The notes beneath the pieces were generated by a model that saw nothing but the letters and a program-made list of their open reading frames with translations, searched no databases and was not told the origin of the DNA. A DNA stretch of 64,000 bases from Methyloversatilis universalis (GTDB lineage: Bacteria > Pseudomonadota > Gammaproteobacteria > Methylococcales > Methylococcaceae): positions 1-64,000 of the forward strand of contig DYIL01000009.1 in the NCBI GenBank assembly GCA_020723665.1, written 5' to 3'. Both the position numbers and the translations under genes were made by a program. This document shows positions 1-64,000 of the stretch, in pieces; position 1 is the stretch's first letter; every line of letters begins with the position of its first letter.

Positions 1-204
1 TCGTTGCCCACTACCTATGGTAGGAGCATCGAATTTTTCAACAGCCTGTTAAGGGGCCATCCGAGAGGGCGTCTGCCGGTTCGGGAACTATGTGTTGCTT
101 ACACGCAAAACAGTAGCGGGTTAGCAACGAAGCGTAGCGTTCTGTCGGGAGTTTTATGATATAGTCGCGACGATTTTCGATTTCGGACTTATGGGGAAAA
201 CACA
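1..204. other. Upstream region of hpnM
   Basis: No gene is seen between the window edge and hpnM. A TATAGT hexamer at 160-165 could be a -10 box for hpnM, but no good -35 box stands at the right distance. A GGGGA ribosome binding site lies about 9 bases before the hpnM start. Confidence 0.4.
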
Positions 205-822
205 ATGTTTCTTCAATTTTTCTTGGGACTGTTTCTGATCGTTGTCTCCACCTTGTCGGTAGCAGCGGATGCCGTGGCGGACGCGAAAAAAACCGTAGAC
301 TTGCTCAACAATACCTTAATCGATGTGATGAAGGATGCCAAAAAATTGGGCTATCAGGGACGTTATAAAAAGCTCGAACCGGTGGTTAAGCAGGTGTTCG
401 AGTTCGAGGCCGTTTCCCAAATCGCCCTCGGAAACCACTGGAAGAAGCTCGATAGACAGCAGAAAACGGCGTTTATCGAGAAATTGACCGACCTCAGCAT
501 CGCCACATATGCCGCTCAGTTCAACGACTACGCGGGGGAAGAATTCAAGTACGACTCCGCCCAAGACATGAAGAGCGACCGTGTGCTGTTGCGCTATTTT
601 CTCACTGCGCCCAACGAAAAGCCCATCAAGTTCGAATATGTAGTGAATCAATTCGGCGGGCAATGGCACATCATTAACATTGTTGTCGACGGTATCAGCG
701 ACTTGGCGCTCAAGAAGGCGCAATACACCAGCGTCATCGACCGCGAAGGCTTCGACAGCCTGCTGAACAAGCTTTCGCAGAAAATCGCCGATTACTCCAG
801 CAACAATTCCACGTCCGGCTAG
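205..822 (+). CDS. hpnM: HpnM, MlaC/Ttg2D-like periplasmic hopanoid-associated protein
   Basis: A 205-residue exported protein. Residues 1-20 form a signal peptide with a likely cut after VAA, and the rest matches the MlaC/Ttg2D (toluene tolerance) family, whose members ferry lipids across the periplasm. The position beside shc, hpnG, hpnN, hpnO and hpnH supports the hopanoid-associated HpnM subtype rather than housekeeping MlaC. In that family HpnM is thought to work with the RND protein HpnN in moving hopanoids to the outer membrane. GGGGA precedes the ATG at good spacing. The gene is convergent with copD and shares a terminator with it. Family assignment is firm; the cargo is inferred from context. 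Confidence 0.88.
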   Translation: MFLQFFLGLFLIVVSTLSVAADAVADAKKTVDLLNNTLIDVMKDAKKLGYQGRYKKLEPVVKQVFEFEAVSQIALGNHWKKLDRQQKTAFIEKLTDLSIATYAAQFNDYAGEEFKYDSAQDMKSDRVLLRYFLTAPNEKPIKFEYVVNQFGGQWHIINIVVDGISDLALKKAQYTSVIDREGFDSLLNKLSQKIADYSSNNSTSG

Positions 823-900
823 GCGTCTCCGAAGATTGTGTGAAAACGGCTGGACCGGCGTTTTCATGCGGTCTGGACTGCCGATTTAACCCGGAACGAA

Positions 901-928
901 AATGCCCGCCAACTGACGGGCATTTTTT
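901..928. terminator. Bidirectional rho-independent terminator between hpnM and copD
   Basis: An 8-bp perfect stem (901-908 with 917-924) encloses an 8-base loop. It ends in a T run on the plus strand and, because the stem starts with AA, in a short T run on the minus strand as well. It sits between convergent hpnM and copD and can serve both. Confidence 0.85.
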
Positions 929-957
929 AAACGCGATGTTCGTTTCCCGGACCGGTT

Positions 958-2628
958 TCAGAACAACGGCTCGCGATAAACCAGCAATATCAAGCCGATC
1001 AGGAACATCGCCAAGATGGCGATGAAGCCGGCGATTTTTCCTTCCAAAACACCGCCAACCGCATAACGCTCATCGGTTTCCGCCAAACGCAGTTCGAGCC
1101 AGCGCCCACTGGCCACTATGACGGCTAAAAGTCCCATGGCCGTGTGCGTCGATTGAATGAGGTATTCGCTCTTCAGCTCGAACTCCGCATGGGCGTGGGT
1201 GAGCAACAAAATGCCACCGAACGCGCACAATATCGGAAACAGATAGCGCAGTTGCCGGGCATTTCGGTTAGTGCGCGCCCGCATTTCGAGCACGCCTAAC
1301 GCGAACGCCAGAAGGGTGGCGATTCGGTGCTGGAACACTTCGCCGTTGCCAAAGGTGCTTTCCCAAAAGCCGATCGGGCCTAAGGGCCAAGTTTCGGCGT
1401 CGCTCCGGAAGAATAGGAAAATGCTCAATCCCACGAACCCCAGAGGCCAATACCTGGCCCATTCGAAGCGTTTGCTGTAGGAAAGCATCGCGACCAACGC
1501 CATCACGGTCAGAAAGATGCCCGACATATTATGATTGTAATCCGACCATTCCGTGGCCGCGGGTGACGGAACCTTGTCGACCACCGCTACGCGTCCGGGC
1601 TCTCCGGCCAGCAGCTGTTCGTGCGTGGGTGACGTGAGCCGGGGCATGCGCGGGGCGAACATCTCCGTGACTTCGGATACGGTCGCGGTCAGTTCCTTGA
1701 TATCGACGGAAGGCGGCTGAGAGGACAAGGTGGCGGCGATGAAGAGCGTACCCACCAGAATGAAGGTTTCGGCCTCGATATAGTGCGGGACCTTGTTGTC
1801 GAGTCCTTCGGTTTGGCGCCGCTCGAGCCACAGCCGACCGGCCCGGTTGTTCAGATAGGCGAATCCGAGCGCAACCATGAGCAGAAGGATCTTGGTGAAA
1901 ACCAGGCTGCCGTAGCCGGTGCCGAGAAGCCCGTCCCAACTGCCGACGTAAGTCCAGGCCAGCGGAAGCCCCGTTAGCAGGAGAAGGACGACGGAACTCA
2001 CGCCAAGCAGCGCGAAACGGGTGATGGCGACGGGCCATAACGTTTTCGCTTCTTGGGATTGCCGGCTCATGTACCACAGCGATAAGAGTTGCGCGACGCC
2101 GCCGAACCACACTGCCGCAGCAAATTGGTGCAGCACGGTCAAGATCATGAGCTGCTCCCGGTCCTCGAAGCGTCCCACGCCGTGCACTAGCCAGGCGCCG
2201 GCAATGACTAGGGGAACGATCAAAATCGCAGCGAGATTCCAGGAAGACGGCTTGTCCGGTGTCTGTTGCAGTTGGCCGGCGACAAAAATAAGGCCCAAGG
2301 AAAGCAGTAAGCGTATCAGTCCAGCCTGGAACTGAACGGTGCCGATGTAAGCGTCGGCCGGGAATTCGCCCAAAACCGATGCCAAAACGACCGCCTTGAT
2401 GACTAGTTTGAGTCCCTGCGTGACGGCGAGAGCGATGGCTCCGGCGCGCAGCAAGGCGACAGCTCGTCGGACCACGGATTCATGGGCTGCGAAACCTGGC
2501 GACCACACCCGCAGAATGAACGCGCTCCAGAGCAGACTTCCCACGACCAACGCGTAGCTGATCAGAATCAGTCCGCCGAGGAAATCGTCGATAAAGTTGG
2601 CCAAACCTTGCATGTACATAAAGGTCAC
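958..2628 (-). CDS. copD: CopD-family copper transport membrane protein
   Basis: A 556-residue polytopic inner-membrane protein with about a dozen hydrophobic segments. The N-terminal half matches the CopD domain, with histidines near membrane segments (for example in LVHGVGR and LHQFAA); the C-terminal half is a second membrane block with HAHAE. CopD is believed to take up copper delivered by periplasmic CopC. The start overlaps the copC stop by 4 bases (ATGA), so the two are translationally coupled. The gene is the last in a minus-strand run that begins with hopanoid genes and ends at the terminator just downstream. The transport direction is family knowledge, not shown here. Confidence 0.88.
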   Translation of the reverse strand: MTFMYMQGLANFIDDFLGGLILISYALVVGSLLWSAFILRVWSPGFAAHESVVRRAVALLRAGAIALAVTQGLKLVIKAVVLASVLGEFPADAYIGTVQFQAGLIRLLLSLGLIFVAGQLQQTPDKPSSWNLAAILIVPLVIAGAWLVHGVGRFEDREQLMILTVLHQFAAAVWFGGVAQLLSLWYMSRQSQEAKTLWPVAITRFALLGVSSVVLLLLTGLPLAWTYVGSWDGLLGTGYGSLVFTKILLLMVALGFAYLNNRAGRLWLERRQTEGLDNKVPHYIEAETFILVGTLFIAATLSSQPPSVDIKELTATVSEVTEMFAPRMPRLTSPTHEQLLAGEPGRVAVVDKVPSPAATEWSDYNHNMSGIFLTVMALVAMLSYSKRFEWARYWPLGFVGLSIFLFFRSDAETWPLGPIGFWESTFGNGEVFQHRIATLLAFALGVLEMRARTNRNARQLRYLFPILCAFGGILLLTHAHAEFELKSEYLIQSTHTAMGLLAVIVASGRWLELRLAETDERYAVGGVLEGKIAGFIAILAMFLIGLILLVYREPLF

Positions 2629-3014
2629 CGCGGTTCAGAAACGTGGAAACGAATGACGTTCTCGGTGAAATGTCCGTCCGCTGCGAAAACCTTGTATTTC
2701 AGGGCGTAATCGCCAGGATCGAGAGCGGGTACTTGAATGCGCACCTCGCCCTGTTTCTTGCCTTTTTCGATCTGAACCGGATGGTAGACATCGCCTTTGC
2801 TGACCAGAAAGACCCGTGACAAGGGCAATTCCACGTTGGAATTGAAAAAGAGCACGACGGTCGTGGCGTGATTCGGCTGGATCGGGTTCTTGGTCAAGGA
2901 GGACTCGGTGACGACGGCGTGCGCCCAAGGCCGTTCGCCGTAAGCCAGAAGCATGCAGGCGGAAAACAGCAAAGCGACGAGTTTCGTTCTGCGGGATACG
3001 ATGGGTTGGTGCAT
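2625..3014 (-). CDS. copC: CopC-family periplasmic copper-binding protein
   Basis: A 129-residue exported beta-sandwich protein. A signal peptide of about 31 residues ends in PWA, so the mature protein would begin with His-Ala, as in CopC proteins that bind Cu(II) through the N-terminal histidine. The matching Asp-x-His (DGH in AADGHF) is present near the C-terminus. No methionine-rich Cu(I) loop is seen, so it probably binds only Cu(II). It lies 27 bases after hpnO and overlaps copD by 4 bases. In a methanotroph, copper import would supply particulate methane monooxygenase; that link is inferred. Confidence 0.9.
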   Translation of the reverse strand: MHQPIVSRRTKLVALLFSACMLLAYGERPWAHAVVTESSLTKNPIQPNHATTVVLFFNSNVELPLSRVFLVSKGDVYHPVQIEKGKKQGEVRIQVPALDPGDYALKYKVFAADGHFTENVIRFHVSEPR

Positions 3015-3041
3015 GGTGCGTACCGGTTGTGGATGTGGAAA

Positions 3042-4430
3042 TCAGCCCGCCTTGGATTTCAGCGCATGGCTGGTCAGGTTTTTTCCGAGGTCCCAGATGG
3101 CTCCCGGAACCTTATGGCAATCGGCGATGACATCGTCGAGAGCCTGGAGTATCCAGTGCGTGTCTTTTTCGTTGATGACCAGCGGCGGAAGAAATTTCAC
3201 CACGTTCATGCCGTGCCCGGCGACTTGGCTCAGGATGCGGTGGTTCTTGAACAAAGGAATCGTGATCGTCTGGCTGAACAGGCCTTTATTGGCGGTTTCC
3301 AGCAGGTTCCAGGCGGCCTTGAGGGAGAAGCTTTTGGGCGAGCCGAACTCGAGAGCGATCATCAGGCCCTTGCCGCGGGCTTCCTGGAACAACTCGTATT
3401 TGTCGACCAGCTGTCGCATGCCGGTCAGAAGTTCTTCCCCAAGGCGGGCGGCGTTTTCCACCAGCTTTTCGTCGTCGATGACCTTGAGCGTGGCGAGACC
3501 GGCCGCCATCGCCATATTGTTCTTGGAGAAGGTTGAACCGTGCACCACGGCGCGGTCCATACGGCTGAAGACGGCGTCCATGATGGTCTTGGTCATTGCC
3601 ACGGCGCCGACCGGGATGAACCCTCCGGACAAAGCCTTGGCCATCAAAATCATGTCGGGTTTTACCCCCCAATGTTCAATCGCCCAAAATTTGCCGGTAC
3701 GACCGATGCCGGTTTGAATCTCGTCGGCGACGAACAGCGTGCCATATTTGGCGCACAAGCGAGCCGCTTCCGGCAGGTAATCGTCGCTCGGCAGGTTGAC
3801 GCCCTTGCCTTGAATCGGTTCGACGATGAACGCCGCGACATCCTTGTTGCGCAAGGCTTTGTCCAAAGCCTCGATATCATTGAACGGGACGGCGATGCAT
3901 TCCGGCAGCAAAGGACCGAACCCGTCGCGGAAAATCTTCTCGCCGTTCAGAGATAGAGCGCCCATGGTCAGGCCGTGGAACCCGTGATCGCAGTAGACGA
4001 TCTTTTCCCGCTTGGTCGTATAGCGGCTGAACTTGATCGCCGCTTCGACGGCCTCCGCGCCCGAGTTGCAAAAGAACATCTTGCTGAGATTGTCGGGGCA
4101 AAGTTTCAGAATTTGTTCCGCGAGGAGACCGCTCAGCACGGATACGTCCATCTGCACCATGTCGGGCAGTTCGCTCCGCAGTACGTCCTGTAGGGCTTGA
4201 ATGATTCCGGGATGGTTGCGGCCGAGGGCGAAAACGCCGAAGCCGCTCAAGAGATCCAGGTATTCGTTATTCTGGTCGTCGTAAAGATAAGGGCCGCGGG
4301 CTTTCGTGTAGATGCGGTCATAGCCGATGGCCTTGAGTACCCGGACCATCTGGGTATTCAGGTAATTTTCGTGCAGTTCGAAGTTCTTGCCGCGATGGGT
4401 GGCCAGCAAATCCGCTATGTAGGTGGACAT
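3042..4430 (-). CDS. hpnO: HpnO, class III aminotransferase for aminobacteriohopanepolyol synthesis
   Basis: A 462-residue PLP-dependent class III aminotransferase. DEIQTG (Asp near 236) and AKALSGG (PLP lysine near 265) are both present. In hopanoid clusters this enzyme turns ribosylhopane-derived intermediates into 35-aminobacteriohopanetriol, the precursor of the aminotetrol and aminopentol typical of methanotrophs. I chose the ATG at 4430 because CCGAGGT stands 7-8 bases upstream; an in-frame ATG 48 bases further up lacks such a site. It lies between hpnN and copC on the same strand. Other class III aminotransferases (ornithine type) look similar, but the neighbours decide the call. Confidence 0.87.
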   Translation of the reverse strand: MSTYIADLLATHRGKNFELHENYLNTQMVRVLKAIGYDRIYTKARGPYLYDDQNNEYLDLLSGFGVFALGRNHPGIIQALQDVLRSELPDMVQMDVSVLSGLLAEQILKLCPDNLSKMFFCNSGAEAVEAAIKFSRYTTKREKIVYCDHGFHGLTMGALSLNGEKIFRDGFGPLLPECIAVPFNDIEALDKALRNKDVAAFIVEPIQGKGVNLPSDDYLPEAARLCAKYGTLFVADEIQTGIGRTGKFWAIEHWGVKPDMILMAKALSGGFIPVGAVAMTKTIMDAVFSRMDRAVVHGSTFSKNNMAMAAGLATLKVIDDEKLVENAARLGEELLTGMRQLVDKYELFQEARGKGLMIALEFGSPKSFSLKAAWNLLETANKGLFSQTITIPLFKNHRILSQVAGHGMNVVKFLPPLVINEKDTHWILQALDDVIADCHKVPGAIWDLGKNLTSHALKSKAG

Positions 4431-4481
4431 CAAAACCTCGGAAAAAAATGGGGCCGGAAAGACGCTCGAATTGTACACGGA

Positions 4482-7109
4482 TCAACGCCTGTGGGAGACC
4501 CTCAGCGTACTGAAGGCAGGCAGTACGACCATAGCGCAGATCAGGGTGAGCAGAAGGCCGATCGTGAGGATCATTCCCATGCTGGCGGTGCCTTGATGAG
4601 TGGTGAAGGCCAAGGAGGCAAAGCTGAACACCGTGGTCAGCGAGCCGTAGAAGATACCCTGGGCTTCGCTGGTGCTGAGCAGGTTTTCGTCGTCCGAACG
4701 CAGATAGTGTAGACGATGCGCCATGTGTATGCCGTTGTCGACGCCGAGGCCGAACAGCAAGGGTAGGGCGATGATGTTGGCGAAGTTGAACGAAATGTCG
4801 AGCAGCACCGTCGAAGCGGCGGTAAACAAGGACGCCAGCAGCAATGGCAACAAGACCAGCAACGTGTCCTTCAGATTTCTCAAGATCAACAGCAATAGCA
4901 CGGTGGTGGCTAGAAAAGCGATCCCGAACGCTTGTTGAAAGGCCTTGATCGCCTCGTTCATGGATTCGAGATAAGCGACGGGCACGTCGGTGACGTTCTT
5001 GTCGACTTTCTGCGCTTCAAGAATGAACTCGCGTAGATTCTCGAGATCGTTCAAGTCCTTGTTCGGGAAAATTTGCAAACGGTAGAGTCCGTCGGCGCTG
5101 ACCCAGCGGTTTTTCAAGTCCTGGGGCAGGGTTTCCATGGCAATCGGATGCGCCTGAAGGCTGTCGCGAAGATTGGCGATGGTGGTCGGAAGAGGACCTA
5201 GGATGCTGTCCTGGAGCCGGGCGAGCATCGCTTGGGCCGTGCTTTCATCCACGCTTTGGAGACGGACGCGTAACTGCGTCAGGGCTTCGTCCAAGGCTTT
5301 GATCACGCCGTTCTCACCTGCCGCGGCACGCTCCTGCAATACCTGATGAAAATTCTCGATGACCTGGGGATCGACGTTCTCTCGTGTGAGCGGGGGGAAA
5401 CTGTCGAGTTGAGGTCCCATGATGAGCGCCAAGTCGCCGATAATGGCGAGCTTCTCGTCCTGGTTTTCAGGAATGAAGTCGAAAACACTGACGACCTTGT
5501 CCACGGTCGGCAAGGCATCGAACGCGGCTTTCTTAGCTTTTACCTCGGCTTCGCTGTGTGCGAGGGATGCCAGCGTCATGGGCGAAGTGTCTTCGAATTG
5601 CAGCAGGTACTTAAACGTCTTGACCGACTCCGTATTGGGGTCGCGCAGGTTGATCGGGTTAAAGTCCACGGTAATGTCACAGAGCAGACCCACCGAAATC
5701 AAGGCGAGAACGACGGTGGCCGTGCGGATTGGGCGTGCGTAGCGAAGCGGCCAATTTGAAGACAGAAAGAAAGTGCTTTTCTTTTCCTTGCCTCGGCGTG
5801 AAGGCTTCAAAGGCATGATTTTCAGCAACGCTGGCAGTATGGTGAAGGTTGTCGCCAGCGCGATGAACATGCTGGTGCCGGCAATGATGCCGAGTTCCGC
5901 AACGCCGGAGTAATTGGTGGGGATGAAGGCATAGAGGCCGGTCGCCGCGGTGATGGCGCACAAAACGAGCGAAGATCCGGTGGATGTCAAGGTTTCCCGC
6001 AAGGCTTCGCGCTGCGACACCCCGCGCAGCACCAACTCCCGGTAGCGCAGACAGAAATGCGAGGAATAGGCGTCACCCATGCCGATGAACAGAACGGCGA
6101 AGCCGATGGAGATCAGATTGAGCTGGCCAATGGCGACGGTTGCGAAGCCCAGCGAGAAAATCAGTCCTACGGTCAGCGCGACAAAGGTCGCGAACATGAG
6201 CTTGAAGGATCGGTAAGCGACCCAAAGCGTCGCCGAAACGAGAACGATGGATGCGACGCTGGCGAGCGAAACGCCGGTGCCGACGGTCAACATTTCTTCG
6301 TGTTCCAGCACCACTTCGCCGGTTTTGCGGACACTGACATCGGCAAGATCGCCTTGCAGCACTTCCGCCAAGACTTTGTCGATGGCCGTGATCGATCTTT
6401 CGGCGGGCAACAATTCCTCGAAATTGAGGACTGGTGTGATATTGATAAACCGTTTGGTGACCCCCAGACCCTCGTCTCGGGTGAGCATCAACTGCTGCCA
6501 CGACAGCCGGTATGGTTTGCCTTCGGCGGCTGCGACGACCGCCTCGCGAATCTTTTCCAGCAAAGGATTCAGTTCGATCTCGAAGCCTTCTTCCGACGCT
6601 TTCAGGGCTTCGCCCAGAATATCGAGAAGACCGCCGAGACTGTTGTTTTCCGAGATGCGACCGATAAACGGCTGGGCATTGGCGAGCTGGGCGGACAAAT
6701 CCTCCAATTCTTCCAAATCCAGATAGAGCAATCCGTTTCGAGCAAAAAACTCCCCTTCGTCCGGGATGTGGACTGCCTTGATGTCGGTCGTATTCTGTCT
6801 GAGCTTCTCGCCGATCAGCTTGACCGCGTCGGCGGTTTCCTCGGGCGTCTTGCCTTCGACCAGAAGAATGATGGTGCTGACGTCCTGAGGGAATGCCTTT
6901 TCCAGCCTGATGCGGTTTTGCTGGAACGGCAGTTCCGTGGAAATCATGTCCGCCGTGTTCGTGTCGAACTGCAGGTTGTCCTTTGTGTACTGGAGCGTGA
7001 ACCCGGCGGCGATCAAGAACAGCACGACGACCGGCCATGGCCGGTTGAGGACGTTTTCTTCCCACCAGTGGACGGCGCGAATGAAAAGGTTCTCGGCGGT
7101 TCTGCTCAT
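4482..7109 (-). CDS. hpnN: HpnN, RND-type hopanoid transporter
   Basis: An 875-residue RND/MMPL-superfamily membrane protein. One membrane segment near residues 25-42 is followed by a large periplasmic domain, then a block of about five segments (roughly 275-420) with the typical GMGDAYSSH sequence, a second periplasmic domain, and a matching C-terminal block with GLGVDNGIHMAH. The duplicated layout fits HpnN, which is needed to place hopanoids in the outer membrane in Rhodopseudomonas and Burkholderia. It sits between hpnO (51 bases) and hpnG (19 bases). Its likely periplasmic partner HpnM is at 205-822 on the other strand. Confidence 0.9.
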   Translation of the reverse strand: MSRTAENLFIRAVHWWEENVLNRPWPVVVLFLIAAGFTLQYTKDNLQFDTNTADMISTELPFQQNRIRLEKAFPQDVSTIILLVEGKTPEETADAVKLIGEKLRQNTTDIKAVHIPDEGEFFARNGLLYLDLEELEDLSAQLANAQPFIGRISENNSLGGLLDILGEALKASEEGFEIELNPLLEKIREAVVAAAEGKPYRLSWQQLMLTRDEGLGVTKRFINITPVLNFEELLPAERSITAIDKVLAEVLQGDLADVSVRKTGEVVLEHEEMLTVGTGVSLASVASIVLVSATLWVAYRSFKLMFATFVALTVGLIFSLGFATVAIGQLNLISIGFAVLFIGMGDAYSSHFCLRYRELVLRGVSQREALRETLTSTGSSLVLCAITAATGLYAFIPTNYSGVAELGIIAGTSMFIALATTFTILPALLKIMPLKPSRRGKEKKSTFFLSSNWPLRYARPIRTATVVLALISVGLLCDITVDFNPINLRDPNTESVKTFKYLLQFEDTSPMTLASLAHSEAEVKAKKAAFDALPTVDKVVSVFDFIPENQDEKLAIIGDLALIMGPQLDSFPPLTRENVDPQVIENFHQVLQERAAAGENGVIKALDEALTQLRVRLQSVDESTAQAMLARLQDSILGPLPTTIANLRDSLQAHPIAMETLPQDLKNRWVSADGLYRLQIFPNKDLNDLENLREFILEAQKVDKNVTDVPVAYLESMNEAIKAFQQAFGIAFLATTVLLLLILRNLKDTLLVLLPLLLASLFTAASTVLLDISFNFANIIALPLLFGLGVDNGIHMAHRLHYLRSDDENLLSTSEAQGIFYGSLTTVFSFASLAFTTHQGTASMGMILTIGLLLTLICAMVVLPAFSTLRVSHRR

Positions 7110-7128
7110 CGGCGTTTGCTTGCGAGAA

Positions 7129-7854
7129 TTAACCGTCGGCGGACGGCGTAAGAAAAAGATCCGTTCCCAAGCGACGCGCGGCTCGCCGCAACGTGTTCAC
7201 CGCAGCGTGGAAAGCCTTCCCGAGCCTGGCCAAGGTGGCGAACTCGGCAGGATGGGCCAAGGCATATCCCAGGAGCTTCGTCAGGTTGATATCACCGCGG
7301 TTATCGACGGCGACGGTCACGGCGTTCGGAAGATTCATGTCGGCCGAATCGGCTATGGCCCGAACCGCGAGAAAAGGTAGTCCTTGGGCCGTCGCGACCG
7401 ATGCTACGGCAGCGCTTTCCATATCGACGGCAACTGCGCCTTTTGTCGAATGAAGCTTCTGTTTTTCCGCCGCATTCGCGACGATTTCGAAGTTTCCCAA
7501 CAAAGGACCGGTTAAGACCCGCGTCGCCGGCGCCAAGGTTTTCCGAACCCGTTCGTGCCATTCCGGGCAGACCGCATGTCGGCTGCCGTCCGGCGCAAGG
7601 ATTTGCCGGGGCAGTACCAGATCGCCCGCATTCAGAGTGGGGGCTAGGGCCGCGGCGCAGCCCCAGCTGACCAGAGCGCCGACTTTGTGCTCAAGCAACC
7701 GGGCCGCGGCGTTGTACGCATGAGTCGGTCCGGCACCAGAGACGATCAGGCGATGACCGCCTGGCAGTTCCACCAGTTCGTTAAAACGAATGCGCCGCCG
7801 GACCAGCGTTCGAGCCTCGGCCGGCAGCGCGATGACAAACCCGACTGAGTTCAC
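7129..7854 (-). CDS. hpnG: HpnG, adenosylhopane phosphorylase-like protein
   Basis: A 241-residue member of the purine nucleoside phosphorylase/MTA nucleosidase superfamily. The VDMESAA motif, which holds the ribose-binding Met-Glu, is present, as is the glycine-rich VSGAGPTHA segment. HpnG releases adenine from adenosylhopane to give (phospho)ribosylhopane, the step after HpnH. I take the GTG at 7854 as start: it overlaps the shc stop as GTGA, and the following NSVGFVIALPAE matches a normal family N-terminus. A longer frame reaching 7968 would run deep inside shc and is not credible. Confidence 0.87.
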   Translation of the reverse strand: MNSVGFVIALPAEARTLVRRRIRFNELVELPGGHRLIVSGAGPTHAYNAAARLLEHKVGALVSWGCAAALAPTLNAGDLVLPRQILAPDGSRHAVCPEWHERVRKTLAPATRVLTGPLLGNFEIVANAAEKQKLHSTKGAVAVDMESAAVASVATAQGLPFLAVRAIADSADMNLPNAVTVAVDNRGDINLTKLLGYALAHPAEFATLARLGKAFHAAVNTLRRAARRLGTDLFLTPSADG

Positions 7855-9824
7855 GCCGTGCCGTAGCGCTCGTTGCGATAGCGCGCCAGCGCCCAGAGCG
7901 GGAAGAATTTGTCGTAGCCGTGGTATTTCAGATAAAAGACCCGTGGGAAGCCGGGCGCGGTGAAACACTCGTCCTTCCAGAAACCATCGGCATTTTGGGT
8001 TCGGATGAGATAGTCGACGCCGGCCTCGACCTCAGGCGAATCGGCTTCGTCCGCTGCCATCAATGCAAGCAATGCCAGACCGGTCTGGAACGCCGTGCTG
8101 GTGTGAAAACGGCCCCGCTTTTCGGGGCTGGCGTCGTGATAGGTGAAGTTGTCCTCGCCCCAGCCGCCGTCCGGGCGTTGTACGCTCTTCAGCCAAGCAA
8201 CGGCTCTTCGTACGCTGGGATCGGTCTTGGGGATGCCCGCGGCCTCGAAGCCCACGAGCACCGACCATGTGCCGTAAATGTAGTTGGTGCCCCAGCGTCC
8301 AAACCAGGAGCCATCGGGTTCCTGTTCCTTACGCAGATACTCGATCGTACGATCCAGTACCGGTTTGAGATCCGGGCGCCGCTTCAGCATTCGGGCCAAA
8401 AACATCGCGCAGCGCCCGCTGACGTCGGCGGTGGGCGGGTCGAGCAGGGCGCCGTGATCCGCGAACGGAATATGATTCAGATGGTAATGCGTGTTGTTCG
8501 CGTCGAACGCGCCGTATCCGCCGTTATCAGATTGCATGCCGGCGATCCAGTTGGCGGCGCGGCGAAGGTTCTCGTCGAATTCGGGGTTTTCGGCTTGAGC
8601 CAGAGCTTGCGCGACCACGGCGCTGTCGTCGACGTCCGGGTAGTAGGTGTTTGCGAACTGGAATGCCCAGCCGCCGCCTTCCACATTCGGCCGGTTCACA
8701 CGCCAATCGCCAGGCTCGTCGGTGAGTTGCTTGCTCGCCAGCCAGCGGAGCCCCTTCGTCAATGCGTCGGCGAGTTGCGGGTCTTTTTCGAACTTGTTGA
8801 CTTCCTGCAATGCCAGGCTGGAGAGCCCGGTGTCCCAGATCGGCGAGACGCACGGTTGGCAATAGGCGCTGTCTTCTCCGATAACCAGCAGGCGGTCGAT
8901 GGCCTCTTTTGCGATGCGGCGGTTCTCGTCTTCCGGAGGGAAACCGAGGCAGTCCATGGCTTCATAAGCGTTGACCATGGCGGGGAAGATGGCGCCTAGA
9001 CCGTCTACCCCATTCAAGCGCGCCATGAACCAATCGCGCGCTTTTTCGGTCGCTTTCCGGCGTACCGCCTTCGGGATCAGCGGCTCCATCAGCCGGCCGA
9101 TGCGTTCCAGCGCCAGAACGCACTTCCCGAGCGGCGTCTTGACATGGCTGAAGTAATTTCGCTCCTTTTCCGGCGCGACCGTGAAGAGTTCTGGAATGCC
9201 GATCTTGCTCGGGTTGCGCGCCTTCACTTTGTTGCTGCAAAGAATGAACAAAGGCACCATCACCGTGCGCGACCAGTAGGAGACCTTGTCCAGGTGAAAC
9301 GGAAACCAGCGCGGCAGCAGCATGATTTCCACCGGGATGAACGGCACGGCACGCCACGGAACCTGTTCGAACATGGCCATCATGATGCGGGTGAAGACGT
9401 TGGCGCGCGCTGCACCACCGCGGGCCAGGATCCATTCCCGGGCTTTTTTCATGTGCGGGGCGTCGATGTCGTCGCCGGCCAGCTTCAATGCGTAATAGGC
9501 TTTTACGGTACAGCTGATATCGCCGGGACCTCCGAAGAATAGCGGATAACTGCCGTCTTCCTGCTGGTGGGCGCGGAGATAATTGGCGATTTTGGTCTGC
9601 AACGCCGTGTCGATTTCGTCCATGTAATGCATCATCAGGATGTATTCGGCCGGGATCGTGCAGTCGGCTTCGAGCTCGAATACCCAATAGCCCGATGGAT
9701 GTTGCAATCCCAGCAGTTCCTGTTTGGCACGGCGGATGGCGTTGTCCAAGGGCGATTCGTTATAAGGCTGGATGAAAGCCGTATCGAGAGCAGGAAATGC
9801 AGTCGCTTCTTTCAACATGAGCAA
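7851..9824 (-). CDS. shc: Squalene-hopene cyclase
   Basis: A 657-residue class II triterpene cyclase that folds squalene into hopene (diploptene) and diplopterol at the cytoplasmic membrane face. The catalytic motif is DVDDS at 397-401, a variant of the usual DxDDTA that keeps the acid pair. Several QW repeats are visible, for example QEPDGSWFGRWG, QRPDGGWGE and QNADGFW. Length is normal for bacterial Shc. It is second in the run sqs-shc-hpnG-hpnN-hpnO-copC-copD, 27 bases after the squalene synthase. This is the key enzyme of the hopanoid pathway. Confidence 0.96.
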   Translation of the reverse strand: MLMLKEATAFPALDTAFIQPYNESPLDNAIRRAKQELLGLQHPSGYWVFELEADCTIPAEYILMMHYMDEIDTALQTKIANYLRAHQQEDGSYPLFFGGPGDISCTVKAYYALKLAGDDIDAPHMKKAREWILARGGAARANVFTRIMMAMFEQVPWRAVPFIPVEIMLLPRWFPFHLDKVSYWSRTVMVPLFILCSNKVKARNPSKIGIPELFTVAPEKERNYFSHVKTPLGKCVLALERIGRLMEPLIPKAVRRKATEKARDWFMARLNGVDGLGAIFPAMVNAYEAMDCLGFPPEDENRRIAKEAIDRLLVIGEDSAYCQPCVSPIWDTGLSSLALQEVNKFEKDPQLADALTKGLRWLASKQLTDEPGDWRVNRPNVEGGGWAFQFANTYYPDVDDSAVVAQALAQAENPEFDENLRRAANWIAGMQSDNGGYGAFDANNTHYHLNHIPFADHGALLDPPTADVSGRCAMFLARMLKRRPDLKPVLDRTIEYLRKEQEPDGSWFGRWGTNYIYGTWSVLVGFEAAGIPKTDPSVRRAVAWLKSVQRPDGGWGEDNFTYHDASPEKRGRFHTSTAFQTGLALLALMAADEADSPEVEAGVDYLIRTQNADGFWKDECFTAPGFPRVFYLKYHGYDKFFPLWALARYRNERYGTA

Positions 9825-9851
9825 AGAATCCCCTATTTTTAAATTGGTTTC

Positions 9852-10898
9852 TCACGTGTCGGCACGGTGACCGAAGACCGGAAGCTGACCGTTGTGACGC
9901 GGCAAGCGGGAGCCCGCAAAACAAAAGGCGGCATTGAGCAGAACATCGCTCGAGCGCAGCAGGCGGCTCGTCAGAACGGTCGCTTTCACGGCCCGGCGTG
10001 TAATCTTGACTTGCGACGAGTCGCTGAAATAAAGATTCTTGTTGATTTTGCGCAGGGTCAGCACCGCCATTCCGAGCGCCCATAGACAGAACTCGCGAAG
10101 TCCGGTCTCGTGCGCTGGTATATACAAGGTATAGGCGAGTGCATTCTTCAAGTGCCCGTGAGCAATCCCGATCAGTTGCCTGAACCCCTCGCAAAACCTG
10201 GGGTCGTTATGATCCGGTTTAAGCTCGCGCAAATCGAATCCGCATCGGGCGAATATATCGCGCGGCAGCCAGCAAACTCCGCGGGCGTGATCATCCCAAA
10301 GATCCTTGAGAATATTCGTCATCTGCAGACCCTGTCCGAACGAAACCGCCAAAGTCATCATCTCATCGCGATGAGCTGCGATCGCCGGGGAGTAGTGACA
10401 GAACAACCTGGTCAGCATTTCTCCCACCACACCGGCCACGTAATAACAGTAGTCGCTCAATTCCTCCATGTTCGAGAGACCGTATCTCAGGTCTCGGTCC
10501 TGGAATTCGGCCATGCCTCTCGCCATGATTTCGACGCAGGTCGCGAGCGCTTCCTGCTGCGGCCGATCGAAGCTGTGGGTGATGGCGATAGCCCTGGGAA
10601 TCAAATGGATCAGTTCGTGTTCGGCCGGGCTGGTACTCGTCGAGAGGCGGGGACTAAGTTGGTCTCTAAGCCGCTCGGCGCTCTCGCTGCCTTGAACCAC
10701 GCGCGCGAACTGCTGACAGAACTCGCGCTTTTCCGCGGACGTGAGTGCAGTCTCGTCCTCGATGGTATCGACGATGCGGCACAGCAAATAAGCGTTCGAA
10801 ACCGGCTTTGCCAAGACCGGCGGCAATTGCGGGATGGTGAGTGCAAAGGTACGGGAAACGCCTTCCAACAAGTGGGACTGCAAAGCGTCGTCGCTCAT
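9852..10898 (-). CDS. Squalene synthase, single-enzyme (farnesyl-diphosphate farnesyltransferase) type
   Basis: A 348-residue squalene/phytoene synthase-fold enzyme. The first Asp-rich motif is DTIED (44-48), preceded by LLCRIV as in eukaryote-like squalene synthases, and the second is DLWDD (199-203), followed by the PRDIF segment. It would join two farnesyl diphosphates into squalene, the Shc substrate. No hpnC, hpnD or hpnE is present here, consistent with a one-enzyme route. The frame is open to 11114, but a good minus-strand promoter at 11045-11072 lies inside that stretch, so the ATG at 10898 is preferred although it lacks a clear ribosome binding site. Confidence 0.83.
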   Translation of the reverse strand: MSDDALQSHLLEGVSRTFALTIPQLPPVLAKPVSNAYLLCRIVDTIEDETALTSAEKREFCQQFARVVQGSESAERLRDQLSPRLSTSTSPAEHELIHLIPRAIAITHSFDRPQQEALATCVEIMARGMAEFQDRDLRYGLSNMEELSDYCYYVAGVVGEMLTRLFCHYSPAIAAHRDEMMTLAVSFGQGLQMTNILKDLWDDHARGVCWLPRDIFARCGFDLRELKPDHNDPRFCEGFRQLIGIAHGHLKNALAYTLYIPAHETGLREFCLWALGMAVLTLRKINKNLYFSDSSQVKITRRAVKATVLTSRLLRSSDVLLNAAFCFAGSRLPRHNGQLPVFGHRADT

Positions 10899-11319
10899 CA
10901 CGTCTGGGCCCGAGGAAAGGCTTCCGTTCGCACGGACGAGTGTTGCTCCGTTCAAGTTCAAAAATTCCAACCAGTTTTTAGATGCGATGTTCCGGCCAGT
11001 TCGTTTTGAGATGAGGCAGCAACGGTTCGCTGGGAAAGTTGCCAATTCTAGCGGTCTAGCCTTGATCGTCAAGATGTGTTGTATTTTAACGAAATTTAGT
11101 TGAGGAAAATACAACTACAAGCTAGGATGTTGCGCTAGAATCAAGATCGGACCAATCCAAAGTAACCGATTTAAGATCTAAGGCAGGCGGTTCGGTGAAT
11201 TCCAAAGTGCATTGGTCGGGAATTCAGTTGTGGTTTATAGTCTGTGGCGTCTTTCTGACGTTATAAAAACAGGCTTCTTTTTCAAGGTGAATCGAACTTG
11301 TCAGATCGGGGGAAGGTGA
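10899..11319. other. Intergenic region between divergent squalene synthase and hpnH
   Basis: A 421-base region with the squalene synthase promoter near 11045-11072 and an AT-rich tract (about 11070-11300) that must hold the hpnH promoter. GGGGGAAGG directly before the hpnH ATG is a strong ribosome binding site. No terminator or other gene was found. Confidence 0.6.
11045..11072 (-). promoter_or_regulatory. Sigma-70-type promoter for the hopanoid operon
   Basis: On the minus strand TTGACG (11072-11067) and TAGAAT (11050-11045) are separated by 16 bases. This places the start of transcription near 11038 and gives the squalene synthase mRNA a leader of about 140 bases. It also argues against starting translation at 11114. 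Confidence 0.6.
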
Positions 11320-12426
11320 ATGAGCGTTCCAATACGGCAACAATTCAGCGTCGCTAAGTATCTTTTGCAACAAAAAATAAAGGGAAACAAGCGTTATCCG
11401 TTAGTGTTGATGCTCGAGCCCCTTTTTCGCTGCAATTTGGCCTGTGCCGGTTGCGGCAAGATCGATTATCCTGACGAAATTTTGAATCGCCGACTCAGCG
11501 TCGACGAATGTTTGGCGGCTGTTGACGAATGCGGCGCGCCGATCGTTTCCATTGCCGGGGGCGAACCGCTGTTGCACAAGGAATTGCCGCAGATCATCGA
11601 AGGGATCATTCAGCGTAAGAAGTACGTGTATCTTTGTACCAATGCGCTTTTGCTCAAGAAACGCATCGACGATTACAAACCCTCCCCCTATCTTACTTTC
11701 TCGATACATCTCGACGGCAATCGAGAGCGTCACGACGCGTCCGTTTGCCAGAAAGGCGTGTTCGATCGTGCTACCGAAGCCGTGGAAATGGCTATCGCGC
11801 GCGGGTTCCGCGTCACCATCAACTGCACCCTGTTTCAGGGTGAGAAAGCCGAAGAAGTCGCCGAATTCCTCGACTATTGCAAAAAACTCGGGGTCGAAGG
11901 CACGACGATCGCGCCGGGATTCAGCTACGAACACGCACCGATGCAGGACATTTTCATCAAGATGCGCGACAGCAAGGAGTTGTTCCGCAAGGTGTTCAAG
12001 TTGGGCCGTGGCCGTAAGTGGAAACTGAACCATTCCAGCCTGTATCTGGATTTCTTGGCGGGTAATCAGGCTTACAACTGTACTCCTTGGGGCAATCCCA
12101 CCCGGAACGTATTCGGCTGGCAAAAGCCTTGTTATTTGCTGGTCGACGAGGGTTACGCTCCGTCTTTCAAAGCATTGATGGAAGAAACCCCATGGCACAA
12201 GTACGGTAACGCCAAGAATCCGAAATGCGCCAATTGCATGGCCCATTGCGGATACGAGGCGAGCGCGGTCGAAGACGCCGTAAAAAATCCCCTGAAAGCC
12301 GCCTGGGTTGCCTTGTTTGGACCTCGTACCGATGGTCCGATGGCGCCTGAACCGGTGCCGGAATACGATGTGGACACGGTAGGCGTCAAGGTTCGACCGG
12401 CCATCCGCATCCAAGCTATCGACTGA
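11320..12426 (+). CDS. hpnH: HpnH, radical SAM adenosylhopane synthase
   Basis: A 368-residue radical SAM enzyme. The cluster-binding CxxxCxxC is C38, C42, C45 (FRCNLACAGC), followed by the SAM-binding GGEP. A C-terminal cysteine group (CANCMAHCGY) is typical of the family. HpnH adds the 5'-deoxyadenosyl radical to diploptene to form adenosylhopane, the entry to extended (C35) hopanoids, and HpnG takes the next step. A strong GGGGGAAGG site precedes the ATG. It is transcribed away from the rest of the cluster and ends at its own terminator. Confidence 0.95.
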   Translation: MSVPIRQQFSVAKYLLQQKIKGNKRYPLVLMLEPLFRCNLACAGCGKIDYPDEILNRRLSVDECLAAVDECGAPIVSIAGGEPLLHKELPQIIEGIIQRKKYVYLCTNALLLKKRIDDYKPSPYLTFSIHLDGNRERHDASVCQKGVFDRATEAVEMAIARGFRVTINCTLFQGEKAEEVAEFLDYCKKLGVEGTTIAPGFSYEHAPMQDIFIKMRDSKELFRKVFKLGRGRKWKLNHSSLYLDFLAGNQAYNCTPWGNPTRNVFGWQKPCYLLVDEGYAPSFKALMEETPWHKYGNAKNPKCANCMAHCGYEASAVEDAVKNPLKAAWVALFGPRTDGPMAPEPVPEYDVDTVGVKVRPAIRIQAID

Positions 12427-12438
12427 TTTTTCGATTGG

Positions 12439-12482
12439 GGCCGGCGGCACGGCTTGGAGATGAAGTGCCGCCGGCCTTTTTC
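12439..12482 (+). terminator. Rho-independent terminator of hpnH
   Basis: A perfect 12-bp GC-rich stem (12439-12450 with 12465-12476) with a 14-base loop is followed by a T run on the plus strand, 12 bases after the hpnH stop. Confidence 0.93.
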
Positions 12483-12554
12483 ATTTCTTCGGATTCGATG
12501 ATCGATTTCGACCGGAACCGGTATTGCCGGGGTGCGGAATGCCTCTTCCTTTTG

Positions 12555-13001
12555 CTAGAGCCAGCGCGGTACGCGGCGTTGGTATTCCTGATAATTCTCC
12601 GCAAAAAGGCCAGTTAACTTGGTTTCCTCGTAAGGAATGAAGTGCCGATCGATCACGAAAAAAAAGCCTATCGGCGCAATGAACATCGATAGCGAGCCGA
12701 CAAACAAGGCGAGTCCCGTCAAAGCCGTGAGTATTCCCAAATACATTGGGTTGCGCGTCCAGCAATAAGGGCCGTCTTTTGCGAGCGCAGTAGGATCGTC
12801 CGTAGGGACGAATGTGGTTCGGAGAAGGCGGAATTGAAACAGCGCCGAGGCGCTCGTAGCAACACCCACGGCGATGAGTATGATTCCCAGGCTGGGTATA
12901 TTGATGAACGGGAATCCGGCGGTTACCGGGGTTAAGCCGAAACCTAGACCGGCAAGAGCCAAGGCAATGACGGGGGGCGGAAAACGAAGTATCTGCTGCA
13001 T
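12555..13001 (-). CDS. Isoprenylcysteine carboxyl methyltransferase-like integral membrane protein
   Basis: A 148-residue membrane protein with four hydrophobic segments. The tail GPYCWTRNPMYLG and the E-NYQEYQRRVPRWL end are hallmarks of the ICMT/PEMT-like family of small membrane methyltransferases (SAM-binding RNPMY-type motif). The substrate is unknown; in bacteria it may be a lipid or a small molecule. The ATG at 13001 was chosen because the segment above it (to 13109) is not conserved-looking. It has no obvious partner among its neighbours. Confidence 0.75.
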   Translation of the reverse strand: MQQILRFPPPVIALALAGLGFGLTPVTAGFPFINIPSLGIILIAVGVATSASALFQFRLLRTTFVPTDDPTALAKDGPYCWTRNPMYLGILTALTGLALFVGSLSMFIAPIGFFFVIDRHFIPYEETKLTGLFAENYQEYQRRVPRWL

Positions 13002-13121
13002 AATCGAACAATAACCGGACAAGCTTAGTGGATGGGGGCGATGATACGGCAGGCGCCTACCGCCTGAAAAGCCCGTCCTCGATCCGAGATTTCCGGAACT
13101 ACAGCGCAAGCTCCGGCCGTC

Positions 13122-13859
13122 TCAGCGTAGAAATCGACCGGCGTCGTTCAATTGCCAGTGAATGTCCGGTGCTCGGGCACAGAGTGCGGCACTGACGTCC
13201 TCGCCGAGATTCAAATTCCGGAGTAGCCAGTCACCGGGATTACCGCACGATTCCGGTATCTCTTCCCAGCGGGGAATTTCGTCGGACGAGAGAACGCACC
13301 GGCTCAGCCCGAGTCCCAAACCCCGGCCTACAGCCTTGATGAACGCTTCTTTGTACGTCCAGACATCAAAAAATGCCGGCAACCGCTTGGAGGGAGGAAG
13401 CGACTGCCAGCGGTCCCGCTCGGACGGCGCAAAACAACGGTCCACCAGACCTTCTATATGCATCAGCGGACGCCGGATTTCGATGTCCACGCCGAGCGCC
13501 ATCTCTAAGCCCACGGCAAAAAGGGCCCGGTCCCCGGAGTGGGACACGTTAAATACCAAACCCCGGTCAGGTCCCGTCCCGGCGAGCCGCGGTTTGCCAT
13601 GTTCGCCGCGTTCGAAGCGGAGCATATGCGGTGCGAGGCCCAGATAACTGGACAGCAGGATTCGCAATGTCCCTTGCGTCGCGATGAAACGCTGTTTGTG
13701 AATATCGGAGCGGAACTGTGAGCAGCGATTGCGCTCGCTCGGATCGAGCGTGCTCCAAAGGGCATCCTGATCGACCGGTGTAACGGCGAGATTCAAATGC
13801 CAAACATGGATTTCAGTGCCGTTAAGCTGCGGCATGGCATAGGGTTGGGAGTTCATCAT
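13122..13859 (-). CDS. Sfp-type 4'-phosphopantetheinyl transferase
   Basis: A 245-residue Sfp-type transferase that moves phosphopantetheine from CoA to a carrier-protein serine. The NVSHS segment (104-108), the Mg-binding GVDIEI (Asp125, Glu127) and WTYKEAFIKAVGRG (from 167) are all present. The larger, two-domain Sfp form usually serves secondary-metabolite or aryl-polyene carrier proteins rather than only fatty-acid ACP. It is transcribed away from an aryl-polyene-like FabG/GT2 pair across a 581-base gap, which supports but does not prove that role. Confidence 0.9.
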   Translation of the reverse strand: MMNSQPYAMPQLNGTEIHVWHLNLAVTPVDQDALWSTLDPSERNRCSQFRSDIHKQRFIATQGTLRILLSSYLGLAPHMLRFERGEHGKPRLAGTGPDRGLVFNVSHSGDRALFAVGLEMALGVDIEIRRPLMHIEGLVDRCFAPSERDRWQSLPPSKRLPAFFDVWTYKEAFIKAVGRGLGLGLSRCVLSSDEIPRWEEIPESCGNPGDWLLRNLNLGEDVSAALCARAPDIHWQLNDAGRFLR

Positions 13860-14138
13860 GTGCTATTTCGGTCGGCGGAGTTCCGATAGGAATCAGGCGA
13901 ACGTCAAGTTTCGTCCGCTGTCTTTTCGATTCGATTTCCTGGGAGTGAAGGATTCAGGATGGCATTCATGACCCGCAAAACTTAAAATTCGCCCCTCGTC
14001 GCAAACGTGCTGGTTCGTCGATTGTTAATCGGGCCTCAAAATACTCTCCCGGCATTTGGGGTCATCGCCAAGGCCGATTATCCAAGAAACGGCAGTTGGA
14101 CGTGCTCGAGTGTGCGGCGGGCGGGGGCGGCCGGCAAG

Positions 14139-14164
14139 CCTGTCCTGAGCCTGTCGAAGGGCGG
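14139..14164 (+). repeat. REP-type repeat fragment
   Basis: CCTGTCCTGAGC is followed by CTGTCGAAGGGCGG. The same two blocks, in either order and orientation, recur at 39376-39400 and 58741-58766, each time in a gene-free stretch. Confidence 0.6.
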
Positions 14165-14228
14165 TTCGCTTCGCTCACCGCATCCTACTTTTCGGGTGCA
14201 TCGAAGCGGTCAACTGCTGTTTGTAAAA

Positions 14229-14316
14229 TTATACGCCCGGCCTTGCCTCGCGCGGCTACTGCCGCACCAGGGCATTCATACCCTGGATAAACCGGGCTTA
14301 AGTTATAGGCCCGGCC
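14229..14316 (+). ncRNA. Possible structured RNA (three-way junction), unassigned
   Basis: An outer stem GCCCGG/CCGGGC (14235-14240 with 14292-14297) encloses a hairpin GCGGC-TACT-GCCGC (14252-14265) and a second hairpin CCAGGG/CCCTGG with an 8-base loop (14267-14286). Two near-identical 14-mers flank the whole. It resembles no riboswitch or tRNA I know. It lies about 125 bases before the fabG-like gene, so it could be a leader element, a small RNA, or chance folding of GC-rich DNA. Confidence 0.25.
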
Positions 14317-14440
14317 GATAGACGACGGTCGGCGATCGGAATTCCGAGATTCTACGGTAAAGCGAAAATTTATGGAAAAATGAGTCGACATCGGCGGAGT
14401 TTCGGTTGAGCCGTGATTTTGATCTAAGGCGGCCTTTTCT

Positions 14441-15160
14441 ATGAAACGGGCATTGGTAACCGGCGGCAGCGGAGCGATCGGCGGGGCGATCGCGCGACAA
14501 TTGGCTGATGACGGCCTGCATGTGATCGTGCATGGTTTTGGAAATCGCGCCGGCGCGTGCCGCGTGGTTGAAGACATAAGGGCGCGGGGTGGATCGGCTG
14601 AAACCGTGTTCTTCGATGTCGCGGATGGGGGCTCCGCCGAAGCGGCGTTGGAAACGCTGCTGGAGGCCGGCGCCATCCAAGTATTGGTGAATAATGCCGG
14701 CATTCATGACGATGCGCCGCTGGCCGGCATGCGCCGGGAACAATGGCAGCGCGTTCTCGAAATTTCGTTGAACGGGTTCTATAACGTCACCCAACCACTG
14801 CTCCTACCCATGATTCGGACCCGATGGGGGCGCATCGTCAGCGTGTCGTCGGTGGCCGCGCTCATGGGGAACCGAGGGCAAGCCAATTATGCGGCAGCCA
14901 AGGCCGGCTTGATCGGTGCCTCCAAGTCGCTCGCTCTCGAACTTGCGCCTCGCGGAATCTCGGTGAACGTAGTTGCACCGGGAATCATCGAAAGTCCCAT
15001 GATTTCGGAGATCTTCAACCCCGACTTGATCAGACAGTTGGTGCCGATGAAACGCGCCGGGACGCCCGAAGAAGTGGCTCATCTGGTCAGCTTCTTGGCC
15101 TCTGACAAGGCGTCCTATATCACGGGGCAGGTGTTCTCCGTCAACGGCGGCATGGCATGA
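14441..15160 (+). CDS. fabG: 3-oxoacyl-ACP reductase, aryl-polyene-cluster FabG type
   Basis: A 239-residue short-chain dehydrogenase. The nucleotide-binding TGGSGAIGG (7-15), NNAG and the catalytic YAAAK (Tyr150, Lys154) are intact. It should reduce a 3-oxoacyl-ACP with NADPH. Segments such as VNNAGIHDDAPLAGM and LLPMIRTRWGRIVSVSSV recall the FabG copies found in aryl-polyene/xanthomonadin clusters rather than the fatty-acid operon FabG. It overlaps the following glycosyltransferase by 4 bases (ATGA). No acpP, fabD or fabF is adjacent. Confidence 0.85.
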   Translation: MKRALVTGGSGAIGGAIARQLADDGLHVIVHGFGNRAGACRVVEDIRARGGSAETVFFDVADGGSAEAALETLLEAGAIQVLVNNAGIHDDAPLAGMRREQWQRVLEISLNGFYNVTQPLLLPMIRTRWGRIVSVSSVAALMGNRGQANYAAAKAGLIGASKSLALELAPRGISVNVVAPGIIESPMISEIFNPDLIRQLVPMKRAGTPEEVAHLVSFLASDKASYITGQVFSVNGGMA

Positions 15161-15960
15161 ATCCAGCCCGAACAGAGAACGCCGGTTTCGAGTGTAGCGA
15201 ACGGTGTGCCGTGGTGATTCCGGCCTTCAACGAGGCGGCCACCATCCGGGAGGTCGCAAGTGCGGCGCTTCGGTTCGTGCCACGGGTTATCGTGGTGGAC
15301 GACGGTTCGAGCGACGGGACGTCCTCGGCTCTGGACGGGCTGGCTATCGAGTTGCTCCGGAACGATACGAATCAGGGCAAGGCGGCTAGCCTTTGGCGCG
15401 GCTTGCAGCATGCGCTGAGCGATGAAAACATTACGGCCGTGATGACCATCGACGGCGACGGACAACACGATCCGGCCGAAATTCCCAAGCTGCTTTCCGC
15501 GGCGCGCCGGTTCCCGCGCCATATCGTGATCGGGTCCAGGCTGTGGAACCGGGCTGCCATACCGCCGGCCCGCTACCGCGCCAACCGTTTCGCCAATTTC
15601 TGGATTGCCTGGGCATCCGGGCAGCCGATCGAGGATAGCCAATCGGGTTTCCGGGTTTATCCCGCGGACTTGATCCGGTCGGTAAAGCTGTCCTGCACCA
15701 GGGAAAAAAGTTTCGTATTCGAAAGCGAAATTCTAATCGAAGGCGCCCGCATGGGGTTTTATGCCATGCCGGTGCGAGTCAGCACCGTTTATCGCGGCAA
15801 TGCGCGGCCCAGCCATTTCCGCCCGGTGACCGACATCCTGAGGATTACGCGGATGGTGGCGTGGAAGCTGCTAGCCAAAGGACTTTATCTGCAGGGACTT
15901 TGGCGCAGCCTGACCATGCGCCCGATGAACTGCGAGCAGTGCGGCTCGCACCGCACGTAA
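15157..15960 (+). CDS. Family 2 glycosyltransferase
   Basis: A 267-residue GT-A fold glycosyltransferase without predicted membrane segments. VVDDGSSDG (Asp48-Asp49) and the DGDGQHD metal-binding segment (99-105) mark GT2. The segments RYRANRFANFWIAW and ARPSHFRPVTDI resemble the GT2 found in aryl-polyene and xanthomonadin gene clusters. The C-terminus carries an odd CEQCGSH pair of cysteines. It is coupled to the FabG-like reductase by a 4-base overlap. The sugar donor and acceptor are unknown. Confidence 0.83.
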   Translation: MNPARTENAGFECSERCAVVIPAFNEAATIREVASAALRFVPRVIVVDDGSSDGTSSALDGLAIELLRNDTNQGKAASLWRGLQHALSDENITAVMTIDGDGQHDPAEIPKLLSAARRFPRHIVIGSRLWNRAAIPPARYRANRFANFWIAWASGQPIEDSQSGFRVYPADLIRSVKLSCTREKSFVFESEILIEGARMGFYAMPVRVSTVYRGNARPSHFRPVTDILRITRMVAWKLLAKGLYLQGLWRSLTMRPMNCEQCGSHRT

Positions 15961-15977
15961 CCGAAACAGAAGATTGT

Positions 15978-17276
15978 ATGATGGCGATCAATTCGGCTCA
16001 GGGCGGCGTTCAGACGACCGAACACATACTCCTTTTTACCCTTGTGCAGCTGGCCGTCATCATCATCGCGGCGCGCGTGGCGGGCTATTTGGCGAGGCGA
16101 GTCGGTCAGCCTCGGGCTGTGGGCGAGATTGTCGCGGGACTCCTGCTCGGGCCTTCGCTGTTCGGGGTGGTCGCGCCGGAGACTTTCCACTTGATATTTC
16201 GGTCGACCGACACGACCCCCATCAGCGTTATGAGCCAGATCGGGCTGATCATGCTGATGTTTCAGGTGGGTCTGGAATTCGACTTTTCCCAGCTCAAGTC
16301 ACCGGAAAACAAGCGCGCGGTCGGCTTCATAAGTGTTCTCGGGATTGCGCTGCCCTTTGTGCTGGGAATGGCATTCGGTTATGGGTCCGCACCGCATCTC
16401 GCTGCGGGTATTTCCGTGCCGGAATACGCCTTGTTCATAGCTGCTGCCTTTTCGATTACGGCCGTGCCGATTTTGGGGCGCATTATGATGGAGTTCGATC
16501 TGACGCGCACTCGGATCGGGGTCATCACCATCTCTTCGGCTGCCGTCAACGACGCGGTCGGCTGGATGCTGCTGGCATTCATTTCGGCTGCCGTGACGGC
16601 ACATTTCTCGGTTGCCGGCATGTTGGCTCAGCTGGGCTTGTTGTCGCTTTACGTCGTCGTATGCCTGTACGCGGTGCGGCAAGTGCTGCGGTTCATCGTG
16701 CGCCGTTTCGAGTTCAACCATCAGGCGTTGCCGCAAGACCTCATGGCGATCCTCTTGGTTATCGTGTTCACGTCGGCCATGTTGACCAGCACACTTGGAG
16801 TCTTCGCCATCTTCGGCGGTTTCATGATGGGGGTCTTGTTGCACGATCAGCGCGAGTTGGTGGAGGCATGGAAGAACAAAGTCGCCGATTTGGTTACGGT
16901 GTTCTTTCTGCCGATTTTTTTCACCTATACCGGCCTGCGTACCGACATAGGAGGATTGGAAACCGCGGAACTTTGGCTTTGGTGCGCGGTGCTCGTGTTT
17001 CTGGCTGTTTTGGGGAAATTCGGTGGCTGTTACGTCGGGGCGCGGCTTTCCGGCTTGGAGCGCGCGGAAGCACGGAACATCGCCATCATGATGAATACGC
17101 GCGCGCTGATGGAACTGGTGGTCGTAAACGTGGGGTTCGAACTCGGCGTAATCCCCGGCCAAGTCTTCACCATGCTGGTGCTCATGGCGATCCTGAGCAC
17201 GATCATGACGGCACCGGGGCTTCGTGCCTGGCTGCCGTCTGTAGGACACGCGATTCCCGTTGAGCGTGACGCTTAA
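15978..17276 (+). CDS. CPA2-family cation:proton antiporter
   Basis: A 432-residue polytopic protein with about 12 membrane segments, of the KefB/NapA-like monovalent cation:proton antiporter 2 group. The GQPRAVGEIVAGLLLGPS segment after the first helix and the NDAVGWM segment (conserved Asp in the ion-binding core) are typical. The C-terminal TrkA-N and nucleotide-binding domains of Kef channels are absent. The frame is open further upstream into the glycosyltransferase, but the ATG at 15978, just after that gene's stop, gives the normal N-terminus. The exchanged ion (Na+ or K+) cannot be told from sequence. Confidence 0.88.
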   Translation: MMAINSAQGGVQTTEHILLFTLVQLAVIIIAARVAGYLARRVGQPRAVGEIVAGLLLGPSLFGVVAPETFHLIFRSTDTTPISVMSQIGLIMLMFQVGLEFDFSQLKSPENKRAVGFISVLGIALPFVLGMAFGYGSAPHLAAGISVPEYALFIAAAFSITAVPILGRIMMEFDLTRTRIGVITISSAAVNDAVGWMLLAFISAAVTAHFSVAGMLAQLGLLSLYVVVCLYAVRQVLRFIVRRFEFNHQALPQDLMAILLVIVFTSAMLTSTLGVFAIFGGFMMGVLLHDQRELVEAWKNKVADLVTVFFLPIFFTYTGLRTDIGGLETAELWLWCAVLVFLAVLGKFGGCYVGARLSGLERAEARNIAIMMNTRALMELVVVNVGFELGVIPGQVFTMLVLMAILSTIMTAPGLRAWLPSVGHAIPVERDA

Positions 17277-17284
17277 CCCGGTGC

Positions 17285-17926
17285 TTACGCGCGTAAGCGG
17301 CGTTTCTCCAGACTTTTCCGCCAGGATTGCGACAGCGCCTCGATGCGGAGAGCTTTCGCGATAATCTCTTGTTGACGGGGGCCTTTTATGATCGCAAGCA
17401 TGGCATCCGCGATGTTCAGTCGCTCCGGGTCTTCCCGAAGGCGGACGATGGGATCGCCGGAACACACTTCGCCCTCTTCGAGTACGCGAAAATAAAAACC
17501 GGTTCGGCCCGACTTGAGAAAGATGTCGACAAACGAAGAGTCGCCCATCTTGATCCCGAGTTTGAAGCAGGGGACGCGCGGCTGGGTGACTTGCACCACG
17601 ATCTTGCCGACTTGGAAGATGTCGCCGATGTGAACCGATTCGTCGGGCATCCCGCTGACGGTGAAGTTTTCGCCGAATTGTCCGTAGGGGAGGGATGGCT
17701 TTCCCAATTCCTTTTCCCAGAAGCGGTAGTTTTCCACGGTATAGACATAAATGGCTTTGTCTTTGCCGCCATGATTTTCGAGGTCGACTTGTACGTCCCC
17801 CTCGAGGCCGAACGCGCCGGCTTTGACGAGGCCGTCGACGGGTTCTTTGAAAATGCCCGTGGAAACCGAGCGGCCGTCGTATTCGATCTGTTTGGCTTCA
17901 GCCAAGCTGATTGCTAAGAGTTCCAT
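17285..17926 (-). CDS. MOSC-domain protein, YiiM-like
   Basis: A 213-residue soluble protein with a MOSC domain, the fold that binds molybdenum cofactor or acts on N-hydroxylated bases in YiiM/YcbX proteins. The segment DLENHGGKDKAIYVY, the QPRVPCFKLG stretch with the conserved cysteine, and GRTGFYFRVLEEG are all typical. The C-terminal helical tail (LNIADAMLAII) fits the YiiM subgroup. I use the ATG at 17926; a GTG 18 bases upstream is possible. It follows rnhB closely and may be the last gene of the envelope operon. Confidence 0.85.
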   Translation of the reverse strand: MELLAISLAEAKQIEYDGRSVSTGIFKEPVDGLVKAGAFGLEGDVQVDLENHGGKDKAIYVYTVENYRFWEKELGKPSLPYGQFGENFTVSGMPDESVHIGDIFQVGKIVVQVTQPRVPCFKLGIKMGDSSFVDIFLKSGRTGFYFRVLEEGEVCSGDPIVRLREDPERLNIADAMLAIIKGPRQQEIIAKALRIEALSQSWRKSLEKRRLRA

Positions 17927-17953
17927 CGGTATCTCGCTGATCACTGGAATGTT

Positions 17954-18529
17954 CTAACCGAGTCCGGGGACGCTTGCGCGCCTGACCGGTGCGAAAGATC
18001 GTCTGTGTCCCGGGCTCGGTCCCAATTCGCGCAAGCGCGAGGTGTGGAGGCTCGTGGGATAGCCTTTGTGAAGGACGAAATCGTAACCGGGATAGAGGCT
18101 GTCCAGGATTTCCATCTCCCGGTCCCGGAATACCTTGGCCAGTATCGACGCGGCGGAGATCGCCGGCACGCTTGCATCGCCGCCGATGACGGCTTTACCG
18201 GGACAAGGGAGTTCCGGATAACGATTGCCGTCGACCAATGCCAGATCCGGTTTCACGGATAAGGCGTTGAAGGCGCGGCGCATGGCCAGCAGCGACGCCT
18301 CAAGGATATTGATCCGATCGATTTCGCTGGCGTCGGCCCGCCCAATCGCAAAAGCCACGGCGTTCGACCGGATCGCTCGGGCCAATTTTTCGCGCCGCTG
18401 CGGGGTCAGTTTTTTGGAGTCGGTCAGACCTTCGATGTGAAGATGACCGTCGATGACGACCACCGCCGCGACTACCGGTCCGGCGATACAGCCACGGCCC
18501 ACTTCGTCGAAACCGGCAATCAGCGCCAT
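17954..18529 (-). CDS. rnhB: Ribonuclease HII
   Basis: A 191-residue endonuclease that cuts the RNA strand of RNA-DNA hybrids and single ribonucleotides in DNA. The N-terminal FDEVGRG holds Asp8-Glu9, LVDG provides a further catalytic Asp, and the SAASILAK segment follows. Length is normal. It lies 24 bases after lpxA, as in many proteobacterial lpx operons where rnhB ends the run, but lpxB, normally between them, is missing. Confidence 0.95.
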
Positions 18530-18553
18530 TGCGATCGATTTCGAGCAAAGCCG

Positions 18554-19324
18554 TTAGCGGATGATGCTCCGACCGGTCTGCTTGAGAAAGTCCACCATCG
18601 CTTGAATCTCGGGCGTTTCCGCCGTCATTTCATCGAGGTGCTGTATGGCCTCTTCGAGCTTGAGTCGAGACTTGTACACGATCTTGTAGGCTTTTCTAAT
18701 CTGCCGGATCGACTCGGGGCTAAAACCTTGCCGCTCCAGGCCGACCGTATTGATGCCGTGGGGTTTGGTCGGGCTACCGCCAACCATGACATACGGCAGG
18801 ATGTCGCGGGTGATCACGCTGCCCATGGCGGAAAAGCTGTGTTGTCCGATCTTGCAAAACTGGTGTACGAGGGAAAACCCACCCAATATCGCGTAGTCGT
18901 CCACGCGCACATGGCCTGCGAGCGACGCGGCATTGGCCATGATGACATGGTTGCCTATGACGCAGTCGTGGGCGACATGGGTGTACGCCATCAGCAAATT
19001 GTCGTTTCCGATTCGAGTAATTCCTTGGTCTTGGACAGTGCCGCGGTGAATCGTGGCGTATTCGCGAACGACGTTGCGATCGCCGATATCGAGATAAGTG
19101 ACCTCGCCATGATATTTCTTGTCTTGTGGATCTTCCCCCACGGAGGCAAACTGAAAAATCCGGTTGTGTTTACCGATTCGAGTCGGCCCTTTGATTACCA
19201 CATGAGGACCGATTTGGGTGCCGGAGTCGATTCGGACATCGGGTCCAACGATGGCGTAGGCTCCGATCCTGACATCGCTAGCTAACTCACAGGAAGGATC
19301 GATAATAGCTGTGGGATGAATCAA
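18554..19324 (-). CDS. lpxA: UDP-N-acetylglucosamine acyltransferase LpxA
   Basis: A 256-residue left-handed beta-helix acyltransferase that starts lipid A synthesis by moving 3-hydroxyacyl from ACP to UDP-GlcNAc. Hexapeptide repeats run from the N-terminus, and the catalytic histidine lies in [12 protein letters not shown]. The C-terminal part with RRGFS-like [10 protein letters not shown] is normal. A TTG at 19324 overlaps the fabZ stop (TTGA) and gives an N-terminus (IHPTAII) that aligns with known LpxA; an ATG at 19348 would force a 28-base overlap and a Gly-rich tail not seen in the family. Confidence 0.94.
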
Positions 19325-19797
19325 GACTCCTGCTCCGCCGCCGCACACATGATTTCCGCACTGGCTACCAATTCCCCGTCGACCTCGGCACGGCAGGAAA
19401 ACGCCCAGATATTCCGCTTGTGACGCAGGTAGGTCGCTTCCAGCATCAATCGGTCGCCCGGAACGACCGGCCGCTTGAAACGCACTTTATCCAGGCCGAC
19501 GAGATAGTAAACCATTCCTTTTCCCAAAACATCCGGTGCGGTTTCCGACGCCAGCAGGCCGGTCGTCTGCGCCAGCGCCTCGATAATCAGAACCCCGGGC
19601 ATGATCGGCAGCTCCGGGAAATGTCCAGTGAAGAAGGGCTCGTTATAGGTTACGTTCTTGAAAGCCAAGAGCCGCTTGCCGGGATCTACCTCAAGAACCC
19701 GATCCACGAGAAGAAAAGGATATCGATGAGGTAGATACTCTTTTATTTTTTGAATATCCAAAGGCGCTTTTCCTTTTTCGGGGATGGATGGGATCAC
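19321..19797 (-). CDS. fabZ: 3-hydroxyacyl-ACP dehydratase FabZ
   Basis: A 158-residue hot-dog-fold dehydratase for the third step of fatty-acid elongation. The active-site His59 (FTGHFP) and Glu73 ([10 protein letters not shown]) are in place. It sits between skp and lpxA as in the usual bamA-skp-lpxD-fabZ-lpxA order, except that lpxD is missing: only 16 bases separate it from skp. FabZ and LpxA compete for or share 3-hydroxyacyl-ACP, which explains their coupling. Confidence 0.96.
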
Positions 19798-19813
19798 GGC
19801 TCAGTTGCGATTG

Positions 19814-20338
19814 TTATTGTTTGAAGCTGTCTTTGAGTTTTTTCTCGACCTTGCTGGTCACGTCGACGGTCTCACTGGCGAATACCACCCCGTCCGTCAA
19901 TAGGAGATCAAAATTTTCATCCTTGGCCAGAGATTGAATGGCTTCGAAAATCTCTTTCTGCAGTTGAGTAAGTTCTTCGTTGCGACGGAGATTGAAATCT
20001 TCCCGAAATTCATCTTGCAAGCGTTTGGCTTCGCGTTTGCGGCTAAGGATTTCCTTATCCATTTTTTGTCGTTCCGACTCGCTCATTATCGCGGCGTCTT
20101 TGGCGAGTTTTTCTTCCATGGCTTTAATTTCTTTCTGTTCGGCGACCAGCTTTTTGTCGCGCGGCGCGAATTCCCGTTCCAGCTCTTTTTTTGCCTTCTC
20201 AGCTTGCGGTGCCCTTTCCAATAACCGAGCGACGTTGACGAAGCCGATCTTGAGTTCGGCGGCTTCAAGGCTCATGCTCGCCAATAAGCCAAGCAGTGCA
20301 AAACCAAAGCTTTTCTTTAACATGTTTCTAAATCTCAC
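19814..20338 (-). CDS. skp: Skp/OmpH periplasmic chaperone
   Basis: A 174-residue exported protein. A signal peptide (about residues 1-26, ending SLEAA) is followed by LKIGFVNVARLLE, the start of the Skp beta-body, and a long charged coiled coil (roughly 50-140) that forms the tentacles of the trimer. Skp holds unfolded outer-membrane proteins in the periplasm for the BAM complex. It follows bamA by 315 bases that include terminators, so it may be transcribed mainly from its own promoter. Confidence 0.92.
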   Translation of the reverse strand: MRFRNMLKKSFGFALLGLLASMSLEAAELKIGFVNVARLLERAPQAEKAKKELEREFAPRDKKLVAEQKEIKAMEEKLAKDAAIMSESERQKMDKEILSRKREAKRLQDEFREDFNLRRNEELTQLQKEIFEAIQSLAKDENFDLLLTDGVVFASETVDVTSKVEKKLKDSFKQ

Positions 20339-20494
20339 TTCGAAAATTCGGTTAATGGAAAGGTGATCGGTGGCAGAAGTATGGAGTTTGCAATGATTTT
20401 GGCGTTTGTGATTCGCCGCAGCATCTCGTTCCGATTATACAAGAACTGTTCGGCTCCCAGCGACTCTCTACGTTCTCTCCCGACGCCGACGCAT

Positions 20495-20532
20495 CCTTAG
20501 AGCGCCTCGAAAAACTTCGAGGCGCTCTAAGG
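20495..20532. repeat. Long perfect inverted repeat
   Basis: A 17-bp perfect stem (20495-20511 with 20516-20532) closes on an AAAC tetraloop. It has no T run on either side, so it is not a simple terminator. It may be a REP-type element, an mRNA-stabilising hairpin or a protein-binding palindrome. Confidence 0.65.
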
Positions 20533-20581
20533 GGCAGGGACGCTCCGTCGTTTTCAGCCACGTAAGGGGTTGAAAACGTAA

Positions 20582-20610
20582 GCCAAGCCCAAACCGCGTT
20601 TGGGCTTGGC
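20582..20610 (-). terminator. Second hairpin after bamA
   Basis: A perfect 13-bp stem (20582-20594 with 20598-20610) with a 3-base loop lies directly beyond the first bamA terminator. It lacks a clear T run and may act as a back-up terminator or 3' end protector. Confidence 0.55.
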
Positions 20611-20616
20611 GAAGAG

Positions 20617-20641
20617 AAAAACCGCCGGGAAGGCGGTTTTT
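20617..20641 (-). terminator. Rho-independent terminator of bamA
   Basis: A 10-bp stem (20617-20626 with 20632-20641) whose outer part is A5/T5, so the minus-strand transcript ends in GC-rich stem plus U run. It begins 12 bases after the bamA stop. It would uncouple bamA from skp unless read-through occurs. Confidence 0.85.
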
Positions 20642-20653
20642 CGAAGTCTCCCC

Positions 20654-22954
20654 TTAGAATCCGGAGCCGAACGAGAATTGGAAGTTCTGAATTTCGTCTC
20701 TGCCCCTGGCATTTATCGGTTGCGCGACGCTGAACGCCAAAGCGCCGAACGGTGACAGCCATCTCGCCGAAAGTCCTGCGGAATATCGGATTTCCCCTAA
20801 ATCGTAGGTGCCGTCGAAAACATTGCCGGCATCGATGAAAGTCCCGAGCCGGAGATTTTTGCTGTCCTGCATAAAGGGTACCGGGAAGAAGAGTTCGGCG
20901 GTACCGACCAATTTACTCGATCCGCCGAAGGGATCGTTTCCTCCGAGCCCTTGGTTATTTGCCCTAGTGCGCGGCCCCAGCGTATTCGGCTGAAAACCTC
21001 GGACGGACTGCGGGCCGCCCGCGAAATAATGTTCAAAGAATGGTAAATCTCGAGTGTCTCCGTAACCATCGCCGTAGGCGATTTCACCCTCGACCATGAA
21101 TGTCAGATCCTTGGCGATCGGGAAATAGTGCTGAAGCTTATAGCTGGCTTTGTAGTAATTCAGATCGCTGACCGGCACCGAGGCCAACACCGAAAGACGC
21201 TGGGCTCCGCCTTTCGTGGGAAAGATGGCCCGATTCAAGGTGTCGTGAGCCCAGCCCACCGCCAGCGTCAAGGTGTTGTACTTTTCGCCGTTCTCTTCGA
21301 TGAAGTCGAGAATCTCTTGAGAAGACCGACTGGTGGCATCGAGCTTCGTGTGCTCGAAATCCAGATTGAAGCGTAAGCTGTCGAATTCGTTCAGCGGGAT
21401 ACCGAGGTTGGCGCCTGCCGCCGCGACGTCGGTATTGTAACGGGCGATATTCATTTGCGCAGCATCGGTGTTTCGGTAGCTAAGATCGAAACCGCTGCTG
21501 ATGCCGTCCAGGGTCGTGTACGGGTTGAAATAACCGAGTCGATAGATGGTGTTGACGCTGCTGTTGTTGAAGGTCAGATTGATTCTCTTGCCGGTTCCGA
21601 AGACATTGTCCTGGGTAACGCTGGCATTGAAGATGATGCCCTGCGCCTGGGAAAAGCCTACGCCTGCCATCAGGTTTCCGGACGGTTTTTCAACAACGTT
21701 GTAATTGACGTCGATCTGGTCGGTGGTCCCGGCGACGGCGGGTGTTTCGACATTGACTTCTTGGAAATAGCCAAGACGCTCCAGTCGGGTTTTGGATCGC
21801 TCGATCTTGCTGGTGGATGCCCATGCCGCCTCCATCTGCCGCATCTCGCGCCGCAGTACCTCGTCCCTGGTCTTGGTGTTGCCGTGGAAATTGATCCGGC
21901 GCACATAGACTTGCTTTCCGGGATCGACGAAGAAGGTGATGGCGACGGTTTTTTGCGCCTCGTTGATGTCGGGTACCATGTTCACGTTGGCGAAAATATA
22001 CCCTTCGTCGCCCAAGCGATCCGAGATTGCTTTGGAGGTTTCAGTGGCCAGCTTGCGCGAGAAGGTATCGCTAGGGCCGATCTTGACCAGCGGCGTCAAC
22101 TCTTCGGGCGGAACGATCAGTTTGCCGGTCAGCTTCACTTCGTTTACCGTGTAGACCTCGCCCTCTTTGACATTGATGGTGATGTAGATCTCTTTTTTGT
22201 CCGGCGTGATCGAAACCTGGGTGGATTCGATTTCGAAATTGATGTAACCCCGATCCAAATAATAAGAGCGCAACCGTTCCAGGTCTGCAGAAAGTTTTTG
22301 TTTCGAGTATTGATCGTTCTTGGTGTAAAACGAAAGCAGATTCGGCGTGCTGAGCTCGAACTGGTCCAAGAGCTCTTCGTCGCTGAAGACATTGTTGCCG
22401 ACGATGTTGATCTGCTTGATTTTGGCGACCTTTCCTTCGGAAATCTTGATGTTGATCGAGACTCGGTTGCGCGGAAGCTCGGTTACCGTGGAATCGATTT
22501 TCAGGCCGTATTTTCCGCGGCTGTAATACTGCCGCCTAAGTTCCTGTTCCACTTTATCCAGGATTTGGCGGTCGAATACCTTGCCCTCGGAAAGCCCCAC
22601 GCCTTTCAAGGCCTTGGTCAGGTCTTCGGTGCCGATGTCCTTGTTGCCTTCGATCTTGACGTTCGCGATGGAAGGTCGTTCGTCGACGACGACCACCAGG
22701 ACGTTTCCGTCCTGTTCCAGTCGCACGTCTCTGAAGAACCCCGTCTTGAACAGTGCTTTGATGGACTCCGCTGACTGCCGGTCGTCGAACAGGTCGCCGA
22801 TTTTCACGGGGAGATAATTGAACACGGTGCCGGCAGAAACCCTCTGTAAGCCTTCGACGCGAATGTCTTCGATGACGAAGGGCTCGAGTCCCCAAGCCGA
22901 GAAGGAACAGAAAATCCCTAATAACAGCGATTTCGCCAGAGTGTAGCGGCTCAT
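20654..22954 (-). CDS. bamA: Outer membrane protein assembly factor BamA
   Basis: A 766-residue Omp85-family protein. A signal peptide (1-22) is followed by five POTRA domains (about 25-420) and a C-terminal 16-strand barrel. The lid-lock motif VRGF is in FAGGPQSVRGFQPN, and the protein ends in phenylalanine, as barrel proteins do. BamA folds and inserts outer-membrane proteins and is essential. It is first of the run bamA-skp-fabZ-lpxA-rnhB, and the usual upstream rseP/dxr genes are replaced by phoU. Confidence 0.97.
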   Translation of the reverse strand: MSRYTLAKSLLLGIFCSFSAWGLEPFVIEDIRVEGLQRVSAGTVFNYLPVKIGDLFDDRQSAESIKALFKTGFFRDVRLEQDGNVLVVVVDERPSIANVKIEGNKDIGTEDLTKALKGVGLSEGKVFDRQILDKVEQELRRQYYSRGKYGLKIDSTVTELPRNRVSINIKISEGKVAKIKQINIVGNNVFSDEELLDQFELSTPNLLSFYTKNDQYSKQKLSADLERLRSYYLDRGYINFEIESTQVSITPDKKEIYITINVKEGEVYTVNEVKLTGKLIVPPEELTPLVKIGPSDTFSRKLATETSKAISDRLGDEGYIFANVNMVPDINEAQKTVAITFFVDPGKQVYVRRINFHGNTKTRDEVLRREMRQMEAAWASTSKIERSKTRLERLGYFQEVNVETPAVAGTTDQIDVNYNVVEKPSGNLMAGVGFSQAQGIIFNASVTQDNVFGTGKRINLTFNNSSVNTIYRLGYFNPYTTLDGISSGFDLSYRNTDAAQMNIARYNTDVAAAGANLGIPLNEFDSLRFNLDFEHTKLDATSRSSQEILDFIEENGEKYNTLTLAVGWAHDTLNRAIFPTKGGAQRLSVLASVPVSDLNYYKASYKLQHYFPIAKDLTFMVEGEIAYGDGYGDTRDLPFFEHYFAGGPQSVRGFQPNTLGPRTRANNQGLGGNDPFGGSSKLVGTAELFFPVPFMQDSKNLRLGTFIDAGNVFDGTYDLGEIRYSAGLSARWLSPFGALAFSVAQPINARGRDEIQNFQFSFGSGF

Positions 22955-23133
22955 GGATTAGGGGGCGGGGTCGCAGGGAGTTATTGTTATAAACAAACGG
23001 CTCGGGAAAACTGATGGATTAAGCTCATCAAACGTTCGCGATCCAATCCTATCTAATCCGATGACGAAGCCGGAGAGTTCGATCTCCGATGTTCGAAGGA
23101 AATCCAAAGTCCGTGACGTCCGACCCGGAAACA

Positions 23134-23862
23134 TCAAGTTTCCCGCAAGTCTTTCTCCACCTGCTCGATACTGATATGCCGGATATTCTTGCCCTTGGCA
23201 TAGTAAATCACGTATTCGCAGATATTACAGGAGCGGTCGCCGATACGTTCCAGCGACCGAGCCGACCACATGATGTCGAGCGACACCGGAATGGCGCGGG
23301 GATCTTCCATCATATACGTGATCTGCTGGCGCATAATGCTTTCGTATTCCCGATCCACTATCCTGTCGTCCTGGACGACGCGCAAGGCCTCATCCACATC
23401 CATGCGTGCGAAAGAGTCGAGCGCCTCGCGAAGCAGTCCGCGCACATGTTTCGCTAGCTGTTCGACCTCGGTCAGCTGGTTCTTCTTCGGATAATGGCCC
23501 GCAAGATCGATGGACAGTCGCGCGATGCGCTTGGCTTCGTCGCCGATCCGCTCAAGATCGGTAATCGTCTTGATGACCGCCACCACCAGCCGCAAGTCGC
23601 GGGCGGTGGGCTGGCGCAGGGCGATGATTTGGGTGCACTCCTCATCAATGGAAACTTCCAGAGAATTCACCTTGTAATCGTCGGCGATGACGCGCTCGGC
23701 CAACTCCACATCGTTATTCACCAGTGCGGTCACGGCCGACTCGACCTGTTCCTCGACCAATCCGCCCAGGGTGAGCACCCGGTTGCGGATGTCCAGCAGT
23801 TCATGGTCGTACTGCTTGGAAATATGCTGATGCAAATTATCGGTGTCGAAGAAACTGGTCAT
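23134..23862 (-). CDS. phoU: PhoU phosphate regulatory protein
   Basis: A 242-residue all-helical protein with two PhoU repeats (about 15-110 and 120-220), each with the metal-binding signature (TDLERIGDEAKRIA and SLERIGDRSCNICE). PhoU restrains phosphate uptake through the Pst transporter and PhoR signalling. The ATG at 23862 opens MTSFFDTDNLHQHIS; the frame continues upstream without family-like sequence. No pst or phoBR gene is adjacent, so it is a detached copy here. Confidence 0.94.
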   Translation of the reverse strand: MTSFFDTDNLHQHISKQYDHELLDIRNRVLTLGGLVEEQVESAVTALVNNDVELAERVIADDYKVNSLEVSIDEECTQIIALRQPTARDLRLVVAVIKTITDLERIGDEAKRIARLSIDLAGHYPKKNQLTEVEQLAKHVRGLLREALDSFARMDVDEALRVVQDDRIVDREYESIMRQQITYMMEDPRAIPVSLDIMWSARSLERIGDRSCNICEYVIYYAKGKNIRHISIEQVEKDLRET

Positions 23863-23990
23863 CGTGCTAGGTGATCGGGGTTGGCGACGGCAAAGGCGTG
23901 TTTTCCGGCATTCTATCAACTCACATCGGCGCATGAAAGCTCGCGCCGCGAGGTTCGGCATCGACAAATATCACGGGAAGTAGTGAGCCT

Positions 23991-25070
23991 TCACTCGCTT
24001 TGCCTCGAAATATAGCCGGTGATTTCGGCGCGATCATGGTAAAGCTGTTTGAAGGCGAGCGTATAGTCGGTGAGGGTACTTCCGAGTCGTGTTTCGATCA
24101 GTCCGCGACAGCGCTTGACCTCTTCGTAACGCTTGTTCATGGGCAATTTCAGGTTGAAGATGGCTTTTCGGCATAGACCTGAGGCCACCCAGTCGCCGAC
24201 CAGGGCGGCGATTCGGGCGGGCTGCTCGACGACGTCGCAGACCAGCCAGTCCACCGGTTTGGGAGGACGATAACGAAAGGCGTCCATCCGCAGATGTTCG
24301 ACCAGGCCGGTATCGAGCAGAGCAGGGGCCAGACTTCCGTTGTCGACGGCGGTCACTTTGATATGACGCCTGATCAATTGAAAAGTCCAGCCACCCGGCG
24401 CCGCACCGAGATCGACCGCCCTCATGCCGGGGCGGAGGCTCTCTTGCGGATTATCGAGGAACGCCAGAAAAGCCTCTTCCAGCTTGAGCGTAGACCGGCT
24501 CGGTGCACCGCGAGGGAATTTCAAACGCGGGATTCCCATCAGCCACGGACTGGAGTTGCCGGATATCGAGATGCCGACATAAGCGGCTGCGGAGCTGAGA
24601 AAGAAGATATGCAGCCGGGGATCCGAGGGTTCGCCGAGCAGGCCGCTGTCTTTGATTGTGCGATCGAAGGGGGCTGCGAATTTGCGTAGGAAGGCAGCAA
24701 GCGGTTTTGCCTCGTTAGTGTCCGCAGTTTCCAGGAATACCGCAGAAAACCGAGTGTCCAAACGTCTCGCCGCCTGCAACAATGGCTGAGCGCGGTCGGC
24801 TACGGGAAGGTCGGGGATGAGACCCATGGCGAAAACCAACTGCCGCGCAAAGATCAGATCCTTGAATCGCAGACCTTTGTCGTGCAGTGAAAAGGCAGGG
24901 GTGTCATGCGGTATAAATACGATGAAACCGCTTCCGGGCTTGGCCTTTACATAGCCAGACACGCCGAGTTCGCTGGTGCGCTCCAGGATTTCGGCCGCGC
25001 ACTCCTTCTCGAATCCGCCGCGGCAGTAGAGCAGGACGCAGTGGGGAAGATCGGTGTTCAAGATAGTCAA
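23991..25070 (-). CDS. rlmM: 23S rRNA C2498 ribose 2'-O-methyltransferase RlmM
   Basis: A 359-residue SAM-dependent methyltransferase. An N-terminal THUMP-like domain (about 10-160) precedes a Rossmann domain with the SAM motif AVDLGAAPGGWT (about 219-230). The FNLKLPMNKRY segment has the catalytic lysine region of FtsJ-like enzymes. It methylates the ribose of C2498 in 23S rRNA. Only 13 bases separate it from galE upstream on the same strand. Length matches the family. Confidence 0.93.
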   Translation of the reverse strand: MTILNTDLPHCVLLYCRGGFEKECAAEILERTSELGVSGYVKAKPGSGFIVFIPHDTPAFSLHDKGLRFKDLIFARQLVFAMGLIPDLPVADRAQPLLQAARRLDTRFSAVFLETADTNEAKPLAAFLRKFAAPFDRTIKDSGLLGEPSDPRLHIFFLSSAAAYVGISISGNSSPWLMGIPRLKFPRGAPSRSTLKLEEAFLAFLDNPQESLRPGMRAVDLGAAPGGWTFQLIRRHIKVTAVDNGSLAPALLDTGLVEHLRMDAFRYRPPKPVDWLVCDVVEQPARIAALVGDWVASGLCRKAIFNLKLPMNKRYEEVKRCRGLIETRLGSTLTDYTLAFKQLYHDRAEITGYISRQSE

Positions 25071-25083
25071 GCCGAAGCCGTTT

Positions 25084-26082
25084 TCAATTGCCCCAGGGAC
25101 GTTCGATAAGTTTCCTTTCCCAATCCAGGGATGTCTTTACGATGAAGGACAGGTCGTCGTAGCGCGGTTTCCAGTTGAGCACGTCGTGGATCTTGTCGAC
25201 GGCCGCCACCAGTTGAGGCGGATCGCCGGGACGCCGCGGCATCTCCTCCACCGGGATCGGTGCGCCGTTCACATTGTTTACTGCATCGATGACTTCCCGA
25301 ACGCTATAACCATGGCCGTAGCCGCAGTTCAGCGTCGCCGAGCTGCCCCCGTTGCGTAAATAGGTCAAAGCTTGAATATGGGCGTCGGCGAGGTCGCTGA
25401 CATGGATGTAATCGCGCACGCCGGTGCCGTCCCCGGTGGGGTAGTCGGTGCCGAACACGCATAATTTTTCCCGCTTGCCGACAGCCACTTCTGCCGCGAC
25501 CTTAATGAGCAGGGTCGCGTTGCGTGTCGACTGGCCGATTCTTCCCTCCGGGTCGGAACCGGCAACGTTGAAGTAACGCAGGATGACATGTTTCACATCA
25601 GTAGCGGCCGAGAGGTCCCGCAGCATCCATTCGCTCATCAGTTTCGACGCACCGTAGGGATTGATCGGCGCGGTGGGCGAAGACTCGGACGCGTAGGGTC
25701 CATCGGGGATGCCGTACACGGCAGCGGTCGAGGAAAATATGAAATGCTTCACGCCGGCATCGCGGGCGCACTGCAGCAGGTTGCGGGTCTTGCAGGTATT
25801 GTTGCCGTAATATTTCAAGGGGTCGGATACCGACTCGGGAACGATGGTGTGGGCGGCGAAGTGGAGCACCGCATCAACCTCGTATTCACGCAGGATGCGA
25901 GATACCAGGTCCGTGTCGCCCGTATCCCCTTCGACGAAATCGCCATAAAGTACGGCTTCCCTGAAGCCGGTGGAGAGATTGTCGAGTGTCACCAGGCGTT
26001 CACCCATTTCGCCCAACTGTTTGGCCACGTGGCTGCCGATGTAGCCGGCGCCGCCCGTGACCAAGACGCCTTTTCTTGCCAT
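25084..26082 (-). CDS. galE: UDP-glucose 4-epimerase
   Basis: A 332-residue extended SDR that interconverts UDP-glucose and UDP-galactose with bound NAD. The TGGAGYIGS motif starts at residue 9 and the catalytic YGASK lies near 147; FSSTAAVYG provides the catalytic Ser/Thr region. The product would feed exopolysaccharide made by the genes at 26.9-31.4 kb. It stands upstream of rlmM on the same strand and is preceded by a 171-base gap. Confidence 0.93.
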   Translation of the reverse strand: MARKGVLVTGGAGYIGSHVAKQLGEMGERLVTLDNLSTGFREAVLYGDFVEGDTGDTDLVSRILREYEVDAVLHFAAHTIVPESVSDPLKYYGNNTCKTRNLLQCARDAGVKHFIFSSTAAVYGIPDGPYASESSPTAPINPYGASKLMSEWMLRDLSAATDVKHVILRYFNVAGSDPEGRIGQSTRNATLLIKVAAEVAVGKREKLCVFGTDYPTGDGTGVRDYIHVSDLADAHIQALTYLRNGGSSATLNCGYGHGYSVREVIDAVNNVNGAPIPVEEMPRRPGDPPQLVAAVDKIHDVLNWKPRYDDLSFIVKTSLDWERKLIERPWGN

Positions 26083-26253
26083 AGAGTGCTCCTTCTTGGG
26101 GGGTTAATGCGTTGACGGCGCGGCCGCCCTTCTCATTTTGCTGGCAAATGCCGCGCCGTAAATCGAATCGACTGGGCCCGTTTTTGAAGACGGTAGGTGC
26201 GAAGTGCTTCGAGCGAAAAGCGGAAGGACCGCAACCGTTTCTCGGCGCAACAA

Positions 26254-26793
26254 TCAGTTTCGTGCACCGGGAAGAAATTCCTCGCAAATGAACCGGGTGA
26301 TTTGCTCCGGATCATTGATGTCGAGCTTCGGGATGTCGCACGTGACCGCAAGTTCGGCATCCGTGGCGATCGCGATGATGGTGTCGTCGTCGGGAAACAA
26401 AAGCGGTTTGCCGAGAACGGGTCGGTGCAACTCGATTTTCGGGAAACCCTCTCGTTTGAATCCTTCCACCAAAATCAGATCCAGGCCGGTCTGGTCGAAA
26501 TAGGTCAATTCCTCGGCCAACACCGGTTCCTCGATTACCCGGCGTTCCATGACGATGGCGCGACGATGCGACGAGGTCAACATGACCGGGTTTGCGCCGG
26601 CTTTGCGCAATTCATAACTGTCCTTGCCGGGATAGTCTATTTCGAAACTATGATGACTGTGTTTGATGAGTCCGACATTGAGTTGGTTGAGTCGGAGCAA
26701 GGGGATGATTTTCTTCAGGAGAGTGGTCTTGCCGGTGCCGCTGAAAGCCGCAAACCCGAGTAGAGGCACCAGCGCGTTGCGAAGATTCAGCAT
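26254..26793 (-). CDS. mobB: Molybdopterin-guanine dinucleotide biosynthesis adapter MobB
   Basis: A 179-residue P-loop protein with Walker A FSGTGKTTLLKK (18-29) and the KHSHH segment typical of MobB. It is a GTP-binding helper of MobA for making the bis-MGD cofactor. In a methylotroph the main user would be Mo-dependent formate dehydrogenase; that is inferred. No mobA or moe gene is adjacent. The LVEGFKREGFPKIEL segment is also typical. Confidence 0.92.
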   Translation of the reverse strand: MLNLRNALVPLLGFAAFSGTGKTTLLKKIIPLLRLNQLNVGLIKHSHHSFEIDYPGKDSYELRKAGANPVMLTSSHRRAIVMERRVIEEPVLAEELTYFDQTGLDLILVEGFKREGFPKIELHRPVLGKPLLFPDDDTIIAIATDAELAVTCDIPKLDINDPEQITRFICEEFLPGARN

Positions 26794-26938
26794 TCGGCTG
26801 CTTCGGACGGGTTTGTAGACGGATCGCGGATGCAGAGAAAGACGTCTTGACGAGCGTCGATGTATGAGTACCGGCGAGATTCCGATGGGTGTCCGCTTCG
26901 GACAAGCGACGTGGGCGCTGGCTTTCTCATTGTCGGGT

Positions 26939-27949
26939 CTAGGATACGCCGTAGTAATCTTTGTACCAACTGACGAAGTTGGCGATCCCGATTTCTATTG
27001 GCGTCGCGGGACGATAGTCCACGTCACGGATGAGATCGTCCACGTCCGCGTAGGTGTCGGGCACATCGCCGCTCTGCATGGGAAGAAGGTTTTTTTCGGC
27101 TTTCTTTCCGAGACATTCTTCCAGAACTTCGATAAAACGCATGAGTTCGACCGGCTGGTGGTTGCCGATATTATAAAGACGGTAAGGCGCCTTGCTGGTT
27201 CCGGGATCGGGGTGGTCGCCGTTCCAATCGGGGTTCGGCGCCGCTATTTTGTCCAGGACCCTAACGACGCCTTCCACGATGTCGTCGATGTAGGTGAAGT
27301 CGCGCCGGTGATGGCCGAAATTGAAGACGTATATCGGTTTTCCGGCCAGGATGTTGCGGGTAAACATAAACAAGGCCATGTCCGGGCGTCCCCAGGGGCC
27401 GTACACGGTGAAGAATCGGAGGCCGGTGGTCGGCAGACCGTAAAGATGGCTGTAAGTATGCGCCATCAGTTCGTTGGCTTTCTTCGTAGCCGCATACAGG
27501 CTGACGGGATGGTCGACGTTATGGTGGACCGAAAACGGCATTACGGTATTGGCCCCGTAAACCGAGCTGGATGAGGCGTACACCAGATGCTCAATGTCGT
27601 GATGCCGGCATGCTTCAAGTATGTTGCAGAATCCCACCAGATTCGCGTCGATATAGGCATGGGGATGCGTCAGTGAATATCTCACGCCGGCCTGGGCGGC
27701 GAGATTCACCACGCGTTGCGGCCGGTGGTCCGAAAATGTCTGATTCAGGCGGTCGCGGTCTTCCAAGGCGATGCGCACTTCGGTGAACCCGGCGTGCTGC
27801 TTGAGCCGAGCAAGCCGCGCTTCCTTGAGGCCGACATCGTAGTAATCGTTGACGTTATCGATGCCTATTACTTCATCCCCGCGCGCCAGGAGCGCGTGCG
27901 CCAAGGCCGCGCCGATAAATCCGGCCGTTCCCGTGACCAACACTTTCAT
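26939..27949 (-). CDS. UDP-glucuronate 4-epimerase-type NAD-dependent epimerase
   Basis: A 336-residue extended [15 protein letters not shown] (from residue 6) binds NAD, and YAATKK holds the catalytic Tyr and Lys. [16 protein letters not shown] and [15 protein letters not shown] are typical of UDP-glucuronate 4-epimerases (CapI/LpsL/Gae), which turn UDP-glucuronate into UDP-galacturonate. It lies 18 bases after the nucleotide-sugar dehydrogenase, so the two probably make an acidic sugar for surface polysaccharide. Exact substrate not proven. Confidence 0.87.
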
Positions 27950-27967
27950 TGGCGATGTTCCGGTGAA

Positions 27968-29245
27968 TTACAAGTAGTCGTCTACTGCGTCGTACGGCAA
28001 TACATACTTGACATCGAACAAGACACCTTCAGGTTTTGCCAGCGCCCGGATGGCCTGTGCGCCCATGGTTTTGAATTCCCGGTGCGCAACGGCGATTACG
28101 ACGGCATCGTATTTTCCTGCCGGGAGTTCCCGGACAAGATCGATGTCGTATTCTTCCCGGACTTCCTCAGGGTTCGCCCACGGGTCGTAGACATCGACTC
28201 GCGCGTTGTAGCTCTCTAATTCTTTGATGATGTCCGTTACCCGAGTGTTCCGGATATCCGGGCAGTTTTCCTTGAAAGTCAGCCCCATGATGAGAATGTT
28301 CGCCTGGGAGACTTGAAGGCGTTTCTGGGTCATCAACTTCACCAAACGACTGGCGACATATTCGCCCATGCCGTCGTTGATGCGGCGGCCGGCCAATATG
28401 ATCTCGGGGTGATAACCGATTTCCTGGGCTTTATGGGTGAGGTAATACGGGTCCACGCCGATGCAGTGTCCGCCGACCAGTCCGGGACGAAAAGGAAGGA
28501 AATTCCATTTGCTTCCTGCGGCCTCCAAAATCTCCAGCGTGTTCAATCCCAGTTTGTTGAACAGGATCGCCAACTCGTTGATGAGCGCGATGTTCACGTC
28601 CCTCTGCGTGTTTTCTATGACTTTTGCCGCTTCGGCGACCTTAATGCTGCTCGCTTTGTGCGTGCCGGCGGCAATGACTTTCCGATAAAGCTCGTCGACG
28701 AAATCGGCGCTTTGCGGGGTCGAGCCCGAAGTGATTTTCTTGATGGTGGTAACGCGATGTTCTTTGTCTCCCGGATTGATGCGCTCGGGGCTGTAACCGC
28801 AGTAAAAATCCCGGTTGAAGATCAATCCCGACAGGGATTCCAGGATCGGCACGCAAATTTCTTCGGTCGCTCCCGGATAAACAGTGGATTCGTAAACGAC
28901 GATGTCGCCCTTCGACAGAAGTTTTGCGACGGTTTCGCTCGCTTTTTGAAGTGGCGCCAGAACCGGTCGTTTGTGTTGATCTATCGGGGTCGGGACGGTA
29001 ACGATATAAACGTTGCAGTTCGATAGATCCGCCGGATTGGTCGTGTAGCTCAGTCGCGCCGCGCTGGCGAGTTCGTCGGCATTGACTTCGAGTGAGCGGT
29101 CCACGCCATCCTTCAGCTCGGCTATCCGCTGAGCGTTGACATCGTAACCCACGGTATCGAATTGCTTGCCGAACTCCACAGCGAGCGGAAGTCCTACATA
29201 ACCCAGTCCGATTATGCCGATCTTGGTGTCAGCGAGCGAACGCAT
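27968..29245 (-). CDS. UDP-sugar 6-dehydrogenase, TviB/WbpO type
   Basis: A 425-residue NAD-dependent nucleotide-sugar dehydrogenase. The N-terminal [15 protein letters not shown] binds [13 protein letters not shown] is conserved, and the catalytic cysteine is in [13 protein letters not shown] (near residue 261). The sequence resembles UDP-N-acetyl-hexosamine dehydrogenases (TviB, WbpO) more than UDP-glucose dehydrogenase, so the likely product is a UDP-N-acetylhexosaminuronate. A clear GGAGG stands before the ATG. It pairs with the downstream epimerase. Confidence 0.88.
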
Positions 29246-30048
29246 TGTGCCTCCAGATGAATGGCGAATCTTGGAAATCCGGCGAAAGCTTGGATTGAAT
29301 TTAGGCGCCTTGGGCGATCAGGCCGCGACAGCGTACTTTCAGTTCCATGCTCGGCCAGCGTTGGTCTTGAAGCGAGACGATTCCGTGCGAAGCCGAGGCT
29401 CTGACTGAAACGCTCATAAGGCAACGTCGTTTTTAATTCTAATGGACGGTTAGCGAAGCGGAAAGCTTTTCCTTGGGTGAACGGGTCGGATGGCTGGCGT
29501 GATAAAGGGATGCATCCGGCGAAACGTTCCGATTTTCGGTGGGTTCGCGGGAAGTGTCGTTCGCAGTGCCGAGTTCGCAAGATCGGACCGTCATATTGCT
29601 TAACATATTGAATATTACGCATAAATCCGGACGGACTTTTCGTGGGGGGCTAATGTGCTAAAGTTGTGGCCCGATCGCGGTCGCAGGCTGACGGCTATTC
29701 GGCCCGCCGGTCCGTGGTGGGGAAACTCGCGAATAACAGGGTATCGGTTTCTCGGAGAGAATCACTCGTAGAAGTTCCGGGCAGCAAATAAGAATTAGGA
29801 ATTCTTGGTGCTTGGGGGCGGGCACAGCCCAAAGCCGTTCGTTCCGTTTTTTGCCCATAAAGTCGGCATCGGCTTGTGGTGCTGCTTTGGTCTTAAGAAC
29901 ACCTTAAAAAAACTATGACTGCAATACGCTTTTTTTTCTACGATACCGATCGGCCTATTCTCATCCCGTAGCCATGCCGAAACAAGGCAGTTTCGAGGCG
30001 GCTTCCTACACTCCGGCGGCAACAATCTACTGAGAATCGGCGGGATTT
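29246..30048. other. Long intergenic region between divergent exopolysaccharide genes
   Basis: An 803-base region without a convincing gene. It must hold the promoters of the dehydrogenase-epimerase pair and of the sugar transferase. An AT-rich tract near 29593-29633 is the most promoter-like part. I looked for a sigma-54 GG-N10-GC box, as expected for PrsR control, and found none with correct spacing in the 300 bases before the sugar transferase. No repeat or RNA fold stood out. Confidence 0.5.
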
Positions 30049-31443
30049 ATGATTCGCGTTTTTCGCCATTATATTTCAAGTATTTATCTGATTATTTTTG
30101 TGCTGGACAGCGGTATTTTTTTCTCCGCCTTTTATATAGGCGCGGTTCTACGTTTTTTTCCCGATCTTCAAAGCAGCTTCGCCTCCATCGATCTGACCAA
30201 CCCGTCCGCCATTTTCTGCGTATTCATGTTGGCGAGCACGACCGGCATGGGGCTTTACCAACGGGTGCAGCAAGGGGGCGATGCGGCCATGCTGCTTCGC
30301 GTGCTGGCGAGCTTTGTGCTTGGCACGATTTTGATGGGCGTCGTCTTTTATGCCGTCCCCACGATTTTCGTGGGTCGGGGCGTATTCGGCTATGCCTTGT
30401 TATCGGCACTGGCGTTGACGCTGTTCTCGCGTTTTTTGTTTCTGAAGTTCGTGGACCGGCAGGAATTGAGGCGGCGGGTATTGGTTTTGGGCTCGGGTTA
30501 CAACGCGAACATCATTCAACAGTTCGAAAACAAAGAGCCCAATCCGACTTTTCGTGTCATCGGATTTGTGCCGATGGGCGGCGATACCTGTCGGGTAGAA
30601 CCTGACCGTCTATGCACTTTGGGGATGCCGCTCAATGAATTTGCCGTTGCGCATGATATCGATGAGATCGTCGTCGCGCCGGACGATCGCCGAGGAGGGC
30701 TTGCCGTAGACGAAATTTTGGATTGCAAAATGAACGGTCTGGATGTGGTAGACCTTTTGCATTTCTTCGAACGTGAGGCAGGGCTGATTCGCGTCGACTG
30801 CCTGCATCCCAGTTGGCTGGTGTTTTCCGACGGGTTCCGATATAGCGGCTTTCAGCAGCTTTCCAAGCGTGCCTTCGACATATTGGCAAGTTTCGCCTTG
30901 CTCGCCGTGAGTTGGCCTATCATGTTGCTGACGGCTCTGGCGATTGTGGTCGAAAGCGGTTGGCGCGCGCCGATTTTTTATTATCAGGTCCGTGTAGGCA
31001 AAAACTGGCGGTTGTTCAAAGTGATAAAGTTTCGGAGCATGCGCATCGATGCCGAAAAAGACGGGAGAGCACGTTGGGCGACACGGGATGACGATCGCGT
31101 AACCCGGGTAGGGCGGTTTATTCGGAAGACTCGCATCGATGAATTGCCGCAGCTGTTCAATGTTCTGAAAGGCGAGATGAGTTTCGTCGGTCCCCGTCCG
31201 GAGCGGCCCGAATTCGTGGAAAAGTTCGCAGAAACCATTCCGTATTATTCGGAGCGCCATCGGGTGAAGCCCGGCATTACCGGCTGGGCGCAACTGTGTT
31301 ATCCGTATGGATCGAGCTACCAGGACGCTATCGAGAAGCTGCAGTACGACTTGTATTACGTCAAAAATTACAGTCTTTTTCTCGACTTTCTCATTATGTT
31401 ACAAACAATCGAAGTGGTTATTTGGGGCAAAGGCGCCCGCTGA
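30049..31443 (+). CDS. PEP-CTERM-associated exopolysaccharide sugar transferase
   Basis: A 464-residue polyprenyl-phosphate sugar-1-phosphate transferase. Four to five N-terminal membrane segments (about 10-130) precede a Rossmann-like domain (RVLVLGSGYNANII, near 145-160); a further membrane segment (about 275-300) opens the catalytic domain with FKVIKFRSM, KTRIDELPQLFNVLKGEMSFVGPRPERPEF and KPGITGWAQ. It would load the first sugar on undecaprenyl phosphate. The sequence and the prsK-prsR-prsT genes that follow fit the exosortase-linked subfamily of these enzymes. Confidence 0.9.
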   Translation: MIRVFRHYISSIYLIIFVLDSGIFFSAFYIGAVLRFFPDLQSSFASIDLTNPSAIFCVFMLASTTGMGLYQRVQQGGDAAMLLRVLASFVLGTILMGVVFYAVPTIFVGRGVFGYALLSALALTLFSRFLFLKFVDRQELRRRVLVLGSGYNANIIQQFENKEPNPTFRVIGFVPMGGDTCRVEPDRLCTLGMPLNEFAVAHDIDEIVVAPDDRRGGLAVDEILDCKMNGLDVVDLLHFFEREAGLIRVDCLHPSWLVFSDGFRYSGFQQLSKRAFDILASFALLAVSWPIMLLTALAIVVESGWRAPIFYYQVRVGKNWRLFKVIKFRSMRIDAEKDGRARWATRDDDRVTRVGRFIRKTRIDELPQLFNVLKGEMSFVGPRPERPEFVEKFAETIPYYSERHRVKPGITGWAQLCYPYGSSYQDAIEKLQYDLYYVKNYSLFLDFLIMLQTIEVVIWGKGAR

Positions 31444-31524
31444 ACGCCTGACCGGAGAAATCTTGTTCCCTGGTTTCTCGGCTGCGCTCATCGGCGGAAC
31501 ACCTTCACTCGACGCAGAGGACGC

Positions 31525-33630
31525 ATGACTATCGGCGCCGTCAGCTATCTGGCTGGTTTCTTTGCTTATCTCTTTTTGAGCGTGCTGTTGCTGGTGAGTT
31601 GGCGCGGCAATGTTACGGGCCGCTGGCTGATCCTGGCATCGGCGGTGACCACCGCCTGGTCCGGGATCCTGGCTTTCCAGGAGCTTTATCATTTTTTCCC
31701 CTCGGCATTTATTTGGTCGGTCGAAATCGCTCGGACCTACGGGTGGCTGCTTTTCCTCGGTAGACTGTTCAATCCGCTTAAAGACGTCGGCGCCGGACCG
31801 AGTTCGACAGCGCCGAAAATCATCAATCGGGGCGTTCACGCGGCGGCCGGTGTTCTGGCGGTTTATGTCTGGATTTCGCCGGCTCTGGAGCTGTCCTATC
31901 CGGACGTTTTCCGGCCTGCGTTTCAGTTATCGGGGCATGTTGGTCTGGCCCTGGTCGGTTTGATCCTGGTCGAGCAATATTTCCGCAATGTCCGGACCGA
32001 TCTTAGATGGCGGATCAAGTTCCTGTGTTTCGCGCTTGGCGGGATGTTCGCCTATGACTTTTATCTTTATTCGGATGCCTTGCTGTTTCGGCGTATCAAT
32101 TCGGACCTATGGACGGCGCGCGGTGCCGTATCCGCCCTGTTGCCCCCTCTCTTGATCGTTTCGGCTGCCCGCAATCCGCAATGGTCGGTGGACGTGTTCG
32201 TCTCTCGCCAGGTGGTCTTTCATTCCGCAACTTTGCTCGGGTCCGGCATTTATTTGCTGCTCATGGCGACTGCCGGCTATTACATCAAGATTTACGGAGG
32301 GGAATGGGGAGCCGTCGCGCAAATCGTATTTTTGGTTGGGGCGTTCCTGTTGCTCGCCTTGCTCCTTTTCTCAGGACAGATGCGGGCACGTATGCGGGTC
32401 TTTCTGAGCAAGAATTTCTTCAGCTATACCTACGATTACCGGGAGGAGTGGCTGCGCATCATTACGATGCTCTCGGACACCGCTTCCGGCTTATCACTGG
32501 AAGAGCGGGTGATCGTGGCTTTGGGACAAGCTGTCGAGAGCCCGAGCGGCGTGCTTTGGGTGCGCGAATCAAACGGGCACTTGGTGTGGCGGGCGAGCTT
32601 TGGAGATCCCGTCTGCGACGTCTCTATCATCGATCGTGACGATGCCGTGGTCCGCTATATGGAAGATAAGGAGTGGATCGTCAATTTGCCCGAGATGGTG
32701 ACGATGCCCGAGGCTTATCATGGTCTCGCCCGCCCGTCCTGGCTCAGGCCTAATTCCGATGCGTGGCTATTAGTGCCGTTGTTTCAGCAGAAGCATCGCA
32801 TGATGGGGCTGGTATTGCTGACTCGTCCGCGTACCCCGATACACTGGAATTGGGAGGTCATCGATCTGTTGAAGACTTCGAGCCGATTGGCCGCGAGCTA
32901 TCTGGCGCTCGAGGATGCTGGCAGGGCGCTGGCAGAGGCTCGGCAATTCGAGGGCTTCAATCGCCTCTCCGCTTTTGTCATTCACGATTTGAAAAACCTC
33001 ATCGCGCAACTAAGCTTGGTGGTGCGCAATGCAGAACGGCATCACAATAATCCCGAATTCATGCGAGACGCCATCAAAACGGTGGATCATGCAGTCGGGA
33101 AGATGAGCCGGTTGATGTCCCAATTGAAAAATTCCGGCTCTGCGCGGTCGGAGCGGATAATCGACCTCGGGGAGCTCCTTCACGAAGTCGTGGAAGCGCG
33201 GAAGGTGCAGGCGCCAGTTCCTACCTGTGATATGGTTAGGAAATCGATCCGGATCAAAGCCAATCGCGATCGTCTGGCGTCCTCTTTCGAACATATTATT
33301 CAGAATGCCCAGGATGCTGCCGGCAAAAACGGCCGAGTGCGCGTTCGAATGAAAATGAGTGACGGCGGACATGCTACCGTAGAGATCGAGGACAACGGAA
33401 TGGGTATGGATGAGGAATTTATCCGTACCCGCCTGTTTAAGCCTTTCGATACGACTAAAGGAGTTACCGGGATGGGCATAGGCGCATACGAGAGCCGCGA
33501 ATACATACGTTCTTTGGGAGGGGAGCTCAGCGTGAGAAGCGAACCGGGCAAGCGCACGCTGTTCACCTTCTCGCTGCCAACCGTTTCTGATTCCGACGAG
33601 TTTGCCTTAAACGAGGTGAAGTCCGCTTGA
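31525..33630 (+). CDS. prsK: PrsK, PEP-CTERM system histidine kinase
   Basis: A 701-residue membrane sensor kinase. The N-terminal 290 residues hold seven to nine hydrophobic segments, followed by a GAF-like domain (about 310-470), a dimerisation region with phospho-acceptor His487 in FVIHDLKN, and a C-terminal ATPase domain (DNGMGM, TKGVTGMGIGAYES). PrsK/PrsR are the two-component pair found with exosortase loci and control PEP-CTERM genes. It starts 81 bases after the sugar transferase and is coupled to prsR by a TTGA overlap. The signal it senses is unknown. Confidence 0.92.
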   Translation: MTIGAVSYLAGFFAYLFLSVLLLVSWRGNVTGRWLILASAVTTAWSGILAFQELYHFFPSAFIWSVEIARTYGWLLFLGRLFNPLKDVGAGPSSTAPKIINRGVHAAAGVLAVYVWISPALELSYPDVFRPAFQLSGHVGLALVGLILVEQYFRNVRTDLRWRIKFLCFALGGMFAYDFYLYSDALLFRRINSDLWTARGAVSALLPPLLIVSAARNPQWSVDVFVSRQVVFHSATLLGSGIYLLLMATAGYYIKIYGGEWGAVAQIVFLVGAFLLLALLLFSGQMRARMRVFLSKNFFSYTYDYREEWLRIITMLSDTASGLSLEERVIVALGQAVESPSGVLWVRESNGHLVWRASFGDPVCDVSIIDRDDAVVRYMEDKEWIVNLPEMVTMPEAYHGLARPSWLRPNSDAWLLVPLFQQKHRMMGLVLLTRPRTPIHWNWEVIDLLKTSSRLAASYLALEDAGRALAEARQFEGFNRLSAFVIHDLKNLIAQLSLVVRNAERHHNNPEFMRDAIKTVDHAVGKMSRLMSQLKNSGSARSERIIDLGELLHEVVEARKVQAPVPTCDMVRKSIRIKANRDRLASSFEHIIQNAQDAAGKNGRVRVRMKMSDGGHATVEIEDNGMGMDEEFIRTRLFKPFDTTKGVTGMGIGAYESREYIRSLGGELSVRSEPGKRTLFTFSLPTVSDSDEFALNEVKSA

Positions 33631-34979
33631 GCGAGCAAACGTTGTTGATCGTCGAAGATGATCCTGGACTACAGAGTCAACTCCGCTGGAATTTCGAACA
33701 ATACAAGGTTCTTTTGGCTGATGACCGGGAATCCGCAATCGCGGCGGTTAAACGCAATCAGCCGGCGGTAGTCACGCTCGATCTCGGATTGCCGCCGGAT
33801 CCCGGCGGGGTGAGCGAGGGTTTCGCGGTGCTCAGCGAGATTCTGACCATCGCGCCGACGACCAAAGTCATCGTCATCACCGGCAACGATGACCAAGTCA
33901 ATCCGGTCAAGTCCATAGGGCTCGGCGCTTATGATTTCTATCAAAAGCCGATCGAACCGGAGACTTTGTCTTTCGTGGTAGAGCGGGCGTTCCGTCTTTA
34001 CCGGTTGGAGGAGGAGAACCGCCAGTTTCGGCGGATGCACATCACCAACCCGCTCGTAGGTGTGATCGCGGCCAGTCCGGAGATGCACGAAGTGTGTCGG
34101 ATGGTCGAGCGGCTGGCGCCGACCGACATTACCGTGCTGCTGTTGGGCGAGAGCGGCACCGGTAAGGAGGTGCTCGCACGCGCGCTCCATGCCTTGAGTC
34201 CGCGTTCGAAGAAGCCTTTCGTAGCCGTCAATGCGGCTGCGATTCCGGACAGTTTGTTGGAAAGTGAGCTGTTCGGTTTCGAGAAAGGTGCGTATACCGG
34301 CGCGACTCAACAAACCAAGGGCAAATTCGAGTTGGCCGACGGCGGAACCTTTTTTCTCGATGAGATCGGCGACATTCCGCTTTCGCTGCAGCCGAAGCTG
34401 TTGCGCGTTTTGCAGGAGCGGGTCGTCGAGCGGGTCGGAGGACGGCAGCCGATCAAAGTCGACGTGCGTTTGATTTGCGCCACTCACCAGAACCTCACCA
34501 AGCTGATCAGTGAAGGAAAGTTCAGGGAAGATCTTTATTTCCGCATCAACGAAATGATCATCAATATCCCCCCGCTCCGGGAGAGGACCGGAGACGTGGC
34601 GGTTTTGGCGCGTGCTTTCCTGGACAAGTTTGCGCAGCAAATGCGCCGTGCCAACATCCTCGGTTTCAGCGACGGGGCTTTGGCTGCCATGGAAGCCTAC
34701 CACTGGCCGGGAAATGTTCGGGAGTTGGAGCATAAGGTCAAGCGGGCGGTCGTGATGGCTTCCGGGCCGCTCATTGAAGCCAAGGATATGGAGTTGGTGC
34801 CGGGCGAGTTCAAACGGCGCTTGTGGAGTTTGCGGGAGGCCCGCGATATGGCCGAGCGGCAGGCCATTTGTGCGGCGCTGAGCGAGGCCGGCGAAAACGT
34901 CACCAAGGCAGCTGAAATCCTCGAGATTACACGCCCGACGCTCTATGCCCTCTTGAATAAGTTCAATCTCAAAATTTAG
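33627..34979 (+). CDS. prsR: PrsR, sigma-54-dependent PEP-CTERM response regulator
   Basis: A 450-residue NtrC-type regulator. The receiver domain has its phospho-acceptor at Asp52 (VTLDLGLPP). The AAA+ domain has Walker A GESGTGKE (174-181) and the sigma-54-contacting GAYTGA (221-226), and the C-terminus carries a Fis-type helix-turn-helix (TKAAEILEITRPTLYALL). The start codon is TTG, overlapping the prsK stop. It should activate RpoN promoters of exopolysaccharide or PEP-CTERM genes on signal from PrsK. Confidence 0.93.
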   Translation: MSEQTLLIVEDDPGLQSQLRWNFEQYKVLLADDRESAIAAVKRNQPAVVTLDLGLPPDPGGVSEGFAVLSEILTIAPTTKVIVITGNDDQVNPVKSIGLGAYDFYQKPIEPETLSFVVERAFRLYRLEEENRQFRRMHITNPLVGVIAASPEMHEVCRMVERLAPTDITVLLLGESGTGKEVLARALHALSPRSKKPFVAVNAAAIPDSLLESELFGFEKGAYTGATQQTKGKFELADGGTFFLDEIGDIPLSLQPKLLRVLQERVVERVGGRQPIKVDVRLICATHQNLTKLISEGKFREDLYFRINEMIINIPPLRERTGDVAVLARAFLDKFAQQMRRANILGFSDGALAAMEAYHWPGNVRELEHKVKRAVVMASGPLIEAKDMELVPGEFKRRLWSLREARDMAERQAICAALSEAGENVTKAAEILEITRPTLYALLNKFNLKI

Positions 34980-34988
34980 GTAATCAAC

Positions 34989-37745
34989 ATGGTCCGCTTT
35001 CTTCAAGCGCTTCTCCTGCTGGCGGCAATCACCGGTTGCAACGCGGCGAGGGCCGAAAAGGACTCGCTCGAGCAGGCTCGAGATTATCGGCGAAAGGGTG
35101 AGACCAAAGCAGCCGTGATCGAGCTGAAGAACATTCTTCAGGGCGACCCGGAAAATGTCGACGCGCGCATGCTGCTGGGCGAGTCTTATCTGAAGCTGGG
35201 GGACGGTCTGTCGGCGGCCAAAGAACTGGAAAAAGCGCGAGACTTGGGGGCGCCGAAGGAAACTTGGATCGTCTCTCTGGCGCGAGCCTACTTGCTGCAG
35301 GACAAGCCTAAAGCCGTTCTCGATCAGATCAAGCCGGATGAAGGACTGAACGATACGCTTAGGGCTCAAGTCTACGGTATCCGAGGATTGGCTCATGTTT
35401 TGCTCAAACAGGCGGAGCAGGCGAAGGAGAGTTTCGACGCCGCTCTGAAGCTCGATTCGAAGGCGAGTGATGCCCTGTTGGGGCTGGCCATGTTGGAAGC
35501 GCAGCAAAAACGGTACAAGCAGGCGATCGAATACGCCAACCAATCTATCGCCGCGGATTCCGAGAACGTTAACGCGTGGATCGTTTTGGGAGAAACGAAG
35601 AGACTGTCTGGTGACCTGCAAGGAGCAATCGACGCGTTTACCAAGGCGCTCGATCTTCAGTCTTTCGACATCAGGGCGCGTCTCGGGCGAGCAACGGCCA
35701 ATCTGGCTTCGAACAAGGCAGATGAGGCGCAAAAGGATATCGATGAAGTTCGAAAATCGGCGGGAGACGTTCCGCTGGCCTTGTATCTACACGCGGTCAT
35801 CGCTTTTCAGAAGAAGGCGTTGCAAGAGGCCGAGGACGCCCTAATCAAAGTAACCAGCGCGCTTCCGAATCATCTCCCCAGCCGACTGCTTTTGGGGACG
35901 ATCGCTTATCAGCAGGGGAAATACGAATCCGCGGAAAACAAGCTCGCTCAATATGTCCGAACGTTTCCCGAGCAGTTGCCTGCGGCAAAATTGCTGGCGG
36001 CGACGCAGATGAAGCTGGGCCGCCCGAGTGAAGCCATCGGCACATTAAAGGGGTTGGAGGATCGGGCATCCGACGACCCACAGTTCTTCGCACTGCTCGG
36101 CAGCGCTTATCTCCAGGCGAAACAATACGATTCGGCGACGGAGTACCTCAACAGAGCCTCCGAACTCGCGCCCAATGTGGCGTCGGTCAAGGCGCAATTG
36201 GCTTTGGGGCGTATTGCGTCCGGGCAGATGGAGCAAGCGGTGGACGATCTGAAATCCGCCGTCGACCTGGATCAGAATCTGTTGCAGGCGGACGTGATGC
36301 TGGTCCTTGCCCTGATCCACCAGAAGAAGCCGGGCGAGGCGATCGCGGCGGCGGAGAAACTGAAGGACAAAATGCCGGGCGATCCGATGCCGCACAATTT
36401 GCTGGGTGCGGCCTATATGGCGGACGGTAATGCCGATAAGGCGCGCGAACACTGGTTGCAGGCTTTGAAGCTTAAGCCGGATTATGCGACAGCCGCACTC
36501 AATCTGGCGAAACTCGAGTTCAGCGACAACAACCCCGATGCCGCGGCTCAGCGCTACCAGCAGGTTCTGAAACACGACTCGAAGAACCTGGCGGCGCATG
36601 TCGGTCTGGCTCAAATCGCCGAGATGCGCAAGGATTTTGAAAGCATGGAGAAACATCTCACGGACGCGCGGGAGAAGAATCCCAAAGCGCTGCAGCCGGC
36701 GGTGACCTTGTCCCGATACTTTTTGGCGAGGGGTAAGCCCTTGCAAGCACTGGAGGTTGCTCATGCCATTTTGACCGATCATCCCGATCACCCATTGGCG
36801 CTGCAAAGCCTAGGTTTGGCCCAGATGGCCAACGGGCAAGAGGCCAGCGCAATCGTGACGTTGAAAAAGCTGGTGAGCAAGGTTCCCAACAATCCGGAGT
36901 ATCGTCACCAGCTTGCCCAAATGCTTTACAAGAAGGGCGAAACTCAAGCCGCGGCGGCCGAATGGGAGCGGACTTTACAACAAGCCCCTGATTATTTGCC
37001 GGCCCTTCTGGCCCAGGCAGAGCTAAAGCTAAGGGATAAGAAATACGGCGATGCGTTAAAGATTGCTGAACGTATCGAGGCTGCGCACCCGAAATCGCCT
37101 GCCGGCTTTCGAGTAGAAGGCGATATCCGGTTCGCTCAAAAGCAGTTCAAGGAGGCGCTCCCGGCATACGAAAAGGCGTTCCAATCGGCTCCCAGCCCGG
37201 TTTTGGCACGGCTCCTGTTTCAGACGAGACACGCCTTGGGGCGGGATAAGGAAGCTTTCGACGGGCTTACCCAGTGGCTGGAATCGTCCCGGGAAGATGT
37301 CGATTCGTGGACGACGCTGGCGATGGCCTTTCAGGAATCCGGGAGGCTGAAGGAAGCCGTGGAGGCGTATGAGAAGGCTCTGAGTCTGAAGGCGGACAGC
37401 ACCGTCATCCAAAACAACTTGGCTTGGTTGTACCAGGAGTTGGGTAGCGATAAAGCTCTGCCCTTGGCCGAAAAACTGCTGTCGGCGTCCGAGAATCGTC
37501 CGGAGGTCATGGATACGGTCGGCTGGATTTTCGTGCAGAACGGAAAACAGGCCGAGGGACTGAACTTATTGCGGGATGCCGCCGTGCATGCGCCACATAT
37601 CAGTCAGATTCGTATTCATTTGGCCGAAGCCTTGGCCAAGTCGGGGCGGAAAGATGAGGCGCGCAAGGAGTTGGAGCGGCTGTTGAAGGAAAATAAAAAC
37701 TTTGCTGAACGGGATAAAGCGGAAGCTTTGCTCAAGGAACTGTAA
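34989..37745 (+). CDS. prsT: PrsT, PEP-CTERM system TPR-repeat lipoprotein
   Basis: A 918-residue lipoprotein. The lipobox AITGC puts the lipidated cysteine at residue 17. The rest is one long array of TPR repeats (more than 20, for example YLKLGDGLSAAKELEKA). PrsT is the usual third gene after prsK and prsR in exosortase loci and is thought to act as a scaffold in exopolysaccharide assembly or export. It starts 9 bases after prsR. Length fits the family. No exosortase or PEP-CTERM protein is found in this window. Confidence 0.92.
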   Translation: MVRFLQALLLLAAITGCNAARAEKDSLEQARDYRRKGETKAAVIELKNILQGDPENVDARMLLGESYLKLGDGLSAAKELEKARDLGAPKETWIVSLARAYLLQDKPKAVLDQIKPDEGLNDTLRAQVYGIRGLAHVLLKQAEQAKESFDAALKLDSKASDALLGLAMLEAQQKRYKQAIEYANQSIAADSENVNAWIVLGETKRLSGDLQGAIDAFTKALDLQSFDIRARLGRATANLASNKADEAQKDIDEVRKSAGDVPLALYLHAVIAFQKKALQEAEDALIKVTSALPNHLPSRLLLGTIAYQQGKYESAENKLAQYVRTFPEQLPAAKLLAATQMKLGRPSEAIGTLKGLEDRASDDPQFFALLGSAYLQAKQYDSATEYLNRASELAPNVASVKAQLALGRIASGQMEQAVDDLKSAVDLDQNLLQADVMLVLALIHQKKPGEAIAAAEKLKDKMPGDPMPHNLLGAAYMADGNADKAREHWLQALKLKPDYATAALNLAKLEFSDNNPDAAAQRYQQVLKHDSKNLAAHVGLAQIAEMRKDFESMEKHLTDAREKNPKALQPAVTLSRYFLARGKPLQALEVAHAILTDHPDHPLALQSLGLAQMANGQEASAIVTLKKLVSKVPNNPEYRHQLAQMLYKKGETQAAAAEWERTLQQAPDYLPALLAQAELKLRDKKYGDALKIAERIEAAHPKSPAGFRVEGDIRFAQKQFKEALPAYEKAFQSAPSPVLARLLFQTRHALGRDKEAFDGLTQWLESSREDVDSWTTLAMAFQESGRLKEAVEAYEKALSLKADSTVIQNNLAWLYQELGSDKALPLAEKLLSASENRPEVMDTVGWIFVQNGKQAEGLNLLRDAAVHAPHISQIRIHLAEALAKSGRKDEARKELERLLKENKNFAERDKAEALLKEL

Positions 37746-37923
37746 CGTCGCATCCCCGAGCGGGGACGAAAGACGTCCTGCATTTTTCTCGACATGGCGG
37801 CACGTATCGGCCCGGTACTCAGATCGCGTTTCACTTGATTGCGGCGAGCGGGTTATTCTGTGCCGCAGCTTTGCGCGCTCCGTTTGGCTGCGGGACCAAG
37901 TCCCGGCTTTCATCGTTGATAGA

Positions 37924-38625
37924 ATGAAAAAAATAGCTTTGTCCATGCAAAAAAATACGTCGAAACTAAATCTTTTCGTGTTCATCCTTTTTGCTCCTTT
38001 TATGGTCCACGCCGCGGAGAAGGCCTATGTCACCGACAGGCTGGAAGTGCAGATGCGCAGAGGCCAAAGCCTACAGCACAAAATCATCAAGATGGTGCCG
38101 TCCGGTACCGAGCTTAGCGTGCTCGAGACCAATCCTCAGACCGGTTATTCCTTGGTGCGTTTGGCAACGGGCGAAGAAGGGTGGATACTCAGTCGGTATC
38201 TTTCCGAACAGCCGATTGCCATAAATCAGTTGGACGAAATTACCAAGAAACTCGATGCGGCATTGGAAGAAAACAAGCGCTTGAAAACCGAGTTGGCTAC
38301 CGTAAGGTCCGGTAAGCAGAGCACCGACAAAACGGCCCTGCAACTTCAAGAGGAAACCGCCCGTCTGAACACCGAACTGATGGCAATCCGCCAAGCCTCG
38401 GCCAATGCTATCCAAATTCAGGCCGAACGGGATGCACTGCGGGAAAGCGTCGTCAACCTCGAGCGGGAATTAGACGCGCTTCGTCGGGAGAAGCAGGCTT
38501 TGGACGAAGACCACCGCCAGGATTGGTTCATGATCGGCGCCGGCGTGCTTCTCGGCGGGATTTTACTCGGGGTGATCCTGCCGCGCTTGAGCTGGCGCAA
38601 GAAAAGTCGCTGGAGTTCGTTCTAA
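37924..38625 (+). CDS. SH3-domain, coiled-coil membrane protein (YgiM-like)
   Basis: A 233-residue protein: signal peptide (about 1-30, ending VHAA), bacterial SH3 domain (about 33-95, with VPSGTELSVLE and GEEGWILSRYL), coiled coil (about 105-190) and one C-terminal membrane helix (about 200-220) followed by a basic tail. This is the layout of the YgiM/TIGR04211 family, probable envelope proteins of unknown function. The ATG at 37924 or one 21 bases later could be used; the frame above is not conserved-looking. It follows prsT by 178 bases and may be unrelated to it. Confidence 0.82.
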   Translation: MKKIALSMQKNTSKLNLFVFILFAPFMVHAAEKAYVTDRLEVQMRRGQSLQHKIIKMVPSGTELSVLETNPQTGYSLVRLATGEEGWILSRYLSEQPIAINQLDEITKKLDAALEENKRLKTELATVRSGKQSTDKTALQLQEETARLNTELMAIRQASANAIQIQAERDALRESVVNLERELDALRREKQALDEDHRQDWFMIGAGVLLGGILLGVILPRLSWRKKSRWSSF

Positions 38626-39539
38626 GAGCCTATTTCGGTAAATCCGAGACCCTTCGACGCCGGAACGGGCCGTTCGACAGTCCCAGGGCGTACGGTCCAC
38701 CGAGATAGGCACAAAGGCAGTTCGTGGCGTCTGATTGCATTCTGGTTGAGACAGCGGCTCTCCCTTCCAAGTCGCCACAGGGTAATGAAAGACCCATGGA
38801 GCCGCAGAACCCATTTGTTTCTCTGATGAATTTACAAGCCGTAACTCGGCCAGTCCAGCGTTCGGAGATGATTAATGTCTGATAAAGAAGCCTGTTCTTT
38901 GTCGATATGACATTCGACGAGTTCCCCGTATCGACAAGCGAGCGCCGATGCCGGCCGACCTCAAGCCGAATGGACGCTATGCCATGGCAGAACCGACCGA
39001 GATCCGCGGCATCTTAACTTTGATGAAGAGGCGCACGGCAGGATACGTTCCCTCGATAAACCGACAGGAAAGGACAGCCGCTCGATCATCTTGAAAGGCG
39101 ATCTCGCACCCTGGGGTGCGGTCGCCAGATGGCCGGAACGGAAGGGATTCCCTTCATGGGGCAGACCTTGATATTCGAATGCGAAGAATTGGCCCTGAAG
39201 GCCAATCCGGACGGTGCAATCCAAAAAGGCGACGAGATCGTGGTACGCTGTGAAAGCTCCGAAGGCACCTCGCGAGGACGAGGTTCGTTCGCGTCTTTCA
39301 GCCTGGCACCAGACCATGGGGTGTTATATGATTCCATTTCTCAATCAAAAGGAAAGCGTTGTAGGCCGGAATAAGCCCTTCGACGTCGCTCAGGACAGGC
39401 TTATCCTGCCCTACCATTAAAGAAATTTTCTTTTTGTTCGAAAAATGGAATAAGGGTGTGTTCGCCGAGTATGCGAAGTGGCCTTTATCCGCGTCTCTGG
39501 GCGCGGTAACCGATATGAATCTGGAGAACCTCTGAGGCT
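38626..39539. other. Gene-poor region with possible coding remnant and REPIN-like element
   Basis: A 914-base stretch before argE. From 39129 a frame of about 80 codons with a protein-like sequence (GQTLIFECEELALKANPDG, KGDEIVVRCESSEG) runs into a palindromic element at 39331; it has no relatives I recognise and may be the remnant of a gene cut by that element. The segment 38626-39100 shows no coding signal. Confidence 0.45.
39331..39451. repeat. Palindromic REPIN/MITE-like element, copy A
   Basis: About 121 bases bounded by ATTCCATTT and its reverse complement (39331-39339 with 39443-39451). Inside is GTAGGCCGGAATAAG, then a core CCCTTCGAC-GT-CGCTCAGGACAGGC (39376-39400), then the inverse arm with CCTACC. 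Its left arm matches the right arm of the copy at 58917-59012 over about 45 bases (AATCAAAAGGA, GTTGTAGGCCGGAATA). It carries no gene. Confidence 0.75.
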
Positions 39540-40706
39540 GTGCGTCGGTCGATCCCGAAAACGCTTGAAATGGTAGGGGCGCTCATCGAGCGCCCCTCGA
39601 TCAGTTCCACCGATCCCCGTTACGACCAGAGCAATCTGCCGGTCATCGATCTTTTGGCGGAGTGGTTGGACGCGCTGGGCTTTTCGATCGAAATCCGTAG
39701 GATCCAGGATCGCAAAGCCAATCTCATCGCAACGCTGGGTAGCCGAGAGGATTCCACCGGCCTGGTTTTGTCCGGTCATTCCGACACGGTTCCCTGCGAT
39801 CCCGACCTTTGGTCTTCGGATCCCTTCAAGTCGGTGCAAAAGGACGGTCGTATCTACGGTCTCGGAAGCGCCGATATGAAATCTTTTTTCGCACTTGCGC
39901 TGGAGGCGGCGAGCCGCTTCCGGGCTCGGGCGTTTCGGCATCCCTTGGTGATACTCGCTACCGCCGACGAAGAGAGCTCGATGTCCGGGGTGAAGGCTCT
40001 GGTAGCCGACCAGGTGAAACTCGGGCGCTACGCCGTTATCGGCGAGCCGACCGGGCTCATGCCGATCCGCATGCACAAGGGCGTCATGCTGGAATCCATC
40101 GTGGTGAAGGGAAAAGCCGGTCATTCGAGCGATCCGTCCTTGGGCGCGAACGCGATCGAGGGCATGCATACCGTCCTGTCGGAAGTGCTGGCTTTCCGGG
40201 ACGAACTCAAGGCGCGGTATCGCAATCCGGCGTTCAAGGTGGACTATCCGACGCTGAATCTGGGCTCGATCCACGGCGGAGACAATCCCAACCGCATTTG
40301 CGCCCACTGCGAAACCCAGATCGACATCCGCCCGCTGCCGGGAATGGAACTCGAGGATTTGCACGATAAACTGGTAAAACGGCTTGAACCTGTCTTGGTG
40401 CATGCCAACGGGCTTTCTCTGGAAATCCGCCGCATGTTCGAGGGTTTGCCGCCGTTCGAGAGCGACCCCGACGGAGAACTGGTACGTTGTTGCGAAGAAC
40501 TCACTGGCTACGGTTCCGGTGCCGTTGCCTTCGGCACCGAAGCGCCGTTTCTGAAGAGGCTCGGACTTCAGACCGTCGTGATGGGACCGGGTCACATCGA
40601 ACAGGCCCATCAACCTGACGAATACCTTCCACTCGAACATATCCACGCGGGAATCGAAATTCTGAGCCGATTGATCGAGCGGTTTTGCATACTACCCACG
40701 GCTTGA
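39540..40706 (+). CDS. argE: Acetylornithine deacetylase
   Basis: A 388-residue M20-family zinc hydrolase that removes acetate from N-acetylornithine. Metal ligands are His80 (SGHSDTVP), Asp112 (GSADMK) and the acid pair in ADEESS; GKAGHSSDPSLGANAI is the dimerisation-domain segment. The GTG start follows a GAGG and gives an N-terminus (ALIERPSISSTDPRYDQSN) that aligns with known ArgE. argA follows after 6 bases, so the two arginine genes form an operon. Confidence 0.93.
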   Translation: MRRSIPKTLEMVGALIERPSISSTDPRYDQSNLPVIDLLAEWLDALGFSIEIRRIQDRKANLIATLGSREDSTGLVLSGHSDTVPCDPDLWSSDPFKSVQKDGRIYGLGSADMKSFFALALEAASRFRARAFRHPLVILATADEESSMSGVKALVADQVKLGRYAVIGEPTGLMPIRMHKGVMLESIVVKGKAGHSSDPSLGANAIEGMHTVLSEVLAFRDELKARYRNPAFKVDYPTLNLGSIHGGDNPNRICAHCETQIDIRPLPGMELEDLHDKLVKRLEPVLVHANGLSLEIRRMFEGLPPFESDPDGELVRCCEELTGYGSGAVAFGTEAPFLKRLGLQTVVMGPGHIEQAHQPDEYLPLEHIHAGIEILSRLIERFCILPTA

Positions 40707-40712
40707 CCGAAG

Positions 40713-42053
40713 ATGCCTCTCCCGATTTCACCCGGAGATTTCGTCCGCTGGTTTCGTGACTCTTCGCCGTACATCCACGCGCATAGAGGCAAAACCTTCG
40801 TCGTGTCTTTCGGTGGGGAGGCCGTTGCCGCTGACGGTTTCCCGAACGTGATTCACGATTTCGCCATACTCAACGGCTTGGGCGTGCGCCTGGTTCTGGT
40901 GCACGGAATCCGCCCCCAGATCGATGCTCGGCTGAACTCCCGTGGCGTCGAAGCGCGTTACTTCAAGGGGCTGCGCATTACCGATAAAGTCGCGCTCGAA
41001 TGCGTTAAAGAGGCCGCAGGAACGGTTCGGGTGGAAATCGAAGCCTTGTTGTCGCAAGGTCTCGCCAATTCGCCGATGGCTGGCGCGCGCATTCGGGTGG
41101 CTTCGGGCAATTTCGTCGTGGCCAAGCCGGTGGGTGTCCGTGATGGCGTGGATTTCCAGCACACCGGGGAAGTCAGGCGCATCGATGTCGATGGGATTCG
41201 CGGAGCATTGGACCGGGGCGATATCGTGCTGCTTTCCGCCATCGGTTACTCGCCCACCGGCGAGGTGTTCAACCTCAATGCCGAACAGGTGGCTACCGCG
41301 GCCGCGATCGCGCTTAGGGCCGACAAACTGTTGCTGTTGACCGAACAAGACTGCGTCTCCAGTTCAGACGGCAATCTGATCCGTCAGCTCACGACCGGCG
41401 AGGCCGAGGCCTTGCTGAAAGACGAAGGCGCCTTGACCAGCAAGGAAGTCGTTCCGCATCTCAAAGCCGCTATTACGGCGTGCCGCGAAGGCGTCCAGCG
41501 TGCTCATCTGATCGATCGTCACATCGACGGTGCCGTGCTGCTCGAATTATTCACCCGAGACGGCATAGGAACGCTAATCAGCCAAACGCCCTTCGAAACC
41601 ATGCGCCCGGCAAAGGTACAGGACGTTACCGGAGTGCTCGATCTCATCGCACCGCTCGAACAGGCCGGTGTACTGGTGCCGCGTTCGCGCGAGCGTCTGG
41701 AGACAGATATCGACGATTTCGTCGTGATCGAGCGAGATGGCCTGATCATCGGCTGCGCCGCTTTGCACGTGTTTCGGAAAGAGCGGATGGGAGAACTGGC
41801 CTGTCTCGCGCTTCACAACGACTACCGCGGCGAAAAGCGCGGCGAGCGCTTGCTGGAATATTTGGAAGCCAAGGCTCGTAGCTTGCACCTGGATCGGCTG
41901 TTCGCGCTGACCACCCAGACCTCGCACTGGTTTCGGGAGCGGGGTTTTGAGCCGGCGAGTCCGGACGATTTGCCCGAACCGCGGCGGACGTCATATAACC
42001 CCCAACGCGCTTCCAAGGTATTGATCAAGCCGCTCAGGCTCTCGCGAGCTTGA
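40713..42053 (+). CDS. argA: N-acetylglutamate synthase
   Basis: A 446-residue two-domain enzyme: an amino-acid-kinase-like domain (about 1-290, VVSFGGEAVA, LVHGIRPQID) that binds arginine as inhibitor, and a GNAT acetyltransferase domain (about 300-446, LHNDYRGEKRGERLL binding acetyl-CoA). It makes N-acetylglutamate, the first step of arginine synthesis. Length fits the E. coli-type ArgA. It is paired with argE, which suggests a linear rather than cyclic arginine pathway. Confidence 0.95.
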   Translation: MPLPISPGDFVRWFRDSSPYIHAHRGKTFVVSFGGEAVAADGFPNVIHDFAILNGLGVRLVLVHGIRPQIDARLNSRGVEARYFKGLRITDKVALECVKEAAGTVRVEIEALLSQGLANSPMAGARIRVASGNFVVAKPVGVRDGVDFQHTGEVRRIDVDGIRGALDRGDIVLLSAIGYSPTGEVFNLNAEQVATAAAIALRADKLLLLTEQDCVSSSDGNLIRQLTTGEAEALLKDEGALTSKEVVPHLKAAITACREGVQRAHLIDRHIDGAVLLELFTRDGIGTLISQTPFETMRPAKVQDVTGVLDLIAPLEQAGVLVPRSRERLETDIDDFVVIERDGLIIGCAALHVFRKERMGELACLALHNDYRGEKRGERLLEYLEAKARSLHLDRLFALTTQTSHWFRERGFEPASPDDLPEPRRTSYNPQRASKVLIKPLRLSRA

Positions 42054-42148
42054 GCCGACGCTCCGCCGGGTTTATAGGGCTTACCTCGGCAGGTCGGCCG
42101 TCCCGAGCTCTTCGAACGGACTAAGGACGGGCTCTCATCGCGTCGGCC

Positions 42149-44359
42149 TTATTTCTCGCGGATGTAGTCGTAGATATTGAGGTAATCCTGCCCCGGATTC
42201 TTCCACGAGAAGTCGTAGCGCATCGCATTTTTCATCAACTCCCGGAAGTGTTCGGGGTAATCGTAATAACAGCTCAACGCCCGACCCAACGCCGATTCCA
42301 GCCCGCTGTAGTCGTAATTCTTGAACACGTAGCCGTTGCGCTCGTGCAGCGGCTTGTGCGAATAATCCTTGTCGAATACCGTGTCGGCCAGGCCGCCGAC
42401 CTCCCGTACCACCGGTATGGTGCCGTAGCGCATGGCGATCAGTTGGGTCAGGCCGCAGGGTTCGAACTGGCTGGGCACCAGGACGATGTCCGCGCCGGCG
42501 TAGATGAGGTGCGAGAGTTCCTCGTTGAAGCCGATCTCGATGTGACAATCGGGGTTATCGTTCAGCTGATGTTTCAGGCTCCAGAAATAACTATTGATCT
42601 GTCCGTCCGGGCTGGAGCCGAGGAGCACGAACTGACCGCGCCGGTGCAGGGTGTAAAAGATCGCGTGGCGGATGAGTTCTAGCCCTTTCTGCGGATCCAA
42701 CCGGCCGACGAAGGCGACGATGGGCTTTTCGTTGTCGGCGATCATCAGGCGGTCTCTCAGCGCCTTCTTGTTCTTGTACTTGTCCTCGATATTGTCGACG
42801 CCGTAATGGTGGGGGATGTAGTGATCGATTTCCGGGTTCCAAACGTTGTAATCGACGCCGTTGACGACGCCGCCGTATTTGACGTGATGGATATGGAGCG
42901 TAGGTTCGAGACCGAATCCCTGGCCTTGATCCTTGGCTTCGCTCGCGTGGCGCGGGGAAACGGTCGTGACGAAGTTGGAATAGACCACCCCGCCTTTCAT
43001 CAGGTTCAATGCGTGAGGGTTGAAGTTGTCGCGCAGCCGGTCGTAATGGAAATAGTATTCTGGCCGGTTGAGCCCAGTCGCATGGAGAATCTGCGCGCCG
43101 GTGACGCCTTGATGCTTGAAATTGTGGATGGTGAAGCACACCCGCGGGTGGGTCATACCGAGGTATTTGTAGATTTCGAACAGAAACACCGGCGCCAGCG
43201 CCGTCTGCCAGTCGTGGCAGTGGATGACTTCGGGATTCTTGCCGGACTTCCAAAGGAACTCCATGGCCGCCCGCGTGAAAAAGGCAAAACGCATCACATC
43301 GTCGTTGAACCCGTAGATGCAGCCGCGGTTGAAAAAATTGTCGCCGGAATGGGGTTCGATGAAGAAACACTTGCGGCCGTGCACGAATCCGAAATAGACG
43401 GTGCAATGAATGGCGCCGCCATACCAGGGCACCCACAAGTCTTTATAGGTTTCGCACAGGCCCCAGATATGGTCGTAACGCAGACAATCGTATTTGGGCA
43501 GGACGATTTCGACATGATTGCCGCGGATTTCCAATTCGTTGCTGAGTCCGAACACGACGTCGGCGAGGCCGCCGACTTTGGCGACCGGTGCGAGTTCGGG
43601 CGTGATCTGGACGATAAACATCGACGGAATCGCTGAAACAGGGGGGTATGGAGTCGGCTCGGGCTCGACCTGAACACGGGTCACAGACGGCGGCTCCGGT
43701 TCCACCGGCACGGATTCCGGCTCGGGCGGGGGCGTCGCTTGCGAGGGTTTCAAGGTTTGCGGCATCGGCGCAGCCACGGCTGCCTCCGTGGGCATTGGCT
43801 CCTCACTCTCTGCGGGTTTAGGGATTGTCGGTTCGGACATCGGCATCGAGTCGGTGGCAGCCATCGGAGCGGGAGGGGGTTGGTCCGCGCCGGACGATTT
43901 CTTTAAATCTCCCGACGCTGGCTTCACTTCCGCAACTTTCGCGGGAGATTCGGTGGAAGCGCGCTCGCCAAGGTTTTCTTGATCCGACCGACCGTGTATT
44001 GCGCCAGGCGGCATTGCTTCGGGTTGGACGTTTTCGGGCGTATTCCCGGAAGTTTTTGGCGGAATTTTTTCGGCCGGTCTTTCTTTCTGCGCTACGGCCG
44101 CCGCGACGGAAACGGAAGTTTTATCGGGCTCGTGATGAACCGTTTTCGCGGACGTCAGGGGCTCGGATTTCACGGGAGGCGTTGCGCGGCCCGCCGAGTT
44201 TTCCGGAGAGGAGATCACATTTGCCGCCTTAGGGCGAAGGGGCTTGGCGCTGGATTTTTCCTGTGTCGTCGGTTTCTCCATGGCTTTTGCGGGCTTTCCT
44301 CTCGGTTGAGACTCGGAGGCGTTTGCTTTCTTATCTTTAGGTGGGGTCTTTTGGGTCAT
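42149..44359 (-). CDS. glgA: Glycogen synthase with long disordered N-terminal extension
   Basis: A 736-residue GT5 enzyme. The catalytic part begins at about residue 247 (FIVQITPELAPVAKVGGLAD, with the KVGGLAD ADP-glucose site) and runs to the end, with EPCGLTQLIAMRYG in the C-terminal domain. The first ~245 residues are low complexity, rich in Pro, Ala, Lys, Glu and Ser, and look disordered; glycogen synthases normally start at the catalytic part. ATG at 44359 opens MTQKTPPKDKK; another ATG at 44395 is possible. It is followed on the same strand, after a gap, by no glycogen gene but shares the locus with a GH13 enzyme upstream. Confidence 0.88.
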   Translation of the reverse strand: MTQKTPPKDKKANASESQPRGKPAKAMEKPTTQEKSSAKPLRPKAANVISSPENSAGRATPPVKSEPLTSAKTVHHEPDKTSVSVAAAVAQKERPAEKIPPKTSGNTPENVQPEAMPPGAIHGRSDQENLGERASTESPAKVAEVKPASGDLKKSSGADQPPPAPMAATDSMPMSEPTIPKPAESEEPMPTEAAVAAPMPQTLKPSQATPPPEPESVPVEPEPPSVTRVQVEPEPTPYPPVSAIPSMFIVQITPELAPVAKVGGLADVVFGLSNELEIRGNHVEIVLPKYDCLRYDHIWGLCETYKDLWVPWYGGAIHCTVYFGFVHGRKCFFIEPHSGDNFFNRGCIYGFNDDVMRFAFFTRAAMEFLWKSGKNPEVIHCHDWQTALAPVFLFEIYKYLGMTHPRVCFTIHNFKHQGVTGAQILHATGLNRPEYYFHYDRLRDNFNPHALNLMKGGVVYSNFVTTVSPRHASEAKDQGQGFGLEPTLHIHHVKYGGVVNGVDYNVWNPEIDHYIPHHYGVDNIEDKYKNKKALRDRLMIADNEKPIVAFVGRLDPQKGLELIRHAIFYTLHRRGQFVLLGSSPDGQINSYFWSLKHQLNDNPDCHIEIGFNEELSHLIYAGADIVLVPSQFEPCGLTQLIAMRYGTIPVVREVGGLADTVFDKDYSHKPLHERNGYVFKNYDYSGLESALGRALSCYYDYPEHFRELMKNAMRYDFSWKNPGQDYLNIYDYIREK

Positions 44360-44533
44360 GAGGTTGCGTCCGGTTGCCTGACATGAACTCGACAAGGCTA
44401 GTTTAAGCGATTCGGTGTTGCGAAAAAAACGCCATGTCGGATTGAGTTAGGAGTTAGCTTATTTGCTTGGATAGGTTATGCGTCGGCGTGACGACGGTCG
44501 CGCCGTATCGAATGATCCGACCACCGAAGACGG

Positions 44534-45796
44534 TTACTGCGTTACCAGTACCCGTCCCATTCCCGGCGTCAGTTCGAATTGGAACGGTGTCGGCAAATAG
44601 TCCAGCGGCCACTCCGGGGAGACGTCGAACAGCGGGGGTTCGCTCTGGATAAGGGAATACAGGTTGTCAGAGACGAAGTTTTGCCGATTCCAGGCGTCTT
44701 TGTTCAGGATGATCAATGCCTCGTTGCGCTTTCGGCTGGCGGTTTTTCGCATCAGCAAGATTTCCGGGTTGGGATGGTCGAGCACATGTGTGGCACTCTC
44801 CTCGTTGAACGCCGGATGCCGGCTTTTGATCCCATTGATCTGTTTGATGTAGCCGGTCAAGTCGATATCGGTGTTCTCCCAGTCGTCAGGCGTGGTGTCG
44901 ACGACGTGGAGCGGCTTCTGGAAGCCGAATTCGAATCCCATCGGTATCATTACGCCGGTGGAAAACAGTGCCGCGAAAAAATAACGCTGTTTGACGGCAT
45001 CGACATTCTGATGGAATTCCCAGAACGCGCGTGCCGTATCGTGGCTTTCCGGGAAGCTGACGGACGGTACGATTTCGCGCGTGAGGCGGTATTGATCCAG
45101 GAGCCAGGGGGAAGAGAAATCCCACCACTTCGAGCTGTTGAAGATGAAGTCGAAACCGGCTTGCGCGGTTTCCCGAGTTTGATCGGCACTACAGCCCAGG
45201 GTCTCGGCAAGGAATACGGTTTCCGGATGTGCCCGTTTGGTTTCTTCGATAAGCCGCGCCCAGAACCGACTGGGCAATTGGTAGGCCGCATCGCAGCGCA
45301 GTCCCTTGAAACCTAGGCCGATCAAGTATTCGACGACATCACGGCAATACCTATATAGACCTTCCGCATCTGAGGTATGCCGGTGATCGAATTGGGCGAG
45401 ATCGCGCCAGACGACCTGTTCTCCATCGTGCATGCAAAACGGGTGGGCAATGCGTCGCCCTTTTTTGACGAACCACTCGGGATGCTGCTTCAGCAACGCG
45501 GAGTCGTAGGCGCAATGATTGATGACCAAATCGACGATCATGCCGAGCCCGAGGCTTTCGGCCTGGCTTACCACCCCGCGCACTTGTTCCTCCGATGATT
45601 CGGACGAGCGGGGATTCAGCAGCCACGGATCGATCTGAAAATAGTCCTTGATGGAATAGAGGCTGCGGGAGCGTCCGAGCTTTTGAACGGGATTGACGAA
45701 GATCCAATCGAATCCCATGTCCGCCGCTCTTTCCAAATGCGGTTTCCAACGATGCAAAGTCCCCGCAAGCCGCGGGAAGAGATTGTAAATTTTCAT
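44534..45796 (-). CDS. GH13-family alpha-glucan enzyme
   Basis: A 420-residue TIM-barrel enzyme of the alpha-amylase family. The four conserved regions are visible: DLVINH, GLRCDAAY (nucleophile Asp), FLAETLG (acid Glu) and PESHD (transition-state Asp; usually NHD). It ends in a small beta domain. It may hydrolyse or transfer alpha-1,4-glucan chains; GlgE-type maltosyltransferase or an amylase are both possible, and I cannot decide. The ATG at 45796 has GAGG 6 bases upstream and replaces a longer frame to 45850. It lies 174 bases upstream of glgA on the same strand. Confidence 0.8.
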   Translation of the reverse strand: MKIYNLFPRLAGTLHRWKPHLERAADMGFDWIFVNPVQKLGRSRSLYSIKDYFQIDPWLLNPRSSESSEEQVRGVVSQAESLGLGMIVDLVINHCAYDSALLKQHPEWFVKKGRRIAHPFCMHDGEQVVWRDLAQFDHRHTSDAEGLYRYCRDVVEYLIGLGFKGLRCDAAYQLPSRFWARLIEETKRAHPETVFLAETLGCSADQTRETAQAGFDFIFNSSKWWDFSSPWLLDQYRLTREIVPSVSFPESHDTARAFWEFHQNVDAVKQRYFFAALFSTGVMIPMGFEFGFQKPLHVVDTTPDDWENTDIDLTGYIKQINGIKSRHPAFNEESATHVLDHPNPEILLMRKTASRKRNEALIILNKDAWNRQNFVSDNLYSLIQSEPPLFDVSPEWPLDYLPTPFQFELTPGMGRVLVTQ

Positions 45797-46087
45797 GAGC
45801 CTCGGAGAGTCATTCGGCGTGAGACGAGGAACCGGGCTGGGGGCGATCACCGCCCGGTATCAAAATAGACTGCGGTAAATGTGGCCGGGTTCATCCGGCC
45901 CTGGGGCACAGGACCTCTGCAAAACCGGTTCGCTGCCGTTTCAGTTCCCGATGTTTCTCTCTGGGCGAAGACCCAAAACGAACGTCGGGTACGATTCGAT
46001 GTCCTTCAAGCGCCGGTCGAAAAGGATGCGTTAAGGCATCCCTTTCTGCCGTTCGGCGGCACTTGCGGAAAGCCAGAAGGAGGCGTG

Positions 46088-46993
46088 TCAAACCATGGTC
46101 CGGGCGATTTTGAATGCCTCGCGGAAATCGTAGAAAACGGGTTCGTCCTGTTTAAGGAGCGAACGCAGCATATGCTGCTGCAGCTTGTATTTATAATCGC
46201 CCACCGCCAATGCGCCGATGCCCACGGAGCCCGGCGAGTTGACCGCGTGTTTCAGCGGAGCGCCCAAGTCCGTGCGCTTGACGCCTTCGATACCCAACGG
46301 CGGAACCGCGTTAACGTCCGCCGCAACCTTGAGTTGATACGCTTCCGCCAAGGTGCTGGCCTTCAAAACCTGCACTCCTGCCTTGGCCGTGCAGAACACG
46401 ACGTCTGCCCTGTGAAGCAAGTGGGCTTTATCGGCTTCGGATGCGGCACAAGTACCTTCCAGCCGGGTTTCGAACAGGCGTCCGTAGGTGTCGGCTTTTT
46501 CCAAGGCATTGTCGAGTGAGGCATGATCGACGATGGTGGTGTCCGCTCCGCACAAAGCGGCAATGACGCCGGTGGCTATGCCCACGGGTCCGGTACCGCC
46601 GAACACGACAGCGTTGCACCCTTTCAATTCCAAGCCGTGCTTTTCCTTGAGCTGTTTTTCAGCCGCCGCGACCAAGGCCGCCGCCGTGGTGAAACTTCCG
46701 CTGGGGTCGGCGAGGACCGAAAATTGGAAGGGAGGTACCATGGCCTTTTGGGTCGCTTCCAACATGCTCACGGCCAAACCGATATCGCGTCCGCCGATAA
46801 ACATGCCTGTTTTCTTTACGCCTTCCGGGCCGCGCGAAAAGATGGCGTCCTGCGTCAGGCCGTTCACTTCCTCCAGCTTTACATTATTGAGCGGGATAAT
46901 CACGTCGAAATCCGCATCGACCGCCATATTGATGTCGAAAGGGCTGTTATGGGGCATCGGATCGAGCATGTATAAAACACTGCGCTTGGACAT
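46088..46993 (-). CDS. NAD(P)-dependent methylene-tetrahydromethanopterin dehydrogenase, paralogue 1
   Basis: A 301-residue MtdA/MtdB-family enzyme that oxidises methylene-H4MPT to methenyl-H4MPT in the formaldehyde oxidation route of methylotrophs. PHNSPFDINMAVDA and DPSGSFTTAAA mark the pterin site, and VVFGGTGPVG the nucleotide site. It resembles MtdB more than MtdA. Compared with the paralogue 258 bases upstream (47252-48169), the N-terminal 130 residues agree closely, while the central nucleotide-binding part differs and is shorter. The cofactor may therefore differ between the two. RBS spacing is normal. Confidence 0.87.
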   Translation of the reverse strand: MSKRSVLYMLDPMPHNSPFDINMAVDADFDVIIPLNNVKLEEVNGLTQDAIFSRGPEGVKKTGMFIGGRDIGLAVSMLEATQKAMVPPFQFSVLADPSGSFTTAAALVAAAEKQLKEKHGLELKGCNAVVFGGTGPVGIATGVIAALCGADTTIVDHASLDNALEKADTYGRLFETRLEGTCAASEADKAHLLHRADVVFCTAKAGVQVLKASTLAEAYQLKVAADVNAVPPLGIEGVKRTDLGAPLKHAVNSPGSVGIGALAVGDYKYKLQQHMLRSLLKQDEPVFYDFREAFKIARTMV

Positions 46994-47251
46994 GTCTTGG
47001 TTTCTCTATAGATATCCGGAATGTTAACGGTTTAAGCGGTATTGTTCGTTGTTATGCGGTTCCCGGCTGATCCAGTTAACTGTTGTGTGGTGACAATAAA
47101 TACCCAGACCCCCAGTTGATTTAGTCCCTGCCGGCTTTCCCTGGCCGGCGGGGAGCGAACAATTAATTATCGACTGGATAATGGCCACTCGGTGCAGGCG
47201 CCATCAAGTCCACGGAGAGCCAGCCTGTTAATGAATTTCTGCGTTGAGGCT

Positions 47252-48169
47252 TTAAAGCTTCTTAGCGAATTCCCGAGCCACTTCGAAAGCATCGTTATAA
47301 TCGAGGAAAACCGGCTTATCCGATTGCCGCAGTTGAAAACGCATTATGTTGAGCAGCTTGTGCTGGGTTTGGTATTTGACGTTACCGATCGCCAAGGCTC
47401 CGATACCGACGGCGCCGCTACGGGAACCCTCGATCTCCGTACCCTTGTGATGAGGGCCGAGGCCGGCGATTCCGGACGGCGGAACCGCGTTGACATCGGC
47501 GGCGACCTTGAGCCGCGGCGCGGAGGCGACCAATTCCGCGCTCAGTACTTCTATCCCGGCCGCAGCGGTGGCGAATACCACATCGGCGGTTTTGATCAGT
47601 TCCGGTTTGTTGGCGTCGGCGTCCCCTTGAATATGGGTCTCGCCCTTACCGAATTCGGTATTGCACAGTTCCGCGATTTTTTGGGATCGTTCCAGCTGGC
47701 GGCCGACGATTTTGACGTTGGCTCCGGCTTTGGCGGCCAATACGGCGGCAATCTGCCCGACCGGTCCGGTGCCTCCCAAAGCGAGGACACTCTTGCCCTG
47801 CAAGCTGGTCTGATGGCGTTTTTCCAGCTCCCGCTCCACCATCGCAACCATGGCGGCGGCCGTGGTAAAGGCACCGCTAGGGTCCGCGAACACCGAGATC
47901 ATAAAAGGCGGAACCATGGCTTTCTTGGCGGTGCCGAGCATGTCCATGGCCAGTTTCACATCCCGTCCGCCGATGAAAATGCCGGTCCGTTTCACGCCGC
48001 TCGGGCTCCTGGAAAAGATCGCATCTTGCACTAGGGCGGTGACTTCACCCAGTTCGATGTTGAGATACGGAATGGCGGAAATCCAGCCGGCGTCCAAAGC
48101 CATATTGACGTCGAACGGACTGAGGTTCTTTTCCGGGGTGAACATGTGCAGGATAAAAGGTTTTTCCAC
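47252..48169 (-). CDS. mtdB: NAD(P)-dependent methylene-tetrahydromethanopterin dehydrogenase MtdB
   Basis: A 305-residue MtdB-type dehydrogenase. LHMFTPEKNLSPFDVNMALDAG, DPSGAFTTAAAMVA, the dinucleotide-binding LALGGTGPVG and GIGALAIGNVKYQTQ agree well with Methylobacterium MtdB. It links C1 oxidation to NAD(P)H. It lies upstream of paralogue 1 on the same strand, with 258 bases between that hold a GC-rich imperfect inverted repeat near 47127-47153. Its presence is the strongest sign of methylotrophy in the window. Confidence 0.92.
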   Translation of the reverse strand: MEKPFILHMFTPEKNLSPFDVNMALDAGWISAIPYLNIELGEVTALVQDAIFSRSPSGVKRTGIFIGGRDVKLAMDMLGTAKKAMVPPFMISVFADPSGAFTTAAAMVAMVERELEKRHQTSLQGKSVLALGGTGPVGQIAAVLAAKAGANVKIVGRQLERSQKIAELCNTEFGKGETHIQGDADANKPELIKTADVVFATAAAGIEVLSAELVASAPRLKVAADVNAVPPSGIAGLGPHHKGTEIEGSRSGAVGIGALAIGNVKYQTQHKLLNIMRFQLRQSDKPVFLDYNDAFEVAREFAKKL

Positions 48170-48379
48170 AGATCGCTCCTCTTGTAGTAATTGCTTGGAG
48201 TATACGGTTTAGGATTCAGTCGCCGCAATGATCGAGTCCGGGGCGCATGACCGGTCCAGCATAGCACAGTTCTCACGCGGCGGATGCCGCGGAATTCCAA
48301 GGTTTCACCGCGTCGGCGCATGACGATGTCGGTCGTTGCCGATTCAAGCGAGCTCGCATTTTCTTGCCCCCGTATTGAC

Positions 48380-48397
48380 ATGAGAATCGGTCTCATT
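48380..48397. promoter_or_regulatory. Fur-like operator before the first TonB receptor
   Basis: ATGAGAATCGGTCTCATT has a perfect TGAGA-N5-TCTCA palindrome at its core and matches 13 of 15 positions of the TGAGAATnATTCTCA form of the Fur box. It overlaps the -35 side of the promoter at 48396-48423, so iron-loaded Fur would block transcription. Confidence 0.7.
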
Positions 48398-48423
48398 CAC
48401 ATTCGCGTTAGCCGGGCTATAAA
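48396..48423 (+). promoter_or_regulatory. Promoter of the first TonB receptor
   Basis: TTCACA (48396-48401) and TATAAA (48418-48423) are separated by 16 bases. The start of transcription would be near 48430, about 55 bases before the receptor start codon. Confidence 0.5.
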
Positions 48424-48484
48424 ATCGACCATTGACCTGAGGCGAATTGCCGGGCAGATAAAAACACAATGGAGCCTTACATTC

Positions 48485-50701
48485 ATGCAACATGGTTCTA
48501 ACCGCGTTAACACCGTTATTCTTTTTGGACTCGCCGCCTTTGCGCTCCCGGCGTTTAGCGACGAATCCAACCCGGATGTCCGGAGCCAAACGAGAGCGGC
48601 CGGTGTACGCGCCGGCGAGCCGGATGGGGACTCGAACCGAGCTATCGCGGCTACGGAAGCCACCGAGCTCGAGGAAGTGAAAGTCACGGGCGATTGGCTG
48701 GGCGTGCCCACGGACGATTCGGTCAAAACCTATCCCGGCGCCCGCTCGGCGATTACCGAACGCGAGCTTCACCAGGGAGGTATGCGTAACGTAGAAGACG
48801 CCCTGAGGTTGATCCCGGGCGTGCGCGTACAGGATGAAAGCGGTACCGGCATTTTGCCGAATATCGGCGTGCGCGGGCTGGATCCTCGGCGCAGCCAGCG
48901 CACGCTGGTGCTGGTCGACGGCATACCCATCGCTCTGGCCCCTTACGGGCAAACCGGATTGTCGTTGTTTCCCCTGACCATGCAAACGGTGGAGAGCATC
49001 GACGTGGCTCGCGGCGGGGTGGCGGTCCGCTACGGGCCAAACAACGTCGGCGGCGTCATCAACTTCGTCAGCAAGCCTATCCCGGAAACGTTCAGCACGA
49101 CGCTAAAAGAAGCGCTGACGATCTCCAGCGAAACCGGCAATGTCCTTACCGACAGCTATTTACGGGTCGGCGGATTCGTCAACGACAGGCTAGGCCTGCA
49201 GTTCCAGGCAAACACCGTGCTCGGCGATTCGTTTCGGTCCCATTCCGATACCGAGGTCGAAAATCTGACTGCGGACGCCGAATGGTTCCTGACGGACGAT
49301 GCTTCCGTCAAAGCCCGCTTGCAATACTACAACACCGACACGGAGCTGCCCGGAGGCTTGTCGCCGCAGGCCTATCGTCAGGATCGCTTCCAATCCCAGC
49401 GCCCGTTCGACAAATTCCAGGGCCACACCGTGCGCGGGCACTTGATCTACAACCAAAACTTCGATCTTTTCGGCACGCCGGCCGAATTCAACTGGAGCAA
49501 TTTCGCCCATACCAGCGATCGCGAGTTTACCGTCGGCTGCCTTTTGAACAGTACCGCGACCACGTGCAATCTCGATCCGTCCAAGGTGTCCAACGGCGTG
49601 CAAACCAGTCCGCGCACGTTCACCGTATATGGCACCGAGCCGCGGTTGACGGTGGGTGCAACCACCGGCTGGCTGGATCACAAGTTCACCCTGGGCGGAC
49701 GTTACGTCAGCGAGGATGTCGAACAAGGGGTGGAGCGGCGCCGTCTGAGCACCGGCGAGGTCAAGCGAGCCCAGGATTTCCGATTCGGCACCGACGCCTT
49801 CGCGCTATACGCCAGCGACACGCTGAGCGTCTGGAGCGAGCGTCTGAGCGTCACGCCGGGGCTGCGCGTGGAGTGGATCGATCAGACCAGCCGCAACCAG
49901 CTTAACGGAACCTTTGTCCGCAACCGAGACGATGAACTTCTGCCGGGCCTCGATGTGGGTTTCCATCTCTGGCCGGACAAGGTCTACCTGTTCGGCAACC
50001 TGCACAAATCCTTGCAGCCGGTCCAGTTTACCCAGATTACCCTCGAGGGTGACACCGGCGCGGAAAAAGCCTGGAATTACGAAGCGGGCATGCGTTTAAC
50101 ACCGTTGCCGGAAATTTCCGCCGCCTTCAGCTTTTTCCAATTCGATTTCGAAAACCAGATCGTCGCCGTCGTTGAGAACGGCACCACGAAATTCCGCAAT
50201 CTCGGAAAATCCCGCCACCAGGGTTACGAAACGGAATTGGGCTGGACCCCATCCCTCGTTCCGGGGTTGGACCTCAAGGCGGGCTACACCTACGTAGACA
50301 CCGAGCAGCTCAACGATTTGTTCAGCGGAGCCACCCAGGTCGCCTTCAAAGGCAACCGAGTGCCCTACAGTTCCACGCATCAATTCACCCTGCAGGGTCA
50401 CTACCGGATCGATACCTTCAATTTCAATGTGAACGGCTTGTATCTCACTTCCGCGTTCACCGACGCCGCCAATACCGAACAGGAGGACGCGACGGGCAGC
50501 AAAGGCGAGATTCCGTCCTATTGGGTCTGGAACGCCCAGGTGACGAAGGACTTCCGCATCGACGGAACCAAGCTCCGGGCCGGCCTTGCGGCCAATAATC
50601 TGTTCAACGAGAACTACTACTTTCGCGGTGTGGACACCAGCCTCGGCCGGGTGCCGGGACCGGGGCGCTCCGTCATGCTCAGCCTGCAGCTCGATCTTTA
50701 A
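48485..50701 (+). CDS. TonB-dependent receptor, FecA-like
   Basis: A 738-residue outer-membrane receptor. Signal peptide 1-25 (ending PAFS), a TonB box near LEEVKVTG, a plug domain (about 75-195: NVEDALRLIPGVRVQD, IGVRGLDPRRSQRTLVLVDGIPI, GGVAVRYGPNNVGGVINFVSK) and a 22-strand barrel to the C-terminal LSLQLDL. The plug is closest in style to Fe(III)-dicitrate/catecholate-type receptors, but no N-terminal signalling domain is present, so it does not drive FecR-type signalling. A Fur-like box controls it. The carried iron chelate is unknown. Confidence 0.88.
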   Translation: MQHGSNRVNTVILFGLAAFALPAFSDESNPDVRSQTRAAGVRAGEPDGDSNRAIAATEATELEEVKVTGDWLGVPTDDSVKTYPGARSAITERELHQGGMRNVEDALRLIPGVRVQDESGTGILPNIGVRGLDPRRSQRTLVLVDGIPIALAPYGQTGLSLFPLTMQTVESIDVARGGVAVRYGPNNVGGVINFVSKPIPETFSTTLKEALTISSETGNVLTDSYLRVGGFVNDRLGLQFQANTVLGDSFRSHSDTEVENLTADAEWFLTDDASVKARLQYYNTDTELPGGLSPQAYRQDRFQSQRPFDKFQGHTVRGHLIYNQNFDLFGTPAEFNWSNFAHTSDREFTVGCLLNSTATTCNLDPSKVSNGVQTSPRTFTVYGTEPRLTVGATTGWLDHKFTLGGRYVSEDVEQGVERRRLSTGEVKRAQDFRFGTDAFALYASDTLSVWSERLSVTPGLRVEWIDQTSRNQLNGTFVRNRDDELLPGLDVGFHLWPDKVYLFGNLHKSLQPVQFTQITLEGDTGAEKAWNYEAGMRLTPLPEISAAFSFFQFDFENQIVAVVENGTTKFRNLGKSRHQGYETELGWTPSLVPGLDLKAGYTYVDTEQLNDLFSGATQVAFKGNRVPYSSTHQFTLQGHYRIDTFNFNVNGLYLTSAFTDAANTEQEDATGSKGEIPSYWVWNAQVTKDFRIDGTKLRAGLAANNLFNENYYFRGVDTSLGRVPGPGRSVMLSLQLDL

Positions 50702-50723
50702 CCTTAGGGAAAAAGGCAAATCT

Positions 50724-51405
50724 ATGTCTGAATTGATTCTGCTCGCCCATGTCCCGACGGACTCGGTGAACGAGGGCTTTTTGCCCGCGGCCCGCGCTTT
50801 GGGTCTGTCGGTCGTACTTTTAAGCGATCAAGCCGAAGCGCATCGGCAGCATTTCGGAGGACGCGAACTGGCGGCCTATCCGGATGCCGTGGTCCCCTGC
50901 GATGTTTTCAATCCCATTGCCGTGATCGAGGCGATTACCCGGCGCGGAAAGAAACCGGCGGCCATTTTTTCCAACAGCGATCACTTACGGACCAGTACCG
51001 CTTTGCCGCCGATTATTTCGGTTTGCGGGCAAAGACTGGCGGGTTGCCTATCGGGCCAAGAACAAGGCGGAGATGCGGAATGCCCTGAAAGCGAAAGGCA
51101 TCGATCCGCTTTGGCATGCCGTGGTGTGGGATGAGGAGAGCGTGACGCATCAGATCAAGGATGCCGAAATCACGGTGGTGGGACAGCTGTGCACGCCCAA
51201 GGATGTGCTGGCCACCGATGCGCCGGTGGCGCGGGTTCGCGTCGGCGACTGGCTGATCTTTCCTTATGCGGGCGCTTATGCCTGGCATATCTCCCATCAC
51301 GATTTCTTGCTGCACCCGCACCCGGAGCGGTTCTACCTGCCCGTGGAAGCCCCCTCCGCATGGTCTTATCGAACAAATAACAACGAGGATCGAACGACTT
51401 TATGA
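50724..51405 (+). pseudogene. Collapsed siderophore-biosynthesis remnant: ATP-grasp N-terminus fused to PLP-decarboxylase C-terminus
   Basis: The ATG at 50724 (after AGGGAAAAAGG) opens about 95 codons resembling the N-terminus of an ATP-grasp enzyme (ILLAHVPTDSVNEGFLPAA, IFSNSDHLRTSTAL). The frame then fails near 51008; adding one base there and one near 51032 restores AADYFGL and GKDWRVAYRAKNKAEMRNALK, the usual continuation. From about 51170 the sequence becomes the tail of a type III PLP decarboxylase (VVGQLCTPKDVL, VGDWLIFPYAGAYAWHISHHDF, HPHPERFYL). Most of both genes and anything between them is gone. The end overlaps the next receptor by 4 bases. The decarboxylase part is surer than the ATP-grasp part. 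Confidence 0.6.
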
Positions 51406-53480
51406 GAAGGCGTCATTTGATTTCGACGATGACGCTGGCGATGGCTTATGGCCCTGTCGAGGCCGCGGATATCGCGGAAAACCGGCCGGACCGCGAGGCT
51501 ATCGCCACCCGTTTGCCCGAGGTGACGGTATCCGCGGAGCCGCCGTCGACGGTGCCCCAGGTTTCGACGTCCGCCACCAAGACCGAGACGCCCTTGCGGG
51601 ACATCCCCCAATCGGTGCGAGTCATCACCCGAGAACTGATCGAAGAGAAAGGGGCGCTGCGCAGCAAGGACGTGCTGCAGCAGGCCAGCGGTGTATTCCT
51701 GCAGCAGGGGGAAGGGGCACGCGACGACTTCAATATTCGCGGCTTCACGGCTCTGCGGGATGTTTACAAAGACGGCGTACGCGACGATCTGGTGCAGCAA
51801 TTCCGCGATCTCGCCAACATCGAGCGCATCGAAGTGATCAAAGGCCCTTCATCGGCCCTGTTCGGCCGCGGATCGAGTGGCGGATTGATCAACTACGTGA
51901 CCAAAAAGCCGGTTGCTGAATCCCGCTACGCCGTGGAGCAGAAAATCGGCCGCTACGATCTGTTGCGCACCGAGCTCGATCTCGGCGGCCCCCTGGCCGG
52001 CGAGGAGTGGGTCTACCGGTTCGACGGTGCCTACGAGCAGACCAACAGCTTCCGCGATTTCGTGAGTTCCGAGCGCTTCTTCGCCGCCCCGAGCGTCGCC
52101 TGGCGGCCGAGCGAGGATATCGATCTCAGGTTGCAGCTCAGCTATTTGGAAGACGATCGCACCCCGGACCGAGGCATCCCCGGTATCGGCAGCCGGCCGG
52201 CCAAGGTGAAGCGCCGGACTTTTTACGGCGAGGCCTTCGATTTTCAGGACACCCAGGTGTACGACGCCGGGCTTTACGCCGAATGGCGCCTCAGCGAGCG
52301 ATGGACCTTCAGGAATGCCTTCCGGGCGGCTTACACCGACGTGACCCAGCTCGGTACCCGTAATCTCTCGGTCACGAATGGGCGCACCCTGAGGCGTGGT
52401 TTCGTCGAGTTTTCCATCCCGCAGGAGAATTATTTCAACCAGACCGACCTGATTTACAAAACGTCCTTGGGACCCACCGAACACACCCTGCTCTTGGGCA
52501 CCGAGTTCGGCTATCAGAAAAGGGATTTTCTCAACAAAATAGCCGCCGCGCCGTCCATCGACATATTCGACCCGGCGCACAGCGCCAGGGCACCGGTTTT
52601 CACCGCGAGACCGACCATCGATGCGAGCTTCAGCGCCTTTACCTTCGGCGGCTACGCCCAGGATCAGATCGCCTTCGGCGAGCATTGGAAAGCCCTCATC
52701 GGCCTGCGTTACGATCATTTCGATCAGGCCCAGGACGATCACAGGACCGGTACCCGCCTGTCGCGGGTGGACGACGAGCTGAGCCCGCGCGGCGGATTGG
52801 TGTTCCAGCCCGCCGAATGGGCGTCCTTCTACGGCCATATCAGCCAATCGTTCCAGCCGGCGGGGGACAGCCTGCTGTTCCCGGACAAGGTCAGAACCCT
52901 CGAGCCGGAATCCTCGACCCTGTACGAAGTCGGGGCCAAGGCGGATCTCGCCGAGCGGTTGTCCGCGACGCTCGCGCTATTCGAGATCGAAAAGGACAAC
53001 ATCGCCACCAACGAGCCGGGGAATACCGGCTTCAAGATCCAGGTCGGCGAGCAGCGGCACCGCGGTGTCGAACTGGACCTGACCGCGGAACTCCTGCCGC
53101 GGTGGAAGCTGTACGGCAGTTATGCCTTCATCGACGCCGAGATCACCAAGTCCCGCACTTTTGCCGTGGGCAACCGTCCCGCCAACGTCCCCGAGCACAG
53201 CGGAAGCCTTTGGTCCAGCTATGAATTCGGCAACGGCTTCGGCTTCGGCGGCGGTCTCGTGATGGTCGGGGATCGCTTTGCTTTCGACGACGACCAAGTG
53301 GTGCTGCCCGGTTATGTGCGCGCCGATGCGTCCGTGTTTTACCGGCAGAAGCACTTCGAGGTGGCGCTGAATCTGAACAATCTGCTCGACAAGGCGTATT
53401 TCGAATCGGCTTCCAGCAATACCCAGATCAGCCCAGGAGCGCCATTTACCGCCCTGGCGACCCTCAAAGCGCTGTTCTGA
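51402..53480 (+). CDS. TonB-dependent siderophore receptor
   Basis: A 692-residue outer-membrane receptor of the FhuA/FcuA-like siderophore group. A signal peptide of about 22 residues is followed by LPEVTVSAE (TonB box region), a plug (about 60-180: TPLRDIPQSVRVITRELIEEKG, NIRGF, VIKGPSSALFGRGSSGGLINYVTKKP) and a barrel ending LKALF. No N-terminal signalling domain. The substrate is likely a hydroxamate- or carboxylate-type ferric siderophore. Its start overlaps the remnant upstream (ATGA), so it was once the last gene of that operon and is probably still read from the promoter at 48.4 kb. Confidence 0.92.
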   Translation: MRRRHLISTMTLAMAYGPVEAADIAENRPDREAIATRLPEVTVSAEPPSTVPQVSTSATKTETPLRDIPQSVRVITRELIEEKGALRSKDVLQQASGVFLQQGEGARDDFNIRGFTALRDVYKDGVRDDLVQQFRDLANIERIEVIKGPSSALFGRGSSGGLINYVTKKPVAESRYAVEQKIGRYDLLRTELDLGGPLAGEEWVYRFDGAYEQTNSFRDFVSSERFFAAPSVAWRPSEDIDLRLQLSYLEDDRTPDRGIPGIGSRPAKVKRRTFYGEAFDFQDTQVYDAGLYAEWRLSERWTFRNAFRAAYTDVTQLGTRNLSVTNGRTLRRGFVEFSIPQENYFNQTDLIYKTSLGPTEHTLLLGTEFGYQKRDFLNKIAAAPSIDIFDPAHSARAPVFTARPTIDASFSAFTFGGYAQDQIAFGEHWKALIGLRYDHFDQAQDDHRTGTRLSRVDDELSPRGGLVFQPAEWASFYGHISQSFQPAGDSLLFPDKVRTLEPESSTLYEVGAKADLAERLSATLALFEIEKDNIATNEPGNTGFKIQVGEQRHRGVELDLTAELLPRWKLYGSYAFIDAEITKSRTFAVGNRPANVPEHSGSLWSSYEFGNGFGFGGGLVMVGDRFAFDDDQVVLPGYVRADASVFYRQKHFEVALNLNNLLDKAYFESASSNTQISPGAPFTALATLKALF

Positions 53481-53483
53481 CCG

Positions 53484-54488
53484 ATGGGCACCGGGAACGA
53501 CCGATGCTTGTCTCAATGGCATGTTTATCTGGGGCTGGCGTTCGCGCCGGTTTTGGCGGTCATCGCCGCAACCGGCATCCTGTTGGGTTTTTACGACGAG
53601 CTTCGCTATGCGGAGCCGCCGTACCGCCTGAACCAAGCGGTCGAGGCAAGTTTACCCACTGCCGTTCTGGCGCAGCGCATCCAGGCCGCTCATCCGGGTC
53701 ATCGGCTGGAGGTGCTCTATTTGCCCACGGCGCCGGAGCGCGCGGCCCGGGCCAAATTGGCGGGGCCGGACCGGCGCTTGGCCTTTATCCATCCTGAAAC
53801 GGGACAAACCCTGGCCGTACGCGATGCCGACGAGCAGGACTGGTTGGATTTCCTTTACGCCCTGCATCGCGGTAAACCGTTGGGACTCACGGGGCAAATC
53901 ATCGCCAGCATCGCCGGGATTTCTATTCCCATTCTTTGGAGCATCGGTTTCCTGCTCCGTCGGCGGCGCTCGACTTATCGTACCGCAAGGCAGAATTCGT
54001 TCACGATCCGCGGTTTGCACCGGGAGGCGGGCTTGATTCTAGGCGGGCTCCTCGCTGTGCTGACCGTCATGGGAAGCCTCCTCAACTTTGCCGGACCCTT
54101 GAAGCAATGGCTGGACCCGCCGCCCCGGCTTGCCGGCAGCCGTCCGGCGCTGACGCCGAAAGATCTTGCCCATCACCTGTCCAGCGCCGCGCTCACCTAT
54201 CCCATGGCACCTCTGGAGCGGATTTATTTTCCGGCGGACGAACGTTCTCCTTTGCAGCTCCGGTTTCGCGACGGCGGCTGGGCTTATCTCGACGCCGACG
54301 GTCGGGTGCTCAAGATCGTCACGCCTCTTTCCCACTGGACCAATCTCTTGTATCCGCTCCATAGCGGCCGCCTATGGGGAACTCACGGTCCCAGAGTCAC
54401 GGCCTTGTTCGGCCTCATACTGTTCGCCTTGAGCGGCAGCGGACTCTATCTCTATTGCCGACGGCGCGGAGCCGTTCGGAAGCGGTAG
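53484..54488 (+). CDS. PepSY-associated membrane protein of iron uptake
   Basis: A 334-residue inner-membrane protein with four membrane segments (about 12-34, 140-158, 178-200, 303-325) and periplasmic PepSY-like parts. Conserved histidines at or near helices (QWHVYLGL, LHRGK, LHREAG, LHSGRLWG) recall PiuB/FhuF-linked membrane reductases that are thought to release iron from siderophores. It starts 3 bases after the receptor stop and almost surely shares its mRNA. The reductase role is inferred from the family. Confidence 0.82.
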   Translation: MGTGNDRCLSQWHVYLGLAFAPVLAVIAATGILLGFYDELRYAEPPYRLNQAVEASLPTAVLAQRIQAAHPGHRLEVLYLPTAPERAARAKLAGPDRRLAFIHPETGQTLAVRDADEQDWLDFLYALHRGKPLGLTGQIIASIAGISIPILWSIGFLLRRRRSTYRTARQNSFTIRGLHREAGLILGGLLAVLTVMGSLLNFAGPLKQWLDPPPRLAGSRPALTPKDLAHHLSSAALTYPMAPLERIYFPADERSPLQLRFRDGGWAYLDADGRVLKIVTPLSHWTNLLYPLHSGRLWGTHGPRVTALFGLILFALSGSGLYLYCRRRGAVRKR

Positions 54489-54521
54489 CGTCAGTCGAAG
54501 CCGAAAAATGATGAAAATATT

Positions 54522-54541
54522 ATTGAGAATCGTTATTATTG
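54522..54541. promoter_or_regulatory. Fur-like operator before the multicopper oxidase
   Basis: ATTGAGAATCGTTATTATTG resembles a Fur box (TGAGAAT half with a degenerate partner) in an AT-rich patch. A TATAAA at 54557-54562 would be the -10 box of the oxidase promoter, with the operator over its -35 region. Confidence 0.55.
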
Positions 54542-54596
54542 AAAGCGTGTGGGAACTATAAATGACTGGTGTAAACGACTCCTACGAGAAGAATTC

Positions 54597-55643
54597 ATGA
54601 AAGCCAAAACCATTCGCATGTACCCGGCAACCTTCCTTGCGCTTTCGTTGGCGATGCTGGTCGCATTGCCCGCTTTCGCCCAGACCCGGCAGTACTTCAT
54701 TGCCGCCGAAGACGGCATCTGGGATTTCGCCCCCTCGGGCAAAAATCTGGTCCACTGCCATCCCGAAACCGCCCCCTGCGAGATTCCGGAGCCGTGGACC
54801 AACAGTCACAGCTTTCCGGTCACCCGGTTCATCCAGTATCAGGACGCCAGCTTCAAAATCCCGGTGCCGCAGCCCGAGTGGCTGGGCATTTTGGGCCCCA
54901 TCATCCGTGCGGAAGTCGGCGACACGGTCAAAATTCGCTTTTGCAACCGCACTCAGGCAGCCGCCGGCATGCATCCCCACGGCCTGCGCTACACCAAGGA
55001 CCAGGAAGGTGCCCATTACGTCGGCGCGAATTCCGGTGTCGAACCCGGCAGCGGGGCCGAGGTCATGCCGGGTCAGTGTTTTGACTATACCTGGATCGCC
55101 GATGAGGACAGCGGACCGGCGCCGGGCGAACTCAGCTCCAAGGTGTGGTGGTATCACTCTCATATCGGCGAACCGACGGACACCAACAAAGGGCTATTGG
55201 GTCCCATTATCGTCACTCGCAAAGGCGAGGCCCACCGTGACGGCCGCCCGAGGGACGTCGATCAGGAATTCGTGACCGCTTTCTTTATTTTCGACAGGCT
55301 CGAAGGAGAGGAATCGGGCCTGATGCACAGCATCAACGGCTACATCTTCGGCAATCTGAAAGGTTTGGTGATGCACGACGGCGAGAAGGTGCGCTGGCTT
55401 GTGCTGGGGATGGGCAATGAAGTGGACCTTCACACGCCCCACTGGCACGGCAAGACCGTTACCATCGGTCGCCGCTCGGCCGCGCAACGGACGGATGTCG
55501 TTCAGTTGCTCCCGGCCGGCATGGTGACGGCCGACATGAAAGCCGACAACCCCGGGGAATGGCTCTTCCACTGTCATGTGGCGGATCACATCGACGCCGG
55601 CATGGTCGCGACTTATCAGATCCTGCCAAGAGAAACCGAATGA
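54597..55643 (+). CDS. Secreted two-domain ceruloplasmin-like multicopper oxidase
   Basis: A 348-residue exported copper oxidase: signal peptide 1-28 (ending AFA), domain 1 (about 30-210) and domain 2 (about 215-345). Trinuclear-site ligands are H126/H128 (HPH), H187/H189 (HSH), H282/H284 (HWH) and H325/H327 (HCH). The type 1 site is H279, C326, H331, M336, in domain 2 only. Segments such as WLGILGPIIRAEVGD, HSINGYIFGNLKGL and HVADHIDAGM are strikingly like ceruloplasmin and hephaestin, so ferroxidase activity is likely. GAGAAG precedes the ATG. A Fur-like box upstream and its iron-uptake neighbours fit. Confidence 0.87.
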   Translation: MKAKTIRMYPATFLALSLAMLVALPAFAQTRQYFIAAEDGIWDFAPSGKNLVHCHPETAPCEIPEPWTNSHSFPVTRFIQYQDASFKIPVPQPEWLGILGPIIRAEVGDTVKIRFCNRTQAAAGMHPHGLRYTKDQEGAHYVGANSGVEPGSGAEVMPGQCFDYTWIADEDSGPAPGELSSKVWWYHSHIGEPTDTNKGLLGPIIVTRKGEAHRDGRPRDVDQEFVTAFFIFDRLEGEESGLMHSINGYIFGNLKGLVMHDGEKVRWLVLGMGNEVDLHTPHWHGKTVTIGRRSAAQRTDVVQLLPAGMVTADMKADNPGEWLFHCHVADHIDAGMVATYQILPRETE

Positions 55644-55699
55644 CCGACCCGGTCGTTACGGGAGCGCGGGTTTAATGTTCGGGCGATTCGAGCCAACCA

Positions 55700-58549
55700 T
55701 CAGACGGTAATGAGCAGTCGTACCGAATCCAGGCGCAAATGCGCTGCCTGTATGCAATTGTTCATCTCAATGGCGTTTTCCTTAAGCTGATCCAGCTCTT
55801 CCTGGCGCACGTTGGGATTGACCCGTCTCAGGGCCGCCAAGCGCTTGAGTTCGGTCGTCATCGTATCGAGCATCTTTTTCGCACTCTCGCCGATGATGCC
55901 GGGCATCTGCGCTCGCGCTTTCTGCTCGGCCTGCTGAATCAGCCGGTTGATGAGCTTTTGTCGGCTGCGGACCAAATCCAGCGCGTGCTCCCGATCGAGT
56001 TGCTGAGGCTGCTCCGCAAGGTCTTCGAAGGGCAGGGTGCTGAGATCGTTGCCTTCCTGGTCGAACAGAAAACGCAGTACCGTCGGCGGAAAGAACCGCC
56101 CGATCTGCAAACGCTTCGGTGCCGCGCATTCGAGCAGATAGACGGTTTCGAGCAGCAGTTGCCCGGCCTCGAGTTCCGGGTGGCGGACCAGGCTCAGCGC
56201 GGCGTTGCCGTGCTTGCTGTTGAGGATGAGATCCATGGCGCCGCGTACCATCGGGTGCTCCCAAGTCAGGAACTGCATGTCCTCGCGCGCCAGACCGATG
56301 CCGCGGTTCAGGGTGACGGTTACGCCGTCCTCCGGCAGTTCCGGGAACTGAGTGCGCATATGCTCGCCGGGGCGGAGAATATAACAGTGGTCCGAGTGTT
56401 CCTCGACCGCTACCCCGTAAGCGTCGAACACGTCCTCCAGATAGGGCCAGAGATCGTTTTCGCGGTCCGTTGCTTCGATCAGCCGGACCAGTCTTTCCGC
56501 GGCATCCTTGCGGCAGGAGTTCAGTTCCAGCAAGCGGTCGCGGCCCTGATGCAATTCCTCTTGGATCGCATTGGCCAACTTCCGCGCCCGTTGCGTCAGT
56601 CTTATTTCGCCTTCGGCATCGGGAGCCTGCAACAATGCGACGAGTTCACTTTCCAATCGGCCGAACACGGGGAGTGCCGCCGAATTGGGCTGGCTGAACG
56701 CATTCAATCCCTCGTTGTACCAGCGGAACAGAACGCCCTGAGCGCTATGTTCGAAATAGGCGACATGGATGTGAATGGTTTCGGATTGCCCGATGCGGTC
56801 GAGCCGCCCGATTCGCTGTTCCAACAGGTCGGGGTTGAGCGGGAGATCGAACATCACCAGATGATGGGCGAATTGGAAGTTTCGGCCTTCGCTGCCGATT
56901 TCCGAACAAACCAGTGCCTGAGCACCGTTTTCGGCATCGGCGAACCAAGCGGCTGCCCGGTCCCGTGCCACCAGGCTCATTTGTTCGTGGAAAACCGCCG
57001 CCCGTATACCCCGGACTCGAAGCGCCTCCTCCAGATCGATAGCGGTTTTGGCTTTCGCGCAGATTACCAGCACCTTGGCCGACTTGAGAGTTCGTATGGT
57101 TTCGGCCAGCCATTCCACGCGGCTGTCGAGGCGCCACCATTCGATGGCGTCCTTGGCCTGCCGGGCATAGAGGGTTTCCGGATGCAGAAGGTCTTCGATT
57201 TGGGGTTGGGCTTCTTCCAGGAGTCGACCGTAGGCCTCGGGCAAGGGTAGAGGATGGGCTATCAGCTTCCGCCCGGGAAAACCTTTGACCGTGGCCCGGG
57301 TGTTGCGGAACAGGACCCGCCCGGTGCCATGGCGGTCTAACAGCAGCTGGATCAACTCGTCGCGCGCACTTTCGGCACGTTCCGGATCGTCCAGCCGGTC
57401 CAACAAATCGTCAGCCAAATCCTGCGAGATCAGGGACTTTAACTGGCTCAAGATGTCCCGATCCAGAACCGGATCGTCCAGTAGATGATTGATCACGTCG
57501 GCCAGTGACTCGTACTGCATTTCCTCGAACTGGAACCGGTCGTAACTGTAGAAGCGGTCGGGATCAAGGAGGCGCAAACGGGCGAAGTGGCTGTGCTTGC
57601 CGAGCTGTTCCGGCGTCGCCGTCAAAAGCAGGAGGCTCGGCACGGATCGGCCGAGTCGTTCGACGAACCGGTATTCCGGGCTCGCGTTTTGTTCCGACCA
57701 TTGCAAGTGATGCGCTTCGTCGACCACGCACATGTCCCAGCCGGCGGCGAGCGCGGCCTCTTGGCGTTCTTCGTCGTCCATGAAGAAGTCCAGGCCGCAC
57801 AGCACCAGTTGCTCGCTGAGGAATGGATTGCCGTGTTCGACTTGCCAGTAACGTTCGTCGTCGAACAAGGCGAAGCGCAGATTGAAGCGTCTCAGCATTT
57901 CCACCAGCCACTGGTGCAACAAAGGCTCCGGAACGATGATGAGTATGCGTTCGGCACGGCCGGTCAACAGTTGATGGTGGATGATCAGTCCGGCTTCGAT
58001 GGTTTTGCCGAGACCGACTTCGTCGGCGAGCAGGATTCGGGGGACTGGGCGATGAGCGACTTCGTGGGCGATGTAGATCTGATGGGGGATGATGCTGGTG
58101 CGCCCGCCGACCAAGCCCCGCACCGGGGATTGTTCGAGCTGGCCGATTCTTCGCAGGGTTTCGTAGCGCAATCGAAACAGCTCCGACGGATCGAGCTGGC
58201 CGGTGAACAGCCTGTCCTGCGGCTTGTTGAACTGCATGAAATGGTTGAGATCGACTTCCTCCAGGGTTCGGAGAGTGCCGTCCTCGTCCACGCCTTCGTA
58301 GGTGATGAGGCCGTTCTTTTCTCTAACTTCCGTCACTTTGAGCTTCCAGCCGTCGGCGCTTTCGATCGAATCGCCTTTGGAAAACCTTACTCGGGTCAAC
58401 GGTGAGTTGTTGACGGCATAGGTACGGCGTTCACTGCTGGCGATAAACAGCAAGGTCGCACGATTGTTTTCGACGCTCAATACGATGCCCAAGCCCAGTT
58501 CAGGCTCGGTTTCGCTGATCCAGCGCTGTCCAGGGACGAAAGTTGGCAA
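55700..58549 (-). CDS. rapA: RNA polymerase-associated ATPase RapA
   Basis: A 949-residue SWI2/SNF2-type ATPase that recycles stalled RNA polymerase. Two Tudor-like folds at the N-terminus (about 1-110) are followed by Walker A LADEVGLGKT (174-183), DEAH (277-280), TATP, and the second lobe with FDLPLNPDLLEQRIGRLDRIGQ; the rest matches the RapA C-terminal regions. Length is near that of E. coli RapA (968). It stands alone, convergent with the multicopper oxidase, with 56 bases between. Confidence 0.95.
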   Translation of the reverse strand: MPTFVPGQRWISETEPELGLGIVLSVENNRATLLFIASSERRTYAVNNSPLTRVRFSKGDSIESADGWKLKVTEVREKNGLITYEGVDEDGTLRTLEEVDLNHFMQFNKPQDRLFTGQLDPSELFRLRYETLRRIGQLEQSPVRGLVGGRTSIIPHQIYIAHEVAHRPVPRILLADEVGLGKTIEAGLIIHHQLLTGRAERILIIVPEPLLHQWLVEMLRRFNLRFALFDDERYWQVEHGNPFLSEQLVLCGLDFFMDDEERQEAALAAGWDMCVVDEAHHLQWSEQNASPEYRFVERLGRSVPSLLLLTATPEQLGKHSHFARLRLLDPDRFYSYDRFQFEEMQYESLADVINHLLDDPVLDRDILSQLKSLISQDLADDLLDRLDDPERAESARDELIQLLLDRHGTGRVLFRNTRATVKGFPGRKLIAHPLPLPEAYGRLLEEAQPQIEDLLHPETLYARQAKDAIEWWRLDSRVEWLAETIRTLKSAKVLVICAKAKTAIDLEEALRVRGIRAAVFHEQMSLVARDRAAAWFADAENGAQALVCSEIGSEGRNFQFAHHLVMFDLPLNPDLLEQRIGRLDRIGQSETIHIHVAYFEHSAQGVLFRWYNEGLNAFSQPNSAALPVFGRLESELVALLQAPDAEGEIRLTQRARKLANAIQEELHQGRDRLLELNSCRKDAAERLVRLIEATDRENDLWPYLEDVFDAYGVAVEEHSDHCYILRPGEHMRTQFPELPEDGVTVTLNRGIGLAREDMQFLTWEHPMVRGAMDLILNSKHGNAALSLVRHPELEAGQLLLETVYLLECAAPKRLQIGRFFPPTVLRFLFDQEGNDLSTLPFEDLAEQPQQLDREHALDLVRSRQKLINRLIQQAEQKARAQMPGIIGESAKKMLDTMTTELKRLAALRRVNPNVRQEELDQLKENAIEMNNCIQAAHLRLDSVRLLITV

Positions 58550-58740
58550 CGTCGTTTCTCCTACAGGCTAATTACGAAATGAAAATAGACAATAAATAAG
58601 GATTGTAACAGGGCTATTGGAGTTGTCGGTTTCGGTGCCAGCCTCCAACTCCAGTATGAGCAGAAACGGGTGGCCAAGTTTCCGCTTTCGATCGCAGCCA
58701 TCCTGGCGGCCGTGGGCGAACGCCCCGAGCCCTTGGGCTT

Positions 58741-58770
58741 CGCTCAGGACAAGCTCGTCGAAGGGTTTTT
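58741..58770 (+). repeat. REP-type repeat fragment
   Basis: CGCTCAGGACAAGC followed by TCGTCGAAGGGTTTTT. The CTCAGGACA block and the TCGAAGGG block (or reverse complements) recur at 14139-14164 and 39376-39400. Confidence 0.6.
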
Positions 58771-58916
58771 CGATCCAACCGGGATAAACTCGAAGCCGGC
58801 GGTTGATGCCGAGGCGCGTGCGAGTGAGTTTGCGCCTGCATAAGGCTAAGCTCATGAGCGTTGTACCGATCGTCGTTTGGATGGCGTGAAAGGGAGTAGT
58901 GAGACGGCGGCGGGTC

Positions 58917-59012
58917 TAATTCCATTTATCGAACGACCAGGAAACATCGTTCATGGTAGGCCGGGCCTATTCCGGCCTACAAAACTATCCTTTTGATCAA
59001 AAAATGGAATTA
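58917..59012. repeat. Palindromic REPIN/MITE-like element, copy B
   Basis: A 96-base near-palindrome with perfect 11-bp ends TAATTCCATTT (58917-58927) and its reverse complement (59002-59012). Each arm has GTAGGCCGG near the centre, and the middle is GGCCGGGCCTATTCCGGCC. The right arm, reversed, matches the left arm of the copy at 39331-39451. It carries no gene. Confidence 0.8.
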
Positions 59013-59055
59013 GTCCTCGGTATAGCTAAGAGCGACCGGTGGGTCGCCTCGACGA

Positions 59056-61416
59056 TCATTCGCCGGGCGGCGTTTCGCTCGGTGCAAGTTGGTTTGGCGG
59101 TGTTTGTGGCTTTCGAACCACGGAAAAGTACGACGTGGCGACAGCCTTGCTGCTACGGGTGCGCACTCGATGTTCGACAGTGTAGGTGCCGGACTTCATA
59201 TAGGAGGGGATGGTAAATTCATTCGAAGCCGTGTTGCTGCCGGCCGTCGCCAGCTTGAAATCGGAGCCTTCTTTGCCGATTCGCCTGCCTCCCGCCTTCA
59301 GCACCCAGCTCAATTCGACGTCCGCATGGCGGACACCGGCGGGAAGCGTCAAATCATAAGTGGTGACGAGTTCCACCGTTTCACCCGCGCTGACCTGGCG
59401 CGGAGTCGCCGTGGCGCTCCGAATCGTGACGACCGCTTGATCCGCCGGCGAGATGGTCCGCTCCGTCGTTCCGATATTTACGGCCAGAGTTTCATCCTTT
59501 GCCGCTTGTTTCGATTCGCTGGCTTTGGCCTTACGCAAAATCAGTTGCTGCCGGAGGGTTTGTACTTCGGCATCCCCCAGTATCGCGGCGGCCTGATCGA
59601 TATAGCTCTGCGCCTTGTCCCATTCCTCGCGGTTGAGAGCCCGCCATGCGCGCCCGATGATGCGGTCCACTGTTGGCTTGCGCCGGGCCTCTTCCTTGGT
59701 GGCGGGCGTATCAGCATCGCCCTGACCCTCGGATGTTTTTACCCCATTAAGCAATTGGGCGGCTTGCTTTACATCGGAGGGCTGTGCCGCAGGCTGCTCA
59801 ACGGGCTTTTGGCGGGTCTGAGCTTCGAAACCCTCCTTTTCGGCTTCGGCCTTGCGGGTGTTGAGTTCCTCGTGCAAGGATTCGGCCTCAGGCAGAACGA
59901 TCGTGACTTCGTCGATGCGCGTCCGTGCCAGGTCCCAATCTCGGCGTGCCATGGCTTCGCGGGCCGGTTGGGCGAATCGGTCGACGATCTCCTTAATGCC
60001 TTGCTTGGCTTGAGGTTGATCGGGATTCAGCGCGAGCACCGAGCGAAACTTGGCAAGCGCGTTGTCGTCCTTGGGGCTGATGAGGCGGCCCGCCCGGATG
60101 TCCTCGGCGGCCCTAGCCAATAGCTTGAACAACGCATCGATCTCGGCCCCCTCATATTGAGCGGGATCCGGCTTGGCGTCGGCATCCGTCCCACCGGTCG
60201 ATTCTTCGGGTGGCGAAGCCAGAGTGGTCGACGCGATATCCCGAGGCTCGGCGGTAGCGGACTGATCGCTGTCGACCTGTTCGTCCTCGCGCCCCATCCG
60301 TTCGCTATCCGACGACGCCGTCGGTCGCTCAGGCTTCTCGATCAGCCCACGGTTCAGCCAAATAAGCCCGCCGACGACGAGTGACGCCGTTAAGGAGACG
60401 GCCAAAATGCGCGAGAGAGGGGCGTCGGAGATCGGCCGGCGCGCTGGCGCATCGGCCGGTTCAACGACCACGGATTCGACTGTGGGTTCAGGCTTCTTCG
60501 GCGGCTCTTCGACCGGTTCCAGCGACGACGAAAATTCACGCCGCCATGACGCGATGCTCTGCGGCCGTTTCGGGGGATTCAAGCTCAGTGCGTGGTCGAT
60601 GGCGCGAAGCAAACTTTCGCTGTATCGAGGTCCGCCGGCTTGCCCGGCGGGGACGAGAATATCTTTCGATGCCAGAATGAAGGTCTGGCTCCGTTCGGGC
60701 GCACCGGGCGGCGCGACGCCGGCAATGCAGCGGTAGATCGTCGCACCCAGTCCGTAGATATCGGTCCAGGGCCCGATCTGATCGGTTTTCCCATAATACT
60801 GTTCTACCGCCGCGTAACCAGGCGTAAATAGGGAAGAAAGGGTCTGCGTTTTTTCGCCCAGGGACTGACGAGCGAATCCGAAGTCGAGGAGCACGGGGCT
60901 TCCGTCCTTGCGAAGCACGATACTGGCTGGGGTAATGTTGCAATGAAAAAAGCCGGCGTCATGTACTTTCTCCAGCCCACTCAGGATTGGGATCGAAAAC
61001 TTGAGAAGCTCGCCTTGTTCCAGGGTTCCACGGTGCTCGAGGACGGTATGCAGGCTTTCGCCGTCTTCGTAGGCCATGACCATGTAAGCGGTGTTGTTTG
61101 CAACGAAAACGTTGAGCACCCGCACGATATTGGGATGCTCCACTTTCGCCAGCCTGCGCGCCTCGTCGATGAAAAGCTCCAAGCCCGCGAGATACTGTTC
61201 TCCATGATCATCCGTGGCCGGCCGGATCAAAGCGGTTCCGTCTCGAACGGCTAGTTTTGCCGGGAGGTATTCTTTGATGGCGACGTGGCGGTCAAGAATA
61301 GAGTCAAGGGCGAGGTAGGTGATCCCGAAGTCACCCTGACCTAGAACTTTTTCAATGGAAAACCACTGCAGGCGGTAACCTGGATTGAGCACATTGTGGT
61401 GCATGTTCTGTGACAT
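59056..61416 (-). CDS. Serine/threonine protein kinase homologue, probable pseudokinase, with TM helix and C-terminal Ig-like domain
   Basis: A 786-residue protein. The N-terminal kinase domain (about 18-300) keeps the glycine loop GQGDFG (26-31), Lys48 (VAIK) and DFG (178-180), but the catalytic loop reads HCNITPAS (158-165): the usual HRD Asp is Asn160 and the metal-binding Asn is Ser165, so phosphotransfer should be lost or weak. One membrane helix lies at about 337-354. Outside are an acidic linker, helical repeats (about 420-640, two WDLARTRID/WDKAQSYID units) and a C-terminal Ig-like beta domain (about 660-765). It may bind ATP and signal by binding partners. Confidence 0.85.
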   Translation of the reverse strand: MSQNMHHNVLNPGYRLQWFSIEKVLGQGDFGITYLALDSILDRHVAIKEYLPAKLAVRDGTALIRPATDDHGEQYLAGLELFIDEARRLAKVEHPNIVRVLNVFVANNTAYMVMAYEDGESLHTVLEHRGTLEQGELLKFSIPILSGLEKVHDAGFFHCNITPASIVLRKDGSPVLLDFGFARQSLGEKTQTLSSLFTPGYAAVEQYYGKTDQIGPWTDIYGLGATIYRCIAGVAPPGAPERSQTFILASKDILVPAGQAGGPRYSESLLRAIDHALSLNPPKRPQSIASWRREFSSSLEPVEEPPKKPEPTVESVVVEPADAPARRPISDAPLSRILAVSLTASLVVGGLIWLNRGLIEKPERPTASSDSERMGREDEQVDSDQSATAEPRDIASTTLASPPEESTGGTDADAKPDPAQYEGAEIDALFKLLARAAEDIRAGRLISPKDDNALAKFRSVLALNPDQPQAKQGIKEIVDRFAQPAREAMARRDWDLARTRIDEVTIVLPEAESLHEELNTRKAEAEKEGFEAQTRQKPVEQPAAQPSDVKQAAQLLNGVKTSEGQGDADTPATKEEARRKPTVDRIIGRAWRALNREEWDKAQSYIDQAAAILGDAEVQTLRQQLILRKAKASESKQAAKDETLAVNIGTTERTISPADQAVVTIRSATATPRQVSAGETVELVTTYDLTLPAGVRHADVELSWVLKAGGRRIGKEGSDFKLATAGSNTASNEFTIPSYMKSGTYTVEHRVRTRSSKAVATSYFSVVRKPQTPPNQLAPSETPPGE

Positions 61417-61836
61417 AAAAACAGGGACGAGAGCGGGGCAAAACGGGGCCTCGCGAAGCGAGACATTGGACGACGGCAGGTAAGCAAATCGGGTAGCCCC
61501 GGAAATCGTCGGATTTTACATTGTGCCGATTGAAACCGGATAAGGCAACCGAAACCGTGGAAAATGTCAAGCGGGGGCGGAGTGCCGCCCGCTTGTTGTA
61601 TCCCGCGCGTAACTGGAACCCCGTGCGCAGGATGTACGAGCCACCACGGGCCCCCTGTTTTGCTTTTTGCGGTTTTCCGGGAGCGGATAGGGCATTTCCC
61701 ACATCGCTTCAGCCTTTTGCCGCAGCGGCATCGTGACAGATTGCCAGCGGAGCCGCGGATTTCTAGCTTTCACGCGGCCGGCATGGGGATTGCTCCAAGA
61801 CTCTATCGTTATTGAAGTGATGTGTGGTTTGTCCCC
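61417..61836. other. Intergenic region between kinase homologue and fecI
   Basis: A 420-base divergent gap with no gene. It holds a GC-rich inverted repeat, CAAGCGG...CCGCTTG with a 2-base bulge (61568-61595). A TTGACA on the minus strand (61570-61565) could be a -35 box for the kinase homologue, but no convincing -10 box follows. Confidence 0.5.
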
Positions 61837-62349
61837 GTGACCGAAACCTTACCCGAAACTTCCATACAGGATTGGTTTTCCCGCTACGCAGACGACCTGC
61901 TCGGTTTCCTGCGCCGCAAAGTGGGCGATTTCGACGCGCCTGACCTGGTCCAGGACGTCTTTCTCCGTATGCTCTCGTACCCGTCGGCGTCCATCCGCGA
62001 GCCGCGCGCTTTTCTTTTCCGTGCCGCGGCCAATTTGGTCGTCGATCACCTGCGCAAGGAAAGCCATCGCGATCACGAAGACATCGCCGACGTTTCGGAA
62101 GAACTGGCCGCGCCCGCTCCCACCCCGGAGGCTACCGCGATCGGCGCGGAACGCATGGAGCGCTTTCGGGCCGCGCTTGCCGAACTCCCGCCCGTGTGTC
62201 GTCATGCCTTCGTGCTCAACCGGTTCGACGGTATGACCCATTCCGAAATCGCCGAACTTTTCGGGATTTCCCCGAAGACCGTGCAACGTCATATCGAGAA
62301 GGCGCTGGACCACTGCTTGCATCGCCTGGAAAATAACGCATCGGAGTGA
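61837..62349 (+). CDS. FecI-type ECF sigma factor
   Basis: A 170-residue extracytoplasmic-function sigma factor. Region 2 (about 10-80: LLGFLRRKVGDFDAPDLVQDVFLRML, EPRAFLFRAAANLVVDHLR) and region 4 (about 110-165: ELPPVCRHAFVLNRFDGMTHSEIAELFGIS, HTH) are typical of FecI. Such factors are released by a FecR protein when a TonB receptor binds its ligand. The GTG at 61837 is the likely start; an in-frame GTG lies 15 bases upstream; neither has a clear ribosome site. fecR follows after 125 bases. Confidence 0.9.
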   Translation: MTETLPETSIQDWFSRYADDLLGFLRRKVGDFDAPDLVQDVFLRMLSYPSASIREPRAFLFRAAANLVVDHLRKESHRDHEDIADVSEELAAPAPTPEATAIGAERMERFRAALAELPPVCRHAFVLNRFDGMTHSEIAELFGISPKTVQRHIEKALDHCLHRLENNASE

Positions 62350-62404
62350 GCGCGAGACGATTTTGCGATCGTCGCCGGTGGCCCACGAGCCCGCCATCAT
62401 ACGT

Positions 62405-62431
62405 CTTATCATAAGAAAGATCATAAGAAAG
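62405..62431. repeat. Palindrome and tandem 12-bp repeat before fecR
   Basis: CTTATCATAAG (62405-62415) is a perfect palindrome. It overlaps two abutting exact copies of ATCATAAGAAAG (62408-62419, 62420-62431). AT-rich in a GC-rich neighbourhood and 44 bases before the fecR start, it looks like an operator or promoter element; TTATCAT blocks resemble Fur half-sites. Confidence 0.5.
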
Positions 62432-62474
62432 CCCGCATTGACAGAAGCGGCCTGAAACAATACCAACCGCGGCC

Positions 62475-63437
62475 ATGGCCAATCCCGTTTCCTCTTCTAG
62501 CGAAATCCGTGAGCGTGCGCTTTACTGGCTGGTGCGTGTACACTCTGGCGAGATGAGCGCCGCCGAGCGAGCCGCTTTCGAGCGTTGGCTGGCGGCCAGC
62601 CCCACCCACCGGCAGGCTTGCGAAGCGGTTCGCGCGACTTGGGACGACCTGCCGCGTCCGGAAGCGGAATTGGCCGCCGCGCGCGGTTACGCTCGCCGCC
62701 GTGGTTCTTTCCGCCGGGTCTTTGGCCCGGCGCTTGCCGCAGCACTCGTTCTAACGATGGGACTCGCGGCATACGAGGGTTGGCCTTTGTCCGACACCGG
62801 CGTTTACCGCACGGCCAAAGGCGAACGCCGGACGGTGGTCTTGCCGGACGGCACGCAGGTCGAACTCAACAGCGACACCGTGCTGGCCATGCGCTACGGT
62901 TGGTCCTCGCGTTCGGTCGAACTCGAACGCGGCGAGGCGTTTTTCAGCGTCGCGCCGCGGAAATTTAGGCCGTTTGAAGTACGGGCTTCGGGCGGATCCA
63001 TCCGCGATATCGGCACCCGTTTCGATGTGGACCGGCGTCCCGCGTCGGTACGGGTGGCGGTGCTGGAAGGCGCGGTGCGGATCAGGCTCGCCGACGCCGG
63101 GGACGAGCGGCAGGTAAACCAGGGGCAAATGGCCAGCTACGGTGCGACGGGCGTACTCACCGAAGCCGCGCCGGCCGACCTCTCGGCGGCGACCGCCTGG
63201 CGCGAGGGCAAGCTGATCGTCCGCGCGACGCCGTTGCCGGAGATTCTGGCGGAACTCGGACGTTACCATCCGGTTGTCTTCCGCCTCGCGGATCCGGCGC
63301 TGGAGCGATTGTCTTTGAGCGGGGTTTTCAAAGTCGACGATCTGCCGCTGTTTCTCGCCACACTGGAGGCGGTTCTTCCGGTCAAGATCGGCCGAGCCGA
63401 AGACGGCAGCATCGCGGTGGAACGGACGAAACGGTAG
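62475..63437 (+). CDS. FecR-family anti-sigma factor
   Basis: A 320-residue membrane protein. The cytoplasmic N-terminal domain (about 10-60: ALYWLVRVHSGEMSAAERAAFERWL) binds the sigma factor, one membrane helix lies at about 82-100, and the periplasmic FecR domain (about 108-205: YRTAKGERRTVVLPDGTQVELNSDTVL) plus a secretin/TonB-like C-terminal part follow. It should hold the FecI-type sigma factor upstream until a receptor signals. The receptor gene normally next in line is missing; an Rpn-family gene on the other strand follows. Confidence 0.91.
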   Translation: MANPVSSSSEIRERALYWLVRVHSGEMSAAERAAFERWLAASPTHRQACEAVRATWDDLPRPEAELAAARGYARRRGSFRRVFGPALAAALVLTMGLAAYEGWPLSDTGVYRTAKGERRTVVLPDGTQVELNSDTVLAMRYGWSSRSVELERGEAFFSVAPRKFRPFEVRASGGSIRDIGTRFDVDRRPASVRVAVLEGAVRIRLADAGDERQVNQGQMASYGATGVLTEAAPADLSAATAWREGKLIVRATPLPEILAELGRYHPVVFRLADPALERLSLSGVFKVDDLPLFLATLEAVLPVKIGRAEDGSIAVERTKR

Positions 63438-63512
63438 CTGCCGGTGCTCCGCCGTTGTACACAGTCGGGGGCGGGCTGCATCGGCCCTGGCCGGGAGTTT
63501 TCCCGCGATCGG

Positions 63513-64000
63513 TCAGTGGAAGACTTCGTCGACCTGTTCCACCCGGTTCTGGTAGGCCGTTACCGCCTCCGGCCCGTATTTGCGCTCGATCAGGCGCAGC
63601 GGCACGGCGACTTCACCTTGCCGTAACCCTTGTTCCAAACCTTGCTGCAGGCCCTGCTCGATTCCGAACCGTTCCGCACTCGTGACATACGGCATTTTCT
63701 TCGTCTCCTCAAGGTCGTAGACTGCCGTCAGAAATCGTCGCTCCAATCCTTCCGGCAAGCGCATCATCCAATCCATCACCCGGAACAATTCCAGGACGAC
63801 CTCCCGAGGGTATCCCCGCTCGTACAAACGTCGCACCAACTGAAATTTCCAGCCGCTGCGCTCCTCGGCGTCGCGGCTGGTCTTCGCCCGAAGCTGCGCC
63901 ATCACCACCAGGGCGAACACGTTCTCGCTCGCCTCCGGTTCCGGCCAGCGCGCTTGCCAGTCGAGCAGCTTCACGCAAGGAAACCGGAATTCGATCGGGC
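63513..64000 (-). CDS. Rpn-family recombination-promoting nuclease/putative transposase, C-terminal part
   Basis: At least 162 residues, with the N-terminus beyond the window edge (the frame is open to 64000, entering as IEFRFPCVKLLDW). FALVVMAQLRAKTS, WKFQLVRRLYERGY and VMDWMMRLPEGLERRF are typical of the C-terminal region of Rpn/PD-(D/E)XK transposase-like proteins. The tail has the usual Gln/Gly-rich EQGLQQGLEQGLRQGE repeat, a fast-evolving stretch in this family. The catalytic domain is not in view. These genes are common mobile or selfish genes, and it marks a likely insertion after fecR. Confidence 0.82.
   Translation of the reverse strand, partial: PIEFRFPCVKLLDWQARWPEPEASENVFALVVMAQLRAKTSRDAEERSGWKFQLVRRLYERGYPREVVLELFRVMDWMMRLPEGLERRFLTAVYDLEETKKMPYVTSAERFGIEQGLQQGLEQGLRQGEVAVPLRLIERKYGPEAVTAYQNRVEQVDEVFH

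Follow-up and report, generated by a model that had tools for sequence, protein, structure and literature searches.

Whether a bacterial receptor might signal through a kinase module that has lost its catalytic aspartate is the question raised by a single gene within a 64,000-nucleotide stretch of DNA (the whole of which is referred to here as the window). A preliminary description of that gene, made from the sequence alone, presented its product as a transmembrane pseudokinase with external helical repeats and an Ig-like domain, and as a candidate receptor of a type unusual in bacteria. The analysis described here partly supports that interpretation, and adds to it that the Ig-like domain also exists elsewhere on its own, in lipoproteins whose genes neighbour those of Hanks kinases.

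Architecture and catalytic residues

The gene and its parts, with the evidence for each, are as follows.

59056..61416, reverse strand: whole gene, PpkA-like (pseudo)kinase, membrane helix, helical repeats and Ig-like domain; 786 amino acids, ATG start (open reading frame, Pfam, orthologues)
60532..61383, reverse strand: PpkA-like kinase domain, residues 12-295 (Pfam; PDB 5hnv, E 1.1e-53; tree)
61273..61275, reverse strand: ATP lysine K48 (VAIK), present in 5/5 (window protein and four orthologues; alignment)
60922..60945, reverse strand: catalytic loop H158-C-N160-I-T162-P-A-S165, with Asp to Asn, Lys to Thr and Asn to Ser (alignment, codons)
60877..60885, reverse strand: DFG, residues 178-180, present in 5/5 (window protein and four orthologues; alignment)
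60352..60408, reverse strand: membrane helix, residues 337-355 (hydropathy, mean 1.93 over 19 residues)
59815..60165, reverse strand: helical block 1, residues 418-534, TPR-like in appearance (AF2; locus L042 matched with a query from the middle part)
59494..59703, reverse strand: helical block 2, residues 572-641 (AF2)
59113..59445, reverse strand: residues 658-768, an Ig-like beta-sandwich that shares homology with the C-terminal part of kinase-linked lipoproteins (searches, AF2, structure matches)

The anatomy originally proposed (a kinase, one membrane helix, helical repeats and an Ig-like sandwich) is borne out by Pfam, hydropathy and AF2 models, the orientation in the membrane being a prediction. 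Pfam Pkinase (PF00069) spans residues 20-286 at 103.7 bits (cut-off 31.7; E 1.5e-29), placing the region within the Hanks-type fold, and the nearest solved relative of the domain is PpkA (5hnv), which is also its sole PDB match at or below 1e-30; judged by its sequence, the domain belongs to the PpkA-like subfamily. The single hydrophobic helix that follows the kinase is consistent with a single-pass topology. The kinase half of the protein (residues 1-422) is unfolded, with pLDDT below 50, in a full-length AF2 model built from a two-row alignment, and its fold is for that reason assigned from sequence by way of 5hnv. Beyond the membrane, where a repeat region and a beta-sandwich had been anticipated, the same model contains two helical blocks (10-residue pLDDT means of 47-78 within residues 421-530 for the first; pLDDT of 70-83 in the core and 41-52 at the ends of the second) and a seven-stranded sandwich at residues 662-766. 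An identity of the helical blocks as TPR repeats was considered and dropped: although helices are predicted, the TPR_19 profile reaches 10.6 bits against a Pfam cut-off of 25.

Predicted on its own, the sandwich gives five models with mean pLDDT of 88, 87, 70, 65 and 44, and it matches solved Ig/FnIII-like sandwiches (Foldseek; VIA-align Z 10.8-13.9 among the 50 matches listed). In these models the likeness is to an Ig-like fold of a generic kind only, and matches to glycosidase side domains and others were set aside as no guide to function. A search of PDB sequences with the domain gave nothing significant (best E 0.16), and no Pfam or NCBIfam model exceeds its cut-off, the sole trace being MG2 (14.8 versus 32.8 bits, E 0.039). 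A search of plasmids with the protein matched 281 records, none with 80% query coverage; the 10 matches listed cover at most residues 1-299 at 39-45% identity, and two of them adjoin a T6SS gene.

Within the kinase domain, the window protein and its four orthologues all share residues G26/G28/G31, K48, E85 (the alphaC Glu), D178-F179-G180, P199, E205 (the APE-type Glu), D219 and R284. The retention of the ATP lysine and DFG, the replacement of the HRD aspartate by asparagine (position 160, codon AAC) and that of the loop asparagine by serine (position 165, codon AGT), all noted in the preliminary description, were confirmed by alignment with those orthologues and by the codons. Set against the loop of solved PpkA (HRDISLDN), that of the window protein (HCNITPAS) has lost both Asp and Asn. 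In both proteins the loop lysine is replaced by a hydroxyl residue (Thr at position 162 of the window protein, Ser in PpkA), and its loss was dropped as a sign of inactivity because the solved PpkA lacks it as well. With Asn at position 160, the protein fits the sequence definition of a pseudokinase given in the excerpted text of PMC12599244, under which at least one of the beta3 Lys, the HRD Asp and the DFG Asp is missing. Among 70 distinct kinases, gathered by likeness to the window kinase or nearness to the Ig-like domain (and so no census) and cleared of near-duplicates and short pieces, the loop of 65 contains Asp, Lys and Asn; the remaining five are precisely the fused-receptor orthologues.

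The excerpts of PMC12599244 already catalogue bacterial pseudokinase families, some with a membrane helix after the kinase, so that proteins of this kind were known and the phrase 'unusual in bacteria' was too strong. Five such families (ActPs2, ActPs3, GLW, CP1 and DLHK) share with the window protein a Hanks fold that has lost catalytic residues; a membrane helix often follows the kinase in ActPs2, ActPs3 and GLW, and ActPs2 also replaces Asp by Asn. They differ from the window protein in other respects: in ActPs2 the beta3 Lys is replaced by Arg and DFG is mostly absent, GLW has neither the HRD motif nor the Lys, and no membrane helix is present in CP1 or DLHK. By their descriptions in that source (those of ActPs1 and DYD being left aside), K48, DFG, the HRD His and the membrane helix set the window protein apart from ActPs2, GLW and CP1; unlike these families, it keeps Lys and DFG and has sisters that look catalytic. 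The same excerpts describe EssB/YukC, which works as a scaffold and recruiter, and the pseudokinase domain of MviN as bacterial and membrane-linked, like the window protein, but degraded in all three motifs.

Loss of the aspartate within Methylocaldum

Methylocaldum is a methane-eating bacterium, and full-length orthologues of the receptor are present in all four Methylocaldum genomes examined (that of the window, G000, and G001, G002 and G003), as well as in G006, from another genus of the same family. Methylocaldum sp. 14B, the one relative obtained by the contig search, corresponds to G001 (100% identity in the ORFs compared) and was counted once. Identity to the window protein is 82% for G002, 70% for 14B/G001, 64% for G003 and 42% for G006, and the catalytic loops read HCNITPAS in the window, HGNISPAS in G002, HCDITPAN in G001, HCDVTPAN in G003 and HGDLTPTH in the outgroup, G006. 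The loss of aspartate is thus shared by one orthologue (HGN in G002) and not by the others (HCD in G001 and G003, HGD in G006). The codons AAC and AGT at positions 160 and 165 are common to the window and G002, and each lies one base from the corresponding codon of G001; these are two of the 19 kinase-domain positions that unite the window with G002 and set both apart from G001 and G003. An assembly error is ruled out, in that a separate genome, G002, carries the same two codons.

A maximum-likelihood tree of 41 of the 70 kinase domains, with the loop masked, pairs the window protein with G002 (99/90) and requires one change from Asp to Asn and one loss of the loop Lys. Of its rows, 37 were included because a KEY-type motif follows their ATP Lys and four were chosen as outgroups; L113 is a stray from another subfamily, and the program warned of long branches for L113, L002 and L129. 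The five orthologues form a multifurcation (86/94) within which that pair alone is set apart. The objection that this copy might be a sporadic mutation, foreseen in the preliminary description, is correct to the extent that some orthologues keep Asp; yet the loss is a single derived change, common to two species, and is for those reasons neither sporadic nor an assembly error. Since two other Methylocaldum species keep both Asp and Asn, it appears from these alignments to be a recent switch inside a catalytic-looking family. What seems new is a lineage-restricted loss of Asp in a PpkA-like receptor whose sisters in the same genus look catalytic. One genus therein provides the same full-length receptor with and without the catalytic Asp, a natural matched pair with which one may ask how a signalling kinase becomes a pseudokinase, and what stays.

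That the kinase domain has lost catalysis and is now slowly decaying, or serves as a spacer, with the periplasmic part as the selected function, is a quite improbable alternative, on which rates of substitution bear directly. By the Nei-Gojobori method, the window and G002 have a kinase-domain dN/dS of 0.167 (284 codons), and the Asp-keeping G001 and G003 one of 0.078 (for the C-lobe, 0.144 versus 0.066), a comparison that is rough because the divergence of the two pairs differs (dS of 0.34 and 0.76). These higher values in the pair without Asp would agree with decay, but they are much smaller than 1 and similar to the value for the same pair's Ig domain (0.146; 0.237 between G001 and G003), and no variation is seen at the nucleotide-site residues, R284 or the APE-type Glu. 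Measured against G001, the kinase domain gives 0.137 for the window and 0.145 for G002; the rapA control gives 0.092 between the window and G002, and 0.068 and 0.080 against G001. For the window and G002, the three linkers have values of 0.33-0.71, and the value of 2.9 for the 21-codon membrane helix is unreliable because synonymous changes are few there. The kinase domain is under purifying selection after the loss of Asp, perhaps about twofold looser than in the Asp-keeping pair.

A second alternative, which we consider unlikely, is that of an atypical but active kinase, which would carry out slow phosphotransfer without the HRD Asp and still signal by phosphorylation. As excerpted, PMC4718504 names KSR2, HER3, JAK2 JH2 and CASK as having reported activity, and states that HER3, in which the same Asp is Asn, binds ATP with a Kd of about 1 uM, activates its partners allosterically, and autophosphorylates on vesicles with a weak activity of uncertain relevance. 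Retention of K48, E85, DFG and the APE-type Glu would suit an active enzyme, and the PpkA family can do without the loop Lys (5hnv, HRDISLDN); against it, Asp160 and Asn165 have gone together in two species, and HER3 keeps the loop Asn. HER3/ErbB3 resembles the window protein as a receptor with an intracellular pseudokinase in which HRD D is N and the ATP lysine and DFG are kept, but in HER3 the alphaC Glu is gone and the loop Asn present, the opposite of the situation in the window protein, and the comparison is an analogy only.

The reading to which we incline, with modest confidence, is that of an envelope receptor signalling through an ATP-binding, non-phosphorylating kinase module. The protein would be a single-pass inner-membrane receptor, the C-terminal half of which, presumably periplasmic, would sense the state of the envelope or a protein there; ligand binding would change dimerisation, and the ATP-loaded cytoplasmic domain might, by analogy to HER3, signal through its conformation, whether by switching on an intact kinase in trans (in the manner of HER3) or by docking a phospho-reader. 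The sister receptors with HCD..N are predicted probably still to phosphorylate, and the window lineage would have dropped catalysis and kept a binding function. Several points weigh against this reading: (i) the window kinase could be active, because HER3 autophosphorylates on vesicles despite its D to N change; (ii) the binding of nucleotide or Mg could be impaired, because the loop Asn that HER3 uses for Mg2+ is Ser here; (iii) the constraint on the kinase domain looks looser than in the Asp-keeping pair, with the reservation on divergence given above; and (iv) no partner is genetically linked, the adjoining genes being rapA or others.

Gene surroundings and type VI secretion

The gene stands alone, in that rapA adjoins it in three of the four Methylocaldum genomes (the window, G002 and G001) and other genes do so in G003 and G006. 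On its other side in the window is a FecI/FecR-like pair, an ECF sigma factor and a FecR-like protein by NCBIfam (61822-63437). Farther away, at 48284-54488, are TonB-dependent receptors and a PepSY-type protein, by the look of the sequence; the window contains no tRNA.

PpkA, as described in excerpts of PMC6082577, has an N-terminal kinase followed by a periplasmic part, as the window protein is predicted to have, and is driven through its periplasmic domain, to which RtkS binds in Serratia and TagR probably in Pseudomonas. The two differ in that PpkA retains both the HRD Asp and the loop Asn and acts together with T6SS genes, whereas the window gene has no T6SS linkage and its product carries helical and Ig-like parts. 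The gene is not a T6SS ppkA by position, T6SS genes being located on other contigs. That its product is nonetheless the missing membrane input of a T6SS threonine-phosphorylation pathway is a very improbable explanation, with some circumstantial points in its favour. The kinase domain is PpkA-like, and the T6SS loci of all four Methylocaldum genomes carry Fha (reader) and TagF-PppA (eraser) (L143 in G000:C95, L151, L153 and L155). No Hanks kinase was matched by a kinase profile in the T6SS stretches covered (about 55 kb each in G002 and G003, 20 kb in G001, and about 53 kb on two contigs in G000), so that a writer, if any, is probably encoded elsewhere and the window protein becomes a candidate input; because the T6SS of G000 is split over contigs, a kinase there could hide in the gap. 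Against this explanation, the gene has no linkage to T6SS, G006 has the receptor orthologue but no TssC was found in it, and an intact, soluble PpkA-like kinase, C13 (HLDIKPQN), is present in the same four genomes and matches PpkA about as well, which makes it an equally good candidate for T6SS input.

One copy of the HLDIKPQN kinase (L135:6660-7664) has no predicted membrane helix, and its relatives occur in many of the Methylococcales genomes searched (21 tree rows). Near Fha in G000 is a protein with caspase and Sel1 matches.

The Ig-like domain and its kinase cassette

Relatives of the Ig-like domain form the C-terminal parts of small proteins, mostly of 202-232 amino acids, most of which start with a lipobox-like sequence as judged by a simple pattern; the window domain and those of eight cassette lipoproteins compared with it are 30-36% identical. 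The domain is present in 29 of 251 genomes drawn from the order, 7 of 369 from the class and 2 of 398 from the phylum (one of these two, G924, being weak at E 7e-5), with the genome of the window included in each. Among the places matched in the order search, the kinase-fused ones are the five orthologues. With the weak matches left out of the reading of loci (G009:C420 and G003:C1 from the order search, and G924), 35 stand-alone loci were available, 29 from the order search and six from the class search. A Hanks kinase is encoded upstream on the same strand in 29 of the 35, the closest one never being more than 1.72 kb away; in the remaining six the contig ends 0-1.6 kb upstream. The 29 kinase-bearing loci are not independent, because several come from one genus (five from g22). 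At L133 the Ig frame, as delimited by the ORF rule, extends across the kinase gene, and L131 and L132 are fragments that may be fused or free.

Within these 29 loci an M48 peptidase was found in 25, an FHA-ABC fusion in 17, a vWA protein in 16, a PP2C phosphatase in 11 and all four in 10. Partners were counted with single-sequence profiles from one locus and named by Pfam on L057 and L105, for which reason the FHA-ABC count may include other ABC transporters. In L105:5563-13192, and in L052, L053, L106, L108-L111, L113 and L115, an FHA-ABC fusion, a membrane kinase, a vWA protein, an Ig-like lipoprotein, an M48 peptidase and a PP2C phosphatase lie on the same strand. The cassette lipoprotein shares the Ig-like domain of the window protein; the cassette, unlike that protein, consists of separate subunits, and its intact kinase belongs to a different subfamily (mostly HRDLKPxN, with N-terminal CxxC pairs seen by eye). 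TagS and TagT together make up an ABC transporter, and TagQ is a lipoprotein; in appearance the cassette is a counterpart, without T6SS, of the PpkA/PppA/Fha/TagQRST pathway. Among the titles and abstract openings listed from an open-access library there was no earlier description of the window protein or of the cassette, and no name was found for the latter.

Two further fusions of kinase, membrane helix, helical part and Ig-like domain, with intact loops, occur in G423, from another family of the class (the family search around it covered two genomes):

L128:5277-8117: 947 amino acids, loop HRDVKPSN
L129:4895-7228: 778 amino acids, loop HGDVKPAN, order of parts as in the window protein

L129 groups with the orthologues (97/84), but has a long branch and an odd composition. 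Because these fusions keep intact loops, their sequences suggest that the fused receptor was once catalytic.

Gene order and fusion together support the Ig-like domain as an input domain of kinases. This kinase-linked domain, for which no Pfam or NCBIfam model scores over its cut-off, is new, and its ties to Hanks kinases, which in these loci are little-studied proteobacterial ones, provide a handle on their envelope sensing. A wider proposal, possible but doubtful, is that of a split receptor, in which the protein of the window and G002 would be a dead, ATP-switched sensor activating an intact partner in trans (for example, the HLDIKPQN kinase), and in which the Ig-like domain would define a new family of kinase-linked periplasmic sensors, acting in cis when fused or in trans as a cassette lipoprotein.

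A glycine zipper occurs in some of the Ig-domain lipoproteins; it is absent from L057 and L105, and exceeds the Pfam cut-off in L049, the locus of the window's own genome, where the set consists of kinase, lipoprotein and M48.
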